Source of the DNA: Lutjanus erythropterus
Taxonomy: Eukaryota > Chordata > Actinopteri > Lutjaniformes > Lutjanidae
Direction: 5' to 3'
NCBI GenBank assembly: GCA_020091685.1
Contig: CM034608.1
Span: forward strand, 2,719,105 to 2,783,104
Length of the DNA: 64,000 nt
Shown in pieces: positions 1 to 64,000 of this stretch. Position 1 is the stretch's first letter; every line of letters begins with the position of its first letter. The position numbers were made by a program, and so were the translations under genes. The notes under the pieces were generated by a model that saw only the letters and a program-made list of their open reading frames with translations, did no database searches and was not told the origin of the DNA.

Positions 1-128
1 ATTTTTACTCTTCAACTGGCCATTAGTAATCAGGCAGGTCATAGCATTATAATATAAAATGTATAGGAAATATTTAATGGTGTACAAAAGTATTTATACT
101 AACACAAAGTAGTAAACATCCTACTCAC

Positions 129-317
129 CTGTAGTTGATGTTGCGGCGAGAGCTGACGTCCCAGCTTTGGATGGCGTCCCACATCTTGTCCATCACTGCA
201 TCTCTTCGTGGCTCTTCCATCGACCAGACCTCTGGCCCGTCGAACATGATGTGTGAAAGCACGCCACAGGCGTTGTACGACACCTCGATCCCGTCTGCCT
301 TACTGTCCAGCAGGTTA
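129..317 (-). CDS. zer1: zer1 coding exon 12 (last in window)
   Basis: Acceptor ctctgacag, donor gtgagtaggatg. It encodes NLLDSKADGIEVSYNACGVL, FDGPEVWSMEEPRRDAVMDK and SRRNINYR. The final codon is split, so at least one more exon (family SFEPILRLLPQG onward) lies beyond position 1. Confidence 0.92.
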
Positions 318-3300
318 CTGTCAGAGCAGCAGAGGAAAACAGCAAACACCTGATCAGTGGTCTGTATGAGATAATAATCCTCCTTAACCACAGCAGACAA
401 ACATTTCAAGCTGTGTTCAGAAGTCGTGTTGTTCTAAAAGTCTTAAAGAAGGTTTCCCGTGCTGTGTTGTGTGGCTGCTCCAAAATGGGACAAAGCCTCA
501 GTTAATATGCATCCTGTTCTGTGTGTGTATGTAATTTAAGATCCTATATGCAGTACACCTTTTATAAAGCAGTTAAAATGTGTAGATTGTTTTATTGATG
601 AAAGGAAAAAATGAGAGCTTCTTGATTCTGACACTTATTTTGTCTCATTTATGAAGTAGGCTACCTTGTTTTCCTGATGAAAGGAAACAAAAAAAAATGA
701 GATGACCTGCTAACTCACCCTAAATGCATTCATTTTTCATTTATTAAGTATTTAAAATGTGTATGTTTTCAGTAAATGCATCATGATAATATAAAGTGTT
801 GTGGAAATGGCAGTATAAATAGTTAGGATTGTTCATTTATGCACAAGAGAACTCTTCCCAAAATTTCTTGATAAAGCCTGTTGTGAATTGGGTCGCGATG
901 ATTTGTCATTTTTACATTCAAAAAAAAGTTTGGGAAAGTTTTAAACCGTTCACAGTCAGTAGTCTGGTATGCTCTCTGTTTTTTTCCGCCCGTGTTTGTT
1001 CCAATGTACATGCCAAGTGAAACAAGAGCATTTAATATTTGGCCGTGATTTTCATCTGTTTGAGCAGAGACTGGATGTTACACTGAAGACAAACACACCA
1101 TTTGTATCAGTGGTGATGCATCAGTGTATCAACACTGCGGCTGTGTCCTGGCAAGAATTTGGTGACAAGATATGCATCATGATACAGGACTTACAATTCA
1201 ATATACTGAGATGCAAGGTGATGTACTGCCATTCTGTCCAATTAACTGTGATTAATAATTAATTTTAGCAAAAGTGTCACAGTATAAAGAACACCACCAT
1301 GTGCAAGTTAAACTTATTTTTTGTTTTTTCTGTACAGTGAAGAAAGATTAAACGGTCGGCAGGTTAAACACAACATAAAATGAACAACTGCTGTGAGTCT
1401 TTGCCTCTATCATGACACAGTGATTTTACAATCAATACAGTATCACAAAATGTAATACTGCAATACTCAAGTGTATCAATATCTTCTTACATCCCTACTC
1501 TACACTGATGCATGTTTGACAGCCTCTCTGTGTATACACTCATGTTAATATGCTTGTGTTAATTTATTAAATCTACTGGTTTTGTTCTTACTTTTTATGT
1601 ACTTTATTGTTCCTACGTCTTCCCTTGTTTTATTTCTATCTTATACATATCTTATAGTTCATAGAATAACCTGGTCTGCAGCCTCTTTAGCCTCTTTTAT
1701 GCTAAGCAAAAAACTTGAATGGCAACAGGTACGATCACGGCTCACTGACTTTATCGACCTCAGCTCCGATCTGCAGTGATGTAAACATGACACCTGGGTG
1801 GACACGCCATTATCAGCCCCTTTTTACGGAGGCAATGAAGGCTTGTCGCCTCTTTTGTTCCTCTTTCACCCACATGTGCTGCTTGACTCAGTTTGACTTG
1901 ATGTAGTCTCACAGAGCCAGTCCTCTCTCCACAGCGATCAGTGCTGGAGAAAGGTCTGGCTCCACACATGAACATTTTGCTATAAGGGGGGAAAAAAACA
2001 ACCTGCTTTGTTTGCATTTCTTTAAACCAATCACAAATGTTTTGGGCGGAGCTAAGCCCAGGATGCTGCAAAATAGTGTCGAGAGGGAACTTGTTTTGGT
2101 GGAACATTTACATCAGGAGGCGAGCTCTGATATTAAAATGACTACATCACTGCAAAAGAAAAGATAACAGCTGTTAGCTTGTTTTGTTTCGTACCATTAG
2201 CATCCTAGCTGCTAATTTGCCAGTTTTAGCATGTAGGATGCAGCTATGAGGTTGTTTTTGTTTCCTGGGGACCTTAAAAACGTAGACGCGGACACCGCGA
2301 TGCAACTTGAGGCAAGAAACCAATGGCAGGACTTCTGCACATCCAGTGAGCCAGACTAGACACAAGCTTGATGGTGTGATAAAGGTTAGTGATAAAGCGC
2401 TTGTATTTAATCAAGTGGCTGAACAATATATAAACATTTTACTTCTGATCAATTCTTCACAATAAGTCTCCTGATATTTTGTTATGTAAAAGCTTTTAGT
2501 AGGAAGCAGCAAAATTGTGAATTATTTTATTTTCATCAGCAATAACTGACAAGATACCCATCAGTGGAAAGTGAACAGGAAACAGCAAAATAGTCTGACG
2601 CACATCATAAAAATCAGAGAGGCAAACAGGTCTATTGGCAATGGGAAAAAGGCCCATCAGCTATTTTTTGGCAGGTTTAACTGCAAATAAGCACTAAGTC
2701 TGGTGTAAAAGGGTTTTTCATTTGTTACTCATTTGATTGGTTGGTTGTGTTTCGCAGTATTTGTACTTGGGTCAACTATTCTTAACAACATTGTATATTT
2801 ATGTAAATATAAAACAACTTGAAAATACCTGAATACAGTGATGAACTGTGGGGTGAGCAGCTGTGGCCTCAGTGCTTTGACCTCAGCAACATTTCCCAGA
2901 AGCCCCAGCATGTTGCGGTGAAGCTCCTGCTTGTCTGGAAACTCCTGGAGTGACATCATACGAGAGGAGAGGTGGAAATATGAAGAGACTACTGTCTGAA
3001 CAGTCCAACAGCACAATATTTAATCCAGCAGTACAGTTCTAACAAGTATGGAACACATCCTGGAGGATCAGTGTGGACGAGTGTGACTCACCTGTAGACA
3101 CTCCAGAAACAGACTCATGCCCCGACAGTTGAGGAACATCTGACAGTTGTCGGGCGTCTCATCGGTGATGTTCCACAGAGCGCTCCAGGAGAACTCCATC
3201 ACCTGGTCACACTGAGAGGAAACACAACTGTTTCAGCAAGAAATCTTCCCTGATCTTTGATTGGAACAGTTAGTCTGAGGTCTACAACCTGTGGAGCCTC

Positions 3301-4351
3301 ATGCAGCAAAAATTTCATTTAATTTCAAGGTAATGGTGAAGTTTTGAGCCCAACTTGAACTATTCAGTTTTTAAAAAGTTTTACCAACTTTACTAAACTT
3401 TTGTTGAGATAACTTATTTTTCCTCTTTAGGTAAACTTAAATCTCTTGAGTTTTAGAGTCCCTGAAAAACTGCATTCAAAAAAGTGATTCAAGTGAAGGT
3501 GAATGATGGTTAAAATTCTAACATTTTCAATTAAAACCCATTTAATTTACACCAAAATAATGACAAATCCAAATTTTGAAATACAATATATACAAAAGAT
3601 TCGAGTTTATCTTAAGAAGAAAAGTAAATTATCTCAACTAAGGCTTACAGGTCAGGAAAAGTTTATTTCAAAACTAAGAGTTTGAGTTGGTCTAAAAACT
3701 CAAATCTATTGCAGTATGTTGCCTGTGTAAAGTGATTCTTCCATTTGCCAACCATAAAAATATGTATCCTATATACACCAAAAAAATAAAAATAAATAAA
3801 AAATACCCCTAAAAAGTTATAATGTTTCATCAACTGAAATGTGTGTCTATGGCTCGGTGTCTTTTCCTCTAAATTCTCCACAAGCTCAAGAAAGTCTTCA
3901 GGGAGAAGAGAGAATGTAATAGCTGCGGGTCCAGACAGATTTTTTTTCTTTTTGTTTACCAAAAAGGGCTGTTTTGATTGTAAAGGTTGCAGACCCCTGA
4001 GTTAGACAAACATATCTAACAGTTATTTCAGTACATTTTAAAGATTTTTTGGCATTTTTTGTCTTTATTTGACAATCGACATGAGATAGCAAACACAGGG
4101 AGGGAGGAAGGGAGGAATGTGACATGACACATGTTCAGCACTGAAATAATAATCTATCCCCCCCAACCCCCAAAAGGAGGAATAGAACTGACACTCACCA
4201 TTCTGTCCTGTAGCTTCTTCTGAATTAAATTCAGCATCGTCTGTGAAGCAGGAAAGAAGACATTTTTTTTAAAACATGAACATTTTAAACATAATCATCT
4301 GACAGCTGTCAGGGTGATTTCACACTGACAGAAGCTCTGTGGGCTGTGTTG

Positions 4352-4409
<58 letters not shown>

Positions 4410-7400
4410 ATGTGTGTGTGTTGCTACAGGATAACAAAGTTTTACAAAACTACCACACATATATAAAAAACAAGACAGTGATGGATGCAAAAAGAAGATT
4501 AAGAAAGCTCAGATAATAAGATTTGGTGTGACTGAGTTAAGAGATGTTTTAATCTTTTTATTTGCAGTGTAGAGGCCAAACAGCACAACACACAGCACTT
4601 GACATCTATTCATTCTTTCTCCTAACCCTGACTCAGTCCTCACCATCAAACACCTGCTGCTCTTTTTAAATGAAGCTTCTATTGTGTCTCTGTGTCAATG
4701 TTTTTTTAATGTGTTTTCTTTGGATGTCGATGTTTTTTTCTGCACATGTAAGCAAAGACAAATCTTCCATTTGCACGCAAACGGTTTATAATAAAGTATT
4801 TTTCATTCTATTCTATGCATTTTAACAAGATGAATATTAAAAATCACTAGGCCTGCTTGATTATGGCAAAAAACATAACGATTATTTTGACTGATGTTGA
4901 AATCACAATTATTAAACATGATTATTCATTAATTTGAGAACATTGTATATGTTTATTGAACTTTTTTTAACAGGATGACTTTGAACTTTCAATATAACTG
5001 AATTTAAAAAATAAGAAATCAATGGTAATAACCAATTTAGTGAAAAAATATATAGATCCAACAAATACTATGGGAAAAATAAATAGATATCACCAACTAC
5101 GTTGTACAGTTTTACACAGCGAGCTGCATCGCAGAGTCAAAAGAGGTGTGACACAACACAACAGCACACCCGTCACCAGGTGATTCTATTTGAATTGAAC
5201 ACAAACAGCAGAGAAAATGTAACTCAGCAGTGACTGTCCCGCCCTGCCCGCTCAGTTTTACACTTCTTCCCGGCTGAAGGCTGCCTTTCCGTCATCTTTT
5301 ACAGGCTGTTTGAAATTAAATCAACATGAGCTGATTGTGTGCTACTTTTACAACACAAGACAAAACGCAACACACTACCACCACATCAGCAGCAGGTTAC
5401 CTGCAGCCTAATGTTACATCACATAATGACGTCTTTCTGTACGTCCAAAGTATGTCTCAGTCCACCAACTTATTTCTATCCCTTTTCCAACGATGAGGAA
5501 GCTATTACAGATGGTAAGAGCTCTTGATCTGATATGAGGCTGAGTCATTCACCCGATTATCTGCTCTGTGCTTGGGTGAGTGCAGGATTTAAAGGCAGCT
5601 TAGAGACACATTAGGTCAGGGCTGGAGAATGTTGTCACCTGTCAGAGGACTACGTAGATTAATGACAACACAGCCTGATACCCAGCGCACAGCGCAGGTC
5701 CTAATGATAGGTCAAACATCACTTCACATGAATACTGGCTTCCATAATACTGACAACTTCTTTTCATTTTGTTTTTAGTCTGTTGCTGCTTGTCTGGTTT
5801 TAAACTGTATGTGTTGTTAGGATTAGGACTGTGAATGTTTCTTGTTCTCAGGTTTTTCTTCAAAAAAGAGATCATGTTATCAATGAGTGAGATTAAAATA
5901 ATGTTTTAAAAACTATTTTAACAACTATATATGTTATAATTGGGACAAAAACATATGTCTAGGGGATTTTGATTTTTACTCTTCAATTATGGAGGAAAAT
6001 ATATCTTAAAAGATCAAACTCTTGGTTATCAAACCTTGTACCAGGCCAATCCCCTGGTGATTACATTTTTTATTCAATGTAGATGTCTTACAAAGTTGAC
6101 AAAATGCTATTTTTTTTTTCATTTCACAGCATAGTTGTAGTGAGCAGCCATTTTATTTTTCAAACTGTCTCAGAGTTCTCTTAATGTTAATCAAAACACA
6201 CATTTTTACACCTTAAGTCTTATTTATTTTTGACATGTTATGGTTGAGACACATCTGATAGATTTGAATTTGTCAAAAAATATAATGTTAACCAGTGTTT
6301 GAGCAGGATTCCTGCCTTTTTGAAAACCTGGTAGTGAGACAGGGGTCCTTAGAGTATAGATAACCTTTTTTTGAATACCAGATTAAATCAGGTTTTTGCA
6401 AAAATCTGATGGAGTTGACAGAAATCTGGGACACAACTTTAAAGGACCAACATTTCCATTAAAAAAAACAAACAAACAAACAAACAAATTTTTTTTTAAA
6501 ACAAAGATTATTATAATTGCACATTTTTACACTTCTGTTATCAGTAGATATTGTTAGTTTTAGATTTTTAAAGATTTTTAACACATTTTTAAATTGTTTT
6601 TCAGTTGTGAATTATTGTCTGGGACGAGGCTGTTTTCTGGCACGGAGCAAGTTTATAAATGAAAAAATTAAAGCAAACCAAAACATTAACCCTAACCTGA
6701 AATTACATATACTATCATAAATATATATATATATATATCCTTAAAGATTTATTTTTCACCAAAAATTTGGAATTAGATTGTTGGATTTGTCTCAGTGCTA
6801 AAAACGGGTGATGTATTTTTCCTCTCAACTGTGGTTGGATAATTATGAAAATGACACAACTGACGTAACAACAATAACTGTCATCACAGTGTACTACATG
6901 TTCTGCCCGCATTCACGTGGGTCTCCTCTGGGTGCTCTGGTTTCCTGCCATCCCAAAAATAAGCTTGTTAGATATTAGGAATACTCCTGCCATCGGCCTC
7001 GACCACGTAACAGGCCTGAGGACTGGATCTGATCCCTGGGCAGTGGCTTCCTGCTGCTCCTGAATAGTTTGGATGGCCTGAATACAGAGAATGAATTTCC
7101 CCACAGGGACTTTAAAAGTCGGACTGTAGAACCTGTCATGTTCTTTTCAAAAGCAATGGTCAAAATCAGGACCACAAATGATATCTTGCCTCTTCTACCT
7201 GAAAATCTTTTTTCACAACAACAGAGGAACAATGTCTTTTATAACTGCTGTATGAAATTAGGGCTATAACTAATGATTATTTTCATAGTCGATTATTTTC
7301 TCGATTAATCAATTAATAGTTCTGTCTTTAAATGTCAAAAAATTGTGAAAAATGTCGATCAGTGTTTCCCAAAGCCTGAAATGACATCTTCAAATGTTTT

Positions 7401-10400
7401 GTTTTACTCTCAACCCAAAGATATTCAGTTTAATGTCATAGAGGAGCAAAGAAACCAAAATATAATCATATTTAAGAAGACTTAAAATCATAGAACCTCG
7501 ACCTTCCCTCTTAAAAAGTTACTCAAAACGATTGATCGATTATCCAAATAATTGGTGATTAATTTAATAATTGATTATCGGTGTAGCTCTATATGAAATA
7601 CAGATTTTCATGGACTTCTGTCAGAAATATAAGACATTTCAAAGAGGAAAAGCTCGTCTCGATGTTACCTTGACGAATCCCATCTTCCCCACGGCCTCCT
7701 TGTGATGGTTGTCCACCTGACAGACCAGCGCGTTGCAGAGGTGCACGGCGATCCTCTGGATGGACTCGTCCTGCCTGGCCGGCTCCAGGATCTTCAGCAG
7801 CAGCTGGTTGACCCGACTGTACTGGAACTCCAGTTCCTCTGGAATACTGAAGTTACACAGAGTCAAGCAGCAGTTCCTCTGGACCTGGTGACGGACAGGG
7901 AGGTGTGAGACACAGAGGGAGACATGGGAAGGTTTAGGACTCAAAGTGAAAACTTGACTTCAAGTCTGAAGAACAACATCATGTAGATCAAACAGGCCTA
8001 AGCTGAATTTTACACTTTAATTAAGCAGCTTATAGTAAAAAACTCAAGCATATAAAAAGCTATTTTTTCTTTGGTTTATTTTTAATACCAACACTTTGTG
8101 TATCAGCTTTGCCCATTTGGATCTTCTGGAGCAACAGTGGATACACTTAGTTTATTTTACGTACTTTTGTCAAAAGCCTATCTTGAAAAATATAAACACA
8201 TTTTTCTGCAAACCCATAATTTTATTGTTTCACATGAAAGACACTACCTCTTAAATATAAAATATAAGTAAGCATACAAGAATTTTGCCTTCATAAAATA
8301 CAGGGCTGAACAATTCATTTAAATTTTATTGAAGTTGCAATATGGTCTACTGCAGTTTTCAAATGAGAGGAGGTGCAGTATTTGATAAAAAAAACAATTT
8401 TTGTTTGTAAAATGACTGTGGTGCTGCACAGACATGCTGACCTACACATCAGACACAACAGACTGAAGAAAACATCTCTGTATGGCTGCAACTGATGATT
8501 ATTTTCACTATTGATTAATCTGTCAATCATTTTTATGATTAATCGATTAGTTGTTTGGTTCACAAAATGTTAGAAAATGTTGATCAGTGTTTCCCAAAAT
8601 CCAAGATGACGTCCTCAAATGTCTTGTTTTGTCCACAACTAAAAAAAATATTCAGTTTACTGTCAGAAACGAGTAAAGAAACCAGAAAATAGTCATATTT
8701 AAGGAACTGAATTCAGAGAATTTCAGCAATTTTCAAAAATCAAAACTGACTAATTGATTATCAAAATAGTTACCAAATAATTAATGGATAAAAGTTAAAG
8801 ATAAAAATCCTCCAGCCCTAATAAAATAGTAATTTTGATTCGTATAAAAACTCAGTGCCTGGTTGAAAAATTTACATAATCAGCCAACTTACACATTTAC
8901 TCTATTGATCTTTATTAATATAATAAGGCACTGGTGCCAGTGGTTGGGAGCATGATTAAAAATGATATAGACTGTTCTATACCATTCACATGGATCATAT
9001 CACGTTTAAAAAGATATTTCATTTGCTGTGTTTCCAGTCACAGAGTGCAGGTGTTCATACAGACACAATGAGCCTCATGCAAGAACCACTCATTCGAACA
9101 GGTCTGTTCTTAAGTGGTGTGAACAAGTGATTTAGGAGAACTTGTGGAATTCACCAGTTTACTCGTAACTCCAGACCTGCTGTAGAGTCATGTTCAGTCA
9201 GTCTTTCACTAAGTTTTTCACTAATGACTGTATATTTCATTAGTTTGAAGACATTTTGAGTTTGAAAAATAATCATAATTATCCAATTTGACTACATTTA
9301 AAATGATAATATAATTGTAAATTTACACATAAAGCATATTGTCACGAATTTGATGATGTTTTATTACATACTGTCAGGTGTATTGGCTATGTATCTTCTG
9401 AATCTTATGAAGTCTCTGTCCAGGCGAACATCCTCATTTATTCTGTCCTCTGTCTTCGTGGTGGGAACTTCCCCTCGACCCCCTCCTCTCACTGCAGTCA
9501 ATGATCACCTTACTGAGGTGAGACCTTTTTTCCCCTTTAAAGTCATTTTCATATCGAGACATGTCCTCTTTGTTTCAGTGACAGTCTGACCCTCAGGTAA
9601 CACAGCATTAACAGCACCGACTTTTCCCACTTTCTTTGCTTTAGCAGGTCTTTTAATTCCACTGAAGATGCTGTTAAAATGACAGACTTTTCTTTGTGGA
9701 TCTCTGAAAGCAGGACTTCAAACTCCAAATTTGTAAAGTTCTTATTTTAACTCTTTGATGACATTTTCAAGAATGAACACTTCCTGACATATGGGGCAGG
9801 AAGCACAGCCATACATGGTATTATCCAAGTGTCATGTATGTTAATTTACAAGTCTCACGTTAGATACGCACAGACAGATCATTTACACAGGTATGTAAAG
9901 TTACGAGCGTTTGCTGAATCTGACGTGACATGTTCATACGAGCCCTTCACTGGGACAAAAATAAGAGAAATTTAAGAAAAGAAAATTAAACAAATTAGAA
10001 TCCATACATTTAATACTATTTTGACAGACAAACTTTAAGCTGAGTGTTGATCAGAGTTGAGGCAGGGCAGACTTACAGTGACCTCCTGGTACTGCTCCAT
10101 TCCATTTAGTACCACTTGGATGACCTCTCTGCGCAACCGCACGCTCTGGTCACTGCGGTACTCAGTGTTGGTCAGGTAGAAGAGAGCAGCACTGCCCGTC
10201 ACCTGGATGCTCTTATCGTATTTATGGCACTTCAACGCTGCGATGACAAGCTGAAAGGAAAGTTTATAGGACACGTATGAGAGAAAGACACAGGCAGACA
10301 TGGAGAACCACTGCACAAAGATTTTATGAGTCATCGTACTTGCAAAGCTCGGAGCAGTTGGCTGCAGTGTTGTATCCTGGCGATGTCAAACAGCTGATTG

Positions 10401-13400
10401 ATGGCTCTGTGTGCCAGCTCAGGCCGAAACTCTGTGTAGGCCTCAATAGCATTCAGGACCTGGTCCTCATTCTTGGATCCAGTCACCTGAAAAAGGCCAG
10501 AGACACAGATTCAACCTTCAAAACACAATCTATTAATAAGCATTATAAGTATGAACTAGTGACCTGTTTTTAGAGCTGTTCTGAATAGTTGGAAGCTTTA
10601 TTCTTAACTTTAGCATTCAATTTTTAAATCAACATTTAAATGCTGCACAGCTTTTTTTGCATGTCTATTCTGTTCAAAGTCGTTATTTCTGCATACCTGC
10701 AGACAAAGATTAGGCTACTTTATGATGTGTCAACCAGAAACTAACATAAGAGAGAAAGAAACTAAACAACACAGGAAAATATCAGGTTAGGAGAGAGAGG
10801 GAGGTCGAACAACAGAGAAACAGCAGGGAAAAACTGCATGTAGAGCTTAATATAATATCTGTGAATTAAGAACTTGTTTCAACCAAACCAGAGTTGGGGA
10901 TTGTCGTGTTAATGTTAAAAAAGTACTATAGGCTGATACAGGCTTGGGGAGTAATGGATTACATTACAAAATGGGGAGCATTTCAGCAGAGACAACATGC
11001 AGTGTGCGCACATTACAACACTTCAGCTACTAACGTTAGCTATACAGAACAACAGCTAATATCAGTTACACAGCTCAACCGCTAACATTAATTACACAGA
11101 TCAACCTCTAACATTAGCTACACAGAAATCCCATTAAAGCTAGCTGATCTATCAACACTACTGTTATAACTCCTACTAAACTTGGGGCAGTTTACTTGAA
11201 GTTTGAGTGTGAAGTGTGAATAGCAACAAAATGCATTTAAATGTCCATAATTACCACTATTAATCTAAATATACATTTGTGCACAAAGAATAAATCTAAC
11301 AATGAACATAAACATGTTAGGCTTAACAAGTTAAACCTATTTAGTATTATTATCCAAAAGTAACAAAAAGTAATCAAGTTACATTACTTTAATATTGTGA
11401 TACTTGGATTATGCTACTGACCACATTTTTTACCAGGTAATCAGTAATTGTATCAGAATACACTTTAAAAGTAACTCCCCCAACCCTGGGCTGATATATG
11501 AATATACTGATACACCAATACATCAACAACATTATTATTTAGAAAAGATAAAATAATACTTATAGGGTATAAAATAATACTTATATAATACCTTTTCTCG
11601 TTGCATTTATAACCAGTTTTATTTTTATTTATCCAAAACGTCCCTGTAACATTCATGGTCAGGTTTTTTGATAAGAGACCAAAGATGTGTTAATAATGAC
11701 CGGCAACATCTGGATCAGGATGTAACTGATTAGGATACTGGAACGTCATAAAAATAAGTATTCTCAGCCATAAGCAGTACTGTGTGTCCACTTGTTTAGA
11801 TTAGCAGTACCTTATAAGCTGGGATGTGTGTCACATTACAGAGGGTGGTGTCATGTAAGCCCAGAAACTGCAGGGGCCTCTTCAGCTCCTGGAAAGGATA
11901 GATGCTGCTCTTACAGGGCTCGATGCTGAAAGAGAGAGAGACAACTTGTTCACTGTTCATCTGACAGGAAATAAACAAACTCTGGATTAGACTTGTTTTC
12001 TATCTAGTGCACACTCTGGAGCTGGTTACCCACCTTGGCCGACCCATAGCTTCTTCAAAGTGTGGAACTGTGCAGTTGTCCAGCATGATGTGACCCGAGA
12101 TGTCCAGTGACACCAGATTGACCAGACGCTGTACGATGGCCGTCAGGATCTTCCTGTTCATCTTAACCTTGGAGCTTCGCCTGCTCTCCCGTGAGATGTC
12201 CAGATGTCTGAAGAATGCAGTGACAGATACACAATCATCAAGAAGTGGGCAAATAATACAGGGAACAACACGAGTATGGGGACATTAAAATGAGTGGGAA
12301 TAGATTTCTGTAAGTTTCAAATGACATAAATACTGATGGGAGGAAATAGTATATTAATTCCAAACTCATCCTTTGATCTACTATGATTCAAAGTTACATA
12401 ACCAATAAAAATGAAAAAGATTCATGTACAGTAAATAGATCACGTGATCTTACATGAACATGGGTACACTACTGAGATGAATCACCTGACAAAGTTTTTA
12501 TTCTACTGGAAACCCCTGTATGGTCTATAAGAAACCAAGCAATGTTGATTCCTATGAACTTTTATGTTTAAAATATCATCTATAGGCATATTGAGCTCGG
12601 TTGTTAAGAGGTGCATGTTGGGCAATTTGAATAACTAGCATAAAGGGCTAATGAACTGCCTTGCATTGGAAACAGCTGCGATTTGGTTTCTTGTTAACTT
12701 AAAAAGTGGATCTAAGAGTCTAACAACATGTTTGTTATGTCAGGAAATATAAAAAATATTTAATGAGCGATGATGTGCAGTCCTCCCTCCCCCCCACTTC
12801 TCCCACTGGCATCAACTGCTAGGTCAGTGGTTCTCAAATAGTGGTCCAGGGGTCCGTGACACATGGATGTACGTGTTCAACAGACAAGATTGTGACAGAA
12901 AGTATCAGATTCATTAATTAGACAGAATCAATCCTTTTTAGTCATGTTTAATTCCATAACTACGCCGATGATACACAACTGTATATATCTGTCGAGCCAA
13001 ATGATGTAGACGCTGTATGCTCCCTCACTACCTGCCTGTCAGCAATACTTTTTTTTAATTAAATGAGGACAGGACATAAATTCTATTAGATGGCCCCTTA
13101 TCAAAAAGGAATGACCTGCTTAAAAAATGTCAATTTGTCCTCCTGGGTAAAAGCAGTAATGAGTCTGGGTGTTATCTTAGACTCCACTCCCCACATAAAT
13201 AAACTGACCAAGGTGGCACTCTTCCACCTCAGAGACATTGCCAAGGTACGGCCATTCCTGACTCAGCAAGATGCTGAAAAACCAATTCATGCTTTCAGCT
13301 CAAGCAGATTGGACTATTGTAACACACTCTTTACTGGTCTTCCAAAAAAAAATCCATTGAGAGGCTGCAACTAATACAAAGTTCAAATGCTAGATTGCTA

Positions 13401-16400
13401 ACCAAAACAGAACAGAGAATATATCAGTCCAGTTTTAGCCACATTGCACTGGTTTCCTGTGTCCACCAGAACTGATTTTAAAGTGTTTCTGCTCTCAGGC
13501 TTAGGACTGTCCTACATCAGAGACTCTCTGTTGTTTTATGCTCCCTCAAGACCTCTCAGATCCTCCAGCACTAGATTTTTAGATGTCAACACTACAAAAA
13601 AAGAAAATTGGAGATGCAGCTTTTGAGAGCTGTGCTTAAAGACACACCTTTTTAACTTTAACTTTTTTTCTACAGTAGCAGAAAGGCTAAATTAGCGTAT
13701 TATAGTCTATGCCTCAACGTTTTTTAGTGCCTTGATTACTCCTTCAAATATTTTAATTTATTTTTATTGCCTGATTTATATTGTGTGTATATGTGTAAAT
13801 AATAAAGTTTATTTATTTATTTTGAAGAGAAAATATCAAAATTCTCTGATTTCAACGTACTCAACATTTCACCATTTTCTGACATTTTATGGACCAAATA
13901 ACTAATTGTTTAATTAAGAAAATAATCAACTGATTCATGGATGAAAATAGCTGTTACTTGCAGCCATAAAAACATTATATTAGACTAAATAATTTCACCA
14001 GATTTTGTACTGAGGTCATTCAAAAGTAAGGGGAAGTAATCAAGTTACATTACTTTAATATTGTGATACTTGGGTTATGTTACTGACTACATTTTTTTAA
14101 CAGGTAATTAGTAACTATCTGAATACACAAGTTACCCTCTTTCCCCTGGATGTAGATCAGTGGGATAGCAAGGTTTGACATTAACCATGACTGATGGCCT
14201 GTGGCCACAAAAAGGTCCTCTGTGGCCACCAAATATTCCATGCAGGTTGCCCTCCCTGTGGTCACCAAGTCTTATCCTCATACTGTCTGTTCTACAAAAA
14301 CAGCGAACAGTACTAGTTGCCAGCTGGCTACTGATGTCGGGGCTACTGAAGTCTGAGTTTAGTAAGCCGACACAAACTGCTGACATGATCCTTCCAGAAG
14401 AAACAGAAACTCAACAAAGACACCATGAAAAAAGAAAACAGTGGCGGATATTTAGGAATAAATGGAAACAGGAGATTAAGTGGCTAGAACATAGTTTCTT
14501 TAACGTGGCCCAGATACACTTTTGTCTAATGAAACACATGCATTTTGTTTTAATCTAGGGCTGCAACTAACATGTTTCCATCACTGATTAATCTGTCGAT
14601 TATTTTCTTGATTAATCTATTATTAGTTGTTTGGTCTTTGGTTTCAGTTTACTGTCACAGAGGACTGAAGAAACCAGCAAATACTCACATCTAAGAGGCT
14701 GATATCAGAGAATTTGTAAAAAACAAAAAAACAAGCAAACCAAAAAAAAAACTCAAAACGATTAATCAATTATCAAAATAGTTGCCATTTAATTTAATTG
14801 TTCAATTATCTATTAATCGTGCAACCTTATTTTAATCATTCACAGTTTATCTCCATTCTTTTAGTAATTAGATTACATTTAATACAAAACTCAGCTACTG
14901 CGTCAAACTGTGTCACCCTATCAAGTGTCTGTCAGGTTAGTAATGACAACTTGTAGAAAGCCACTGATTTAAAGGAATTCTGTGGATATGAAATGAAAAC
15001 TCAGCAGTTTAATGTGGAAGTGAGATAGAAATGCACCCGCAAAAACTGCTGTATGGTTGAGGAAAGTGAATGTTTCAGGGAAAAATGGATCAACTCTCAT
15101 TTCGTTGGACCATGAGACAGATTAAGTGATCTGCCTCATCTGCAAACAGGTGAATTCTGTACACAAGGAATTAAACAGTAAGTGCCATTATGAGACCAAT
15201 CATAAATCCGACGAGAAGTTTCCAGGTTTTCTGGTCCAGTCGTGCTGGCTCCTTAAAAGTGGTACTATTATCATCAAAACTTTGAGAGCCCTGGGCTGGA
15301 ATTTGACATGTCTAAGCAAGTAATGTACTGCAGGGTGTGCTGTCAGTTTCCTCAACTAGCTGAGAGGTCCAGCTCATTTCTCATTGGAAACAAAGCCCTC
15401 AGGAGAACACCAAATCAGAACTCATGGGAAAAGTGGGCAAAGTGTCACAGTATAAAGCCTTTGTTAACTTGAGTTACATAGGCTTTCACTTGGGCCACCA
15501 AATATGTACCGAATTTAGGGGCTTGGTGCTCTGCGGGTCAGTGCTTAAAATTATTAGCATCTATTCCTGAATACTATGGTACTACTGACAGGAATTAATA
15601 TCAAGTCACCCACATGCAGATGTGCATACATTTGTCAGAAAATGGTGATATATGTTGATCACAGCTTAAGTTTATGTCCTCAAATGTCTTGTTTTGTCCA
15701 CAACTCAAAGAAATTAAGTTTACTGTCAGAAAGTGAAAAACCCCCAGAAATTATTCACATTTAAGAAGGTAAAATCAGAGAATTCGGACTTTTTTGAATT
15801 GAAAAAATGACTCAAAATGATTAATTGATTAATTTAACCTGTCACAACCTTATCAATTGAAAAATGAGTCCAAACATATTTGTACTTGTTTTTAAAGTCT
15901 TTCCTGAAATGATTATTTTCATTATCGATTAATCTCTCAACCATTTTCTCTGCTAATCAATTAGCTATTTGGTCCATATAATGTCAAAATGGTGAAAAAT
16001 GTTGACGAGTGTTTCCCAAGGCTCAAGATGACGTCCTCAAATGTCTCATTTTGTCCACAACTCAAAAATATTCAGTTTACAGTCAGAAAGAAGTAAAGAA
16101 AATGTTCACATTTAAGAAGCTAAAATCTGAGAATATGGACTTTTTTTCTTTAAAAAAGCTGCATGTGCACTGTGCATGGTAGGATATCGTTCTTTAGTTT
16201 AAAATTGTGATCCTACTAATAACCCACATTTTTACACATGCATTTGTCATCTGATTATGTCTTTCTGAGCTGTAATGGAATACAGTTACCTCTTTTTTTG
16301 TATCCAGATTACATAATCCTGTTACATGTAATCCCTTATTTCCCAAGCCTGTTCAAAGCAGAATGACAGTTTATAGATAAAATCCTCCTTCCACTTTACC

Positions 16401-19400
16401 TGAGATTAACGAGCTCCACCACTGTATTGACCAGCTCCTCTGACAGGTCCACGTTGTAGAGAACAAGAGACGCCAGTCTGTCTTTCCACTGCGTGAGAAA
16501 AGATGTCCCCATCAACTGTACATTAGATAGATCTAGCGAGGTGAGGGACTTCAGGGGTTTGAGCAGCGTCTCAGCATCCACCTCATCAGGCAGGCCTCCC
16601 AGGTTGAGCAACCTGAGGCGGTTGAACCCCTGGAAGTTAAAGTCCGTCTCTAACGCTTGCCTCGAAGCAGGGCTCTCCTCTTCCTCGTCCTCGGTGTCTT
16701 CATTGCAGGCCAGCGGGGCACCGCCCTTCCGGTAGAAGATGTGGCTGCAGCCGAAGAGACAAAGAGACACCAGGGTCTCGCGGAAGCAGGTCAGTGTTTT
16801 CAAACTGCGGGATGACAGGCTGTTGCAGTAGGTGAGGTGGAGCTCAATCAGGTCCTGGAAGAGCAGAACACAAAGTAAAGAATTATTTAACATTGATCAT
16901 TTTGATCATCCTGACCTCAGTAAAGGTCATCCTTTACAAACTGGACGGAAGTCACAGGTAAATTTACAATACAAGACTATCATAATACATTACTCATCAT
17001 AACTATGCCATAATGATACAGGCAATTCTGCACTATGTTGCCTGAAAATCTTCCACACTTTATCACAATATCTGTGAAACCAATGCCGTGTCAACATCCT
17101 ACAATATTTCTGTAGGAAATTGTTAGTTTTATATTTTTGTAAGACGTTTTTGTAGGAAAAACCCAAAATTTTTCCATTGGATTTGGGATTGTTGCAAAAA
17201 AAAAATAAAAATCAGCATAAATGCAATCTCCAGAAGTAAAAAAGCTAACGGCTAACATTAGGCTGTGAACAAACTACGCCACCGGTGATCAGCATGATGA
17301 TGTTTAATGACGCCAACAATTAGTAGGCTTGTATAACGTCTTAAAACTATTTTTGTGGCTTTTTGCTACATATTACAGCCAAAGATAGGCAGCAACAAGA
17401 AGAATGAGAGAGAGGATGACATGCAGCTTGGCTTCGGGTTGGAATCGAACCACTGTCGCTGCTGAGGCCTCAATACAGGAGGCACACACTCTCCCAAGTG
17501 AGATACTGGGGCGCAGCGAGGCACAACAAGATCACATTAACTTGGCATTCAACTTGTATGTTTTTTTGTCAAGCCATCTCCTGCGCTTGGTTAATCACAG
17601 CAGTATTGGCCCTTTTTGATGAGAAAAAAAAACAGTCTCGTTTCCCCTTCTTTTTGTGACATAGTTTTCTTGTTTCGACAGTCAACTGCTCTGGGCTGCC
17701 TATGTTCTCTGTGCATGCTCACAGTAGTGTTGACTTAGCACTGGAGAAAGGTCTGGCTGCACGCGTACACATTCTGTTATAGCAGAAAAAAATGCTCTGC
17801 CTGGTTTGCATTTCTTTTAACCAATTGCAAACATCTTGGATGGCACTAAGCCCAGGATGCAGTGACGGTGCTGCTGCAAAATAGTGTCAAGGGGGAACTT
17901 GTTTTGGTGGAGTATTTGCACGGTGGGAGGCGAGCACTGGCTTTAAAATGACTACATCACTGCAAAAGAAAAGCCAGCAGCTGTTAGTTTAGCATCCCAG
18001 GCGCTAATTTGCTGTCTTTAGTGTGTAGGTTGCAACGAGGAGGTAGTTCTTGTTTCTCACAGGGATTTTGAAAATGTAGGTAGCAGATGCTGCAGTACAG
18101 CTTGAAGCAAGCCACCAGTGGCAGACTTATACCAGCAGTGTGCACCCGGTGAGTCAGACTACAAGTGTGGCAACAAGAACATGATCCCTGACTGGCTTCC
18201 AACCAGCCAACACCACTAACTGCATTCAAAAAGGATAGAGCAGTGGAAGGAGATTACTTTGATTGACTTTAAAAAAAAGTATCACATTACAAAGTATAAA
18301 ACTTTATTTTAGAAAAAACTTCACTGCTCTAACATGTATATTAAAGGTATGTTCCACCTAAACGTGACCGTACCAAGATGCCACTTTTTGGAGAAAAATA
18401 AAACCAATCTGTCGACTGGAGTGCAATAACTAATAACTACAGTTCATTTCGTGTCACTCAATTTCTTTGAGTGGTAATTACAGGTAACACTACACCAAGC
18501 TGCCACCCCTCCCAGTTCATAGGTCTTGATGGAACCACTGCAAGAAGAATCCTACATTACTGTGAGGTGTCAGGTATCAAACCAATACTTCACAAGTGTT
18601 TGTCCAAACAGTGTTCACTGCTAAATAAAAAAGAAGATAACAAGTAAACAGTATGTGTCACATAGAAGTACCATACATCATCTGACAGCTGAGAACATGA
18701 AGCTCAGAACTGAGTGAAAAGATTTTCTTGTCATACATCTGAAATATGCTGTTTTATTCCGGTGCCTATTCAAATGTTAAACGTTTAGAGTGTATAAGGG
18801 CTTAGAGGATCATAATGGAAGTATGTGATGGTCATTCCCATGATGCTCTATCATGCCTCATTAGTTGTTGCATCAGTTTTTAGGTTGAGAACATTTATTA
18901 CACTGGTTTTGTGCAGAATTCCACCATTTTTGACCACTGACGAATTGATAAAAATAGTCAAAAATCCCTCCAACATTCCACATTAAGATGTCAAGACCTT
19001 GAGGGACACTATAAAAATATTAATGCTGTGATTTGGGATCAAAAACTTTTGGCATTTGGAGATCTGATTGGATGAAAAGCACTTCTCTTCTGTGAATTGC
19101 TCATGAACCCTTACCTTCGATCCTCTTAATACTGAAACTGTGTCTGTGTCTTAGAGATCACAATACAGTCACTTTTACAACTTTTTATTGCGCGAGTTTG
19201 ATACTATTGTTGGCCAGTGTGGTGGAGGTCCCTGCAGAGTTCAAAAGGTTAAATAATAGCTTAAAGATATGTTTGATCATCATCCTGAAGAACATCTGAC
19301 TGAATTGCTGTTATTTGGATGAACCTTTTTCTTGTGGGTTTGTCTTATCAGGTAAATGTTCAAGTGAAAGAACATTAAACTGATGAAATGTGATGTATTT

Positions 19401-22335
19401 GTACTTGAAACAGATTTGAAATATTTAGAACAGATTTTTTTTTGTGTTAGATTAGATAAATCAATAACATTACTGTGCAATAAGGTTTAAACACAGGTAA
19501 GAATGAAGAGTGGTTCATGACCTGTTTAACCAAGCAAATCAACTATAACCACTGAGTAAATCTCATGTGTTCTGATAAGAAACAGCTTACACCATGTTTC
19601 TTCATGTACTAAAAGAGAAAGAAGGAAACGAATGCTGACAATAAAATGTTATATCAAACATTTCAAATGTTATATCAACATTTTATTGGCTTAATTATTG
19701 TGATAAAAGTCCATTACAATCTCTTACAGATTGAACTGAACTCAGCTGAACCAGGAAGTTAGCAGTTTTTCAAAATCTGAAACGGTATAATTAATAACTT
19801 TAAGGTTCTCCTTAGTTTTCATTTCCAAATACAAGGTGTAGATAATGATAGCTTGTGTTATGTTGCTTCATACACACAGTCTGTTAGTATCATTGGGTCT
19901 GTCTCTATAATTAAGTTCATAATGAATGATATTAGAACCTGACAGGTTTGATGGTCAAAAGTGCATAAATTAGACTGATGGTGCAAAAACAGATAATGCA
20001 GGGCTCAACAATAAGGCCTTGCCCATGGGTCGAATTACAAGGGAGGTAATGGGAGCTTGGCTCACCTGAAAAGAGCACGAGCTCCCCTGAAGGCATCACC
20101 TGAGACATTTAGGGGGAGCTCAAAAAATGTGTTTTATTTTTCATAGATTTAGATTCCTAAAACAAAATAAAATGATTAAATATGTCAATGGTGTGTGTTT
20201 ATTTGCTCATTATATTCTGTTTTCCCAAATCTGTCCTCACAAATTGACACAATTCCTTGTCCATCCCTGCTGTGGCGATCCATGCGTGGCAGCGCTACAC
20301 ATAATTACTGGGTTTACGTAGCCACCTGAAGTTCTCATCACTGAGTGGACTTGGCACGGTAAATCGTAAAACAAACAGTGCTTTCATTCAGTGTTTTTCT
20401 GGTGGTTTATGGATAAGTCAGAATGTCAAAATGGAAACAACCAAGCCTCGGACAATTTAGATTCACCTAACAATCAAAGACGACAACGAATGATGACAAC
20501 AGTGCACCGACTACAGCTAGCCCGGTACCGTAAGCGAGTCCTGCTGGCAGTGAGAGCTCCACAGAGGGACAGGCCTCAGTGCAAGACACCGAACCTGGGC
20601 CTGAACCTGGTGATGCATCATTACCTTTGAACTGGACAAGGAAGCAATGGATTGAGTGCAAATGCAGGGATGTCTTCATTGATTCTTATATTGTTGTTAA
20701 TTTGCCTCTATGAAATGTTACTGACAGTATTAACTGCCTGTCATAGTAATAGTATAATGTCTGCAGTTGACTGCGCTGCTGCGGCCTTATATGTATGCAC
20801 GCGCATGTGACCTGTTAAGTGGTTGTGCGCACCAGAGAATAGGGCTCCGCCAAAAGCCACTGTGTAATTCGAACCCTGAGCCTGCCTGTGGGGCAAATAA
20901 AATGCCCTGTCAAGCAAATAAATGTAGCAACTCACTTGCCTGACCAGGCAACTGGAAAAAAAGAATTAAAGTAAGTTGATAATCCATTAATTGTTACAGT
21001 AAATTTTCATGCAGAAAATGCAGTTTTCAGCCTCTTAAATGTGGAGATTTTCCTTTTATATCATATTAAAGGGATAGTTCTCCAAAAAATGCAAATTCAG
21101 CATTATCTACTCACCCTCTAATTGAAGCTTTTAGTCCACAAAACACTGCTGGAGTTTCACAAGAAAGCAGTGAATGGTGACCAGTTTTCAAATGGAAAAA
21201 AAAATCAAAATGCGTCCATACTGCTTGGAGCCAGGTTCACATGCACATGCACACTGTCCGAACTAGGTGTGTGTGTGTGGTGTGATGGTGTGAAAATGGC
21301 ATGTAGGCTTTAGGAGACTTGGATTACACCACACGAGCAATATAGCATTTTATGGTTTTTTCCAGTTGTTTTTTACATTTGAAAACTGGTCACCATTCAC
21401 TTCCACTGTTTGGGAGATTCTGCAACACTGTTTTCCAGTGAAACTCCAGCAGTGTTTTGTGGACTAACAAAATAAACCCGACCCGCAATCAGCATCAGGG
21501 TGAGTAGATAATGATTGGATATTCATTTTTGGGTGAATTATCCCTTTAATCAGTATATTGTTGACTTTAAGACAGACAAAATAACACATTTAAAGACATC
21601 CTGGGCTTTTTTTTTTTACATTTTGTAGATGTTGCAGCCCTACGCTAAATGTGATAATTAAGTTAGGTCTTTGCTGTTATTTGATAACAGCTAATAAATA
21701 AAATAATTTGTACAGGGACTTTGGACAAGTGGATTTCATTAACGTTGAATGCTGTAAAAGTTTCTTTAATTGTCCCTTAAAAAGGTGAATGCCAAAGTGT
21801 TACAGCTGACATGTTCCAGTTGAGGTGAACTAGAAAATGAAAATGTTATCCTGTTGATGTCATCAGCTTGTTCTGTGAAATTAATCTTTGGCTAAGTTGC
21901 AGCATCCCACCTGTTTCCTGATGGCCTCCAGATCTCTGTCACGTACAAAGTCTTCTCTCAGCTGAACCCTGGTCAGTCTGGTGCTGCGAGGGTCTGAGAA
22001 CAGTTGGAAGAAGCTCTCCTCTGGTTCAAAGTTACTGTCTGTGTGGACCAGCTCCATGTATCTGTGTAAACAAGCAAGGAATGTGTTCTACTGAATCAAA
22101 CAAAGGGAACACTGACTGACTGAATACTCAGAAATTTGTTAAACATCTTGATGCATCCTGTTACATACGTGTTGACCAGCTTGTCGCAGATCTCACTGGG
22201 CAGGAAGATGTCCGAGCGCAGGCAGAGCTTGTTCCTGAACCCCTGGTAGCACATGGTCTTCCTGAGGTTCCTCAGGCAGAAGACCGTCGCCAGAGTCATG
22301 AGGCTGTCTGGGTTGTCTCCTGCTTTGGCTGCCAT
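129..22335 (-). CDS. zer1: zer1, zyg-11 related CUL2 substrate receptor (3' end beyond window)
   Basis: Coding exons, 5' to 3' on the minus strand: 22169-22335, 21911-22061, 16400-16854, 12034-12207, 11811-11925, 10340-10486, 10077-10250, 7669-7884, 4199-4240, 3092-3211, 2829-2944, 129-317. All junctions are AG/GT and the frame stays open for 2,066 nt (about 689 codons). The protein matches ZER1 as I recall it: an N-terminal VHL/BC-type box region (DSLMTLATVFCLRNL), a leucine-rich region in exons 2-5, then ARM-like repeats in exons 6-12. The family adapts CUL2-Elongin B/C ligase to proteins with N-terminal glycine. Exons 10-11 keep ALWNITDETP and GNVAEV; the W, N, D and N/E positions there correspond, from memory, to the Gly/N-degron pocket. 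Human ZER1 is about 766 aa, so the last ~75 codons should lie left of position 1. ZYG11A/B are excluded by the much closer match to ZER1. The gene faces away from tbc1d13. Confidence 0.93.
318..2828. other. zer1 intron 11: no gene, one repeat
   Basis: AT-rich intron. The only structure recognised is the interspersed repeat at 1735-2380. Short open frames here are unsupported. Confidence 0.7.
1735..2380 (+). repeat. Unclassified interspersed repeat, copy A
   Basis: Shares long blocks with 17700-18215 (same orientation) and, inverted, with 60660-61010. Shared strings include GCTGGAGAAAGGTCTGGCT, AACTTGTTTTGGTGGA and ATGACTACATCACTGCAAAA. Neither inverted ends nor a target duplication were found, so the class is unknown. 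Confidence 0.6.
2829..2944 (-). CDS. zer1: zer1 coding exon 11
   Basis: Acceptor gatgtcactccag, donor gtattttcaag. It encodes EFPDKQELHRNMLGLLGNVA and EVKALRPQLLTPQFITVF. The N-x-x-E of GNVAEV is a second likely pocket element. Confidence 0.92.
3092..3211 (-). CDS. zer1: zer1 coding exon 10 (degron pocket)
   Basis: Acceptor tttcctctcag, donor gtgagtcacac, 40 codons. It encodes CDQVMEFSWSALWNITDETP then MSLFLECLQ. The W-N-x-x-D of ALWNITDE is the segment I recall as lining the Gly/N-degron pocket in ZYG11B and ZER1. Confidence 0.92.
3340..3720. repeat. Interspersed repeat beginning TTTTGAGCCCAACTT
   Basis: Resembles 49180-49213 plus 52146-52310, the sequence that flanks the 2.9-kb TIR element, in TTTTGAGCCCAACTT, TTTAAAAAGTTTT, TTGAGATAA and GAGTTTTAGA. 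That second copy appears to be the host sequence into which the TIR element jumped. Confidence 0.5.
3750..3999 (-). mobile_element. hAT-type MITE fragment, CAGGGGTCTGCAA family
   Basis: Read on the minus strand it starts CAGGGGTCTGCAACCTTTAC and continues into AAACAGCCxTTTTTGG and AATCTGTCTGGA, matching 48831 onward and the outer layer of the nested stack at 41125-42687. The far end is not identifiable. Confidence 0.5.
4020..4135. repeat. Probable decayed tRNA-SINE tail
   Basis: GGCATTTTTTGTCTTTATTTGACA followed within 40 bp by GAGATAGCAAACACAGGGAG resembles the body of the tRNA-derived SINE family also seen at 17338-17525. No A or B box remains. Confidence 0.3.
4199..4240 (-). CDS. zer1: zer1 coding exon 9 (42-nt microexon)
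   Basis: Only 14 codons, TMLNLIQKKLQDRM, with acceptor ctgcttcacag and donor gtgagtgtcag. It bridges GFVK (exon 8) and CDQVMEFSW (exon 10) in phase 0, matching the family stretch VTMLKLIQKKLLDKT. Too short to stand out as an open frame; found by walking the protein. Confidence 0.88.
4354..4421. repeat. (TG)n microsatellite
   Basis: About 34 TG units with one CA interruption near the right end. Lies in zer1 intron 8. Confidence 0.95.
5938..6555 (+). repeat. Interspersed repeat with TTTTTACTCTTCAATTATG
   Basis: Shares GGGGATTTTGATTTTTACTC, GAAAATATATCTTAAA, GATCAAACTCTTGG and AAATCTGGGACACAACTTT with 27370-27655. The first bases of the window (ATTTTTACTCTTCAACTGG) look like a third fragment. 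Class unknown. Confidence 0.5.
7259..7591 (+). mobile_element. hAT-type MITE, TAGGGCTGCAAC family, exact 8-bp TSD
   Basis: A 333-bp element with ends TAGGGCTATAACTA / GGTGTAGCTCTA. It is flanked by the exact direct repeat TATGAAAT at 7251-7258 and 7592-7599. The 8-bp duplication and end sequence support the hAT superfamily. No coding capacity. Lies in zer1 intron 8, 77 bp from exon 8. Confidence 0.85.
7669..7884 (-). CDS. zer1: zer1 coding exon 8
   Basis: Acceptor ccgtcaccag, donor gtaacatcg, 72 codons. It encodes VQRNCCLTLCNFSIPEELEF, ARQDESIQRIAVHLCNALVC and KEAVGKMGFVK. Nearly identical to mammalian ZER1 as I recall it. Confidence 0.94.
8299..8480 (+). mobile_element. hAT-like MITE fragment (AGGGCTGaACAATT type)
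   Basis: Starts ACAGGGCTGAACAATTCATT and includes GAAGTTGCAATATGG and GTGGTGCTGCACAGACATGC, resembling the internal sequence of the complete element at 36139-36510. It abuts the next MITE at 8481. Confidence 0.5.
8481..8820 (+). mobile_element. hAT-type MITE, TAGGGCTGCAAC family
   Basis: Ends TATGGCTGCAACTGATGATT / CCTCCAGCCCTA, with the family body GATGACGTCCTCAAATGTCT and ATTCAGTTTACTGTCAGAAA. About 340 bp, no coding capacity, target duplication not preserved. Confidence 0.75.
8821..10076. other. zer1 intron 7 remainder: nothing recognised
   Basis: AT-rich sequence with no recognisable gene or family-level repeat. An open frame at 9350-9589 has no homology I can name. Confidence 0.5.
10077..10250 (-). 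CDS. zer1: zer1 coding exon 7
   Basis: Acceptor ctttcctttcag, donor gtaagtctgc, 58 codons. It encodes LVIAALKCHKYDKSIQVTGS and YRSDQSVRLRREVIQVVLNG, among the most conserved ARM segments of the family. Confidence 0.94.
10340..10486 (-). CDS. zer1: zer1 coding exon 6
   Basis: Acceptor ggcctttttcag, donor gtacgatgac, 49 codons, phase 0 at both ends. It encodes VTGSKNEDQVLNAIEAYTEF then INQLFDIARIQHCSQLLRAL, the first ARM-like helices. Confidence 0.92.
10939..11488 (+). mobile_element. hAT-type MITE, CAGGxTTGGGGAGT family, exact 8-bp TSD
   Basis: A 550-bp element. Left end CAGGCTTGGGGAGTAATGG; right end, read inward, CAGGGTTGGGGGAGTTACTT. Flanked by exact GGCTGATA at 10931-10938 and 11489-11496. 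The interior has about four imperfect ~27-bp units (CTAACATTAGCTACACAG type, 11020-11130). Lies in zer1 intron 5. Confidence 0.85.
11811..11925 (-). CDS. zer1: zer1 coding exon 5
   Basis: Acceptor ctctctctttcag, donor gtactgctaa. It encodes SIEPCKSSIYPFQELKRPLQ then FLGLHDTTLCNVTHIPAYK, the family's LRR-to-ARM linker (mammalian equivalent FRALKRPLQFLGLFENSLC, from memory). Confidence 0.92.
12034..12207 (-). CDS. zer1: zer1 coding exon 4
   Basis: Acceptor attcttcag, donor gtgggtaacc. It encodes HLDISRESRRSSKVK, LVNLVSLDISGHIMLDNC and HFEEAMGRP: the last leucine-rich repeats before the ARM region. The frame is continuous with exons 3 and 5 through split Arg and Ser codons. Confidence 0.92.
12905..13830 (+). 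mobile_element. LINE fragment, L2/CR1 (Rex1-like) reverse transcriptase and 3' end
   Basis: Frames contain YADDTQLYIS (the RT active-site YADD context) near 12960, SLGVILDSTPHINKLTKVAL, DIAKVRPFLTQQDAEKPIHA and SSRLDYCNTLFTGLPKK, then LHWFPVSTRTDFKV. These are the C-terminal RT blocks of L2/CR1-type LINEs in fish. It is 5'-truncated, with frameshifts and stops, and ends in an AATAAAG/TTTATTTATT tail near 13800-13825. Dead copy in zer1 intron 3. Confidence 0.75.
13830..14130 (-). mobile_element. Composite MITE fragment (TAGGGCTGCAAC family joined to CAGGxTTGGGG family)
   Basis: 13830-13968 is an inverted fragment of the TAGGGCTGCAAC MITE ending in TTGCAGCCATA. It runs directly into AAAACATTATATTAGACTAA and then TTACTTTAATATTGTGATAC of the CAGGxTTGGGG family. 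The same junction occurs at 38200-38340. Confidence 0.65.
14135..15540 (+). mobile_element. Degraded hAT transposon with transposase N-terminal remnants
   Basis: Starts near TTTGACATTAACCATGACTG followed by GTGGCCAC repeats, as at the ends of some fish hAT elements. A frame near 14425 reads KRKQWRIFRNKWKQEIKWLE and another near 15130 reads CLICKQVNSVHKELNSKCHY then ETNHKS. Both resemble the BED-like start of hAT transposases (...RKWRFFQDKWK..., CLICxxxVxxxKEYNxxRHYETKH). It carries stops and is interrupted by the MITE at 14556-14829. The DDE core is not visible. Confidence 0.55.
14556..14829 (+). mobile_element. hAT-type MITE, TAGGGCTGCAAC family, exact 8-bp TSD
   Basis: A 274-bp element with ends TAGGGCTGCAACTAACATG / TTAATCGTGCAACCTTA. 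Exact flanking TTTTAATC at 14548-14555 and 14830-14837. It sits inside the degraded hAT element, so it is the younger of the two. Confidence 0.87.
15600..16352. mobile_element. MITE cluster in zer1 intron 2/3 region (two TAGGGCTGCAAC bodies plus CAGGxTTGGGG end)
   Basis: Two bodies of the TAGGGCTGCAAC family lie in tandem (about 15640-15855 and 15903-16155; each has CCTCAAATGTCT and a TTTACTGTCAGAAA-like block). They are followed by 16158-16352, which resembles the CAGGxTTGGGG family, ending TTATTTCCCAAGCCTG. 59160-60016 has the same order of parts, including GTGCACTGTGCATGGTAG-like and TGGAATACAGTTACCT. The cluster lies in zer1 intron 3, just 3' of exon 3. Confidence 0.6.
16400..16854 (-). 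CDS. zer1: zer1 coding exon 3 (leucine-rich repeats, acidic insert)
   Basis: This is the largest exon, 455 nt, with acceptor gctcttccag and donor gtaaagtgg. It carries several LRRs (DLIELHLTYCNSLSSRSLK; LRLLNLGGLP; LTSLDLSNVQL; LASLVLYNVDLS). After HIFYRKGGAPLAC there is an acidic loop, NEDTEDEEEESPASRQ, more acidic than the matching stretch I recall in mammals; it probably loops out between two LRRs. A plus-strand open frame across this exon is only its antisense shadow. Confidence 0.93.
17338..17525 (-). repeat. tRNA-derived SINE remnant
   Basis: On the minus strand GCGCCCCAGTATCTCACTTG then GGAGAG resembles a tRNA A-box region, and GTGGTTCGATTCC is a near-perfect B box. The tRNA-unrelated body GCATGTCATCCTCTCTCTC follows. 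Not a functional tRNA: no cloverleaf can be completed. Confidence 0.6.
17700..18215 (+). repeat. Unclassified interspersed repeat, copy B
   Basis: Same family and orientation as 1735-2380 (GCTGGAGAAAGGTCTGGCTG, CTAAGCCCAGGATGC, AACTTGTTTTGGTGGAG, ATGACTACATCACTGCAAAA). In zer1 intron 2. Confidence 0.6.
18216..20000. other. zer1 intron 2 middle: nothing recognised
   Basis: AT-rich, no family-level repeat or gene recognised. Confidence 0.5.
20000..20945 (+). mobile_element. Probable hAT-type element remnant
   Basis: Begins CAGGGCTCAACAATAAGG. The inverted string CAGGGTTCGAATTACAC ends near 20876, and the left end carries GGGTCGAATTACAAGGGAG. A frame near 20540-20700 reads PAGSESSTEGQASVQDTEPG and then LPLNWTRKQWIECKC, reminiscent of a hAT transposase N-terminus but not conclusive. 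No target duplication found. Confidence 0.4.
21066..21549. mobile_element. TTAA-target foldback MITE (T2/Kolobok- or piggyBac-like), copy 1
   Basis: Bounded by TTAA on both sides, with ends TTAAAGGGATAGTTCTCC / GGGTGAATTATCCCTTTAA. The inverted arms extend inward well past 100 bp (TAGTCCACAAAACACTGCTG on the left matches its complement near 21440-21470), so it can fold back on itself. No coding capacity. In zer1 intron 2. Confidence 0.75.
21911..22061 (-). CDS. zer1: zer1 coding exon 2
   Basis: Acceptor tttacacag at 22062 and donor gtgggatgct at 21910. It encodes YMELVHTDSNFEPEESFFQL and then DPRSTRLTRVQLRED, the start of the leucine-rich region, and ends in AIRKQ exactly as the family does at this junction. 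The frame continues from exon 1 with a split Thr codon. Confidence 0.92.
22169..22335 (-). CDS. zer1: zer1 coding exon 1 (start codon)
   Basis: The ATG at 22335 opens MAAKAGDNPDSLMTLATVFC, followed by the family block DIFLPSEICDKLVN. The donor is AC|gtatgtaac at 22168. The BC-box-like stretch has alanine where I recall cysteine in mammalian ZER1 (SLMALC), so Elongin contact should be checked. The start is chosen because it aligns with the family start and follows a plausible 5' UTR splice acceptor near 22356. Confidence 0.92.
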
Positions 22336-22644
22336 GTTAGCCTCTTCTTCTCCACCTCAGATCAAAGACAGGGCAGGGCAGGGGACCTGGGGGGCGTACA
22401 TTGCACAAAGTTAAGGTTTGGGGGGGGTATTAATTAAGGTCACATTCCATTTAGTGTAGCAGAACTTTTCGAGTGATCCAACATGCACAATAGCTGCAGT
22501 CTGACTCTGGTTGACCAGAATGGAATGATTAATATCATTGGTAACACCTGTATTTAATCTACTATTTCAAGTCAACATGGCTGCTGTGTCTAGTGTGCAG
22601 CTCTGATTCATATTTTCAATGTAAGGAATGAGTAGAGGACATGA

Positions 22645-23265
22645 TTAAAGGGAGAGTTCACCCTAAAATGCCAATTCAATCATTATCTACTCATCCTCAT
22701 ACTGACTGAAGGTCGGGCTTAGTTTTTTTTAGTTCACAACACTGCTCAAGTTTCACAGGACAACAGTGTTGCTGAATCTCCCAAACAATGGAAGTGAAAC
22801 ATAAAATGCCTCCATGCTGCTCTGGAGGAGGTCTGGTGTAATTGAAGTCTGCTAAAGCCCCAAGTTATCTAAACAAAAAATATTTACACCATTTTTTTAG
22901 ACCATTTTTAGCCTGAATCTTCACTGTAGATCCTTAGCTTGGAGCCACATTCACATGTACACTGTCTGAACTGTGTGTGTGTGTGTGGTGAGACGTATGT
23001 ACATTCAAGTGAATGGCATGTCAGGGCTTTAGGAGACTTAGATTACACCAGATGAGCAGTATGGAGACAGTTCATGTTTTTTGGGGGGGCTGTTTTTTTA
23101 CGTTTGAAAACTGGCCACCATTTGTTTGGGAGATTCTGCAACTCTGTTTTCTTGTGAAACTCAAGCAGTGTATTGTGGACTAAAAAACTAAACCTGACCT
23201 TCAATCAGAATGAGGGTGAGTAGATAATGACTGAATTTGCATGTCTGAGTGAACTATCCCTTTAA
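22645..23265. mobile_element. TTAA-target foldback MITE, copy 2
   Basis: TTAA at both edges; ends TTAAAGGGAGAGTTCACCC / GAGTGAACTATCCCTTTAA. Same family as 21066-21549, sharing TTATCTACTCA, AGTTTCAC and GGGTGAGTAGATAATGA, with a longer interior (621 bp). In the inferred zer1 5' UTR intron. Confidence 0.75.
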
Positions 23266-23555
23266 AATAACAAACATGAATAAAAGATGTACAGTCACTG
23301 AAACTGTACCAATAAGCTGATATCTACCTCATTTTGCCATCTTTGTCATTCACTGCAGCTAAACATAAATGTTTTAGAATAATGCATCTTCTTCTTATGT
23401 AAAATATTATGTATGGCACCCTTTGATAGAGACTTAGCAAGTATAGTGATGACATTCAATACAAAATCAAATCATACATCAAATACATTAACAAGACATT
23501 ACATTAAATATATATTCTTCTAGCGCTTACTGAAGTAACTGGCAGTTAAGCATAA

Positions 23556-23826
23556 TACTGCAGCTGCAACTTCTCTTGGTTAATCAATTCATTGTTTGGT
23601 CTATAAAATGTCAGAAAATTCCCAAAGTCAAAGATTATACCTTCAAATGTTTTGTACTGTCCACAATCCAAATATATGCAGTTTACTGTTACAAACAAGC
23701 AAAGACACCAGAAAATACTCACATTTGAGGAGCTGTAATCACAGAATTTGGACATTTTCACTCAAACTGATAATCGATTATTAAAATAGTTGATTACTAT
23801 AAAAATCGACAAATAATTGCAACTCT
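23556..23826 (+). mobile_element. hAT-type MITE, TAGGGCTGCAAC family
   Basis: Family body (AATTCATTGTTTGGTCTATA; AAGACACCAGAAAATACTCA; GATTATTAAAATAGTTGATT) ending ATTGCAACTCTA. The left terminus is degraded (GCTGCAACTTCTC). No target duplication recognised. Confidence 0.65.
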
Positions 23827-24708
23827 ACATACTACTGTCTAAGCGCCTGGCTGCCATAATAAAGTGAGACTTTGCATACTTGGCTGAGTTAGCCGTCATG
23901 TCTATGGCTGCCTACTGTTAGCAACTAATGTTGGCTACTTTGCAACAACTTGTTTCAACATTACTAACATCATATCCTATTTATATTAAGATGAATGAAC
24001 CCTGCTAATATACTGAAGCTAGTAACCTAGCTTCCCCTGTGTTAGTTAAGATGATAGTTCTAGTTTGTTAGTAAAGCACACATATAAATAAATCCTGGGG
24101 GAGAAGCAGCAGACTGTTAGTGAGATGGCTAGCTAGCTAGCTCCACTATAGCGGTAGAATGATGTACTTTAACAACACTGACGCCAGATAGCTACCGACA
24201 AACAGACAGCAACAGTTAGCCTACCCACTCGCAACAAGCCGACATACCACAGAGCAGCACTTGTTATTCTGAGTTAAGCCTTAACTTGCCAATACGGTGT
24301 CACCAGTTCATTTCAGCGTCTCAGTTAGCTTGTGGCTAACGATGACTTTCCCTGCTATGATGTTAGCTGAGTTAGCCAGCGGAGCTAGCGCCAGCTGAGA
24401 GCTGTATGTGGAGCTGCAGCTTAACAGACAGAGGTCAGCGGTGTGTGAGAGCACGGCTCAGCAGGCAGGACTCTACCTCAGCTTTCGCCAAGGCTGTGCG
24501 TCTCGATGAGGGCGAGAAATTGAGTTCTTAACACCAGTCTTCACTCATCTGATTTTCGATTTCGTCCGATGTCAACAAACAGACTCCTCCTCCTTTTCCC
24601 ATCGCTCCCTCCTGTTCCTCCTCTTCCTCTTCTTCTTCCACTTCCATCACCTGTCCTTCCAACTGTATTCTTATGATTCTGTTTTTTGTATGATAACAAC
24701 AACATTAA

Positions 24709-24710
24709 CA

Positions 24711-24771
<61 letters not shown>

Positions 24772-24830
24772 TAATAATAATAATAATAATAATTACTATT
24801 ATTATTATTAATATTAGTAGTACTAGTAGT
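24709..24830. repeat. (AAT)n microsatellite
   Basis: About 35 AAT-type triplets with a few interruptions, next to the zer1 5' region. It generates long poly-Leu and poly-Ile pseudo-frames on both strands. Confidence 0.95.
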
Positions 24831-24959
24831 AATGCATCTGAAAAGAAAAACTGCAAAAGAGTAGAGTTTATTCAGAATCTATCCACATAAAAAGTTTGTT
24901 CCTATAAATTTTTATTTTTTATGGAAGTTGGAAGCTACAGAAGCCGAACACATCCATAC

Positions 24960-26440
24960 ATACAGTTCTTGTTAATGCTGTTATCTCATGATCACAAGTT
25001 AATTATCTTTATATCTCAAGATAACAAAGTCTGTTATTATGAGAAAACAAGCTTTGTTATCTCAAGATAGCAAGATTATTAACTTATGATCTCGAAATAA
25101 GGTCATTAAAGAGATATTTGGAAGTATCACCGTTCTTGGTTAGATTTCTGATCTCTGATAAACATTTTAATAAGAGGAAACAGCTTTTAGTTAAAATGAA
25201 TGTTATCACAAGAAAACAAATGCTGTTATCAAGAGATAACAAAATAGGAAACATCATTGTTTTCTCGTGATAATGCATTGATTATGTAGTTATAGCAAGG
25301 AATCACCCTTTTGTCTGCTTGAGATAACAGAAAATAAGAAAACGAACAATGTTATCTCAAGATAATAAAATAAATATAATAATAAAAAATATTTGCATTT
25401 TGCATATTTGCAAGCATTCTCTGTTTTTGTGGTTTAGACTTCTGATGTCTAATAATCATTTTAATAAGAGGAAACACACTTTTGTTTTCTCTCAATAATG
25501 TATTGATTATCTCATTATCTCAAGAAATTGCTCTTTCATCTTCTTGAGATAATGAAAAATTATCTTATCACAAGAAAACATGATGTTATCTTGAGATAAC
25601 AAAATAATTAACTCATTATTGAGAGAAAACAAGCTTTGTTATCTTAGCAAGATAGCAAGATAATTTACTTATAATCTCAAGATAGTCATTAAAAAAATAT
25701 TTGCAACTGCAGCCATTCTCAGCTTTCGTATTTTATACATCTGATATCTGATAAACATCTCAATAAGAGGAAACACTCTTTTCATTTTCTTGTGATGATG
25801 TATTGATTATGTCATTATCTCAAGAAATCACCCTTTGGTTATCCTAGATAACAAGAAATCATTATCATGAGAAAAAAAAAAGATAAGATAGCAAGATAAT
25901 TAACTGATCTTGAGATTATAGCAATAAAAAAATATTTGCACAGCCATTCTCAGCTTCCATGGTTTAGACTTCTGATCTGTTAAATATTAAAAAAAAACTT
26001 TTATTTTCTTCTGATAATGTATTTATTATCTTGTTTCTCAAGAAATTGCCGTTTTGTCATCTCAAGGTAATGTGAAACTAACCTGTTATCATGAGAGAAT
26101 GAATCTTGTTATCTATACAAGATAGCAGTATAATCTTGAGATAATGCCATCAAAAAATATTTGCAAGTACAGCCAATCCTGGCTTCTGTAGTTTCTGTAG
26201 TTTTCTGTAGTTTTTCTGATCTCTGATAAACATTTAAGTAAGATGAAAAACCCTTTTGTTTTCTTGTGATAGCAAGAATTTAACCAGTTATAACAAGCAA
26301 ACAAGAGAATAATTCACGAGTTATCATGAGAACGTTGGCTTTGTTGAGATAACTGTATAATTAACTTGTGATCTTGAGAGAACAACATTAAAACATACAT
26401 GCAAGTTTTAGTCATAATTATAGTGACCTCACTACACACA
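24960..26440. repeat. Diverged tandem array (~290-bp units) with TTATCT..AGATAA dyads
   Basis: The marker GATAAACATTTTAATAAGAG or a close variant recurs near 25156, 25447, 25744 and 26224. Each unit is also studded with TTATCTCAAGATAA / TTATCTTGAGATAA and GAAAACAA motifs, and with ATTATCTC and TTGCAAGTA-like boxes. About 5 units over 1.4 kb, none identical. It encodes nothing. The dyad is two inverted GATA half-sites around a 2-4 bp centre. Confidence 0.7.
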
Positions 26441-26554
26441 TTTTTGCCCATACCTCAAGATTTAATTCACTAGTTATGAAAAAAAAAAGTCACACAAGTG
26501 TCTAATAGGATCAAATGATGATGTGATGACAGCTGACTTCTCACTGTTCTTAAC

Positions 26555-26575
26555 TGGCCACTAGGGGGCACAAGT
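26555..26575 (+). promoter_or_regulatory. CTCF-type motif
   Basis: GGCCACTAGGGGGCAC (starting about 26557) fits the vertebrate CTCF core CCASYAGRKGGCR. It lies between the divergent zer1 and tbc1d13 genes, where an insulator is plausible. Occupancy is inference. Confidence 0.5.
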
Positions 26576-27241
26576 GGTCAACAACTGCTTCAGTTTGAAA
26601 TCTTGTTTCAGCTTTGGACGAGGAGAGGAGGTCCTGTTACTGCTGACAGAACTTTGTAAATCTCTGCTGGTTGCATGTGGCAGTTGTGGTGACATTGCAG
26701 TAGGTGCTTCACCATCTTTTTTTTTTTTTTCTAGTTCATTTGTTACAGCCTTTGAACAAACAAAGGCTGATTTGGTGTCTTTGGTAGAGAGGCATTTCAT
26801 CACTGTAAGAGGAACATCAGACATTCATATCATACATAGTGCACATGTATCCATCACTACGTTTGAAATCTGGCATCAATATTCATGCTCCATAGAAGAT
26901 TAATCTTACATCTTTGTGGTAACCTCCTGACCTTCCATCTAGCACCACCATCAGACTGAAATTTACACTTCACATAAAATCTAACATAAGATTTAATTTC
27001 ATTCATGTTCCCAAAGTAATAAACTCCCTCTGATCCCAGTAACCTCACTACTAGCTCCAAATGTGATCCCTCTGTGTCATGTCTCACTGTCATCTTCAAC
27101 AGTAGCAAAACAGTCATGATGAAATTGTTTGTTTGTCTTGAAGATAGTCGAGAGAGAGAGATGAATGGAGGGTTAAAGCCCCAGCAGATCTTTTTAGCCA
27201 CGTGCAAATAACAGTTTAATCCATTCTTGCAGGTTGAACAT
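26561..27241 (-). CDS. Unrecognised two-exon reading frame, minus strand
   Basis: Exon a is 26910-27241 and exon b 26561-26802. They join across a 107-nt intron with a canonical donor (AGAT|gtaaga) and acceptor (ttcctcttacag), with the frame open through the junction to a stop at 26561. A possible upstream acceptor (gtctgtcttttcacag) precedes exon a, so an earlier exon is likely. Exon a reads CSTCKNGLNCYLHVAKKICW then HLELVVRLLGSEGVYYFGN and KSYVRFYVKCKFQSDGGARW. Exon b reads CSKAVTNELEKKKKDGEAP and a Ser/Lys-rich tail (SSNRTSSPRPKLKQDFKLKQ). I recognise no family and could not identify the start exon. It could be a lineage-specific gene, a decayed gene or chance; no neighbour of this kind is known to me between human ZER1 and TBC1D13. 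Confidence 0.3.
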
Positions 27242-27369
27242 CTGTGAAAAGACAGAACCTGTCCTCCCTCAAGTTCAAACATTCTTCCACATTGTTTGAG
27301 ATCACAAACATGTTGAAATATTCTGTCTCTTTAGTCAAATATTTAATTGAAGCTCACTTATATTTGAGA

Positions 27370-27655
27370 ATTGTGGCAAAACCATATTTTGAGAGGGTTT
27401 TGACTTTTACCCTTCAATTATGCTGGAAAATATACTTTAAAGGATCAAATTCTTGGCTATTAATACTTGGAATGGATTAATGTTTTATTACATTTTTTCA
27501 ACTCATAAGGTATTAGAAGTAATCTGATGGAGGTGATAGAAATCTGGGCCACAACTTTGAAGGACCAGCATTTTCATAAAAAAAGAAAAAGATTTTAAAA
27601 CAAAGATGATTATGATAACACACTTTTATGCCTATGTTATCAGTAGGTATTCAGT
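27370..27655 (+). repeat. Interspersed repeat, second copy of the 5938-6555 family
   Basis: Shares TTTTGACTTTTACCCTTCAA, GGAAAATATACTTTAAA and AATCTGGGCCACAACTTTGA with 5938-6555. Class unknown. Confidence 0.5.
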
Positions 27656-28569
27656 CCATCCAGGAAGTTGATTGCAACAGTTCACGCAAATTCAATCAAT
27701 CCCCTTGAATTCTGTGTGACTTTGCAATTTTGTCCAAACTTCACTACTTTTCTGCAAATTTGACCAATCATCATACTTTCCCGTGAGTTCCACCAATCAC
27801 AGCAGACCCCTGCGCAAACATGATATATGCACATCTCAGTGGTCCGACTCAATTATTAGTTTTATTATTCACTATTTTTTGCATTCCTATATTTATATAT
27901 TCATTTGAAATAAAATAAATAAATGTATTTATTTATATATTTATTTATTTTAGAATGTTGTGCTGTTTTTGAGTTTTGAGTTCTAGAAAGATTCTTCTTC
28001 TTTGTGAAATACCCTTCAGGTGCACTTCTTCATTTACACATACAGCAAATTTTTTTTTTTTATCATTTTTTATAATTCTGAACCTTTTTGGTATAAGGTT
28101 AGGAGAACACTGAGAGCCGAGTGCTGTTTTGTTCTCCCAGGAACAAGTTGCCTTTGATTTTTCGTGAATTCTACAAAAAAACTAAATTCTTTTGCAATTT
28201 TTTTCTTGCACCCACAATTTCATTGTAAAAAAAAAAAAAAAAAAGCTTTGCACGTTGCAACATGCATGACAATTTTTCAGAAAAGCTGCTGTGAAATCAA
28301 GCATTTTCAGGCTGCAACAATCCCCCCAAAATTGCTTGAAGTTGTGAATTTTTTAGAAATGTAAAAAAAACATACACTGGTATTAATATTTTTAAAGTTT
28401 CTTTTGGTAGAACATGAGTTGTCATAATCCTCAAGACTGGGTGAGCTATATGATGCTTTTATGAAGTGAAATACTCATTCAAACCCAAGATTCAGTGTTT
28501 TTTTTATGGCAATACTAAAACATCAAATTATGCTCAACTTTGACATATGCTATATTTGTAGCATGTGTG
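27656..28569. other. Intergenic stretch, nothing recognised
   Basis: AT-rich sequence with A- and T-runs and (TTTA)n-like patches near 27890-27950. No gene or named repeat. Confidence 0.5.
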
Positions 28570-28800
28570 TGCAATATGATTAATTCTGTCTGTTCAGGGA
28601 TGAGACCAGAAGGGAAGTTGATGGGATACTGAACGGGCTTAACAGAGCGCAGGGGCCCCTGGACAGGAGCCTCTATGAAGTGACTGTTAAATGTTCTTGC
28701 TGGAAAGTCAAACCACCACAAAGAGATGCAAAACGACCACAAAGACACAAAATCACTGCACACACATGCAGAACAAACACAAAGACACCAATAATCTATG
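28570..28800. repeat. Teleost repeat with CCACAAAGAGATGCAAAACGA units
   Basis: GGGCCCCTGGACAGGAGCC is followed by short imperfect units of the type ACCACAAAGACACAAAA (28709-28795), a pattern common in fish genomes. It gives rise to a spurious minus-strand frame. Confidence 0.5.
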
Positions 28801-28834
28801 TGATTATGTGCACAGTGTAATTAAGCAGTTCCTC

Positions 28835-29290
28835 TTTTCAGAATCAGAATCAAAAGTACTTTATTGATCCCTGGGGGGAAACTGTTGATGGTACAGGTGC
28901 TCCCATTCAAGAAGAGAAACTAAATATAAGCATTGTATATAAGCACAGAGAATTGTTAGAATAGAAAAAAGAAGTTAAGAATATATACATTCTACTACAA
29001 TATATAAAAAAGATAGATAATATAAAAATAAAGCAAATACATACAATAAAAAGTGTGTAAATGTGCATGTGCCTTATCTACAATATGTAACAGCAATATA
29101 TAAATCTAAAACTGCAATACATGGAAAATAAACAATGAATAGAAATACAAGCATGTATATAAAATTCTATACAAAAATGTGCATCAATTTACAATCATAT
29201 ATAACAGTGTAATAACAATGCTGTATGTACAATATTGTGCAGTTTGCACAAACTATTGCAAGTTCAAGTCTGTATTATTACTCATTATTA
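28835..29290. repeat. Interspersed repeat starting CAGAATCAGAATCAAAAGTAC
   Basis: CAGAATCAGAATC, then ACTTTATTGATCCCTGGGG, then AT-rich sequence, is the typical end of a widespread fish repeat. Its class is not assigned here. Confidence 0.5.
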
Positions 29291-29697
29291 AACATTAAGA
29301 GCTAAATGAAGAACAAAAAGCTAAACATGCTCAGCCTCAGGTGCACAGCAGTGCATACATGCAAATACTAAGTCACTTATACATTCTGTCTTCATAAGTT
29401 TATCATACATCTGTGTATTTACTGACCTGCAGAATGATGTCATTCAAATACCCAGAGTCTTTCTGCTCTCTAGTGGCTGTCAGTAGGTATGTCACTTTCT
29501 ACAGACAGTGAGGCTCTAACAATAATCCACTTTTACTAACCCAACCACTACTGCTGCCCAGGAATGTAGCAGCAAACTATTTAGATTAAATGTTTTATTC
29601 AAAATAATATAAAATAAATAAATAAATACAATAAAAATCTATTAAACATTATTTTGTTGTCTGGAGGAAGTCAGTCTAATATGTAACTGTATGTATC

Positions 29698-30110
29698 CAG
29701 TGGTGAAGGAAGTTCTCACTACAGTAAAATGTTACTTAACTTAAAGTATCTAAGTCTCATGAAACTGAACCATTAAAAGTAAAAGTACTGAATGCAAAAT
29801 GCAACTATTTCCATCAATGATTAATCGGCCAGTTATTTTCTATATTATTCGGTTGGTTTGTAAAAAAATTAAAATAAAAAAATAAATAAAAATACTGCAA
29901 ATTGTGAGAAATGCTGTCTCAATGAACCAGAGCCCTAAATGACACCTTCACAACCCCAACCCAACCAAAGTAAATGTGTCCCTGGTCTCCCCTACAGTAT
30001 TTCCCTCTGAGATGTAGTGGACTAGAGATATAAAGTGGCATGAATAGAAAAGACTAAAGTTTATGTACTTGAAATTTGTACAGTACTTGAGTAAATGTGC
30101 GTCATTGGGT
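29698..30110. repeat. AGTGGTGGAAGAAGTA-type teleost repeat split by a MITE
   Basis: 29698-29800 (CCAGTGGTGAAGGAAGTTCT, AAAAGTAAAAGTACTG) and 29996-30100 (CTGAGATGTAGTGGACTAGA, ACTTGAGTAAATGTGCGT) are two ends of the family also seen at 63415-63945. Between them, about 29802-29995, lies a fragment of the TAGGGCTGCAAC MITE (TTTCCATCAATGATTAATCG). Confidence 0.55.
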
Positions 30111-30159
30111 AGGGGAACAAATCAGGAACACATTTTGTAAAGGCAACAATCCCATCACA

Positions 30160-30306
30160 TGCACCCACTCACTGACAGTGTGTGCGCGCGTGAGTGTGTC
30201 TGCCCACAGTGTTGTTGTGAAGACGGAAGTGATAGGAGGACTTCCCTCTGGCCAATAATTCATTCCTTTTTGGAAGCAGTTAAAGGAACAGCCGGCCTGC
30301 TCAGAC
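30160..30306 (+). promoter_or_regulatory. tbc1d13: tbc1d13 promoter and 5' UTR region
   Basis: Immediately upstream of the tbc1d13 start there is an ETS-type ACGGAAGT (about 30223) and a CCAAT box (GGCCAATAATT, about 30250), with CpG-containing GTGTGCGCGCGTGAG before them. No TATA box at the expected distance. The start site is inferred. Confidence 0.45.
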
Positions 30307-30329
30307 ATGTCTACAGCGTACAGGAACAG
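30307..30329 (+). CDS. tbc1d13: tbc1d13 exon 1 (start codon)
   Basis: MSTAYRNR, only 23 nt, with donor AACAG|gtgagactc. The start is chosen because the mammalian first exon is equally short (MSSLHKSR, from memory) and the phase matches exon 2. Confidence 0.85.
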
Positions 30330-33300
30330 GTGAGACTCATCAAATCTTTGTTTTCGTGTGGGGTACAGGGGCGCGCGACCAGTGACAAACTGCTGCTACA
30401 TCATCTATTGTAACGTTAGCAGCTAGCATCCTCACCGCTAAATTGCTGTTAACTTGAGTGTTAAGCTAGCAGCAACAGCAGCCCAGCTAACCAAACATAA
30501 GCTAAGTTTAGCTTTGAGGCAAGAGTTGCAAAGACACACAATTGGTACATGCTAATATGATGTTGCCCGGTGTAAAACACCATATTTAATGACATTACCA
30601 GGAGCGCTGCACGAGTTAACTCATTCGTTACAGCAACTTCATGGTTTTAAGTAGTTAGCTACGCTAGCAGCCTGTTAGCTCATCAGCTGACACATCATAC
30701 TTCCTTCAGCCCTCCTGGCTAACAATTAGCTAACATCCAGCTAACTGTCTTTGCTGACTGTGTGTTTCTGACAGTGCAGGGGTGAAAACAAATATGACTT
30801 ATTTTTCAGTTAAACTGTCGTCCTGATAGGAAATTAGCCCATGATGAATTAACCTGAACATGCTTAACTGGAAAATGCATTCGGCTCAGTTTACAAAGAC
30901 TGCGTTAATATTTTTTTTCCATGTAATTATCATTTTCTGTGCTTTAATTAGCAGTCCACAAACACAATAATGAAAAAGATCAGAAACCAATTATTAATTG
31001 TCAATTCTTTTATTATTTGTATTTTCACACGATTTTTAGATACTCTCCAGTATATAAAAGTCTCCAGTTAGTTGTCTTTGGCAGTGAATGCTTGAATTAT
31101 GTGTGTACAATGGTAAAACAAAACCAATGTAGCAGTCAGCAGTAGTGCTTTTATAAAATCAATTATAAATAAAATAATTAACCATGTAATATCACAGTAG
31201 ATATCGTCACTGCCCAGTATGGTAATAAGACATTTTTTATTGGGATATCACAATATTCAATAATTGGCTCTGCACAAGCTTGGAGTAATACTATGAGGGG
31301 TAAATAATCAATCTTTTATTTGTTTATTTATTGGGCTAAAACTAATCATATTTAAAGCTTTAATATGTAACATTTCTGTATTAAAATAGCTAAAAATGCT
31401 AGACTAATGTTATATACTTTGTTGAGCTGTGTACCTGTACTTGTTTCCCTTCTTTAATTTAACAATTAATTATTAATCAATTATCTTTAATATTTAAATT
31501 ACTAAAAAAAAGTGGCCAGCCATGACATAAGTGTGTGAAAAAAATTGGCATGAATCATTATATTTAAAGCTATGATTTGGTACATTTATGCACTAAAATG
31601 TTGAAAAATGCTAGACTGATGCAATGTATTTTGTTGAGTTTTGTATGTACATTATCCCAAATGTTTCCAACAATATTCAAACAGAGAGAACTCTAGTCTA
31701 TTCAAGATAATGTGTGCTGCCTGCTAGCGGTTGTTAGATGGTTGCCACAACTTTTGGGAAAACACAAGAAACTTCAGACACATCATAACGTAATGTGAAT
31801 AAAACCTGTATATTACTTTGTCCATGAATATAATTTCTGCCTGAGTCATGCCAGATAGATTTTCATCAGCTATGGTGGCTGTTCCATGTACCATCCAATA
31901 TTATTTCCCTACACAAGTCATAATAAATAATAAAGTTTGATGTTCATAATAAACAGGATTTTGCTGAAAATGAGGCTAAGCTGGTTTCTCTGGAGTGTTG
32001 TACATAAGCTGCAGGTCTGTAGCAGATGTGTGAGGCCCAGTAAACAATCTCATAACTGTATAATAGGATAATAAAAAAGACTGATTTGATGGTGAAATAT
32101 GTTCAATTAAAATGGGGACCATCAAAAAATTAATACTAAATAAAATATGTTGTACTGACCTTGTCATTTATTAAACAAAGGAGAGAAGAAACAAAGCAAC
32201 TCTTTTTACCACCTGGTATGCACACTGAAATATGCATCTAACTACCATACAATAAGTCCTGTATATATGAAGCTTCATCATCATCATGTACAGTTTTTGC
32301 GTGTCAAAAAGGTATTGATGCTCTCTGGTCTGTTTGAAGGCTGTATTCTTTTCTGTTGTAGCTATGACACTGTATTATACAAATAGTGTTGCTCATTTGA
32401 CCATTGTGGCTGAACAAGTGGGTATATTCCAAGAATGCGAAACTGATCTGTGTCCATGACTAGAAATGTCGCAGTTGAGGTTTGTGGTTGTTATTTGTGC
32501 TGGTTTTGGTTTTCATTATAACAGTGGTAGTTACAAAGCAGCATAAACACTGTTCGGTATGTGCTCACAGTGCAGTAATTCACAAATGAAATAGGTTCCA
32601 ACCTTGTCTCGTTTCTTCTTTTCAGGATACAGGAATTCAAAGTAACCCTGAGTGAAGAAAACATCAACTTGAAGACACTGAGGGAGCTGTGCTTCAATGG
32701 TAATTCTCACACTTTGATGTCTTTTGTACTGATGAACATACCCTAGATCTTTTATTGTTCTGTATTTGACCACCCTTTTCTTTATTCATCTCAGGAATCC
32801 CATTTGAAGGAGGCATACGAGCCCTTTGCTGGAAGGTAAGTCGCCATGCCTCTGTGGTGTAAACGTTTGTGTGTGACTCAGTGGGCCTCATGCAAGATCA
32901 TTTGTGTATTCTTATCCTCTCTGACTTTCTCCCTTGAGGTTTGCTCTCATGAGTGTTCCAGCAAACACACCTAACAGCACAGACTTGTTGTAAACTGCCA
33001 CTTAGACTTGATCATTAGCAAAATCAACACCCCCAAACTACTATATGAACCCCCCTTTGCACTGAGATATTACAATATGATCTGCTATAGGAAATAGGGA
33101 TGTCATGATACCAGAACTTTAGTAGTCAATACCATTGAATTTACTCAATTTCTGATACCTAATTTGATACCATGGAAAAAAAAAACCAAAGGAATAAAAT
33201 CCAGCCATTGTTGTTTTTCTGTGCCACCTGAAATAAAAACTCTTCTGAGCTTCTAAGACGAAAGACTGAGGGGGAGATTTACTGATTCTGCCACAAATCT

Positions 33301-33573
33301 CTGTCAGAGAGCATGTTGTCATGTCTGAAGGAAATGCAAAAGTCATTTCTGCTCAGACATCGAGTTGCTGTTGCTTTTTCTATTATTCTCTCCCTCTTTT
33401 CCCTTCATATTTTAACAGTTCATTTGAACAGAATCGTAGAAAACATCTGTAGGTCTATATTGTATTTTATATCCTGGTGTTGAGCTGCACTTCCAGTTTT
33501 AAGATTTAACCGATATTGTTGTGCTTTGATCAGTGATCAGCTGAGCTGACAGAGTGAACTGGATGGACTTCTG

Positions 33574-33623
<50 letters not shown>

Positions 33624-34186
33624 TGTGATTATTGCAGGGATATTTTTGCACAAATGCACAATGCACAAAAAAGTCACTAATAGAGGGTGAGACACACAGC
33701 CGTGATAATATACTAGCCACTAACTTTGGAAGTGGAGTGAAAATGGAGGTCCCACCTAAAACCAGACTGCTCTGCTTGTTCTCTGTAATCCCTAACCCTG
33801 ACTGTTGGATGTCACAATACAGCCTGTGCCTCATTACTGTATTAGACACAGTTGGTTCAAAGAAAAAGGCTGAAAATTTTGTCTATAAAGATATCTCCTC
33901 CTCTGTTTTACAAATTGCACACTGTGTGTTATATTACTTTATAATTGGTGCGTAAAACAAGTATGTTTTTCCCTGTTGAGAAAGTGAAAAGTTCAAAGTT
34001 CAGATCTGTTTATGTGATTTGGTTCTTGGATAAGGGCAAAAATGTGCCAAACTTAATCTGAAATCACTAATGAGCTAGCTAATGAGTTGAGAAACAAAAA
34101 AAAGGGACCACATAGCAGCTCCTTCTTTTAGTATAATTAGCACTTTTTCAGTCTAGGTAGTTAGAGCGCGTTTGAAAGCCTTTCGT

Positions 34187-34232
<46 letters not shown>

Positions 34233-37200
34233 TGATGGTGACTGAGCTGCATGTAAGGCGCAGGCTGTCGAGGACTCTGTGTCTTCCTCGAGGAACTAAT
34301 AACATCCAGTATACTACACATCTTCTTTTCACACAATATCCTTCTCTCAAGATTCATGGAGTTTTAAAGTGACATTAACATTTTTCACACATTCTGACAC
34401 CACATATTTTTTGTTTCTACTTTTTCCAACTTATTATTATACAGCGGATTATGTGATATAAGAGTGAAAACTTCAAAGACAAACTCCCAGGGTTCTTTCT
34501 GGCTGCACTGTGACATCATTTTACACACGCTCTCTAAAATTCAGCCTTGTATGTTTGGTGCCTGAACACTTTGGGATGTCGAGCAGAGTTTAAAATAAAG
34601 TTCAGTGGGTAGGAACATCAGATTGCATGAGATGGTAATGATGGCCTTGCTGCCGAGTCCAGGAGGGTTGAAGATGGTTCTGGAAAATTTGGGGCGTAAC
34701 TGTAATTTGCATCTTTAAATGAAATGAAATGAGCTCTGGGTTCTAAATAAAATGTGACATTGAAAATTTCCATAAGACTGTGAACAAAATGTGATCTGTG
34801 TTCCTGACTTGTGATTTTACTCTGTTTTCAGATCCTTCTCAATTATCTACCTCTCGATCAGACATTATGGGAGTCTTTCCTCAAGAAGCAGAGGTAAGGA
34901 GACATGTTGGAAGTGATCAGACAGTTTGAAGAGTTGAAGACCTGAGCCACACTGCTCTATTTTTATTTGGAGATTCCTTTTTTGGTGTCATTTGGCACAA
35001 AATCAGCTGCTATCATTCAGCACAGCTGATGACATTAGCTAATGTTGTTAGCTGACTAAATTAGAAAGAAACTTCCCATGTCAGCTGTGACTCACCAGGC
35101 TTCAGGCTGTTTATTATAGCAGTATATTATGGTGACATTTGCTGGGAACAAACCACCTTTACTATTGTTTCCTCCATTTTCCTTCTTTATATTGGACACA
35201 ACTGGAGCAGGGCAGTGAATGTTGATACTTTTGTGGCACAGACTGAATTGCTTCAATATAATCAAGAATCAGAAAACGTCTTGTTATCCTACACCACATT
35301 TCAATATCTCAGGAGTAAATCTTTAAGTTGTGATTCATTTTTTATGTTGTAAAACTGCTTTGAGTGGAAAAATGCCGAGGTGCAGCATCATAAAACTGAA
35401 GTTTAACCACACTGTGGTAAATAGGTTTATGTTTTAATGTTATGCAACTGCTTTGAGTGTGTAAAAAGGAGCTGAAAAATTAGACTAACGATTTATACCG
35501 TAATGTGTAATCACATGTCATTTTCATTTAGCTAAAATGGATTTTACTGTACTGAAGGCAAGCTATTGCTGCTGTTACCCTTTTGAAATTTGAACAATAC
35601 CCAACCCTCAACACAACAGAGGAAGTCTGATTTCACCACTGTATTTTAGAGAAAAACACTATGACAAGATGTTATCGTAATTATGCTTTGTTGCTAATTT
35701 GGCCTGTAATGAAGGATTATTTTATTTACTGTTTAATCTCAAAATATCAATTAATTGATATTTTGTTCAGCCATAAAATGTCAAGATTGTGAAAAATTCT
35801 CAGTACAGTTTCCCAGAAGCTCAGATGACATCTTCACAGGTGTTATTTTGTCTTGCCAACAATACAACCCCCCCCCATTAAACTACAAAGTCTCTGAATT
35901 TAGAAGCTGAAAACAAAGAATGTTTTCTGTTTTTGCTTGAAAATTTTCTGTAAAATTACTTGATTTTTTTAAAATGCATGGTGATTCATTTTCTGTCAAT
36001 CAATTAATCAACTAATTGATCCTTCCTTAGTGCCGCCCCTTTTCACTCATCCCATTTCAGCTAACAAGCTATGGAAGATGTTGAAGGATTGATATAGATT
36101 AGCTAGCTAGTTAGCAAGCATTTTGCTAACATTAGCACTAGGGCTGCACAGTTTATCACAAACAAATTGAAATCACAATATAGCCAAGTGCAAAATCACA
36201 ATTGCAGAACCATGAGTTTTTTGAAAAAGGAAAAATGTGTTTAAAAAAAACAGCATCATAATGAAGTACTGTAGTGCTGCAGAGATGGCCTGACCTAAAA
36301 ATCTTGTTCTACAGATGCAACAAAACATGTTTGTTTGGTACAGACCTCAATAAATATCACATCATAATGATTTTAATCGTTTTTTTTTCCGTAAAAATGA
36401 AAATTGTAATGCTGAAATGATCATTCCCACTAATCATATCACATAACTATCGCAATTTCAGTCAAATAATTGCATTATGATGGTTTTTTTTACCATATCA
36501 TGCAGCCCTAATTAGCACAGAGCAAACAAGTGGCAGGGCTTTAAGAAGGGTCAGTTGTCTCAACCTTAGAGTATTAAAGATGAGTGTTTTTTCCAGTATA
36601 AGTCTTGATATGAACATAAGAATCCCCTCTTGTCTCTCATAGGGAGGTGTACTCCCAGTTCCTAAAAGAAATGATCATCCAGCCTGGTATTGCCAAAGCC
36701 AACTTGGGGCTCTCCAGGGAAGATGTGACGATGGAGGATCATGTGAGTCAAGTTTCTTTTGTCCTGGCGCTCTTTTTTTTTTCCACAGCGGTGTTCAGCT
36801 GAAATGAGGCCTGATACAACGCAGCTACATGCTGTGTGAAGTAATGTACCTCAGTGAGTCTTCTCTACAGAAACAAGAAGCACCAGGCCGTCCATGTAGG
36901 AGTTTATCTATTAGAAAAGCACAGACTGATGATTACATGACATTCTTTAGCTGTGCAACATTAATGAAGCACATATGACTGAACTACAGCTGATTTTCAT
37001 TAATGATAAACATTCAGCTCTAACTAACACACAGAGCAGGAGGAGCAGATTGTGGACCAGTCATGTTTTAATAGTAAAAGTTCAAACTTACATTTGGCAG
37101 CACTAACTGTTTAATGTTCTCTTTGGGTAAACATATCTGTATTTCTGACAGTGCAACAGTAAACAGTGTGTGTGTTTTTCAAGTCACTATGTTACTTCAA

Positions 37201-40200
37201 CTCTTCAACTTTGACTTTTTGTCCTCAGTTTCTTAAGCACATTATTTTAGGTCCTGTTTGACTGGGAGATTTTCATCTGATAAAATTCCACCACCTCCGT
37301 TCAGGCCTCCCTCCAAAGCTACTCCCCCGAAACAAATGAACACACACTGCCTGACTGCTGCTGGAGGACGAGTGACTAACTGTATCCAGTTACCTCGTGT
37401 CTCATTAACATGAAAGAAAACACTGAACATAATCAGAATAAACAACATGGCTGTTGTTTAGTACTCAAAGCTGTCAAGCTAGCATGATAGCACTGTTAGC
37501 TTTCTCTGCCATTCTTGTGCAACTAGTTCGCTATATCTTTGGTAATATATCTGCCTAGCTGTGTGGGAGACTGCGGTCATTTGCAATGAGCAAACTTGAG
37601 GAGTTATGGATCACATGTAGTCCATTACACTTACAGATAAAGATGTAATCAGATTACAGTACAGTTTTTAATAAAGAACTATGTCCTACCATGCACAGTC
37701 CACACACAGCTGCCAATTCATTATCATGGCCTCTAGTGGAAAAATGCTTCACTGGGTGGAAATGGTAACATTTTTTCTTTTTAAATCAGTAAATTATGCA
37801 CAACAAAAGAAGGAACAGCTGGACAAACTAATAAACCTAACAAGCAACATAAAACACTAAGAGCTGCAACAATTCATCTTTTATTAATCGACTATAAAAT
37901 TATTCAGCATCTATTATGATAATCAGGTAATTGTTTGGAGTCATTTTTTAATTAAAAAAAGTCCAAATGCTCTGATTTCAGCTTCCTAAATGGGAACACT
38001 TTCTTATCTCTTTATTCCTCTCTGACAGTAAACAGGTTATCTTTGGGTTGTGGACAAAACAAGACATTTGAGGACATCGTCTTGGACTTTGATCAACATT
38101 TTTCACCTTTTCCTGACATTTCATGGACCAAACAACTAATTGATCACTTGAGAAAATAATCAATTGGTTCATCAATGATGCAGATAATCATTAGTTGCAG
38201 CCCTAAAAACATTGTATTAGGTTAAATAATTTCATCATATTTTATATTGAGTTAATCCAAAAGTAACAGAACATAATCCAGTCATATTACTTTAATATTG
38301 TGATACTTGGATTACATTACTGATTACATTTTTTTAAACAAGTAATTAGTAACTTTATTGAAGTACATATTTAAAGTAACGCCCCAACCCTGGCAGTGAA
38401 GCAGGTATGTAGGTAGACAGGCGGGTAGGCCATCATTCATATCATTCAGGCCCAATGAAATGATTGGCTGGGCTTATTACAGGTCTGTGAGAGCTACAGA
38501 TACCAGACTTTTTCTCTTTTTTGTCAGTGCATTTGATTTCCTAAAATTCATTACCTACCTGAGCTTTAAATTAAGATACTTTTCCTGCCAGAGGCCAAAC
38601 ACTTTTCTTCATCATGTTTCATAGTTGAATAAATTCGTCATTCAGTGCGTCATTGTCACTCAAATTTTCTTTTTTCACTGCTTAACCTGAGGCAGTCAGC
38701 TAAATAAAGCCAACCAAGTGAGCTTCCATGTCTTTGTTTTCCTCTTTCAGCCTCTAAATCCAAACCCAGACAGCCGGTGGAATACCTACTTCAAAGATAA
38801 TGAAATTCTACTACAAATTGACAAGGATGTAAGGTATGACTTTAAAGAACTATTCTACATCTATTCGTTTGCTTTTTGATAGTACAATATCTGAGTGTGA
38901 AAAGGACGACAGTGAGTATATAAGAAGAAACACAGTGCTTCTTTTAAAGGGATCAGATCCCCCCTCCTCCAAACATCTAACAAAAGCTTATGTGAAGCAG
39001 TTGACACGTCAGATAAAATCTGACAGGATCGTTTGTCCTCGTGTTTGCAGGCGGCTGTACCCAGACATGGCCTTTTTCCAGCGTCCTACAGAATATCCTT
39101 GTCAACTTATCTTGGATCCTCAGAATGATTACGAGACACTTCGTCGAAGAGTCGAACAAACCACCCTGAAAGCGCAGACTGTAAACCGCAACCGCAGTGG
39201 AGTCACCAATGTAAGTGACTGTCAATGTGTGTTCAGTGCAGTATGGGTTATGGTTAAAGCTACAAGCTTAGCATGCACTCACATGTAGAGGGTTTGTCCA
39301 GAGGAATCCAGCTAGTTAAAGTTAATGTTCACTCACTTTAAGCTCAGTTGCAACTTGTCCATCACATTAAGTGCACATGTGAGTTAGTGGAATGTTGAAC
39401 AGGTGGGAAACAGGTCTGGGCTGCAGACAGGCTAGTCTTGTACCCGCACTCTTTTACTATGAAGCCACGCTGTGGTAACCAGGGCTCAAAATGAACTTTG
39501 TTCCTCAGTGTCCCACAACTGTCCCTAATTCAACTTTCATCTGTCCCAGACTTTACAACCATTGTCCCAAATATCCTGAAATTGCTGTTCATTGAACCCG
39601 TCCTTAAGACAATACACAAGACTGTACACAGTTAACATAAATTTTAACCGGCCAATTATCATTGTGACAGTTTCATACATTGACACATAAGAGAACACAT
39701 ATACTGATAATGAGTGCAGCACAATTACTTTACAGGCAGAGATTTGACAAAACAATCTGAATAACACTGCATATTTGTCTTTTTTAAATCCATCTGTGAG
39801 TGGTTATAGTAAAATCCGCCTGTGTTGTGATTGGCTGTTTTAAAACCTACTTGTGTTGTGATGGGTTGTTTTAAAAACCATGTCTGTTGTGATGGGCTGT
39901 TTGTGAACGCCTGTATTGTGATTTGATACCTGTTATTAATGGACCTGTTGACCTGCACCTGCATGTCATCAACATCTGGCCTCTCAGGTCAGCTCACCTG
40001 GGAAGGCATTGAACCTGTATCCATCTAACGAATATGAGGTGCTGCCCAGTGGTAGTGAAGCACACTGGGAAGTGGTGGAGCGGATCCTCTTCATCTATGC
40101 CAAACTCAACCCCGGGATTGCATATGTCCAGGGCATGAATGAGATAGTTGGGCCAATTTACTACACCTTCGCCACAGATCCCAACAGTCAGTGGAAAGGT

Positions 40201-43200
40201 CAGTAATATTTGAATGGAACATGTGAATGTTTCACACATAGGAAGTAAATCTGTACCTTTTTTTTTTCGTTGTTCAGAGCACGCTGAAGCAGATACATTC
40301 TTCTGTTTCACCAACCTGATGTCAGAGAACAGAGACAACTTCATCAAGAGCCTGGATGATTCTCAGTGTGGCATCACCTACAAGATGGAGAGTGTGTACT
40401 CTATGCTCAAAGACAAAGACCTGGAGCTCTATCTCAAGCTGGTAACGTTCCCAGTCAAATCATTAAGCATCCAAACCACTGCTGATCAACTGACCATTTC
40501 AGCTCCAATATAAATCCTTGCATTTATTGGGAACATTAAAAACAACACCACACTGATTTTGCCATTTCCTGTTTTTCCCTCGTTTTCCTCTGTCCAATCA
40601 GGAGGAGCAGAACATCAAACCCCAGTATTTTACATTCCGCTGGCTGACCTTGTTGTTATCTCAGGAGTTCCTCCTGCCAGATGTCATCCGTATTTGGGAC
40701 ACCCTGTTTTCTGACCAGGACAGATTCCACTTCCTCATCCTGGTCTGCTGCGCCATGCTCATGTGAGCCTTTTGTCCTCCCTGTTGTCACACATCATTAA
40801 TATCTCTGACCCTTCATGTCAATCATTTTTCTGTTGACCTCCTCTGTTCACAGACTCATCCGAGATGACTTACTGGCAGGAGACTTCACAGTGAATATGA
40901 GATTACTGCAGGTAAGACTTCTGATAATACACAGGGACTGGGATGCACCAACAAAGATTAATTTACTTAGAGTTGAACAACACTAGGTTTAAAATGAGTT
41001 AATCCAGATTTACAATTAAACAGCTCTGTTGCACAATTAAAACTAATCTTCATTAAGTAAAACCAAGTTTCATATTGTTTGCTAGTTAGTTAAAAAATTA
41101 AAATGTTATATTGTTTGCTGACTACAGAGGTCTGCATCATTTTCTCTCAAACAGTGTTGATTTTGGCAGCCATTTTTGGTTCAGTCTTAGTCTTTTGGAA
41201 ATGCTTATTAGTTTTAGTCACATTTTAGTCATTTATATCCTTGATAGTTTTAGTTGACGAAAACTAAAAGGGTTTTAGTTCAGTTTTAGTCATTAATTTT
41301 AGTCGAAAAAATAATTACTTTAAAACTTTAAATGAATACATCCATCAATCCATCCATTTTCTGTAACCACTTATTCCGTAAGGGTCGCGGGCTGCTGGAG
41401 CCTATCCCAGCTGGCATTGGGCGAGAGGCGGGGTTCACCCTGGACAAGTCGCCAGTTCATCGCAGGGCTGACACATAGAGACAGACAACCACTCACACTC
41501 ACATTCACACCTACAGGCAATTTAGAGTCACCAATTAACCTAGCATGCATGTCTTTGGACTGTGGGAGGAAGCCGGAGAACCCGGAGAGAACCCACGGAG
41601 ACATGGGGAGAACATGCAAACTCTGCACAGAAAGGCCCCGCCCCAGCCAGCCTGGGATCGAACTCAGGACCTTCTTGCTGTGAGGCGGCAGTGCTAACCA
41701 CTGCACCACCATGCCGCCCTAAATTAATACAGATATAGGAAATTGTAATTGAGGTTGACTGGTTGTGTTGCAATTCATAAAGCAACAGTTAACTCTCTTA
41801 ACACTTTTGTATAATAACCACATTCCTTACCAGCCTGATAGCGCTAGCCCATCCGTTTTATTTTCTGATGGATTATGTGTAAAGTATATCCATAAGTCAT
41901 CACGTCTTTTCCGCCCACCAAGCCCTTGTGCTGACGTTGCCGCCATGGTCCATGAACTGTGTGTGTGACTGGCCTGGTGTGCACTGTGTATGCCCGGTGG
42001 TGTGCGTGACCAAACAAGGACGGGATGCAGGTACATTGCTGATATCTTCAGCATTTGACAGACAGATTGCGCGTACAGTTGGAGGAAATGCCATGCATTT
42101 TGATAGTCCTAAAGCCAACCCACTAACATTTTCATCTTGTCTCCTCTCGTCAACGAAAACAACAGATATGTCTCATCATATTTTTGTCATCACAGAGCTA
42201 TGTTTAGCTCATCACTGTCTTGTTTTAGTCATGAAAAAAAGGTGCGTTAACGAAAACATTTTGTCATTGTTAACGAAAACAACACTGCTCTCAAATCAGC
42301 CATTTTTGGCCAAAAACCCCCAAAAAGAATCTGTCTGAAGCCACAACTATTAAATAGTTTTTTTTTCTGGATGTGGTATCCATGGCCAGCCTCAGGAGAC
42401 TCAAAGCACCAACCAAGCGCAAAATTTAGATTTTGATTTAGTTTGTCATTTTAGTTGACAAACTAAAATGTGGTGTTTTTTTCTTATTTGGTGTTCAGGC
42501 TTCACATTTTTACAGGTGGAGAATGAAAGAATAACTTCAGGTCTACAGCAATGACAAATGACAATGAAAACGTTAAAAACATATCTGTTATTCCTTTCTT
42601 TATAATTTTTGTCTAAACCATGGAGAGCCACTGAAGACGGGCAAGTGAGCCACATGTGGCTCCAGAGCCACAGGTTGCAGACCCCTGGATTAACCAAGAT
42701 ATAAGCTGATGAAAACATTACCTTTTTTACTTGCTAGCTAAAAAGTTACCATAACATTGAATTGTGTACTAGTTAGTCAAAAAGTTAACAGAATGTTACA
42801 TTATTTGCTAGTTTGTTTAAAAGTTAACAAAAACATTGCATTGTTTGCTAGATAGTTAACTAGATAATATCATCAAACAATCATATTGTTTGTTACTGGC
42901 TACAAAATAGTTGGCCTACTCTTGAAGGATTAGCAGAGAAAGGCTCTAATTTCTCCTCCTTTGAGAAAAACTCATTGAGCAAATTAATGGAGCAATATGG
43001 TGAAATAGTGGAGGATTTAAAAAAATAGGCAACAGCACAATAAGGTAAAAAGACTTCCTGGCAACAACTGACATACTGTGTTGAGTAAAGGAAAGAAAAC
43101 ATGCATCATAGATGTCAACTGGGTTGAGTTTGTCCCATAACTTTCTTTGAGGAGCTTGATCATTTTTCCTAATCCATCTCAAAAAGGCAGCCAAGTTCAA

Positions 43201-43491
43201 CTTCCTTTTAAATTCCATTTAAATGTAATACCAGATCACATTTTAAATCGGACCAGAATTTAAAGTATGAAATAACTTCAAATGAATCCTTGTTGGTGCA
43301 ACGCAGCCAGGGAAACCTCAGGGCTTCTTATATAGACACATAGTACAGCTGATGCTCTTACCAGAACTAACTCACACAGAGTTATATATATGTATATATT
43401 TTGTCTTTACTGATGTTCCTCTCAGGATTACCCAATCTCAGATGTGCACACCATCCTGATCAAGGCCAAAGAGCTGCAGGATAACTCCTAA
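30307..43491 (+). CDS. tbc1d13: tbc1d13, TBC domain Rab GTPase-activating protein
   Basis: Complete gene with 12 coding exons: 30307-30329, 32626-32699, 32795-32835, 34832-34893, 36643-36742, 38751-38833, 39051-39210, 39988-40198, 40278-40441, 40602-40762, 40854-40911, 43426-43491. All introns are GT-AG; the spliced frame is 1,203 nt, giving 400 aa, the length I recall for human TBC1D13. The whole protein is essentially one TBC domain. Visible motifs are GGIRALCWKILLNYLP, RWNTYFKDNE, the arginine finger IDKDVRRLYP, the glutamine finger AYVQGMNE, and the C-terminal DYPISDVHTI. The family accelerates GTP hydrolysis by Rab35 in endosomal and GLUT4 traffic. TBC1D13 is separated from other TBC proteins by the block QNIKPQYFTFRWLTLLLSQE. 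The gene is divergent from zer1. Confidence 0.95.
30330..32625. other. tbc1d13 intron 1: diverged repeats, no gene
   Basis: Contains two related blocks (31355-31450 and 31566-31670, both with AAAAATGCTAGACT and TTTGTTGAG) from an unnamed interspersed repeat. Nothing coding recognised. Confidence 0.5.
32626..32699 (+). CDS. tbc1d13: tbc1d13 exon 2
   Basis: Acceptor ttcttcttttcag, donor AATG|gtaattc. Reads IQEFKVTLSEENINLKTLRE then LCFN. Confidence 0.92.
32795..32835 (+). CDS. tbc1d13: tbc1d13 exon 3 (41-nt microexon)
   Basis: Acceptor ttcatctcag, donor gtaagtcg. Reads GIPFEGGIRALCWK, the TBC motif A region (R-x-x-x-W). Confidence 0.92.
33578..33610. repeat. (TG)n microsatellite
   Basis: About 16 TG units followed by (GA)5. 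Confidence 0.9.
34190..34222. repeat. (AC)n microsatellite
   Basis: About 15 AC units. Confidence 0.9.
34832..34893 (+). CDS. tbc1d13: tbc1d13 exon 4
   Basis: Acceptor tctgttttcag, donor gtaaggag. Reads ILLNYLPLDQTLWESFLKKQ. Confidence 0.92.
35700..36042 (+). mobile_element. hAT-type MITE, TAGGGCTGCAAC family, diverged
   Basis: Family body (CCATAAAATGTCAAGATTGT; CAGATGACATCTTCACAGG; AATCAACTAATTGATCC) with damaged ends. In tbc1d13 intron 4, about 100 bp before another MITE. Confidence 0.55.
36139..36510 (+). mobile_element. hAT-type MITE, TAGGGCTGCACA family, exact 8-bp TSD
   Basis: A 372-bp element with ends TAGGGCTGCACAGTTTATC / CCATATCATGCAGCCCTA. Exact flanking ATTAGCAC at 36131-36138 and 36511-36518. 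The body differs from the TAGGGCTGCAAC family, so this is a separate family of the same superfamily. In tbc1d13 intron 4, 132 bp from exon 5. Confidence 0.87.
36643..36742 (+). CDS. tbc1d13: tbc1d13 exon 5
   Basis: Acceptor tgtctctcatag, donor gtgagtca. Reads EVYSQFLKEMIIQPGIAKAN then LGLSREDVTMEDH. Confidence 0.93.
36743..37590. other. tbc1d13 intron 5, first part: nothing recognised
   Basis: No recognisable gene or repeat family. Minus-strand frame 37242-37448 is unsupported. Confidence 0.5.
37591..38392. mobile_element. CAGGxTTGGGG-family hAT MITE carrying a nested MITE
   Basis: Left end CAAACTTGAGGAGTTATGG (degraded CAGGCTTGGGGAGTAATGG), right end GTAACGCCCCAACCCTG. Flanks GCAATGAG / GCAGTGAA are a plausible decayed 8-bp duplication. 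A TAGGGCTGCAAC MITE sits inside at 37860-38205. Confidence 0.65.
37860..38205 (-). mobile_element. hAT-type MITE, TAGGGCTGCAAC family, nested, inverted
   Basis: Ends AAGAGCTGCAACAATTCA / ATTAGTTGCAGCCCTA; body reads inverted (GAGGACATCGTCTTGGAC). Near-duplicated flanks AAAACACT / AAAACATT. Nested in 37591-38392. Confidence 0.7.
38751..38833 (+). CDS. tbc1d13: tbc1d13 exon 6
   Basis: Acceptor cctctttcag, donor GTAAG|gtatgac. Reads PLNPNPDSRWNTYFKDNEIL then LQIDKDV. The intron splits the first Arg codon of the IxxDxRR motif. Confidence 0.93.
39051..39210 (+). CDS. tbc1d13: tbc1d13 exon 7 (arginine finger)
   Basis: Acceptor gtgtttgcag, donor gtaagtga. The exon opens with RLYPDMAFFQRPTEYPC. The first full codon, CGG, is the Arg matching the catalytic position of IxxDxxR; then LRRRVEQTTLKAQTVNRN. 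Confidence 0.93.
39805..39932. repeat. ~32-bp minisatellite, about 3.6 units
   Basis: Units of the type ACCTACTTGTGTTGTGATGG plus GTTGTTTTAAA, ending about 55 bp upstream of tbc1d13 exon 8. Confidence 0.75.
39988..40198 (+). CDS. tbc1d13: tbc1d13 exon 8 (glutamine finger)
   Basis: Acceptor ggcctctcag, donor gtcagtaat. Contains SNEYEVLPSGSEAHWEVVER and IAYVQGMNEIVGPIYYTFAT; YVQG is the dual-finger glutamine motif. Confidence 0.95.
40278..40441 (+). CDS. tbc1d13: tbc1d13 exon 9
   Basis: Acceptor cgttgttcag, donor gtaacgttc. Contains EHAEADTFFCFTNLMSENRD and KSLDDSQCGITYKMESVYSM. Confidence 0.95.
40602..40762 (+). CDS. tbc1d13: tbc1d13 exon 10
   Basis: Acceptor ctgtccaatcag, donor gtgagcct. 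Contains QYFTFRWLTLLLSQEFLLPD and VIRIWDTLFSDQDRFHFLIL. Confidence 0.95.
40854..40911 (+). CDS. tbc1d13: tbc1d13 exon 11
   Basis: Acceptor ctctgttcacag, donor gtaagact. Reads LIRDDLLAGDFTVNMRLLQ. Confidence 0.93.
41152..42287 (+). mobile_element. hAT-type element, CAGTGTTG ends, exact 8-bp TSD
   Basis: Ends CAGTGTTGATTTTGGCAGCC / TTAACGAAAACAACACTG, flanked by exact CTCTCAAA at 41144-41151 and 42288-42295. Left part is rich in TAGTTTTAGTTGACGAAAAC-like motifs. About 745 bp without the SINE inside it. No transposase seen. Confidence 0.85.
41341..41719 (-). repeat. tRNA-derived SINE (V-SINE/Mermaid-like) with TSD
   Basis: On the minus strand the head GGGCGGCATGGTGGTGCAGT, then GGTTAGCACTGCC (A-box region) and GAGTTCGATCCC (B box). 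A conserved body follows (TTTGCATGTTCTCCCCATGT; CCTCCCACAGTCCAAAGACA) and a (GGATGGAT)-like tail. Flanked by TAAATGAATACA (41329-41340) and TAAATTAATACA (41720-41731), an 11/12 duplication. Inserted in the hAT element 41152-42287. Family name is from memory. Confidence 0.85.
43426..43491 (+). CDS. tbc1d13: tbc1d13 exon 12 (stop)
   Basis: Acceptor gttcctctcag. Reads DYPISDVHTILIKAKELQDN, Ser, then TAA at 43489-43491; matches the family C-terminus. Confidence 0.93.
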   Translation, partial: DYPISDVHTILIKAKELQDNS

Positions 43492-44145
43492 CCTGTTCAC
43501 TCTTTCTCCTGCCGTCTCTGCTCAGATGTGGTAGGTGGGAGTTTAAACATTAAAAAAACATTGTCATGTCAAACATGTATCATGGGAGGACTTTGATCCA
43601 TGAAGAGCCTGGAAGGACGTGTTGAGGAAAAACCTAGCATACTGCTTTTAACTCTGTGTCTGATGTTTGGTCAGTGGGGACTGCCGTGAACCATTTAAGG
43701 ACGTGCTGAAACTGTTCCTCCATGGAAGTGTGTAGGAGATGCCACCTGTTCCTTGATGCATTTTGGGAAAAAAGGCTCCTCTCACAGCCATCTCTCCCAT
43801 GGACACAGATAACGATGTTTGCGCTGAACATCTGAGGGAGAGATAAACACATTAATCCAACACTACCGATTTTAGTTTGTCATAAAAACAGACCAGAAAT
43901 GTTTTACAATGGAGCCAAGAATTTAACAAAAATCCCACTGCGACCACGTATGTAGTCAGATTGAGCAAATGTTGGGTGGAGCAATAGTGCATGTTTATTC
44001 TTTAAGGTTTTTTTATTTTTAGAAGTTGAACATTTTTAATGTAAGAAACATGTATGCCTTATCTGTTTAATGATGTGAAACAGGAAACAGTATTTCTGGG
44101 TGTATCTTCTGTCTGGGTAAAATAAATATGAAGTGATGGGCCTTG
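43492..44145 (+). other. tbc1d13: tbc1d13 3' UTR (likely minimum)
   Basis: Non-coding sequence after the stop. AATAAA at 44121-44126 is the first good polyadenylation signal. A longer UTR ending at the ATTAAA near 48090 is possible but would cross repeats. Confidence 0.45.
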
Positions 44146-44371
44146 CCTGTTGAATATTGTATCAGTAACTTTCTAAAATCATTATTTCTTGAGCATAATG
44201 TCTCAGAAATGCCTTTTGTCCGATTGGAAATGAGGAGGATTTCCTGATAAAGTCATATAATACTATTGAAAGAAGGGCAAGGACCATCAGGGTGAACCGT
44301 GCTGCTTTTCACACTGAACATTTTTTTCTGACCTTTTTTTTCTTTAACTTGTAGCTCTATAGTAGATTCCA

Positions 44372-44815
44372 GATGTGGGACCAAGTCATTGTTTTGCAAG
44401 TTACAAGTAAGTCTCAAGTCTTTGCACTCAAGTCCCGAGTCAGGTACCAAGTCAAAAGAGGGGAGTCCCAAATCAAGTTCTGAAGTTCTAAACTTTAAGT
44501 CTGTAGTCCTAAAGAAGTCATAATGTAACAGCGAATTTCAAGTCTCACTGATTTACAAAGTTACTTAGCTGTTAAGCTGAAGTTAGCTCAGCATGAGCTA
44601 ACTATGTTAATATTAGCCTTGACTTACCATTCTGCAACTTCAAATATCAAAACGAAGTTGGAGCTTGTTGTCGCTGTCTGTAGTTTTCAACTCACACGTT
44701 TTGTATCCCAGTTAGTGTTTTTGTTGACCACTGCGCATTTTTTCTTTGTTTTGAACAAAAGTATCTTTGGTATAAATTTGTCCAGATGGAGCTCAGTAAT
44801 GTAACATTAATTATG
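44372..44815 (+). repeat. CAAGTCTCAAGTCTTTGC-type repeat, copy 1
   Basis: GTAAGTCTCAAGTCTTTGCA, then a body with ACTTCAAATAT, TTTTGTTGACCAC and ATGGAGCTCAGTAATGTAA. A second copy lies at 46415-46715. Confidence 0.6.
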
Positions 44816-44826
44816 CATGCTGCCAT

Positions 44827-45014
44827 TTAGCATAACATCAGCTACAAACAGCTAGTTAGCATCATGTCAGTGACAGATAGCCAGTCAGCATTATGTCAGG
44901 TACGAACAGCTGGTTAGCATTATGTCAGACACAAATGGTTTGTTAGCATTGTGTCAGTCATAGACAGCCAGTTACTGTTATGTCAGCTACAAACTGCTAG
45001 CATAACATCAGATA
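44827..45014. repeat. 29-bp minisatellite, about 6.5 units
   Basis: Units such as TTAGCATTATGTCAGACACA plus AATGGTTTG and TCAGCATTATGTCAGGTACG plus AACAGCTGG; period 29 (first unit 28-29), each diverged. Directly follows the repeat at 44372-44815. Confidence 0.8.
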
Positions 45015-46134
45015 TTTTGGCTGTAAGGCAGGAAATTTGGCAGTGGCCTGAAGCAGTCGATGTGTACAAGGACTAAAAAAATGTTCTAGTATTTTTATTT
45101 AAGCAAAATGCGCCAGCTGAGGGGAAGAATCTGTTTGAAGCTCTTGGATTCAGCTGTTGAACTGGTTCACTCCCTTATCTCTTATTTTACTAATTAGCCA
45201 GCAGCATCTGATGGAATATGAAGGAAAGAGAAATGAAGATGAAGAGAATGTAATGCTGAGTTTTAAAAGGCTTCCCAACTTGATCCCCCCACTCTTTACT
45301 CTTTTCCCTTTTATCTGTTAGGTTCTGTAGCAAAAGCTTTAGAGCTGAGTGATAATTAAGCTGAAACAGCAAGACTGAACAAGTTGTTGTTCTAATCTCA
45401 AATCCTGTTTCAGTGAAAACAGGCCGGCAGTGGGTTGTTTAGAAGGAAATAAAAGCTTTTTTAACTTGGAGTCAGTAGTTAAACTTGTCCAGGCTTTATG
45501 GTTTAGATTCAGCTTTGGTTGAACCTGATAATGTTCAGTGTGAACACCAGCACAGCCCACCTCTTATTATTTAATCTTGGGGTGTGCACAGCAGACGGGT
45601 CTTGGCTTGATTAAACCCAGATTATAATTTGAATGTAAATGTGTAAACTGCCGTAATATCCAGTCACAAGCTTGTAACCTGTAGATCAGTGTGGAAACAG
45701 AAAAGAAGGAATCATAGAAAGATGTTTAAAAGCTCAAAATATGTTGATACTTTGGCTTATGGAATTATAAATCCATACTCATATGAAGGCACTGTGTAGA
45801 TCTGTGATGAAACGCTTTTCAATATGAACGAGGATGAAACAGAGGTCATTGTAACTCACTCAGTCATCTCATCCTGTACAAAATGCAGGATTTTTGGTTA
45901 TAGCCCTTCATATACATGCCCAGAATGGCAACATACACCATTTTTGGGCCACTGTAATGTATGATTTTTTTTAATCATTTTTTATAGACACTCCTTAGAA
46001 ATTGGATGGGCCATTAAGAACTCTTGATTTTTTTTTCCCCTGTCTGGTTTTTCTGCAACTGGAGATCAAGTCAAATCTCTGACAGTACGAGTCAAAACAC
46101 ACTATTGAAATGTAGTCTTTAATATTGTTGAGAG

Positions 46135-46136
<2 letters not shown>
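45015..46136. other. Intergenic, nothing recognised
   Basis: No gene or repeat family recognised apart from a short block CAAGTCAAATCTCTGACAGT near 46067. Confidence 0.5.
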
Positions 46137-46185
<49 letters not shown>

Positions 46186-46200
46186 TTTGTTTGTGTGTGT
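46137..46200. repeat. (TG)n microsatellite
   Basis: About 28 TG units with two TTTG interruptions. Confidence 0.95.
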
Positions 46201-46414
46201 GGAAGCTCTGTTTACTTTTAACAGTATGTAACGATACAGTGCTTTTAAAATGTGTTAATAAGCTGCTCATAGAACACATTTTTTTGGGGGTGTCAGAAGT
46301 GCTCTTTCATTACAACTGAAAAGGATATTCTGATAAATTGTGTCAAGATGAAAATTTCTCAACATCTCTTAACTGATCAGAAATGTCAGTGCATATTGTC
46401 AGAATTAGCCATAT

Positions 46415-46715
46415 TTGAGTATGCCTCAAGTCTTTGCACAGTTCCAGTCAAATCCTAAACTTTGAGTTTCAAATCCTAAAAAAGCCGTAATACACTTTTC
46501 ACCAAATATGACGACAGAGGCTCAACTTAATGTTCTTTGAGCAACTTCAAATGTTGAATGAAGATGGAAGTTGTTGCGTCTCCGGATGTAATTTTTGACC
46601 TGCACGTTTTGCATACTGCAGTTCATTTTTTGTTGACCACATAGTTTTTGTATGTGAACAAAATGATCTTTGGTATCATTTTTTAGAGCTGGAGCTCAGT
46701 AACGTAATGTCAGTT
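46415..46715 (+). repeat. CAAGTCTCAAGTCTTTGC-type repeat, copy 2
   Basis: CCTCAAGTCTTTGCACAG, ACTTCAAATGTTGAATGAAG, TTTTTGTTGACCACAT, GCTGGAGCTCAGTAACGTAA: same order of blocks as 44372-44815. Confidence 0.6.
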
Positions 46716-48830
46716 CTTCATGGTTCTCCTGCAGCTTGATTGGATGCTGTCTGATTGGCTCAAATGAAGGGAAACTGGTTAATTTGTGGATTCGCACTTT
46801 TTAAAGTTTGTGTAAAGGAAAGAGGGAGTTTTTCTTCTGAACACATTATACATGGTAGAACATAGTTGCTGAAAACACTTATGAGACTTATGTAGTACTG
46901 AATTGTGGAGTTAGACTGTTAAACTGTTGTTCATGATTTCTGTGTTGAGGATTTTTTGGGACCTGAAACATGGTTCGGTGACATGTTGGAGCCATGGTCC
47001 AACAACACTATATACACCACCCTCCTCCCCTCACCCTCCCTCACGGTCAGTTCCAAACGTACCTTCAGTGTCTCTCCAAGTCCAGTTCAACCCACCAGTT
47101 CACTTCAGCTCACTTCAATTCCAGCAACCAGACACAGAAGAAAAAAATTAACATTCTGTCATTGTCCTCTGGCTCTGGTAGCTCAAACATGTCTGGACAT
47201 GTCCAAAAAAGCTGCTGGATGGAGTGTCCATGTTTAAGGTGGTTTTCAGGTCGTAGTGGTGTTTGATACTGAGACAGCGGAGTGGACACACCCCCAGTTT
47301 ATCAGAGCAGAGAAAACTGCTCATCATCTTCTTTTTTTTTTTTTTTTTTTTTTTTTTACTGCTAAATTTGGCTGTGATGTTAAAAACTCGTTTCTGTGAT
47401 GTGATAACTCACATTTTTCGTCGCTTTATTCAATCTTTAAATATGATTGGCACATTTGGGGTAGTTGCTTAAAAATGTAACAGTTATATAAAATTGTAAC
47501 ATTTTCAAAGCCTGAGGTTTTGGTGGTCCTGCACTATTAAACTGTGGTGAGAAAGTACTAATGTCTGCAAGAGATGAGAGCAGATTTGAAGAAAACTAGA
47601 AAAATAAGCAGTTATAACCCTTTACTATCACAAATAAGACATTTTCCGACTCTATGAAGAGTTTCCTCACGCTTGACGTCTCCTGAGAAAAAGCATCAAC
47701 CTTTCTGTACATGTATGTCCAACCTGTCATAAATGTCCAGAATATTCTGTTGAGTTTGAAAGAGCAAGCATCCTAAGACCAAAACAAGAAGATATTTTGC
47801 ATCTGAAAGTATTTTTTATCATGTGCAAAATTGTTGGGCTGAATATTTTTTGAGGGACTGTTACTAATTGATCCACATGCTCCTCTTTTTAACGTGTATT
47901 TATTTCTATCCTGATGACTTTGTGTGTGTGTGTGTGTGTATGTATGTGTGTGTGTGTTGGGGGTGATGTTCATTATACTCTTTACGTCTTATGTCAGTTA
48001 TTTGCATGGTTCCAATTTTGTAAGCACATTTTTGTAATGTCTCCAGTGTTAAGACTTGTACATATGTTTTTACATGTTTGCAGATGTGCATTAAAATGAA
48101 TGATGGTATAAATCAAACATCTGTCTCTGTGTGGTGTAATTCAGCCAGTTATTACTGAGCAGCAATAAACTGAGGAAAATCTCTCTGTGGAAAAATCCCC
48201 CATGAACAGCAGGAATTAAATGATGTTTTATTGTAGCTACAGTGATGGATGGTTCCTGCTTCTAATCTTTTTTTAGACACACACAAACATGTTCTCACGG
48301 CAGTAAAGGGTTAGTTCACTTCAGTAGAGAATTTAAATGAACTCTCTTATTGCTCAATATTTTGACTTGTCAGGTTGACCTTTAACAATCATAACAGCTG
48401 CATTCCATTTAGGTGTGCCATGTCATGGTATTGTGCATGCTGGTTCACTGACAAGAGTAATCTAAATGGAACAGAACCCTAATCAGTGTTTTCTTTTCCT
48501 GTTCTGATAAATCAGAAAATAAGTTTAAGTTATTGAGTCTTCTAGTGTTACACTGTATTATGTTGCCTGAATACATATGTCACCTGTGTAAAGCTTAGAG
48601 TTGTCTTATCTGCTATGACAAGTTAATGTCTGCTATATGAAAGATCTATTACCACTTAAGATTTTACCATAGTCACATACTGGTTGATTCCACAAATAGA
48701 CCTTATAGCAGTGATAGTTAATACTTAATACTCTATATTATGTATTTTGATGCCAGTTGGTAAAAAAGATGTGTTATGTTTTTGTCATAAAATAAACCAA
48801 ATAAGCATTAGGGTGGGGTTTTTTTTTAAG
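46716..48830. other. Intergenic: microsatellites, possible extended 3' UTR
   Basis: Contains a T-run at 47332-47357, (TG)n at 47921-47957 and an ATTAAA signal near 48090. Open frames at 46927-47266 overlap in three phases and have no recognisable homology. 47800-48100 has 3' UTR-like composition. Confidence 0.45.
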
Positions 48831-49180
48831 CAGGGGGCTGCAAACTGCAAGGATCAAAACAGCCATTTTTGGCCAATCAAAGAAAAAGAATCTGTCTGGA
48901 GCCACAACCATTCAATTCTTTTTTTTCTCTGAAGACTTTTTTTTTTTTTTAATTTGGCATCCATAGCGAGCTTATGGAGACTCAAGAAGACAAGCAACCA
49001 TCAAATTTAGAGGAAAAGGCACCAAGCCATGGGCTATAACACACATTTTAGTTGACAAAATGTTTTAAATTTTTAAATTTTTAAATTTTGTGTATATGCT
49101 ATCTATTTTTAGAGTTGGCAAATGTAAGAATCAATTCACACTGTACAAAAATGCTATAGCACTGCAATAGATTTTTTTTT
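48831..49180 (+). mobile_element. hAT-type MITE fragment, CAGGGGTCTGCAA family
   Basis: Left end CAGGGGGCTGCAAACTGC, then AACAGCCATTTTTGGCCAAT and AATCTGTCTGGAGCCACAAC. The right end was not found before the neighbouring repeat. Confidence 0.55.
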
Positions 49181-49213
49181 ACTTTTGAGCCCAACTTAAC
49201 AAGAGTACCCGCC

Positions 49214-49288
49214 TGCAGGGAAGATGGCGGACAAGGGCGCCGCCATAGCTCTACTCCATACCGGAAGTCCAAACCGGAAGTTGGTCTT
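49214..49288 (+). repeat. Left terminal inverted repeat of the 2.9-kb element
   Basis: Starts TGCAGGGAAGATGGCGGACA and includes GGGCGCCGCCATAGCTC and ATACCGGAAGTCCAAACCGG. 70/75 match to the right TIR. Confidence 0.9.
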
Positions 49289-49480
49289 TTTTTAAAAAGA
49301 AAACTTTATTTAACGTATATAAAACGAGACAAGGATTGTTCACGCAACAATTCAACGTAAAAGTTCTACTCCATACCGGAAATCGGTCTTTTTAAAAAAA
49401 ATAAATAAAAATAAATAAATAAATAAAAATATTTAGGAGGATTGGACAAGGATTGTTCACACAACAATTTAACTTAAAAA
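49250..49480 (+). repeat. Tandem duplication inside the left end of the 2.9-kb element
   Basis: Two ~115-bp units (49250-49362, 49363-49480) share TCTACTCCATACCGGAA, GGTCTTTTT, ACAAGGATTGTTCAC and CAACAATT. The second unit has an expanded (AAAT)n tract. The right end has a single unit, so the duplication is left-specific. Confidence 0.7.
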
Positions 49481-50444
49481 TCAAGCGTCAGTGGTGGAAA
49501 TATTACAGTCTTTATACAGTATGTAAAACTGAGATGTTAGCAAGTAGAAGCCTAAAATAATTACTAAGTGATAATATTAATGTTCCATTGATTTACAATT
49601 AATATTAAGACGTTATTATACAACGTGAATACAATGTGTGTGTGTGTGTGGGGGGGTGTTCTCACATCATTCACACTAGAACTGAACAATAATCACCTTC
49701 ACATTAGCATGGTTAATGTAATTGTTATTTATGCTGAGTGTTTAAAAGGAGGCCAGCACTGTAAATCATTAGTGGTAATACAGTGTAAAGACTGTATTCC
49801 TCAGATATTATGCAGGATCTTGTTTGCAGGAAGCTGGCATGCTCTCCCTGCCTTTCCTGTATATGGCCCAGCCTGCCCACCAGAAGATTCCTTCATTAAA
49901 CACAGGACACACTCCCCACACATTCTTTGCTTAAAAGCATAGGAGAAAAGCTTAGCTAAATGATTTCAATCCTGCTGGTCGTTTCCTCACCCACTAGGGA
50001 TCTTCCAGGATGAGAGAGGGGCATCATGAGCAACACAGTGGCCCCAGACAACTGTGACTGCAACAGAACAGGGAGTTCCTGGGTCTGGAGAGGTGTTCAT
50101 TTACAGGTTTAACTATTAAATGAATGCAATAATTAGATTTTCCTATTGTCAGATTGTCAGTATTCTATTAATAATTAATAATTAATTTCTGAAATAAAGT
50201 TAAACACATTACATTATCATGCTGACAACATTAAGAACTTGACTTGGACTTCTCTTTTTTGTGATAAAGGTTTTAATGCATTCCATCTCCAAATCTTCCA
50301 AAATAGAAAAACAAACATACAAAGAAATAAAATCAAAAACAGGGGAAAAGTACGAACAACAATGGAGATGAGCAAATGAAACAGAACATGAAACAATGAA
50401 AAAACAAGACAAAACAATGAACAATAAAACAAAAGTTAAATCAG

Positions 50445-51713
50445 GCTCCCACTGGCCATCATGATTTCTGCCTGCAGTCGGGTCATGCCTTCTTCCAAGT
50501 TTTTGATCAGCTTCTGAAAAACAGTTAAATGATCCAATCATACCTTGTGGTGCTCTAGAGAGTGCACTGTTTTGTTTATATGTTTTCCAAAGGAATAAAA
50601 TATTGACCACAATAACCCAAAAACTCCCTTTCATTTCCCAAGCAAGCTAGATTGACCATCTTACCTCTGGGAGCATAACATCGAAGACAAAATCCAGGAG
50701 TCTCATCTCCCCTCTCTTTATTTGCGCTCCTACACCTGTGACCTCCTCAATGACCCGCAGTAGCTCAAGGATCTATTGAAAAGAAAAGTACAAATCAATA
50801 AATTAATCTTTTATACGTTACATCTACTACATACAGATATTTAAGTAGTAGTACCTTGGTCTGTCATTCATATCTGTGCATCCACAGTTGAATGAGTCAT
50901 CATTGAGATGTTTATGGCACTTTCCGGCACAATCTTTGTGCAGCCAGACCTTGCACATTTGGCACTGCACCCATTCCAGAGACGCAGCATCTGGGTATAA
51001 CAGTCTAACCGCATAAAAGACGTTAACATTTTATGTTTGAAATTAAACACATAAACTATCCAACTGTTATCCTTGTACAGTGCATGTGAAAGCATTTTCA
51101 CAAATACAAAAGATAGTCACTTTCTTAAAAACAGTGAATAGGCCTTTAACTGTTCAGTTCTTAAATTAACTTTTAAACCCACCTCTGTCCTGTGTTTTGT
51201 GATGTCTGGAAAACAGAACAACTTTAGGTCAGCCATGCACAGTCGTCGTTCGTTATCAGAGGCCGTCTCTGCCGTGGTTGCCTGGGCAAGTCAATTTGTA
51301 GAATCAGATCCATGCCTATCTGGCAAATATGTCATGAAAATTATAATCCAGACAATCTAGCATCAAGGAGTCTAAAGACAACCGTCTGTTAAACTGCACT
51401 TTAAAGCACTGCAACTCAATATAACACTGATTAAATTATGGCAAGCTTATGCATGCAAAAACACATTATCATTCAACATTACTGTTACATGTAAAATTAT
51501 ATGATCTCAGACAGATACTTATCATCATACCCTGGAAATGCACTGCATTTGCTGAGTGGTTTTCAAGGTTCCTCTGGATCACACTGTCAGTTTTAGTAAT
51601 GAATCTGGGACAGAGAGGACAAACTCAGAGGATGACAAGACTGTGCGCTCCAGACTGGATTCTTTGGATGAATAGAGGGGTGCATCTGAAAAAGGAGATG
51701 ACAAACAACATTG
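50445..51713 (-). CDS. Transposon-borne spliced gene remnant with PHD-type zinc finger
   Basis: Minus-strand exon candidates. About 51607-51713, after tttttcag, reads APLYSSKESSLERTVLSSSE. About 51182-51286, after gcccag, reads ATTAETASDNERRLCMADLK then LFCFPDITKHRTE. About 50872-51011 reads LLYPDAASLEWVQCQMCKVW and LHKDCAGKCHKHLND, with C-x2-C, H-x2-C and a final C-x-C as in the second half of a PHD finger. 50663-50774, after ttcaatag, reads ILELLRVIEEVTGVGAQIKR. 50445-50517 reads KLIKNLEEGMTRLQAEIMMA and stops. Exons 1-2, 2-4 and 4-5 join in frame; the PHD exon does not join in phase 0, so it may be an alternative exon or damaged. Function is unknown: in such elements a PHD finger would be expected to bind histone tails, which is inference. 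Confidence 0.45.
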
Positions 51714-52067
51714 ATATCTAGAAAACTTTACAGATCATAAGGTTAACACTACATGTGCTTCTTTTTGCTTATAATATCCTCTCCTTCAGCGCTCGTTCTC
51801 ACTACACACTGTCCTGCTATCAATAAACGCAGGTGGCGATGTTGCACACTTTCTTTAGCTAAGCTAACGTTAGCCCGGACCATCGAGTCGAGCGGAGAAA
51901 CAACCTTCCCAACTCATGTCACTCATTACATACATTACATTTGTACATAGCATAAAATTGTATCTTAGATCACACGCTATACTTTTTAGATAGAGGATAA
52001 TTAACACTCTTTCGCTTACCTTTCTATCTTTTCGTATCTTCGTATCTACCGTCTGGACGCTAAGAAG

Positions 52068-52142
52068 AAGACCGACTTCCGGTATGGACTTCCGGTATAG
52101 AGTAGAGATATGGCGGCGCCCTTATCCGCCATCTTCCCTGCA
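52068..52142 (-). repeat. Right terminal inverted repeat of the 2.9-kb element
   Basis: On the minus strand starts TGCAGGGAAGATGGCGGATA and includes GGGCGCCGCCATATCTC and ATACCGGAAGTCCATACCGG. Probably the promoter of the internal minus-strand transcript, since a good donor lies 50-120 bp inward. Confidence 0.9.
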
Positions 52143-52145
52143 GCC

Positions 52146-53440
52146 AGGTCCCTCTCCAACTTAAACTCTTTTGTTTTGAAATAAACTTTAAAAAGTTTTG
52201 CTTACCTATAATCTTTACTTGAGATAATTATTTTTTCTTTTGTAGATAAACTTTAATCTTTCTAATCTGGAGTTTTAGAAACTCAAATGTATTTCAAAAA
52301 TTGGTCACAGAGAGCTGTAGACCTGATTTGTCATTTGTTTGGTGACTGCAAATTAAATAGTTTTAATTAAAAATATTAAAATTCACTTTCACTTTAATGA
52401 CTTTACTCTATAATTTTTAAAATACAGTAGTAGTAGTTTTTTCATGTCGCCCTCAGACGTCGTTGTGTAACAGCCTGCAGGAATTAACGTTTAGGAGCGT
52501 CAGCATATGTCAGCAAACTTGACATCAACAATCTATCAGACTAAACTATCAGAACCTCCTCAAAACACAGTGAGTCACATTTCATTGTTTGATCATTTGT
52601 GTTGCATTTAAATGCTGTCTCCTTTTGCGCATCTGTCCTGAGAAAACATGTTGTTGTGGTGCTGAATCTTTGGCTCACGGCTTATGAGTTCGAATAAATT
52701 AAAACAGTTATCAATGCGTTTTGCACCCTGCCATATATTGGTTGAACAGTATATAAACCTAAATACATAATACCAAAAATGTCATGGTAGGAATCCATAC
52801 AGGTACAGTGCTACCTCAAGGCAACATTTACATTTTAACAGTTTTTCATCACTTAATTATCAAATTAAGTACATTAAACAATTAAAAATAATTCAACTGT
52901 TAATGGAAGTCCATTTTTTCCCGTTTGTAAAATGACAGAAAAAGATGTGACTATGTTTGAGTTGATGGGTCAGATGTAAGATGTAAGAGAATTCACGAAT
53001 TCAACATGACCTCCATAGAGTTATGTGACAAATGAAAAAACTGCTATAAGAATAATGAATATGTATTGTGTAAGTGTAAAAGGCCAAAAAGTACAAGTGT
53101 TTCATTCTGGTAATGTGTTCGTTTGCTTATGCCAATTAGTAAATGTTCCCTTGGTTGATGAGCGCACCCACCGCCTTCTGAGCCAATGGGAAGACGCCAT
53201 AGTACAGAGTCCCCTACCACAGATTATCTGAGGTAAGTAGCTGTCAATGAAAAAAACAAAACTGGACAAATAACGATAAATGACGCCGTGTCCTGCTTTC
53301 TAAATTTCCTCTGACCGTGTATTAAAGCTGATTTAGCATTTTCAGAGACGTACTGACTCAGGAAATTGTCCGAATGAGCACATTAACCCCGATGTAAACA
53401 AACTAGCAAACAGTGGGACGTGACTAGAAAGGAAACCCAG
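52146..53440. other. Intergenic: repeat remnant, then nothing recognised
   Basis: 52146-52310 continues the host repeat of the TIR element (see 3340-3720). The remainder is AT-rich with no recognised gene; the open frame 53025-53231 lacks support. Confidence 0.5.
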
Positions 53441-53720
53441 ACCTACGAAAGATCTCGCGAGAGTGATAATTTTTAACCCAAACCACGGTCTCATCGTAAT
53501 TTTAACAATGAACTATTTGTCCCTATACATAAAATTGTTTAATCGCAGCGTTTCTCATTGTGAAATATACCACGCGCTCAATGACAAAAACAATTCAGAT
53601 ACAGATCTCGCGAGAGTTTCACAAGTAAAGGGTTCCCTTCTAGACATTGAACTAGCTAGCTAACGTTAACTGTTATCTGAAGCCGCTGTCCTACACAGAC
53701 ATAAAGTGCTACTGTTGCAG
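53440..53720. promoter_or_regulatory. Promoter-like region with two TCTCGCGAGA palindromes
   Basis: Perfect TCTCGCGAGA at 53453-53462 and 53606-53615, 153 bp apart, in a locally CpG-containing stretch. This palindrome is a known core-promoter element bound by BANP and ZBTB33 in vertebrates. A donor-like TTGCAG|gtgata follows near 53720. It may serve thnsl2 (plus strand) or an unseen transcript. Confidence 0.45.
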
Positions 53721-54447
53721 GTGATATTACTACTTTTAAATTAAGGATGTGAATAATTCTTACACCTCTGTGTGTACGACCGTGTAACTAAAGAAGTTCC
53801 TCATGGTTATCTCCTGAACTCTGTTCTGGAGGCTACAGTCCGCCGTTCATGTGGGTAAAACTCTGCTACTTATTCTGTAGTAAAATTATTTCTAAGACCT
53901 GCGACGACGGTGCTTGAAGTGGACCTATAGAGTCATAGGAGTGTCATAAAAAGGAAAACATACATAAATAATAGGCCGTAGAAGAATAAGAAAAAATGTG
54001 GAATTATAAAGGGGAATAAATGAAAGACTAAATAACTGTGGACATATAAAGACAAATTAAAAAATGCATTTTCATTTATTTTCAGATGTTTAATTTATTT
54101 TTGTTATTATTTATATGTTTAAAATATATGTATTTGTTTATTTTGTTATTTTTTCTGTATATTAAAACATATTTTTATATAATGTCATTTATTTTTGTTG
54201 CTTTATTTTTCTTTCTTTTTTGCCTTCCCTTTTTGCTTTTGTCTGAATGAATACCAGAGTTCATGTGTGCAGGAATTGACTACTGAGCCTGGGAAGGAAG
54301 GCCCGCCCAAAGCCAGATGACTGACAGCTAGGTCGTTAAAGGAAAAGCAAAAGTAATAGGGACAAGACAATAAAGGGATAAAAATAAATAAATGACATTA
54401 AATAGAATACTTAAAATACTATAGAAAAAATATTAATTTATATGTAA

Positions 54448-54484
<37 letters not shown>

Positions 54485-55060
54485 TATATGTATATATATA
54501 TATATGTATATAAAAATACATAGGTAAATATATACAGAAATAAATGAACAAATAATGTAAATTAATTAAAATGCTTATAATTATTCTTATATTTTATTAT
54601 GTGTCTTTATTTTTATTTTATAGCACTCCTTTGACTCCATAACCTAGACTTATTTGCAATAAGTAATTAAAGGCACCATTGAATATGCATAATGCAAAAA
54701 TCAAGAGAAAGAGGAGAAACGTTAAATTCAAACAATTTATTCATAATAGCACTAATTTGATCAAAATCATCTTGCCCAAAAAGATATCTTTTGATTATCT
54801 ATAAAGAACAACACATTGAAGCATTAATGTGTATTATCTGTGAGTTGAAAAAGAGCGCACTTATGGACGGGTGAGAAAATCAGGGAAATGTCAAGTAATG
54901 CATACAAGCCAGTAAGTAAGCCTACTGCAACCAATAAGTAAGTGGTTCCTCGGGTTGGTTGTTCCAAAGTTCAAGTTCAGCTTTTATCTTCCTTGGAGCA
55001 GTGAACAGCTTGTCAGTAGTGTAGAAAAGCCGAGCAGCTCGGACAGGGCCCAGCCGTCGT
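53721..55060. other. Intergenic: AT-rich, (CA)/(TA) tracts
   Basis: Includes (TA)n and (CA)n near 54450-54520 and A/T-rich blocks. No gene recognised. Confidence 0.5.
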
Positions 55061-55126
55061 ACACGTGTGTGAATTAGTGTCATTGAGAGAGAGTGAAGAG
55101 GAGAGAACTAATCTTACTACAGAGTG
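55060..55126 (+). other. thnsl2: Possible thnsl2 non-coding 5' exon
   Basis: The segment ends with the strong donor AGAGTG|gtgagtactg at 55127 and precedes the coding exon by 540 bp. An acceptor (ttcccag or tctctcag) lies just before the thnsl2 ATG. The exon start is unknown. Confidence 0.35.
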
Positions 55127-55664
55127 GTGAGTACTGGTCTCTGTGTGGTCATGTGATAGAGTCATATATACAGTTTGTGGTGATGGTCATGAGTCAGGGC
55201 CTCTAGTAAAGTGAGATTTTAACAGTGTTGGTTGTTCATTTACTGTTTTGAAGTGTGACTCGGTCTAGAACAGTGATACTGAGCTTGCGGCCTGTGGGCC
55301 AAATCTCTCCCCCCAAAGGGTGCCAGGTCACTCTCCGACCATTTCATAATTCACAATGATAATAAATTGATTTACACTGTTTTTTCCAGAAAGGGGCAGA
55401 TATTCAAGTTTTTGTATGATGGGATCACTTGTTATTGCTAATTTACAATATTGTGTGTGTTCTGCATTCCTGCAGAGCTTCAACCTATTTAATACACAGT
55501 CTATGGCTCCAACTCACTATTCTGATTGTTGTACACATTTTTGCATGTGCAATTGCTGCATATTGCTCATTTAACATGTACTGGATGAAATGAATCAGGG
55601 ATAGAGGGAATCTTACTGTGCTTTCTGTGAGTTAAATGTTCGTCTCCATTCCCAGGTCTCTCAG

Positions 55665-55887
55665 ATGCAGTACTGCAGTACTCGGGGTGGGGTCCATGGA
55701 TGGGACTTCCGCGATGTGCTGTTTTCAGGCTTCGCTCCGGACGGGGGGATGTTCATGCCGGAGAGTGTTCCCCTGCTGAGCCCGGACACCCTGAGGGGCT
55801 GGAGGGAGCTGCCCTACACCAAACTGGTGGTGGAGGTCGCCTCACTGTTCATCCCCACTCAGCTGATCCCCAGAGAGGACCTGGAGG
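55665..55887 (+). CDS. thnsl2: thnsl2 exon 1 (start codon)
   Basis: The ATG follows directly after tctctcag and gives [20 protein letters not shown], matching the family start MWYVSTRG. Also contains [17 protein letters not shown] and [14 protein letters not shown]. Donor GAGG|gtgagccg. Confidence 0.93.
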
Positions 55888-58800
55888 GTGAGCCGCTCAA
55901 ATATTCACTCTTATCATAACATGGCATTTGATATTAAAGGGATAGTTCGGTATTTTTCAGCCTAGACCCAGACATATTTTCCCATCTTTTTGTGCCTAAT
56001 GGGGGCAACATTTTTAAATTGGTCCTGTATTGAGGAAGAGTGCTGCAGCTGTCAAAAACAAAACTGAACCACTGTAATCCCTCTGGGCAACTGTGCACCG
56101 TCACAGTCTGTCCATTTAAGTAATTTTTGTCGCTGACAGGCTCTGATTGTTACTCTTAGAGTCTGGCAACATACTGGAAAGGATCCCTACAGAGATATAG
56201 CTTTTTTGAGAGTGAGATCCTTTTTGTTTAACCAGAAACAGACAATTCATTTCTCTTGCCAAACCCACCAGACTCCATATACAAAACTGTCATTTTAATA
56301 TTGTCATTGTTGTCTTCCTTCAAACTGGACAGAAACATAATAAAACTCACCAAAACCATCATGGGTCATCTTTCCACTGTTCCAACAGTCTCCAACTCTG
56401 GTTTGGTCAAAATAAACTCTTACTTCACTGAGTTAGATGTGAAAATATTCTGGCTCTATACTCTGTGCTGCTTCTCTGATGTCCGACCTCCCTTCATCTT
56501 ACCATAGTTACACACTGAACACGGTTTATCAAGTGTTTATTTCAACCAAATCAGAGCTGATGATTTTCTGAAACAGTGGAAAGATGAACCAAGATGTTTT
56601 TTGGTGAGTTTTATTTTGTTTCTGTTGAGTTTAAAGAAGGTGTGTTTTAGGATGATAAAATTAATAATTCTGGTGGCTTTGGCGAGAAACCTTTAGAGGA
56701 CTGTCAGTCATCCCATTAGTCACTTAGACCTGAAAACATGGAAAGGTTGAAAAATACCAAAGTTACCCTTTAAGGTATGTTAGGTTTCCACTTGATGAGG
56801 AAAAGTTGTGAACTGTAAAACATGCATTCAAAACCAGTCTGCAAAACTGTAAAGTTTGTAAGAAGATTGTAAGATTGAACGTGAACTAAAAAAAATAAGA
56901 GTTTTTAAACAGTAAATAAGTAATCAAATCAAACAACAATCATGTAAAAACAATGAAAATCTGTTCCATTACAAGAGCTGCAAACAACAAGAAAGTCATT
57001 TCCTCTCTTTTGTCCCAGTCCTGGTGGGTGAAGCCCTGTCTGGTTTCTCAGTGCCTGAGGTGGTGAGAATCGCCCGGCTGAAGGGCGGTCTGTCAGTCCT
57101 GGAGCTCTTCCATGGAGAAACGTTGGCCTTTAAGGACCTGGCTATGACCTGCACTGTGCGCTTCCTCAACTACTTCCTGAGAAAAGAGAACCACAGAGCC
57201 ACTGTTGTTGTAGGTAAGAAGCAACACCTGGAGTGTCATGTGATCAAATGAAGGAACTCGTTTTCTGCAGCTCTTTCATCAGGTCTAAATTTAAACCCAT
57301 TTCCTGAGAAGAGAAAAAAAGATCATGCAAGTCATTATAATCAGAAATTTGCTCAAAATAATGAGTTAGATATGAAGTCATTATACTAACATTATTTTGA
57401 GAAACCTTCTCATTGTAACAACTTAGAGGATTTTTTTTTCCTTCACATTGGCACATTTATGCTCCCAAGTGGAAAAAGCACCAAGATTGTACAAAGTATC
57501 AGAGGTGATAAATGAGTCTTCTGCAGGTACATCAGGAGACACAGGAGGCTCAGCCATCCAGAGTGCCAAAGGTCTCAGTGGGTTGGACGTGGTGGTGGTC
57601 TACCCTCGTGGACGCATCACTCCAGTCCAAGAGAAACACATGATCACTTGCCTGGAGGATAACATCCACGTGTTTGCAGGTGAACCTAAAGAAGACAGGA
57701 CTAGTGGATGTTTTTCCACAAAAATGTTCATATTCTTGTAATGATTCTTCAGTGAGTGTGTCTGTCTCTGCAGCGGACGGCAGCTCAGACGACATCGACC
57801 AGCCTCTGCGCCGTCTGTTCGCAGACCAGCAGCTGGTCAAGTCTCACGGCCTCATGAGCCTCAACTCGGTCAACTGGTCCAGAGTCATGATCCAGCTGGC
57901 GCACTTCATCTACGCCTACCTGCAGCTGAGCGGCATGGAGCGGGCGGAGGCTGACGGAGAGCTGCCACAGCTGGAGGTGGTTGTGCCCACTGGAGGGGCG
58001 GGAAACATCGCAGGTGAGTCGATTACTGCTGGGAAGGAACTGGATTCAGTAATAACTCCTTGTTATTAATACATACTCATATTCAGTGTGTCTGTCTGTG
58101 TCTCAGCTGGCTACATTGTAAAACAGATGGGATTGCCCCTGAAGCTGGTTGCCATGGTGAATTCTAATGACATAGTGCACAGGACGGTGACCAGTGGTGA
58201 CTTTTCCATGGCAGCTGATGTCACACAAACTTTGGCTCCTGCCATAGACATCCAGGTAACACAGACACACAGCATGAAGTTACAACTGCTCTTATCACAA
58301 TGAGACTTTTAGAGATCGTCAGCCTGATGATGACTCTTTGACAAGATCATGACATTGTTCATCCACACAGGGCTTAAAAATGTTTGTTTAAAACAAATGA
58401 TTTATTTGTGTGATCTTGCAGAGTGGACATTTCCTTTAATCCAGGTATAACTGGATTGTATCACCCTGGAGCCTTTGATTAAAAACTCTGACTTCTGAAT
58501 TTAACTGTTTATGTGGTGGGAAATAGGTGAGATTGAGAGCTGAGATTACAGTAATCAACCTTCCAGTAAATTGGAAATATTAAAGGAATAGTTCAACATA
58601 TTGAGAAATAAACTTTCTGAGAGTGAGATGAGAACATGGATATCAGTCTCATGTCTGTGTTTTAAAGTGATAGTTCACCCAAAAATGAAATTTCACTCAA
58701 TATCTCCTCACCCCTGTGTTGATGTGAGGATGGGTGAAGATCTCCAGTTCACAAAACACTCCTGGAGCTTCAGCGGAAAACAGACCTGATCCTCGTGCAC

Positions 58801-61343
58801 ACGCCTGAAGCAGGTACACAGGCTCTCGCCCAAGCGGCGTGACACGAGATATATGAGATCTTGCGATACCTTCACATCTGTGTTTACATGCAACCTGGAA
58901 GCAACTCAGACAACAGAGAGAGATCTGCTCAGAAATAGTGACTTGTTATACACACAGTTGACTTCCCAAACTTTCAACAAAGAAGAAAATGTCTGAGGAC
59001 TTCGACATAGAAGAAGAACATTATTTCTTTGCTGCAGCCGCGCCGCTAGGGTGAGAGCCTGAGTACCTGCTTCAGGCGTGTGCACGAGAATCAGGTCTGA
59101 GAGGCTACAGTTGATATTTAGGCTAAAAACATGGTGTAAACATGGTAAATGGCGTCTTTATGGCTGCAACTAACAATTATTTTCCTCATCAATTAATCGG
59201 TCGATTATTTTCTCAATTGATCAATTAGTTGTTTGGTCCATGAAATGTCAGAAAATGGTGAAGAAGTTGATCAAATCTCAAAATGACGTCCTCAAATGTC
59301 TTGTTTTGATCACAGCTCAAAGATATTCAGTTTACTGTCAGAGGGGAGTAAAGAAACCAGAAAATACTCACGTTTAAGGAGCTGAAATCAGAGAATTTAG
59401 AAATTTTTTTTTATTAAAAAATGATGCATAATGACTCCTTGATTAATTAATCCTGTCACAATGTTGTCACTTGAAAAATAGGTCCAAACATGGAGCACAT
59501 AGACGGACATTCATGTGCTCCACATGTTTAGACCTGTTTTTCAAGTCTTCCCTGTAATTATTACTTTCATTATTAATTAAGCTGGTGACCATTTTCTCCA
59601 TTAATTCATTAGTTGTTTGGTCCATAAAATGTCAGTCAGTGTTTCCCAGAGTCAAAGTTGACGTCCTCAAATGTCTTGTTTCATCCACAACCCAAAGATA
59701 TTCAGTTGATTATCAAAATAGATGCAGATTAATTTGATAGTCTTATTAATAACCAATTAATTACAATTTATTGATTAACCGTGAGGCAAATGGAGCATTT
59801 TTTGTTAATGAATTGTCAGCTGTGTGAACACTGTGCATGGTAGTATATTGTTATTTATTTTAGAATTGTAATGCCACTAATAATCCCCATTTTTATTAAA
59901 TGTATCTGTAATCTGATTATTTCTTTTTTATTTGGAACTATAATGGAATACAGTTACCTTTTTTGTATCCAGATTATGTAATTCTGTTACATGTAGTCTG
60001 TTACTTTCCAAGCCTGCTGTTAAAGTATCTTGTTCTGGACCAAACTGTGGGACAGAATGACTGTTTCTACCCACATCCATATAAAGTTATTAATTTAAAT
60101 ATCCCAAATTCAAAGTTGTATCGGCATGTTTGGCTTGGTTTGTGTCCTGTAGGACCCGTACAACATGGAGCGAGTGTTCTGGCTGCTGCTGGGCAAAGAC
60201 GGAGCTTCAGTGAAGACCATGATGGAGGAGTTTCAACAGTCACATAAACACTCTCTGCCTGAGAACCAGCGCAGACTGGTACCAGTCATCCTACATTTAC
60301 TGCAGCTACTGTATACATGCAGACGTCTTTATCTCCCACCCTGATACTCTCCGATCTGTTCCTCCATGTTTCCTCTAGTTGTCACAGGTTTTATCAACTG
60401 GAGCAGTGAGTGATGCAGGGATCCTGGAGACCATGAGGAGGTGCTGGGAGGACAACCTGTATGTTCTGTGTCCACACTCAGCTGTGGCTGTCTGGCATCA
60501 CTACCACTGTCCTCACAGCCCCACGCTCAACAGGTCAAACACACTGTATTCATCTACACACACAGACACAAGGCACTTCTGACTTCACAGCAAGACATGA
60601 ATCAGCAGGTTTCGCAGGTCCTCTTAGCTGATGACATCACTTTAAGCTGTCTGACTCACAGGATGTAGACTCTGGGTATAAGCCTGCAATTGGGTGACTA
60701 TTTCAGGCAGCATCCGCTAAGTGCGTGTTACCATTTTCAAAATCCTCGTCACTACAGGGAGCAACAGCAACCTACACACTGAAAATATCGCTAACAAGCT
60801 AGCAGCTGCCTTTTCTTTTCCAGATATTAAGCCTTTTTAATGCCCAGACAAGCCTCTCAATGTGCAAATGTTCCACCAAAACAGCCCTCCCCGACACTGT
60901 TTTGCAGGGGCACCATCGCTGCATTGGGGCTTTGCGCTGCCCAAGATCATTGTGATTGGTTTAAAGAAATACAAACAAGCCAGGGCCCCATTTTCCAGAG
61001 CTTCCTTAGCACTATGTGCATGAATCAGTACTTCTACTTTTACCAGATTTTTTTTCGACTCACTGTGGCAAAGCTCTCATCCATTTTTCTATGTAATTAC
61101 TAAAACTCTTCTTGCAGGTGTTACATTGCAACAGCGTCTCCAGCCAAGTTCCAGGCAGCGGTGCAGCGGGCCGGCCTGATCTTTGACCTACCTGAGGCGG
61201 TGCAGGCGTTGGATAAATTGGCCACCCGCTATGAGAACCTGGAGCGGAGCGTCAACTGGTGCAAAGACTGGGAGCACAGACTGAGAGAGAAGATCCAGTC
61301 TGTAAGTTCAGTCAGGAAAACCAGAGGGTCGTACTATGTCTGA
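55665..61343 (+). CDS. thnsl2: thnsl2, threonine synthase-like 2 (PLP-dependent)
   Basis: Complete gene with 8 coding exons: 55665-55887, 57019-57213, 57527-57679, 57774-58013, 58107-58255, 60153-60278, 60379-60533, 61118-61343. Spliced frame is 1,467 nt, giving 488 aa, close to the ~484 aa recalled for human THNSL2. It opens with [20 protein letters not shown] and [11 protein letters not shown], the threonine-synthase N-terminal domain. Then comes [14 protein letters not shown], whose Lys is the expected PLP Schiff-base residue. [14 protein letters not shown] and [12 protein letters not shown] are phosphate- and cofactor-binding loops. The family is fold-type II PLP enzymes; vertebrates do not make threonine this way, and THNSL2 is thought to act as a phospho-lyase on O-phospho-threonine or O-phosphohomoserine. 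THNSL1 is ruled out because no shikimate-kinase-like N-terminus is present. Polyadenylation signal at 61656. Confidence 0.95.
55934..56773. mobile_element. TTAA-target element with ~27-bp TIR in thnsl2 intron 1
   Basis: TTAA at both edges; ends TTAAAGGGATAGTTCGGTAT / CCAAAGTTACCCTTTAA, with TTTTTCAG/GGTTGAAAAATACC inside the arms. 840 bp. The interior has no recognisable transposase. Its end resembles, but its body differs from, the foldback MITEs at 21066 and 22645. Confidence 0.7.
57019..57213 (+). CDS. thnsl2: thnsl2 exon 2 (PLP lysine)
   Basis: Acceptor ttttgtcccag, donor GTAG|gtaagaagc. Contains [20 protein letters not shown] and [20 protein letters not shown]. The Lys in AFKD is the predicted cofactor ligand. 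Confidence 0.94.
57527..57679 (+). CDS. thnsl2: thnsl2 exon 3
   Basis: Acceptor gtcttctgcag, donor GCAG|gtgaaccta. Opens with [20 protein letters not shown], then [20 protein letters not shown]. Confidence 0.95.
57774..58013 (+). CDS. thnsl2: thnsl2 exon 4
   Basis: Acceptor gtctctgcag, donor GCAG|gtgagtcg. Contains [40 protein letters not shown] and [14 protein letters not shown]. Confidence 0.95.
58107..58255 (+). CDS. thnsl2: thnsl2 exon 5
   Basis: Acceptor gtgtctcag, donor CCAG|gtaacaca. Contains [20 protein letters not shown] and [20 protein letters not shown]. Confidence 0.95.
58663..59158. mobile_element. TTAA-type MITE with internal long hairpin, right end missing
   Basis: Left end TTTAAAGTGATAGTTCACCC with the family body AAAAATGAAATTTCACTCAA. 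Arms of ~58 bp at 58781-58838 and 59041-59098 are inverted copies (TCGTGCACACGCCTGAAGCA in both), around a ~200-bp loop. In thnsl2 intron 5. Confidence 0.6.
59159..60016. mobile_element. MITE cluster in thnsl2 intron 5
   Basis: 59159-59470 and 59540-59780 are two bodies of the TAGGGCTGCAAC family (TATGGCTGCAACTAACAATT; TTGTTTGGTCCATAAAATG). They are followed by 59820-60016 with the end CTTTCCAAGCCTG of the CAGGxTTGGGG family. Same order of parts as 15600-16352. Confidence 0.6.
60153..60278 (+). CDS. thnsl2: thnsl2 exon 6
   Basis: Acceptor tgtgtcctgtag, donor GACTG|gtaccagt; 42 codons. Contains [20 protein letters not shown] and [20 protein letters not shown]. Confidence 0.93.
60379..60533 (+). 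CDS. thnsl2: thnsl2 exon 7
   Basis: Acceptor tttcctctag, donor AACAG|gtcaaaca. Contains [20 protein letters not shown] and [20 protein letters not shown]. Confidence 0.93.
60660..61010 (-). repeat. Unclassified interspersed repeat, copy C (inverted)
   Basis: On the minus strand it matches 1735-2380 and 17700-18215 (CCAATCACAATGATCTTGGG, TTTGGTGGAACATTTGCACA, AAAAGGCAGCTGCTAGCTTG). In thnsl2 intron 7. Confidence 0.55.
61118..61343 (+). CDS. thnsl2: thnsl2 exon 8 (stop)
   Basis: Acceptor ctcttcttgcag. Contains [40 protein letters not shown] and the tail RKTRGSYYV, then TGA at 61341-61343. Confidence 0.93.
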
Positions 61344-61675
61344 TGATGATAGATGACAGTGAACACAACATGGGTGAGATCAGGTGACTTTGGCAGCCTG
61401 TCCTTGATCTCTGCACTTCTTATCTGAATGCAGTGATGAGGTTGATGGGGAAGGCCTCCTGTTGCCTCACTGATGGACTTTAGTCTGCAGTGTCATAAGA
61501 TCTGTCTTTTATATTTGTTCAGTGATGTCATACACCACAAACCAATCAGCTATTCAATGCAATGTTCAGTCTTCCATCCACAACTTTAACACAAACATAT
61601 ATGCTTCTGAATGAATAGAATCAAGTTATTTTCTGAGTTTATCTTTCTTGAAAACAATAAAAAGTTTTAAGATTT
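61344..61675 (+). other. thnsl2: thnsl2 3' UTR with AATAAA
   Basis: Non-coding sequence; AATAAA at 61656-61661 within AACAATAAAAAGTTTT predicts cleavage near 61675. Confidence 0.65.
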
Positions 61676-63414
61676 TACCATTTGAAAAGTGTCAGTAACT
61701 GATTGACATTCACCCCTCAGGAACAGTGAACAAAAAGGTTCATATTTCCTACATCTGCCACCTACAACCATCATGGTAACATTAAATGGGAGAAAAATAA
61801 GAAAGTTTTTAGGGATTTGGATTTATCTGTCTTATCATAAAGGGGCACATTACCCCATAATCAAGCATTCATTTTTTCCTCTTACCTCTAGTGCTGTTTA
61901 TCCATCTAAATAGTTTCGGTATGAGTTGCAGAGCTCTTGTCTCTTTCCTGGTCACTCAAGATAATCCACAGATTTTGTAGGAAGTACTTTCTTTCTGCAG
62001 TAGAGTCTATTGGAACTACATTGTGTTTTTGGTAGAAAGGAAATGGTTCCTATGTGAAACTGCTCACAGGGCCCCTGTCCTTAACAGCAGCTTGAGGGGC
62101 AGGGGCCTTGTTGTGAGCAAAAAAAGTGCAACACCTGAACATGGCAGGTCACAGACGCAGCAAAATTCATGATGTATTTAAGGTCAAAAACTTCTAATTC
62201 ATTCTTAGATGAAGACTGATTTATTGTACTACAACTACTTCCACCCTGTCGTAAAAACACACTGGGAAATATTTAATAATTTTAAGGAACTTAGTGGCCA
62301 AATAATTTTCTAGCACACAGAGCAGCCTATTGTGCATGACCCCAGAGGGCATTTTATCATGTTTTCTCCACCAGAAGGGCATCTTAAAAGCTACTTTACC
62401 ACATTGTGTTCACTAGAAGGGCACCCTATAGAGCTCTTTACCAGATTTTGTCCACTGGAAGGGCAGTTTAGAGGGCATTTTATCACATTTTATCTACCAT
62501 AGGGGCATTCCAGAGGGCACCTTTGTGTTTTTTTTTGAACATGTAGAGGTGATGACAAAATCCTGTGATCAAACTACCAGTAGAACTTGACACTTTGTGG
62601 TTTTTGTGTCAGTCACATGATGCTCAAAATATAATCCTTCAGGATGGTTATATTATTTATGTATTCAGGCATACTTTACCTTAATATTGTAGAAGTAATT
62701 TAACTTCTGTGGTAACAGGTTTCTGCCTTGAGGTGGCGCCACAGGTCACATAAATCTCCTCAGACATGATTACATAAGATTTTATATTTGCACTGTTGTA
62801 CTGATGCCAGTGCAGCAGTGTGTCTAAGATAGCGGTTTTATAGTAGTTATCTGAGAATCATACTGTGGAGGGTCGTAACTGTCCCAAAAGTTATTTATTG
62901 ATGTATTTTTATTTATACATTTCTTAATGCATTTCCTCTTCATGATACAAATAAGGAGAAATGTAAAAACAAAATACAGAAATAAATATGCTTGGGGGAA
63001 AAAAATAAATAAAATCAAATAAATAAATCAATAAATTAATTAATCAAATGGCAAAGTGAATCAATGAATACCTAAGGAAATAAATACAGGAGCAAAATTA
63101 AAACAGAAATATCAAGTTATGTTTAAAAATGAATGCCTACATGATATCATATTTTGGTGCATTTAATGGCATATTAATTCATGTATTGAGTCATGATTTA
63201 TTAATTTATTTAGTTATATCTGATTTTGTCAGTTATGGTCCTCCACACACAACAGCCCTTTATTTAGATTATAGCAGACTGGATAAACTTTAGCTGTTGT
63301 AATAATATTTTTATCATTTGGTCATACTACAAACAAGTGTTTGAGTTACACTGAGTTACATAGAATAAAAAGATTAAATAAAGGTACAATAAATTCTCTT
63401 GGATGGTGCTCACT
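61676..63414. other. Intergenic downstream of thnsl2
   Basis: Besides the minisatellite, 62900-63080 has AAATAAAT-type low-complexity sequence. No gene recognised. Confidence 0.5.
62342..62528. repeat. ~42-bp minisatellite, about 4 units
   Basis: Units of the type TTTACCAGATTTTGTCCACTGG then AAGGGCAGTTTAGAGGGCA; period 40-43 bp, diverged. Similar GGGCA-rich arrays are common in fish. Confidence 0.75.
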
Positions 63415-63945
63415 GGGGAGTGGTGGAGGAAGTATTCAGATCCTTCACTTAAGTAAAACTACTGGTACCAAACTGAAAATATTACAAGTAAAAGTCCTGC
63501 ATTCAAAACCTTACTTCAGTAAAATTATCTAAGTATTATCAGCAAAATGTACTTTAAGTATGACAAGTAAAAGTACTTATTGTGCAGTAAATTGGGGTAA
63601 AAATGAAATGATATTTAATTATGTTTACTAATAATTGCTAATGTTATAATTTTTTATTTTATCATTAGTTTGTGTAATTCGAAACAAGTAGCTGGTAAGA
63701 GTTGAGAAGTACTTAACATAATATATGAAATGTTATAACAGGTGCAACAATTATCACAATTTTTACATTACACAAACTAATGATAAAATAAGGTTTATAG
63801 CATTACTAATACTTATTAATTTCATTTTTGTTGAATGTAAAATATCAAATTCTTACACTTAATCTTTCAGTTTGTAGTTTCTTCTGAGATGAAGTGGAGT
63901 AGAAGCATAAAGTGGAGTAGAAGCATAAAGCTGCATAAATGGAAA
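63415..63945 (+). repeat. AGTGGTGGAGGAAGTATTCAG teleost repeat
   Basis: GGGAGTGGTGGAGGAAGTAT, TTCACTTAAGTAAAACTACT, GACAAGTAAAAGTACTT, ending in GAAGTGGAGTAGAAGCATAA (duplicated). Same family as 29698-30110. Confidence 0.65.

Positions 63946-64000
<55 letters not shown>
63946..64000. repeat. (TA)n microsatellite at window edge
   Basis: At least 25 TA units running off the right end of the window. Confidence 0.95.

Follow-up and report, generated by a model that had tools for sequence, protein, structure and literature searches.

The window, a 64,000-nucleotide stretch of contig CM034608.1 of Lutjanus erythropterus, contains a transposon at positions 49200-52156 (2,957 bp), whose termini read 5'-CAAGAGTACC and 5'-GAGAGGGACC. 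The left terminal inverted repeat (49200..49292, plus strand) begins with 5'-CAAGAGTACCCGCCTGCAGGGAAGATGGCGG, the right (52064..52156, minus strand) with 5'-GAGAGGGACCTGGCTGCAGGGAAGATGGCGG. Counted from the true ends, these repeats are 93 nt long and agree at 79 of 93 positions. On either side lies an 8-bp target-site duplication, CAACTTAA (49192..49199 and 52157..52164), which was recognized by comparing octamers among copies and from empty sites. Between the repeats, on the minus strand, are the remnant of a multi-exon gene and an exon captured from a host antizyme gene. All genome searches described here were made in the window's own 938-Mb genome.

The first-pass annotation had described two 75-bp inverted repeats with 5 mismatches, and a count on the arms bears this out at 49214-49288 and 52068-52142. 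It had also taken the outer edges of these arms as the boundaries of the element (49214-52142, 2,929 bp), which was wrong. The inverted arms stretch outward to 85 nt at 91%, and the 14 bases beyond each 75-bp arm (left, CAAGAGTACCCGCC; right, read inward, GAGAGGGACCTGGC) recur with minor variation in most of the other copies listed, at unrelated sites. This comparison drew on 36 fetched genome stretches. Since the 14 outer bases are present in most copies, they are element sequence. The same holds for the GCC within them, which had been read as a possible 3-bp target duplication. The duplication is instead 8 bp long, and the site of the octamer is itself part of the host repeat.

We compared flanking octamers in 25 copies with both ends (16 window or longer loci and 9 small end fetches; one-ended copies were left out). 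The two octamers are equal at 7-8 of 8 bases in 15 of the 25 copies and exactly equal in 10, and only 1 of 600 control cross pairs reaches 7-8 of 8. Exact flank matches at other lengths are nearly absent, with one at 6 bp and none at 7, 9 or 10 bp. Ten copies have no clean octamer match. Some of these show no repeat at all, and in others, such as L009, L023 and L052, additional bases next to the left end shift the octamer out of place. Extracting the flanking duplications of full-length copies, a check proposed with the first-pass annotation, thus did yield two-ended copies with 8-bp duplications.

The element was also correctly recognized as inserted in an older repeat, and this host repeat is very common. 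A query made of both flanks joined with one octamer found at least 47 matching pieces (3,899 first-look candidates, of which 40 were scored), two of them the window's own flanks. Among the matches listed, 43 of the 45 others cross the joining point. In all nine stretches fetched from the matches that cross it, we found a single octamer (exact in two, with 6-7 of 8 bases in seven) and no element end.

Other copies with common ends are present. The element finds at least 179 matching pieces in the genome. A search for the end patterns with at most 3 mismatches gave 56 right-end and 49 left-end matches, C4:7795667 being in both lists, and its reversed control gave 0. Divergence from the consensus is 1.4-5.5% among 19 aligned copies (K2P, non-CpG) and 2.0% for the window copy. 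On this measure, the family is fairly young. Among the copies examined, none has an intact transposase gene with family ends, and the family accordingly looks either dead or reliant on an unseen source.

Some smaller relatives also have the family ends. These 0.5-1.5-kb elements (L037, L049, L050, L051, L052 and others) are mostly of a GTCTGCAGGG subtype, lack the antizyme exon in the aligned copies and have different filler between their ends. Such short elements may constitute the larger part of the family. Two right-end-like sites, C13:10207807 and C16:37327677, have a common variant, TGCAGACAACATGG, and are possibly a sister family. L014 (C15:37.87 Mb) and L020 (C15:32.06 Mb) have much the same right flank and the same double left end, which suggests a duplicated nested insertion.

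Both ends of the window copy contain a motif of YY1 type (CGCCATNTT, which in the left repeat reads on the opposite strand) and two CCGGAAGT sites, which we take to be ETS-type. Among the 81 end-pattern matches, which include false internal ones, AAGATGGCGG occurs in 39 and CCGGAAGT in 45. In the lancelet transposon ProtoRAG, the terminal repeats drive bidirectional transcription, and their YY1 motif is important for both transcription and recombination (PMC7481187). The resemblance consists of the motif CGCCATNTT inside terminal repeats; we claim no kinship of ends or proteins. By analogy, the terminal repeats of the present family could be promoters. They are no more conserved than the interior (82 of 2,070 versus 1,516 of 54,281 differing non-CpG sites), a count that ragged alignment ends bias against the repeats. 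The original description of a transposon whose terminal repeats look like promoters is supported to this extent, the promoter function itself being a matter of likeness. The repeats are long, and the element is a non-autonomous DNA transposon.

The remnant gene of the window copy lies on the minus strand. Its last coding exon (50436..50513; KLIKNLEEGMTRLQAEIMMASGSLI, then stop) follows an AG acceptor and recurs in other copies. An exon ILELLRVIEEVTGVGAQIKRGEMRLLDFVFDVMLPE that ends in ...DVMLPE (50665..50772) and a PHD-finger-like exon (50855..51004) each have an AG acceptor and a GT donor, so that, as read from the sequence, the last three exons have usable splice signals. The C-terminal exons recur throughout the family, with 44 matching pieces in the genome. 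A PHD-bearing gene had been proposed here. A PHD-like exon is indeed present, but its best Pfam score is weak (16.3 bits, below the 28-bit cut-off). Further upstream in the gene is an N-terminal C2H2-like exon (51529..51665), which is in two frames with a frameshift near 51621 and is also found in the longer copy L048.

The window copy has two deletions. Relative to the family consensus, 681 bp are missing at 50825..50826, a stretch that is also absent from L013. A larger internal deletion has its junction at 51396..51403. The match to contig C301, which represents the catalytic type, extends up to 51396, and that to L048, the N-terminal type, starts at 51403, so the window gene consists of N- and C-terminal ends joined by a deletion. 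Judging from these matches, what is left of the PHD-bearing gene once belonged to a transposase-type protein with many exons, and its N- and C-terminal exons are now fused over the missing interior. The window copy is a shortened and probably dead one.

L048 (C9:39213700-39217800) has both family ends. It contains a 445-aa open frame in which C2H2 and SWIM-like motifs are visible by eye, the latter as a CxC...CxH pattern that the Pfam SWIM model does not match. Nine matching pieces in the genome are related to L048, counting itself, and L054-L056 are among them. A PDB search with the open frames of L048 and L054 gave weak matches (best E 0.037). Downstream of L054 and L056 is a catalytic-type exon, and a relative of this exon occurs on contig C301, which also holds the family copy L031.

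On one strand of C301, a reading that covered most of the contig gave the exons CxC4, HTAV, FEK, SAP, catalytic-type, PHD and LPE in this order, followed by a 3' region with a piece of the antizyme exon. The C301 DNA is 94-96% identical to the family consensus and, over two stretches, 89-91% identical to L048. Its catalytic-type exon is 58% identical to L062 and contains stops; catalytic-type exons at C5 and C12 are 57-58% identical to that of C301. The SAP exon scores 15.0 bits in Pfam, where the cut-off is 23.9. The stretch of C301 that we examined has neither family end and no SWIM-type exon, and none of the copies examined combines the catalytic exon with both ends. The HTAV exons of L048 and C301 differ at 11 of 156 positions, 10 of the differences being non-synonymous, compared with 51 of 654 outside the exon, and thus give no sign of selection. 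The suggested search for a longer copy with a nuclease core was therefore partly successful: C301 has a catalytic-type exon, but the exon carries stop codons.

Three copies of 8-9 kb (L022, L026 and L027) were considered as autonomous forms and rejected because of their open-frame content. L022 has two open frames of at least 120 aa in all. In L027, a non-LTR retrotransposon (L027:3375-7056; C23, minus strand), with reverse-transcriptase and endonuclease-like frames recognized by eye, lies inside the family copy and brings it to 9.4 kb. L026 (C4:21494354-21503839) has C2H2 zinc-finger open frames, also recognized by eye, between two left ends with near-identical flanks, an arrangement that looks like a segmental duplication. 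An open frame of 1,727 aa at C10:39164458 was rejected as a run of N.

Past the final coding exon of the remnant gene, towards the left end, lies a captured stretch (49944..50091, minus strand) that we take to be exon 2 of a host gene for ornithine decarboxylase antizyme (OAZ). It is 78% identical to the exon of the antizyme gene on C7 over 152 columns, nearly from acceptor to donor. Within it, positions 49968..50026 on the minus strand match the Rfam Antizyme_FSE model (RF00381) at 49.8 bits, above the gathering score of 40. Genome-wide, 21 matches to RF00381 exceed the threshold. Three are of host type (C7, C18 and C12), and the other 18 belong to this family, each having been verified individually against family copies, C301 included. 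An in-frame TGA interrupts the +1 frame of the captured exon, in the 19-copy consensus as well as in the window copy, and the exon was therefore already inert when these copies spread. As in Pack-MULEs, a host exon is carried and multiplied by a transposon. However, nothing Mutator-like is present among the features tested, the duplications are 8 bp and a single captured exon was recognized. In literature with most subscription papers outside its coverage, we found no earlier report of a transposon capturing an antizyme exon, of host-gene capture by Zisupton elements or of CxC4 together with KDZ (Kyakuja-Dileera-Zisupton).

That no superfamily could be named in the first-pass annotation followed from misreading the target duplication as 3 bp. 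With a duplication of 8 bp, the superfamilies that make such duplications are back in play. Zisupton target duplications are 8 bp (PMC12730594), and the Zisupton gene is multi-exonic (PMC9297572). The present family also has terminal inverted repeats and a multi-exon gene, the latter seen as AG/GT signals in the window copy and as ordered exons in C301. In addition, the CxC4 exon of C301, the longest coding copy, matches PF18717 at 30.7 bits (cut-off 26.9), a model that Pfam describes as "CxC4 like cysteine cluster associated with KDZ transposases". The CxC4 exon of L056 scores 30.6 bits in a direct scan. A genome-wide search with PF18717 listed C301 as its sole match and missed this L056 exon; such a search is thus not exhaustive, and single exons can escape it.

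The putative catalytic part is not recognized as KDZ. PF18758, the KDZ catalytic model, matches neither the catalytic-type exon of L063, nor that of L062 (198 aa of it), nor a 125-aa piece of C301. Genome-wide, it has one match, an unlinked relic at C168:5514-5864, and C168 does not have the ends of this family. Together with 6536-6847 of the same contig, this match (L045, L046) makes up a separate KDZ relic, with 51.4 bits for PF18758 in the genome search and 33.8 bits for CxC3. C168 also bears a reverse-transcriptase-like open frame of 523 aa. We considered C168 as a source of transposase and rejected it, as the family ends are missing from it despite its KDZ-domain relic. When a two-row alignment of the catalytic exon was compared with the relic on C168 by hhalign, no signal emerged.

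With PF18758 unmatched, C168 lacking these ends and hhalign uninformative, we do not file the family as a proven member of KDZ. Its membership is nevertheless likely on the sequence features listed, and the family probably works like KDZ/Zisupton elements and is related to them. The earlier view that no superfamily can be named relied on a misread duplication, and the CxC4 cluster associated with KDZ is present in a longer relative. Judged from one genome and the Pfam and Rfam models, this is a new family of an already known kind of element, with a notable captured exon.

We consider it quite probable that the window element is a non-autonomous copy, shortened by internal deletion, from a family of DNA transposons that move by cut-and-paste and make 8-bp duplications, and whose parent had a KDZ/Zisupton-like multi-exon gene and a captured antizyme exon. 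The parent would have had terminal repeats of about 90 bp, probably combining a promoter with the transposase-binding site. Its gene, on the minus strand of the window, would have comprised, in this order, C2H2 fingers, a SWIM-like finger, CxC4, HTAV, FEK, SAP, a putative RNase H-type catalytic region, PHD and the C-terminal exons. This gene would resemble KDZ/Zisupton transposases and relatives of the HMGXB3 type. The parent would by then have captured antizyme exon 2, which is now carried inertly between the gene's final coding exon and the left end. The core was presumably lost through internal deletions, and the shortened copies may have been moved by transposase supplied from elsewhere.

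It is also conceivable, although unlikely, that the multi-exon gene is not a transposase but a captured host gene (HMGXB3-like), and that an unrelated transposase moves the ends. Relatives at C5:36.14-36.15 Mb and C12:2.53-2.54 Mb contain most of the exons and none of the listed end matches, and could be host genes; HMGXB3-like proteins presumably include the catalytic-type exon seen there. The antizyme exon is a precedent for capture by this family. However, most of the gene is present in L048 and C301, arranged and oriented as in the shortened copies, and the CxC4 cluster is associated with KDZ transposases by Pfam. The 8-bp duplication fits Zisupton (PMC12730594). The present family differs from HMGXB3-like vertebrate genes in being multicopy and bounded by terminal repeats, and stops or a frameshift disrupt C301 and the copy in the window.

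A long shot is a separate lineage with 8-bp duplications and a catalytic domain of HMGXB3 type that is outside the reach of the KDZ model. In the intact ancestors of this lineage, the antizyme frameshift exon would have followed the transposase gene, and a signal responsive to polyamines in that position might at one time have affected expression.

An 8-bp duplication is also usual for hAT elements (PMC12730594), so the element could be a hAT transposon carrying host exons. This seems very improbable. The hAT target preference is nTnnnnAn, and the 25 left octamers do not show it, with A9 C7 T7 G2 at position 2 and C9 A6 T6 G4 at position 7. This count takes in the ten copies that have no clean duplication. 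The family coding exons tested, which come from incomplete copies, also have no hAT match in Pfam. Finally, an element of 49214-52142 with a 3-bp duplication and no known superfamily, suggested by the GCC that adjoins both 75-bp arms, is virtually impossible, being refuted by the recurring 14 outer bases, the octamer duplications and the host repeat that runs through the octamer site.

What had been called unclassifiable is now a testable family, with its true ends and 8-bp duplication defined and with a transposase-type gene that has for the most part been pieced together from separate copies. It is a clear case in an animal of a transposon with terminal repeats that amplifies a host exon. 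RNA-family scans of genomes for antizyme frameshift sites would score such copies as false genes, as 18 of the 21 matches here illustrate. The lineage may also help to trace the origin of HMGXB3-like host genes.
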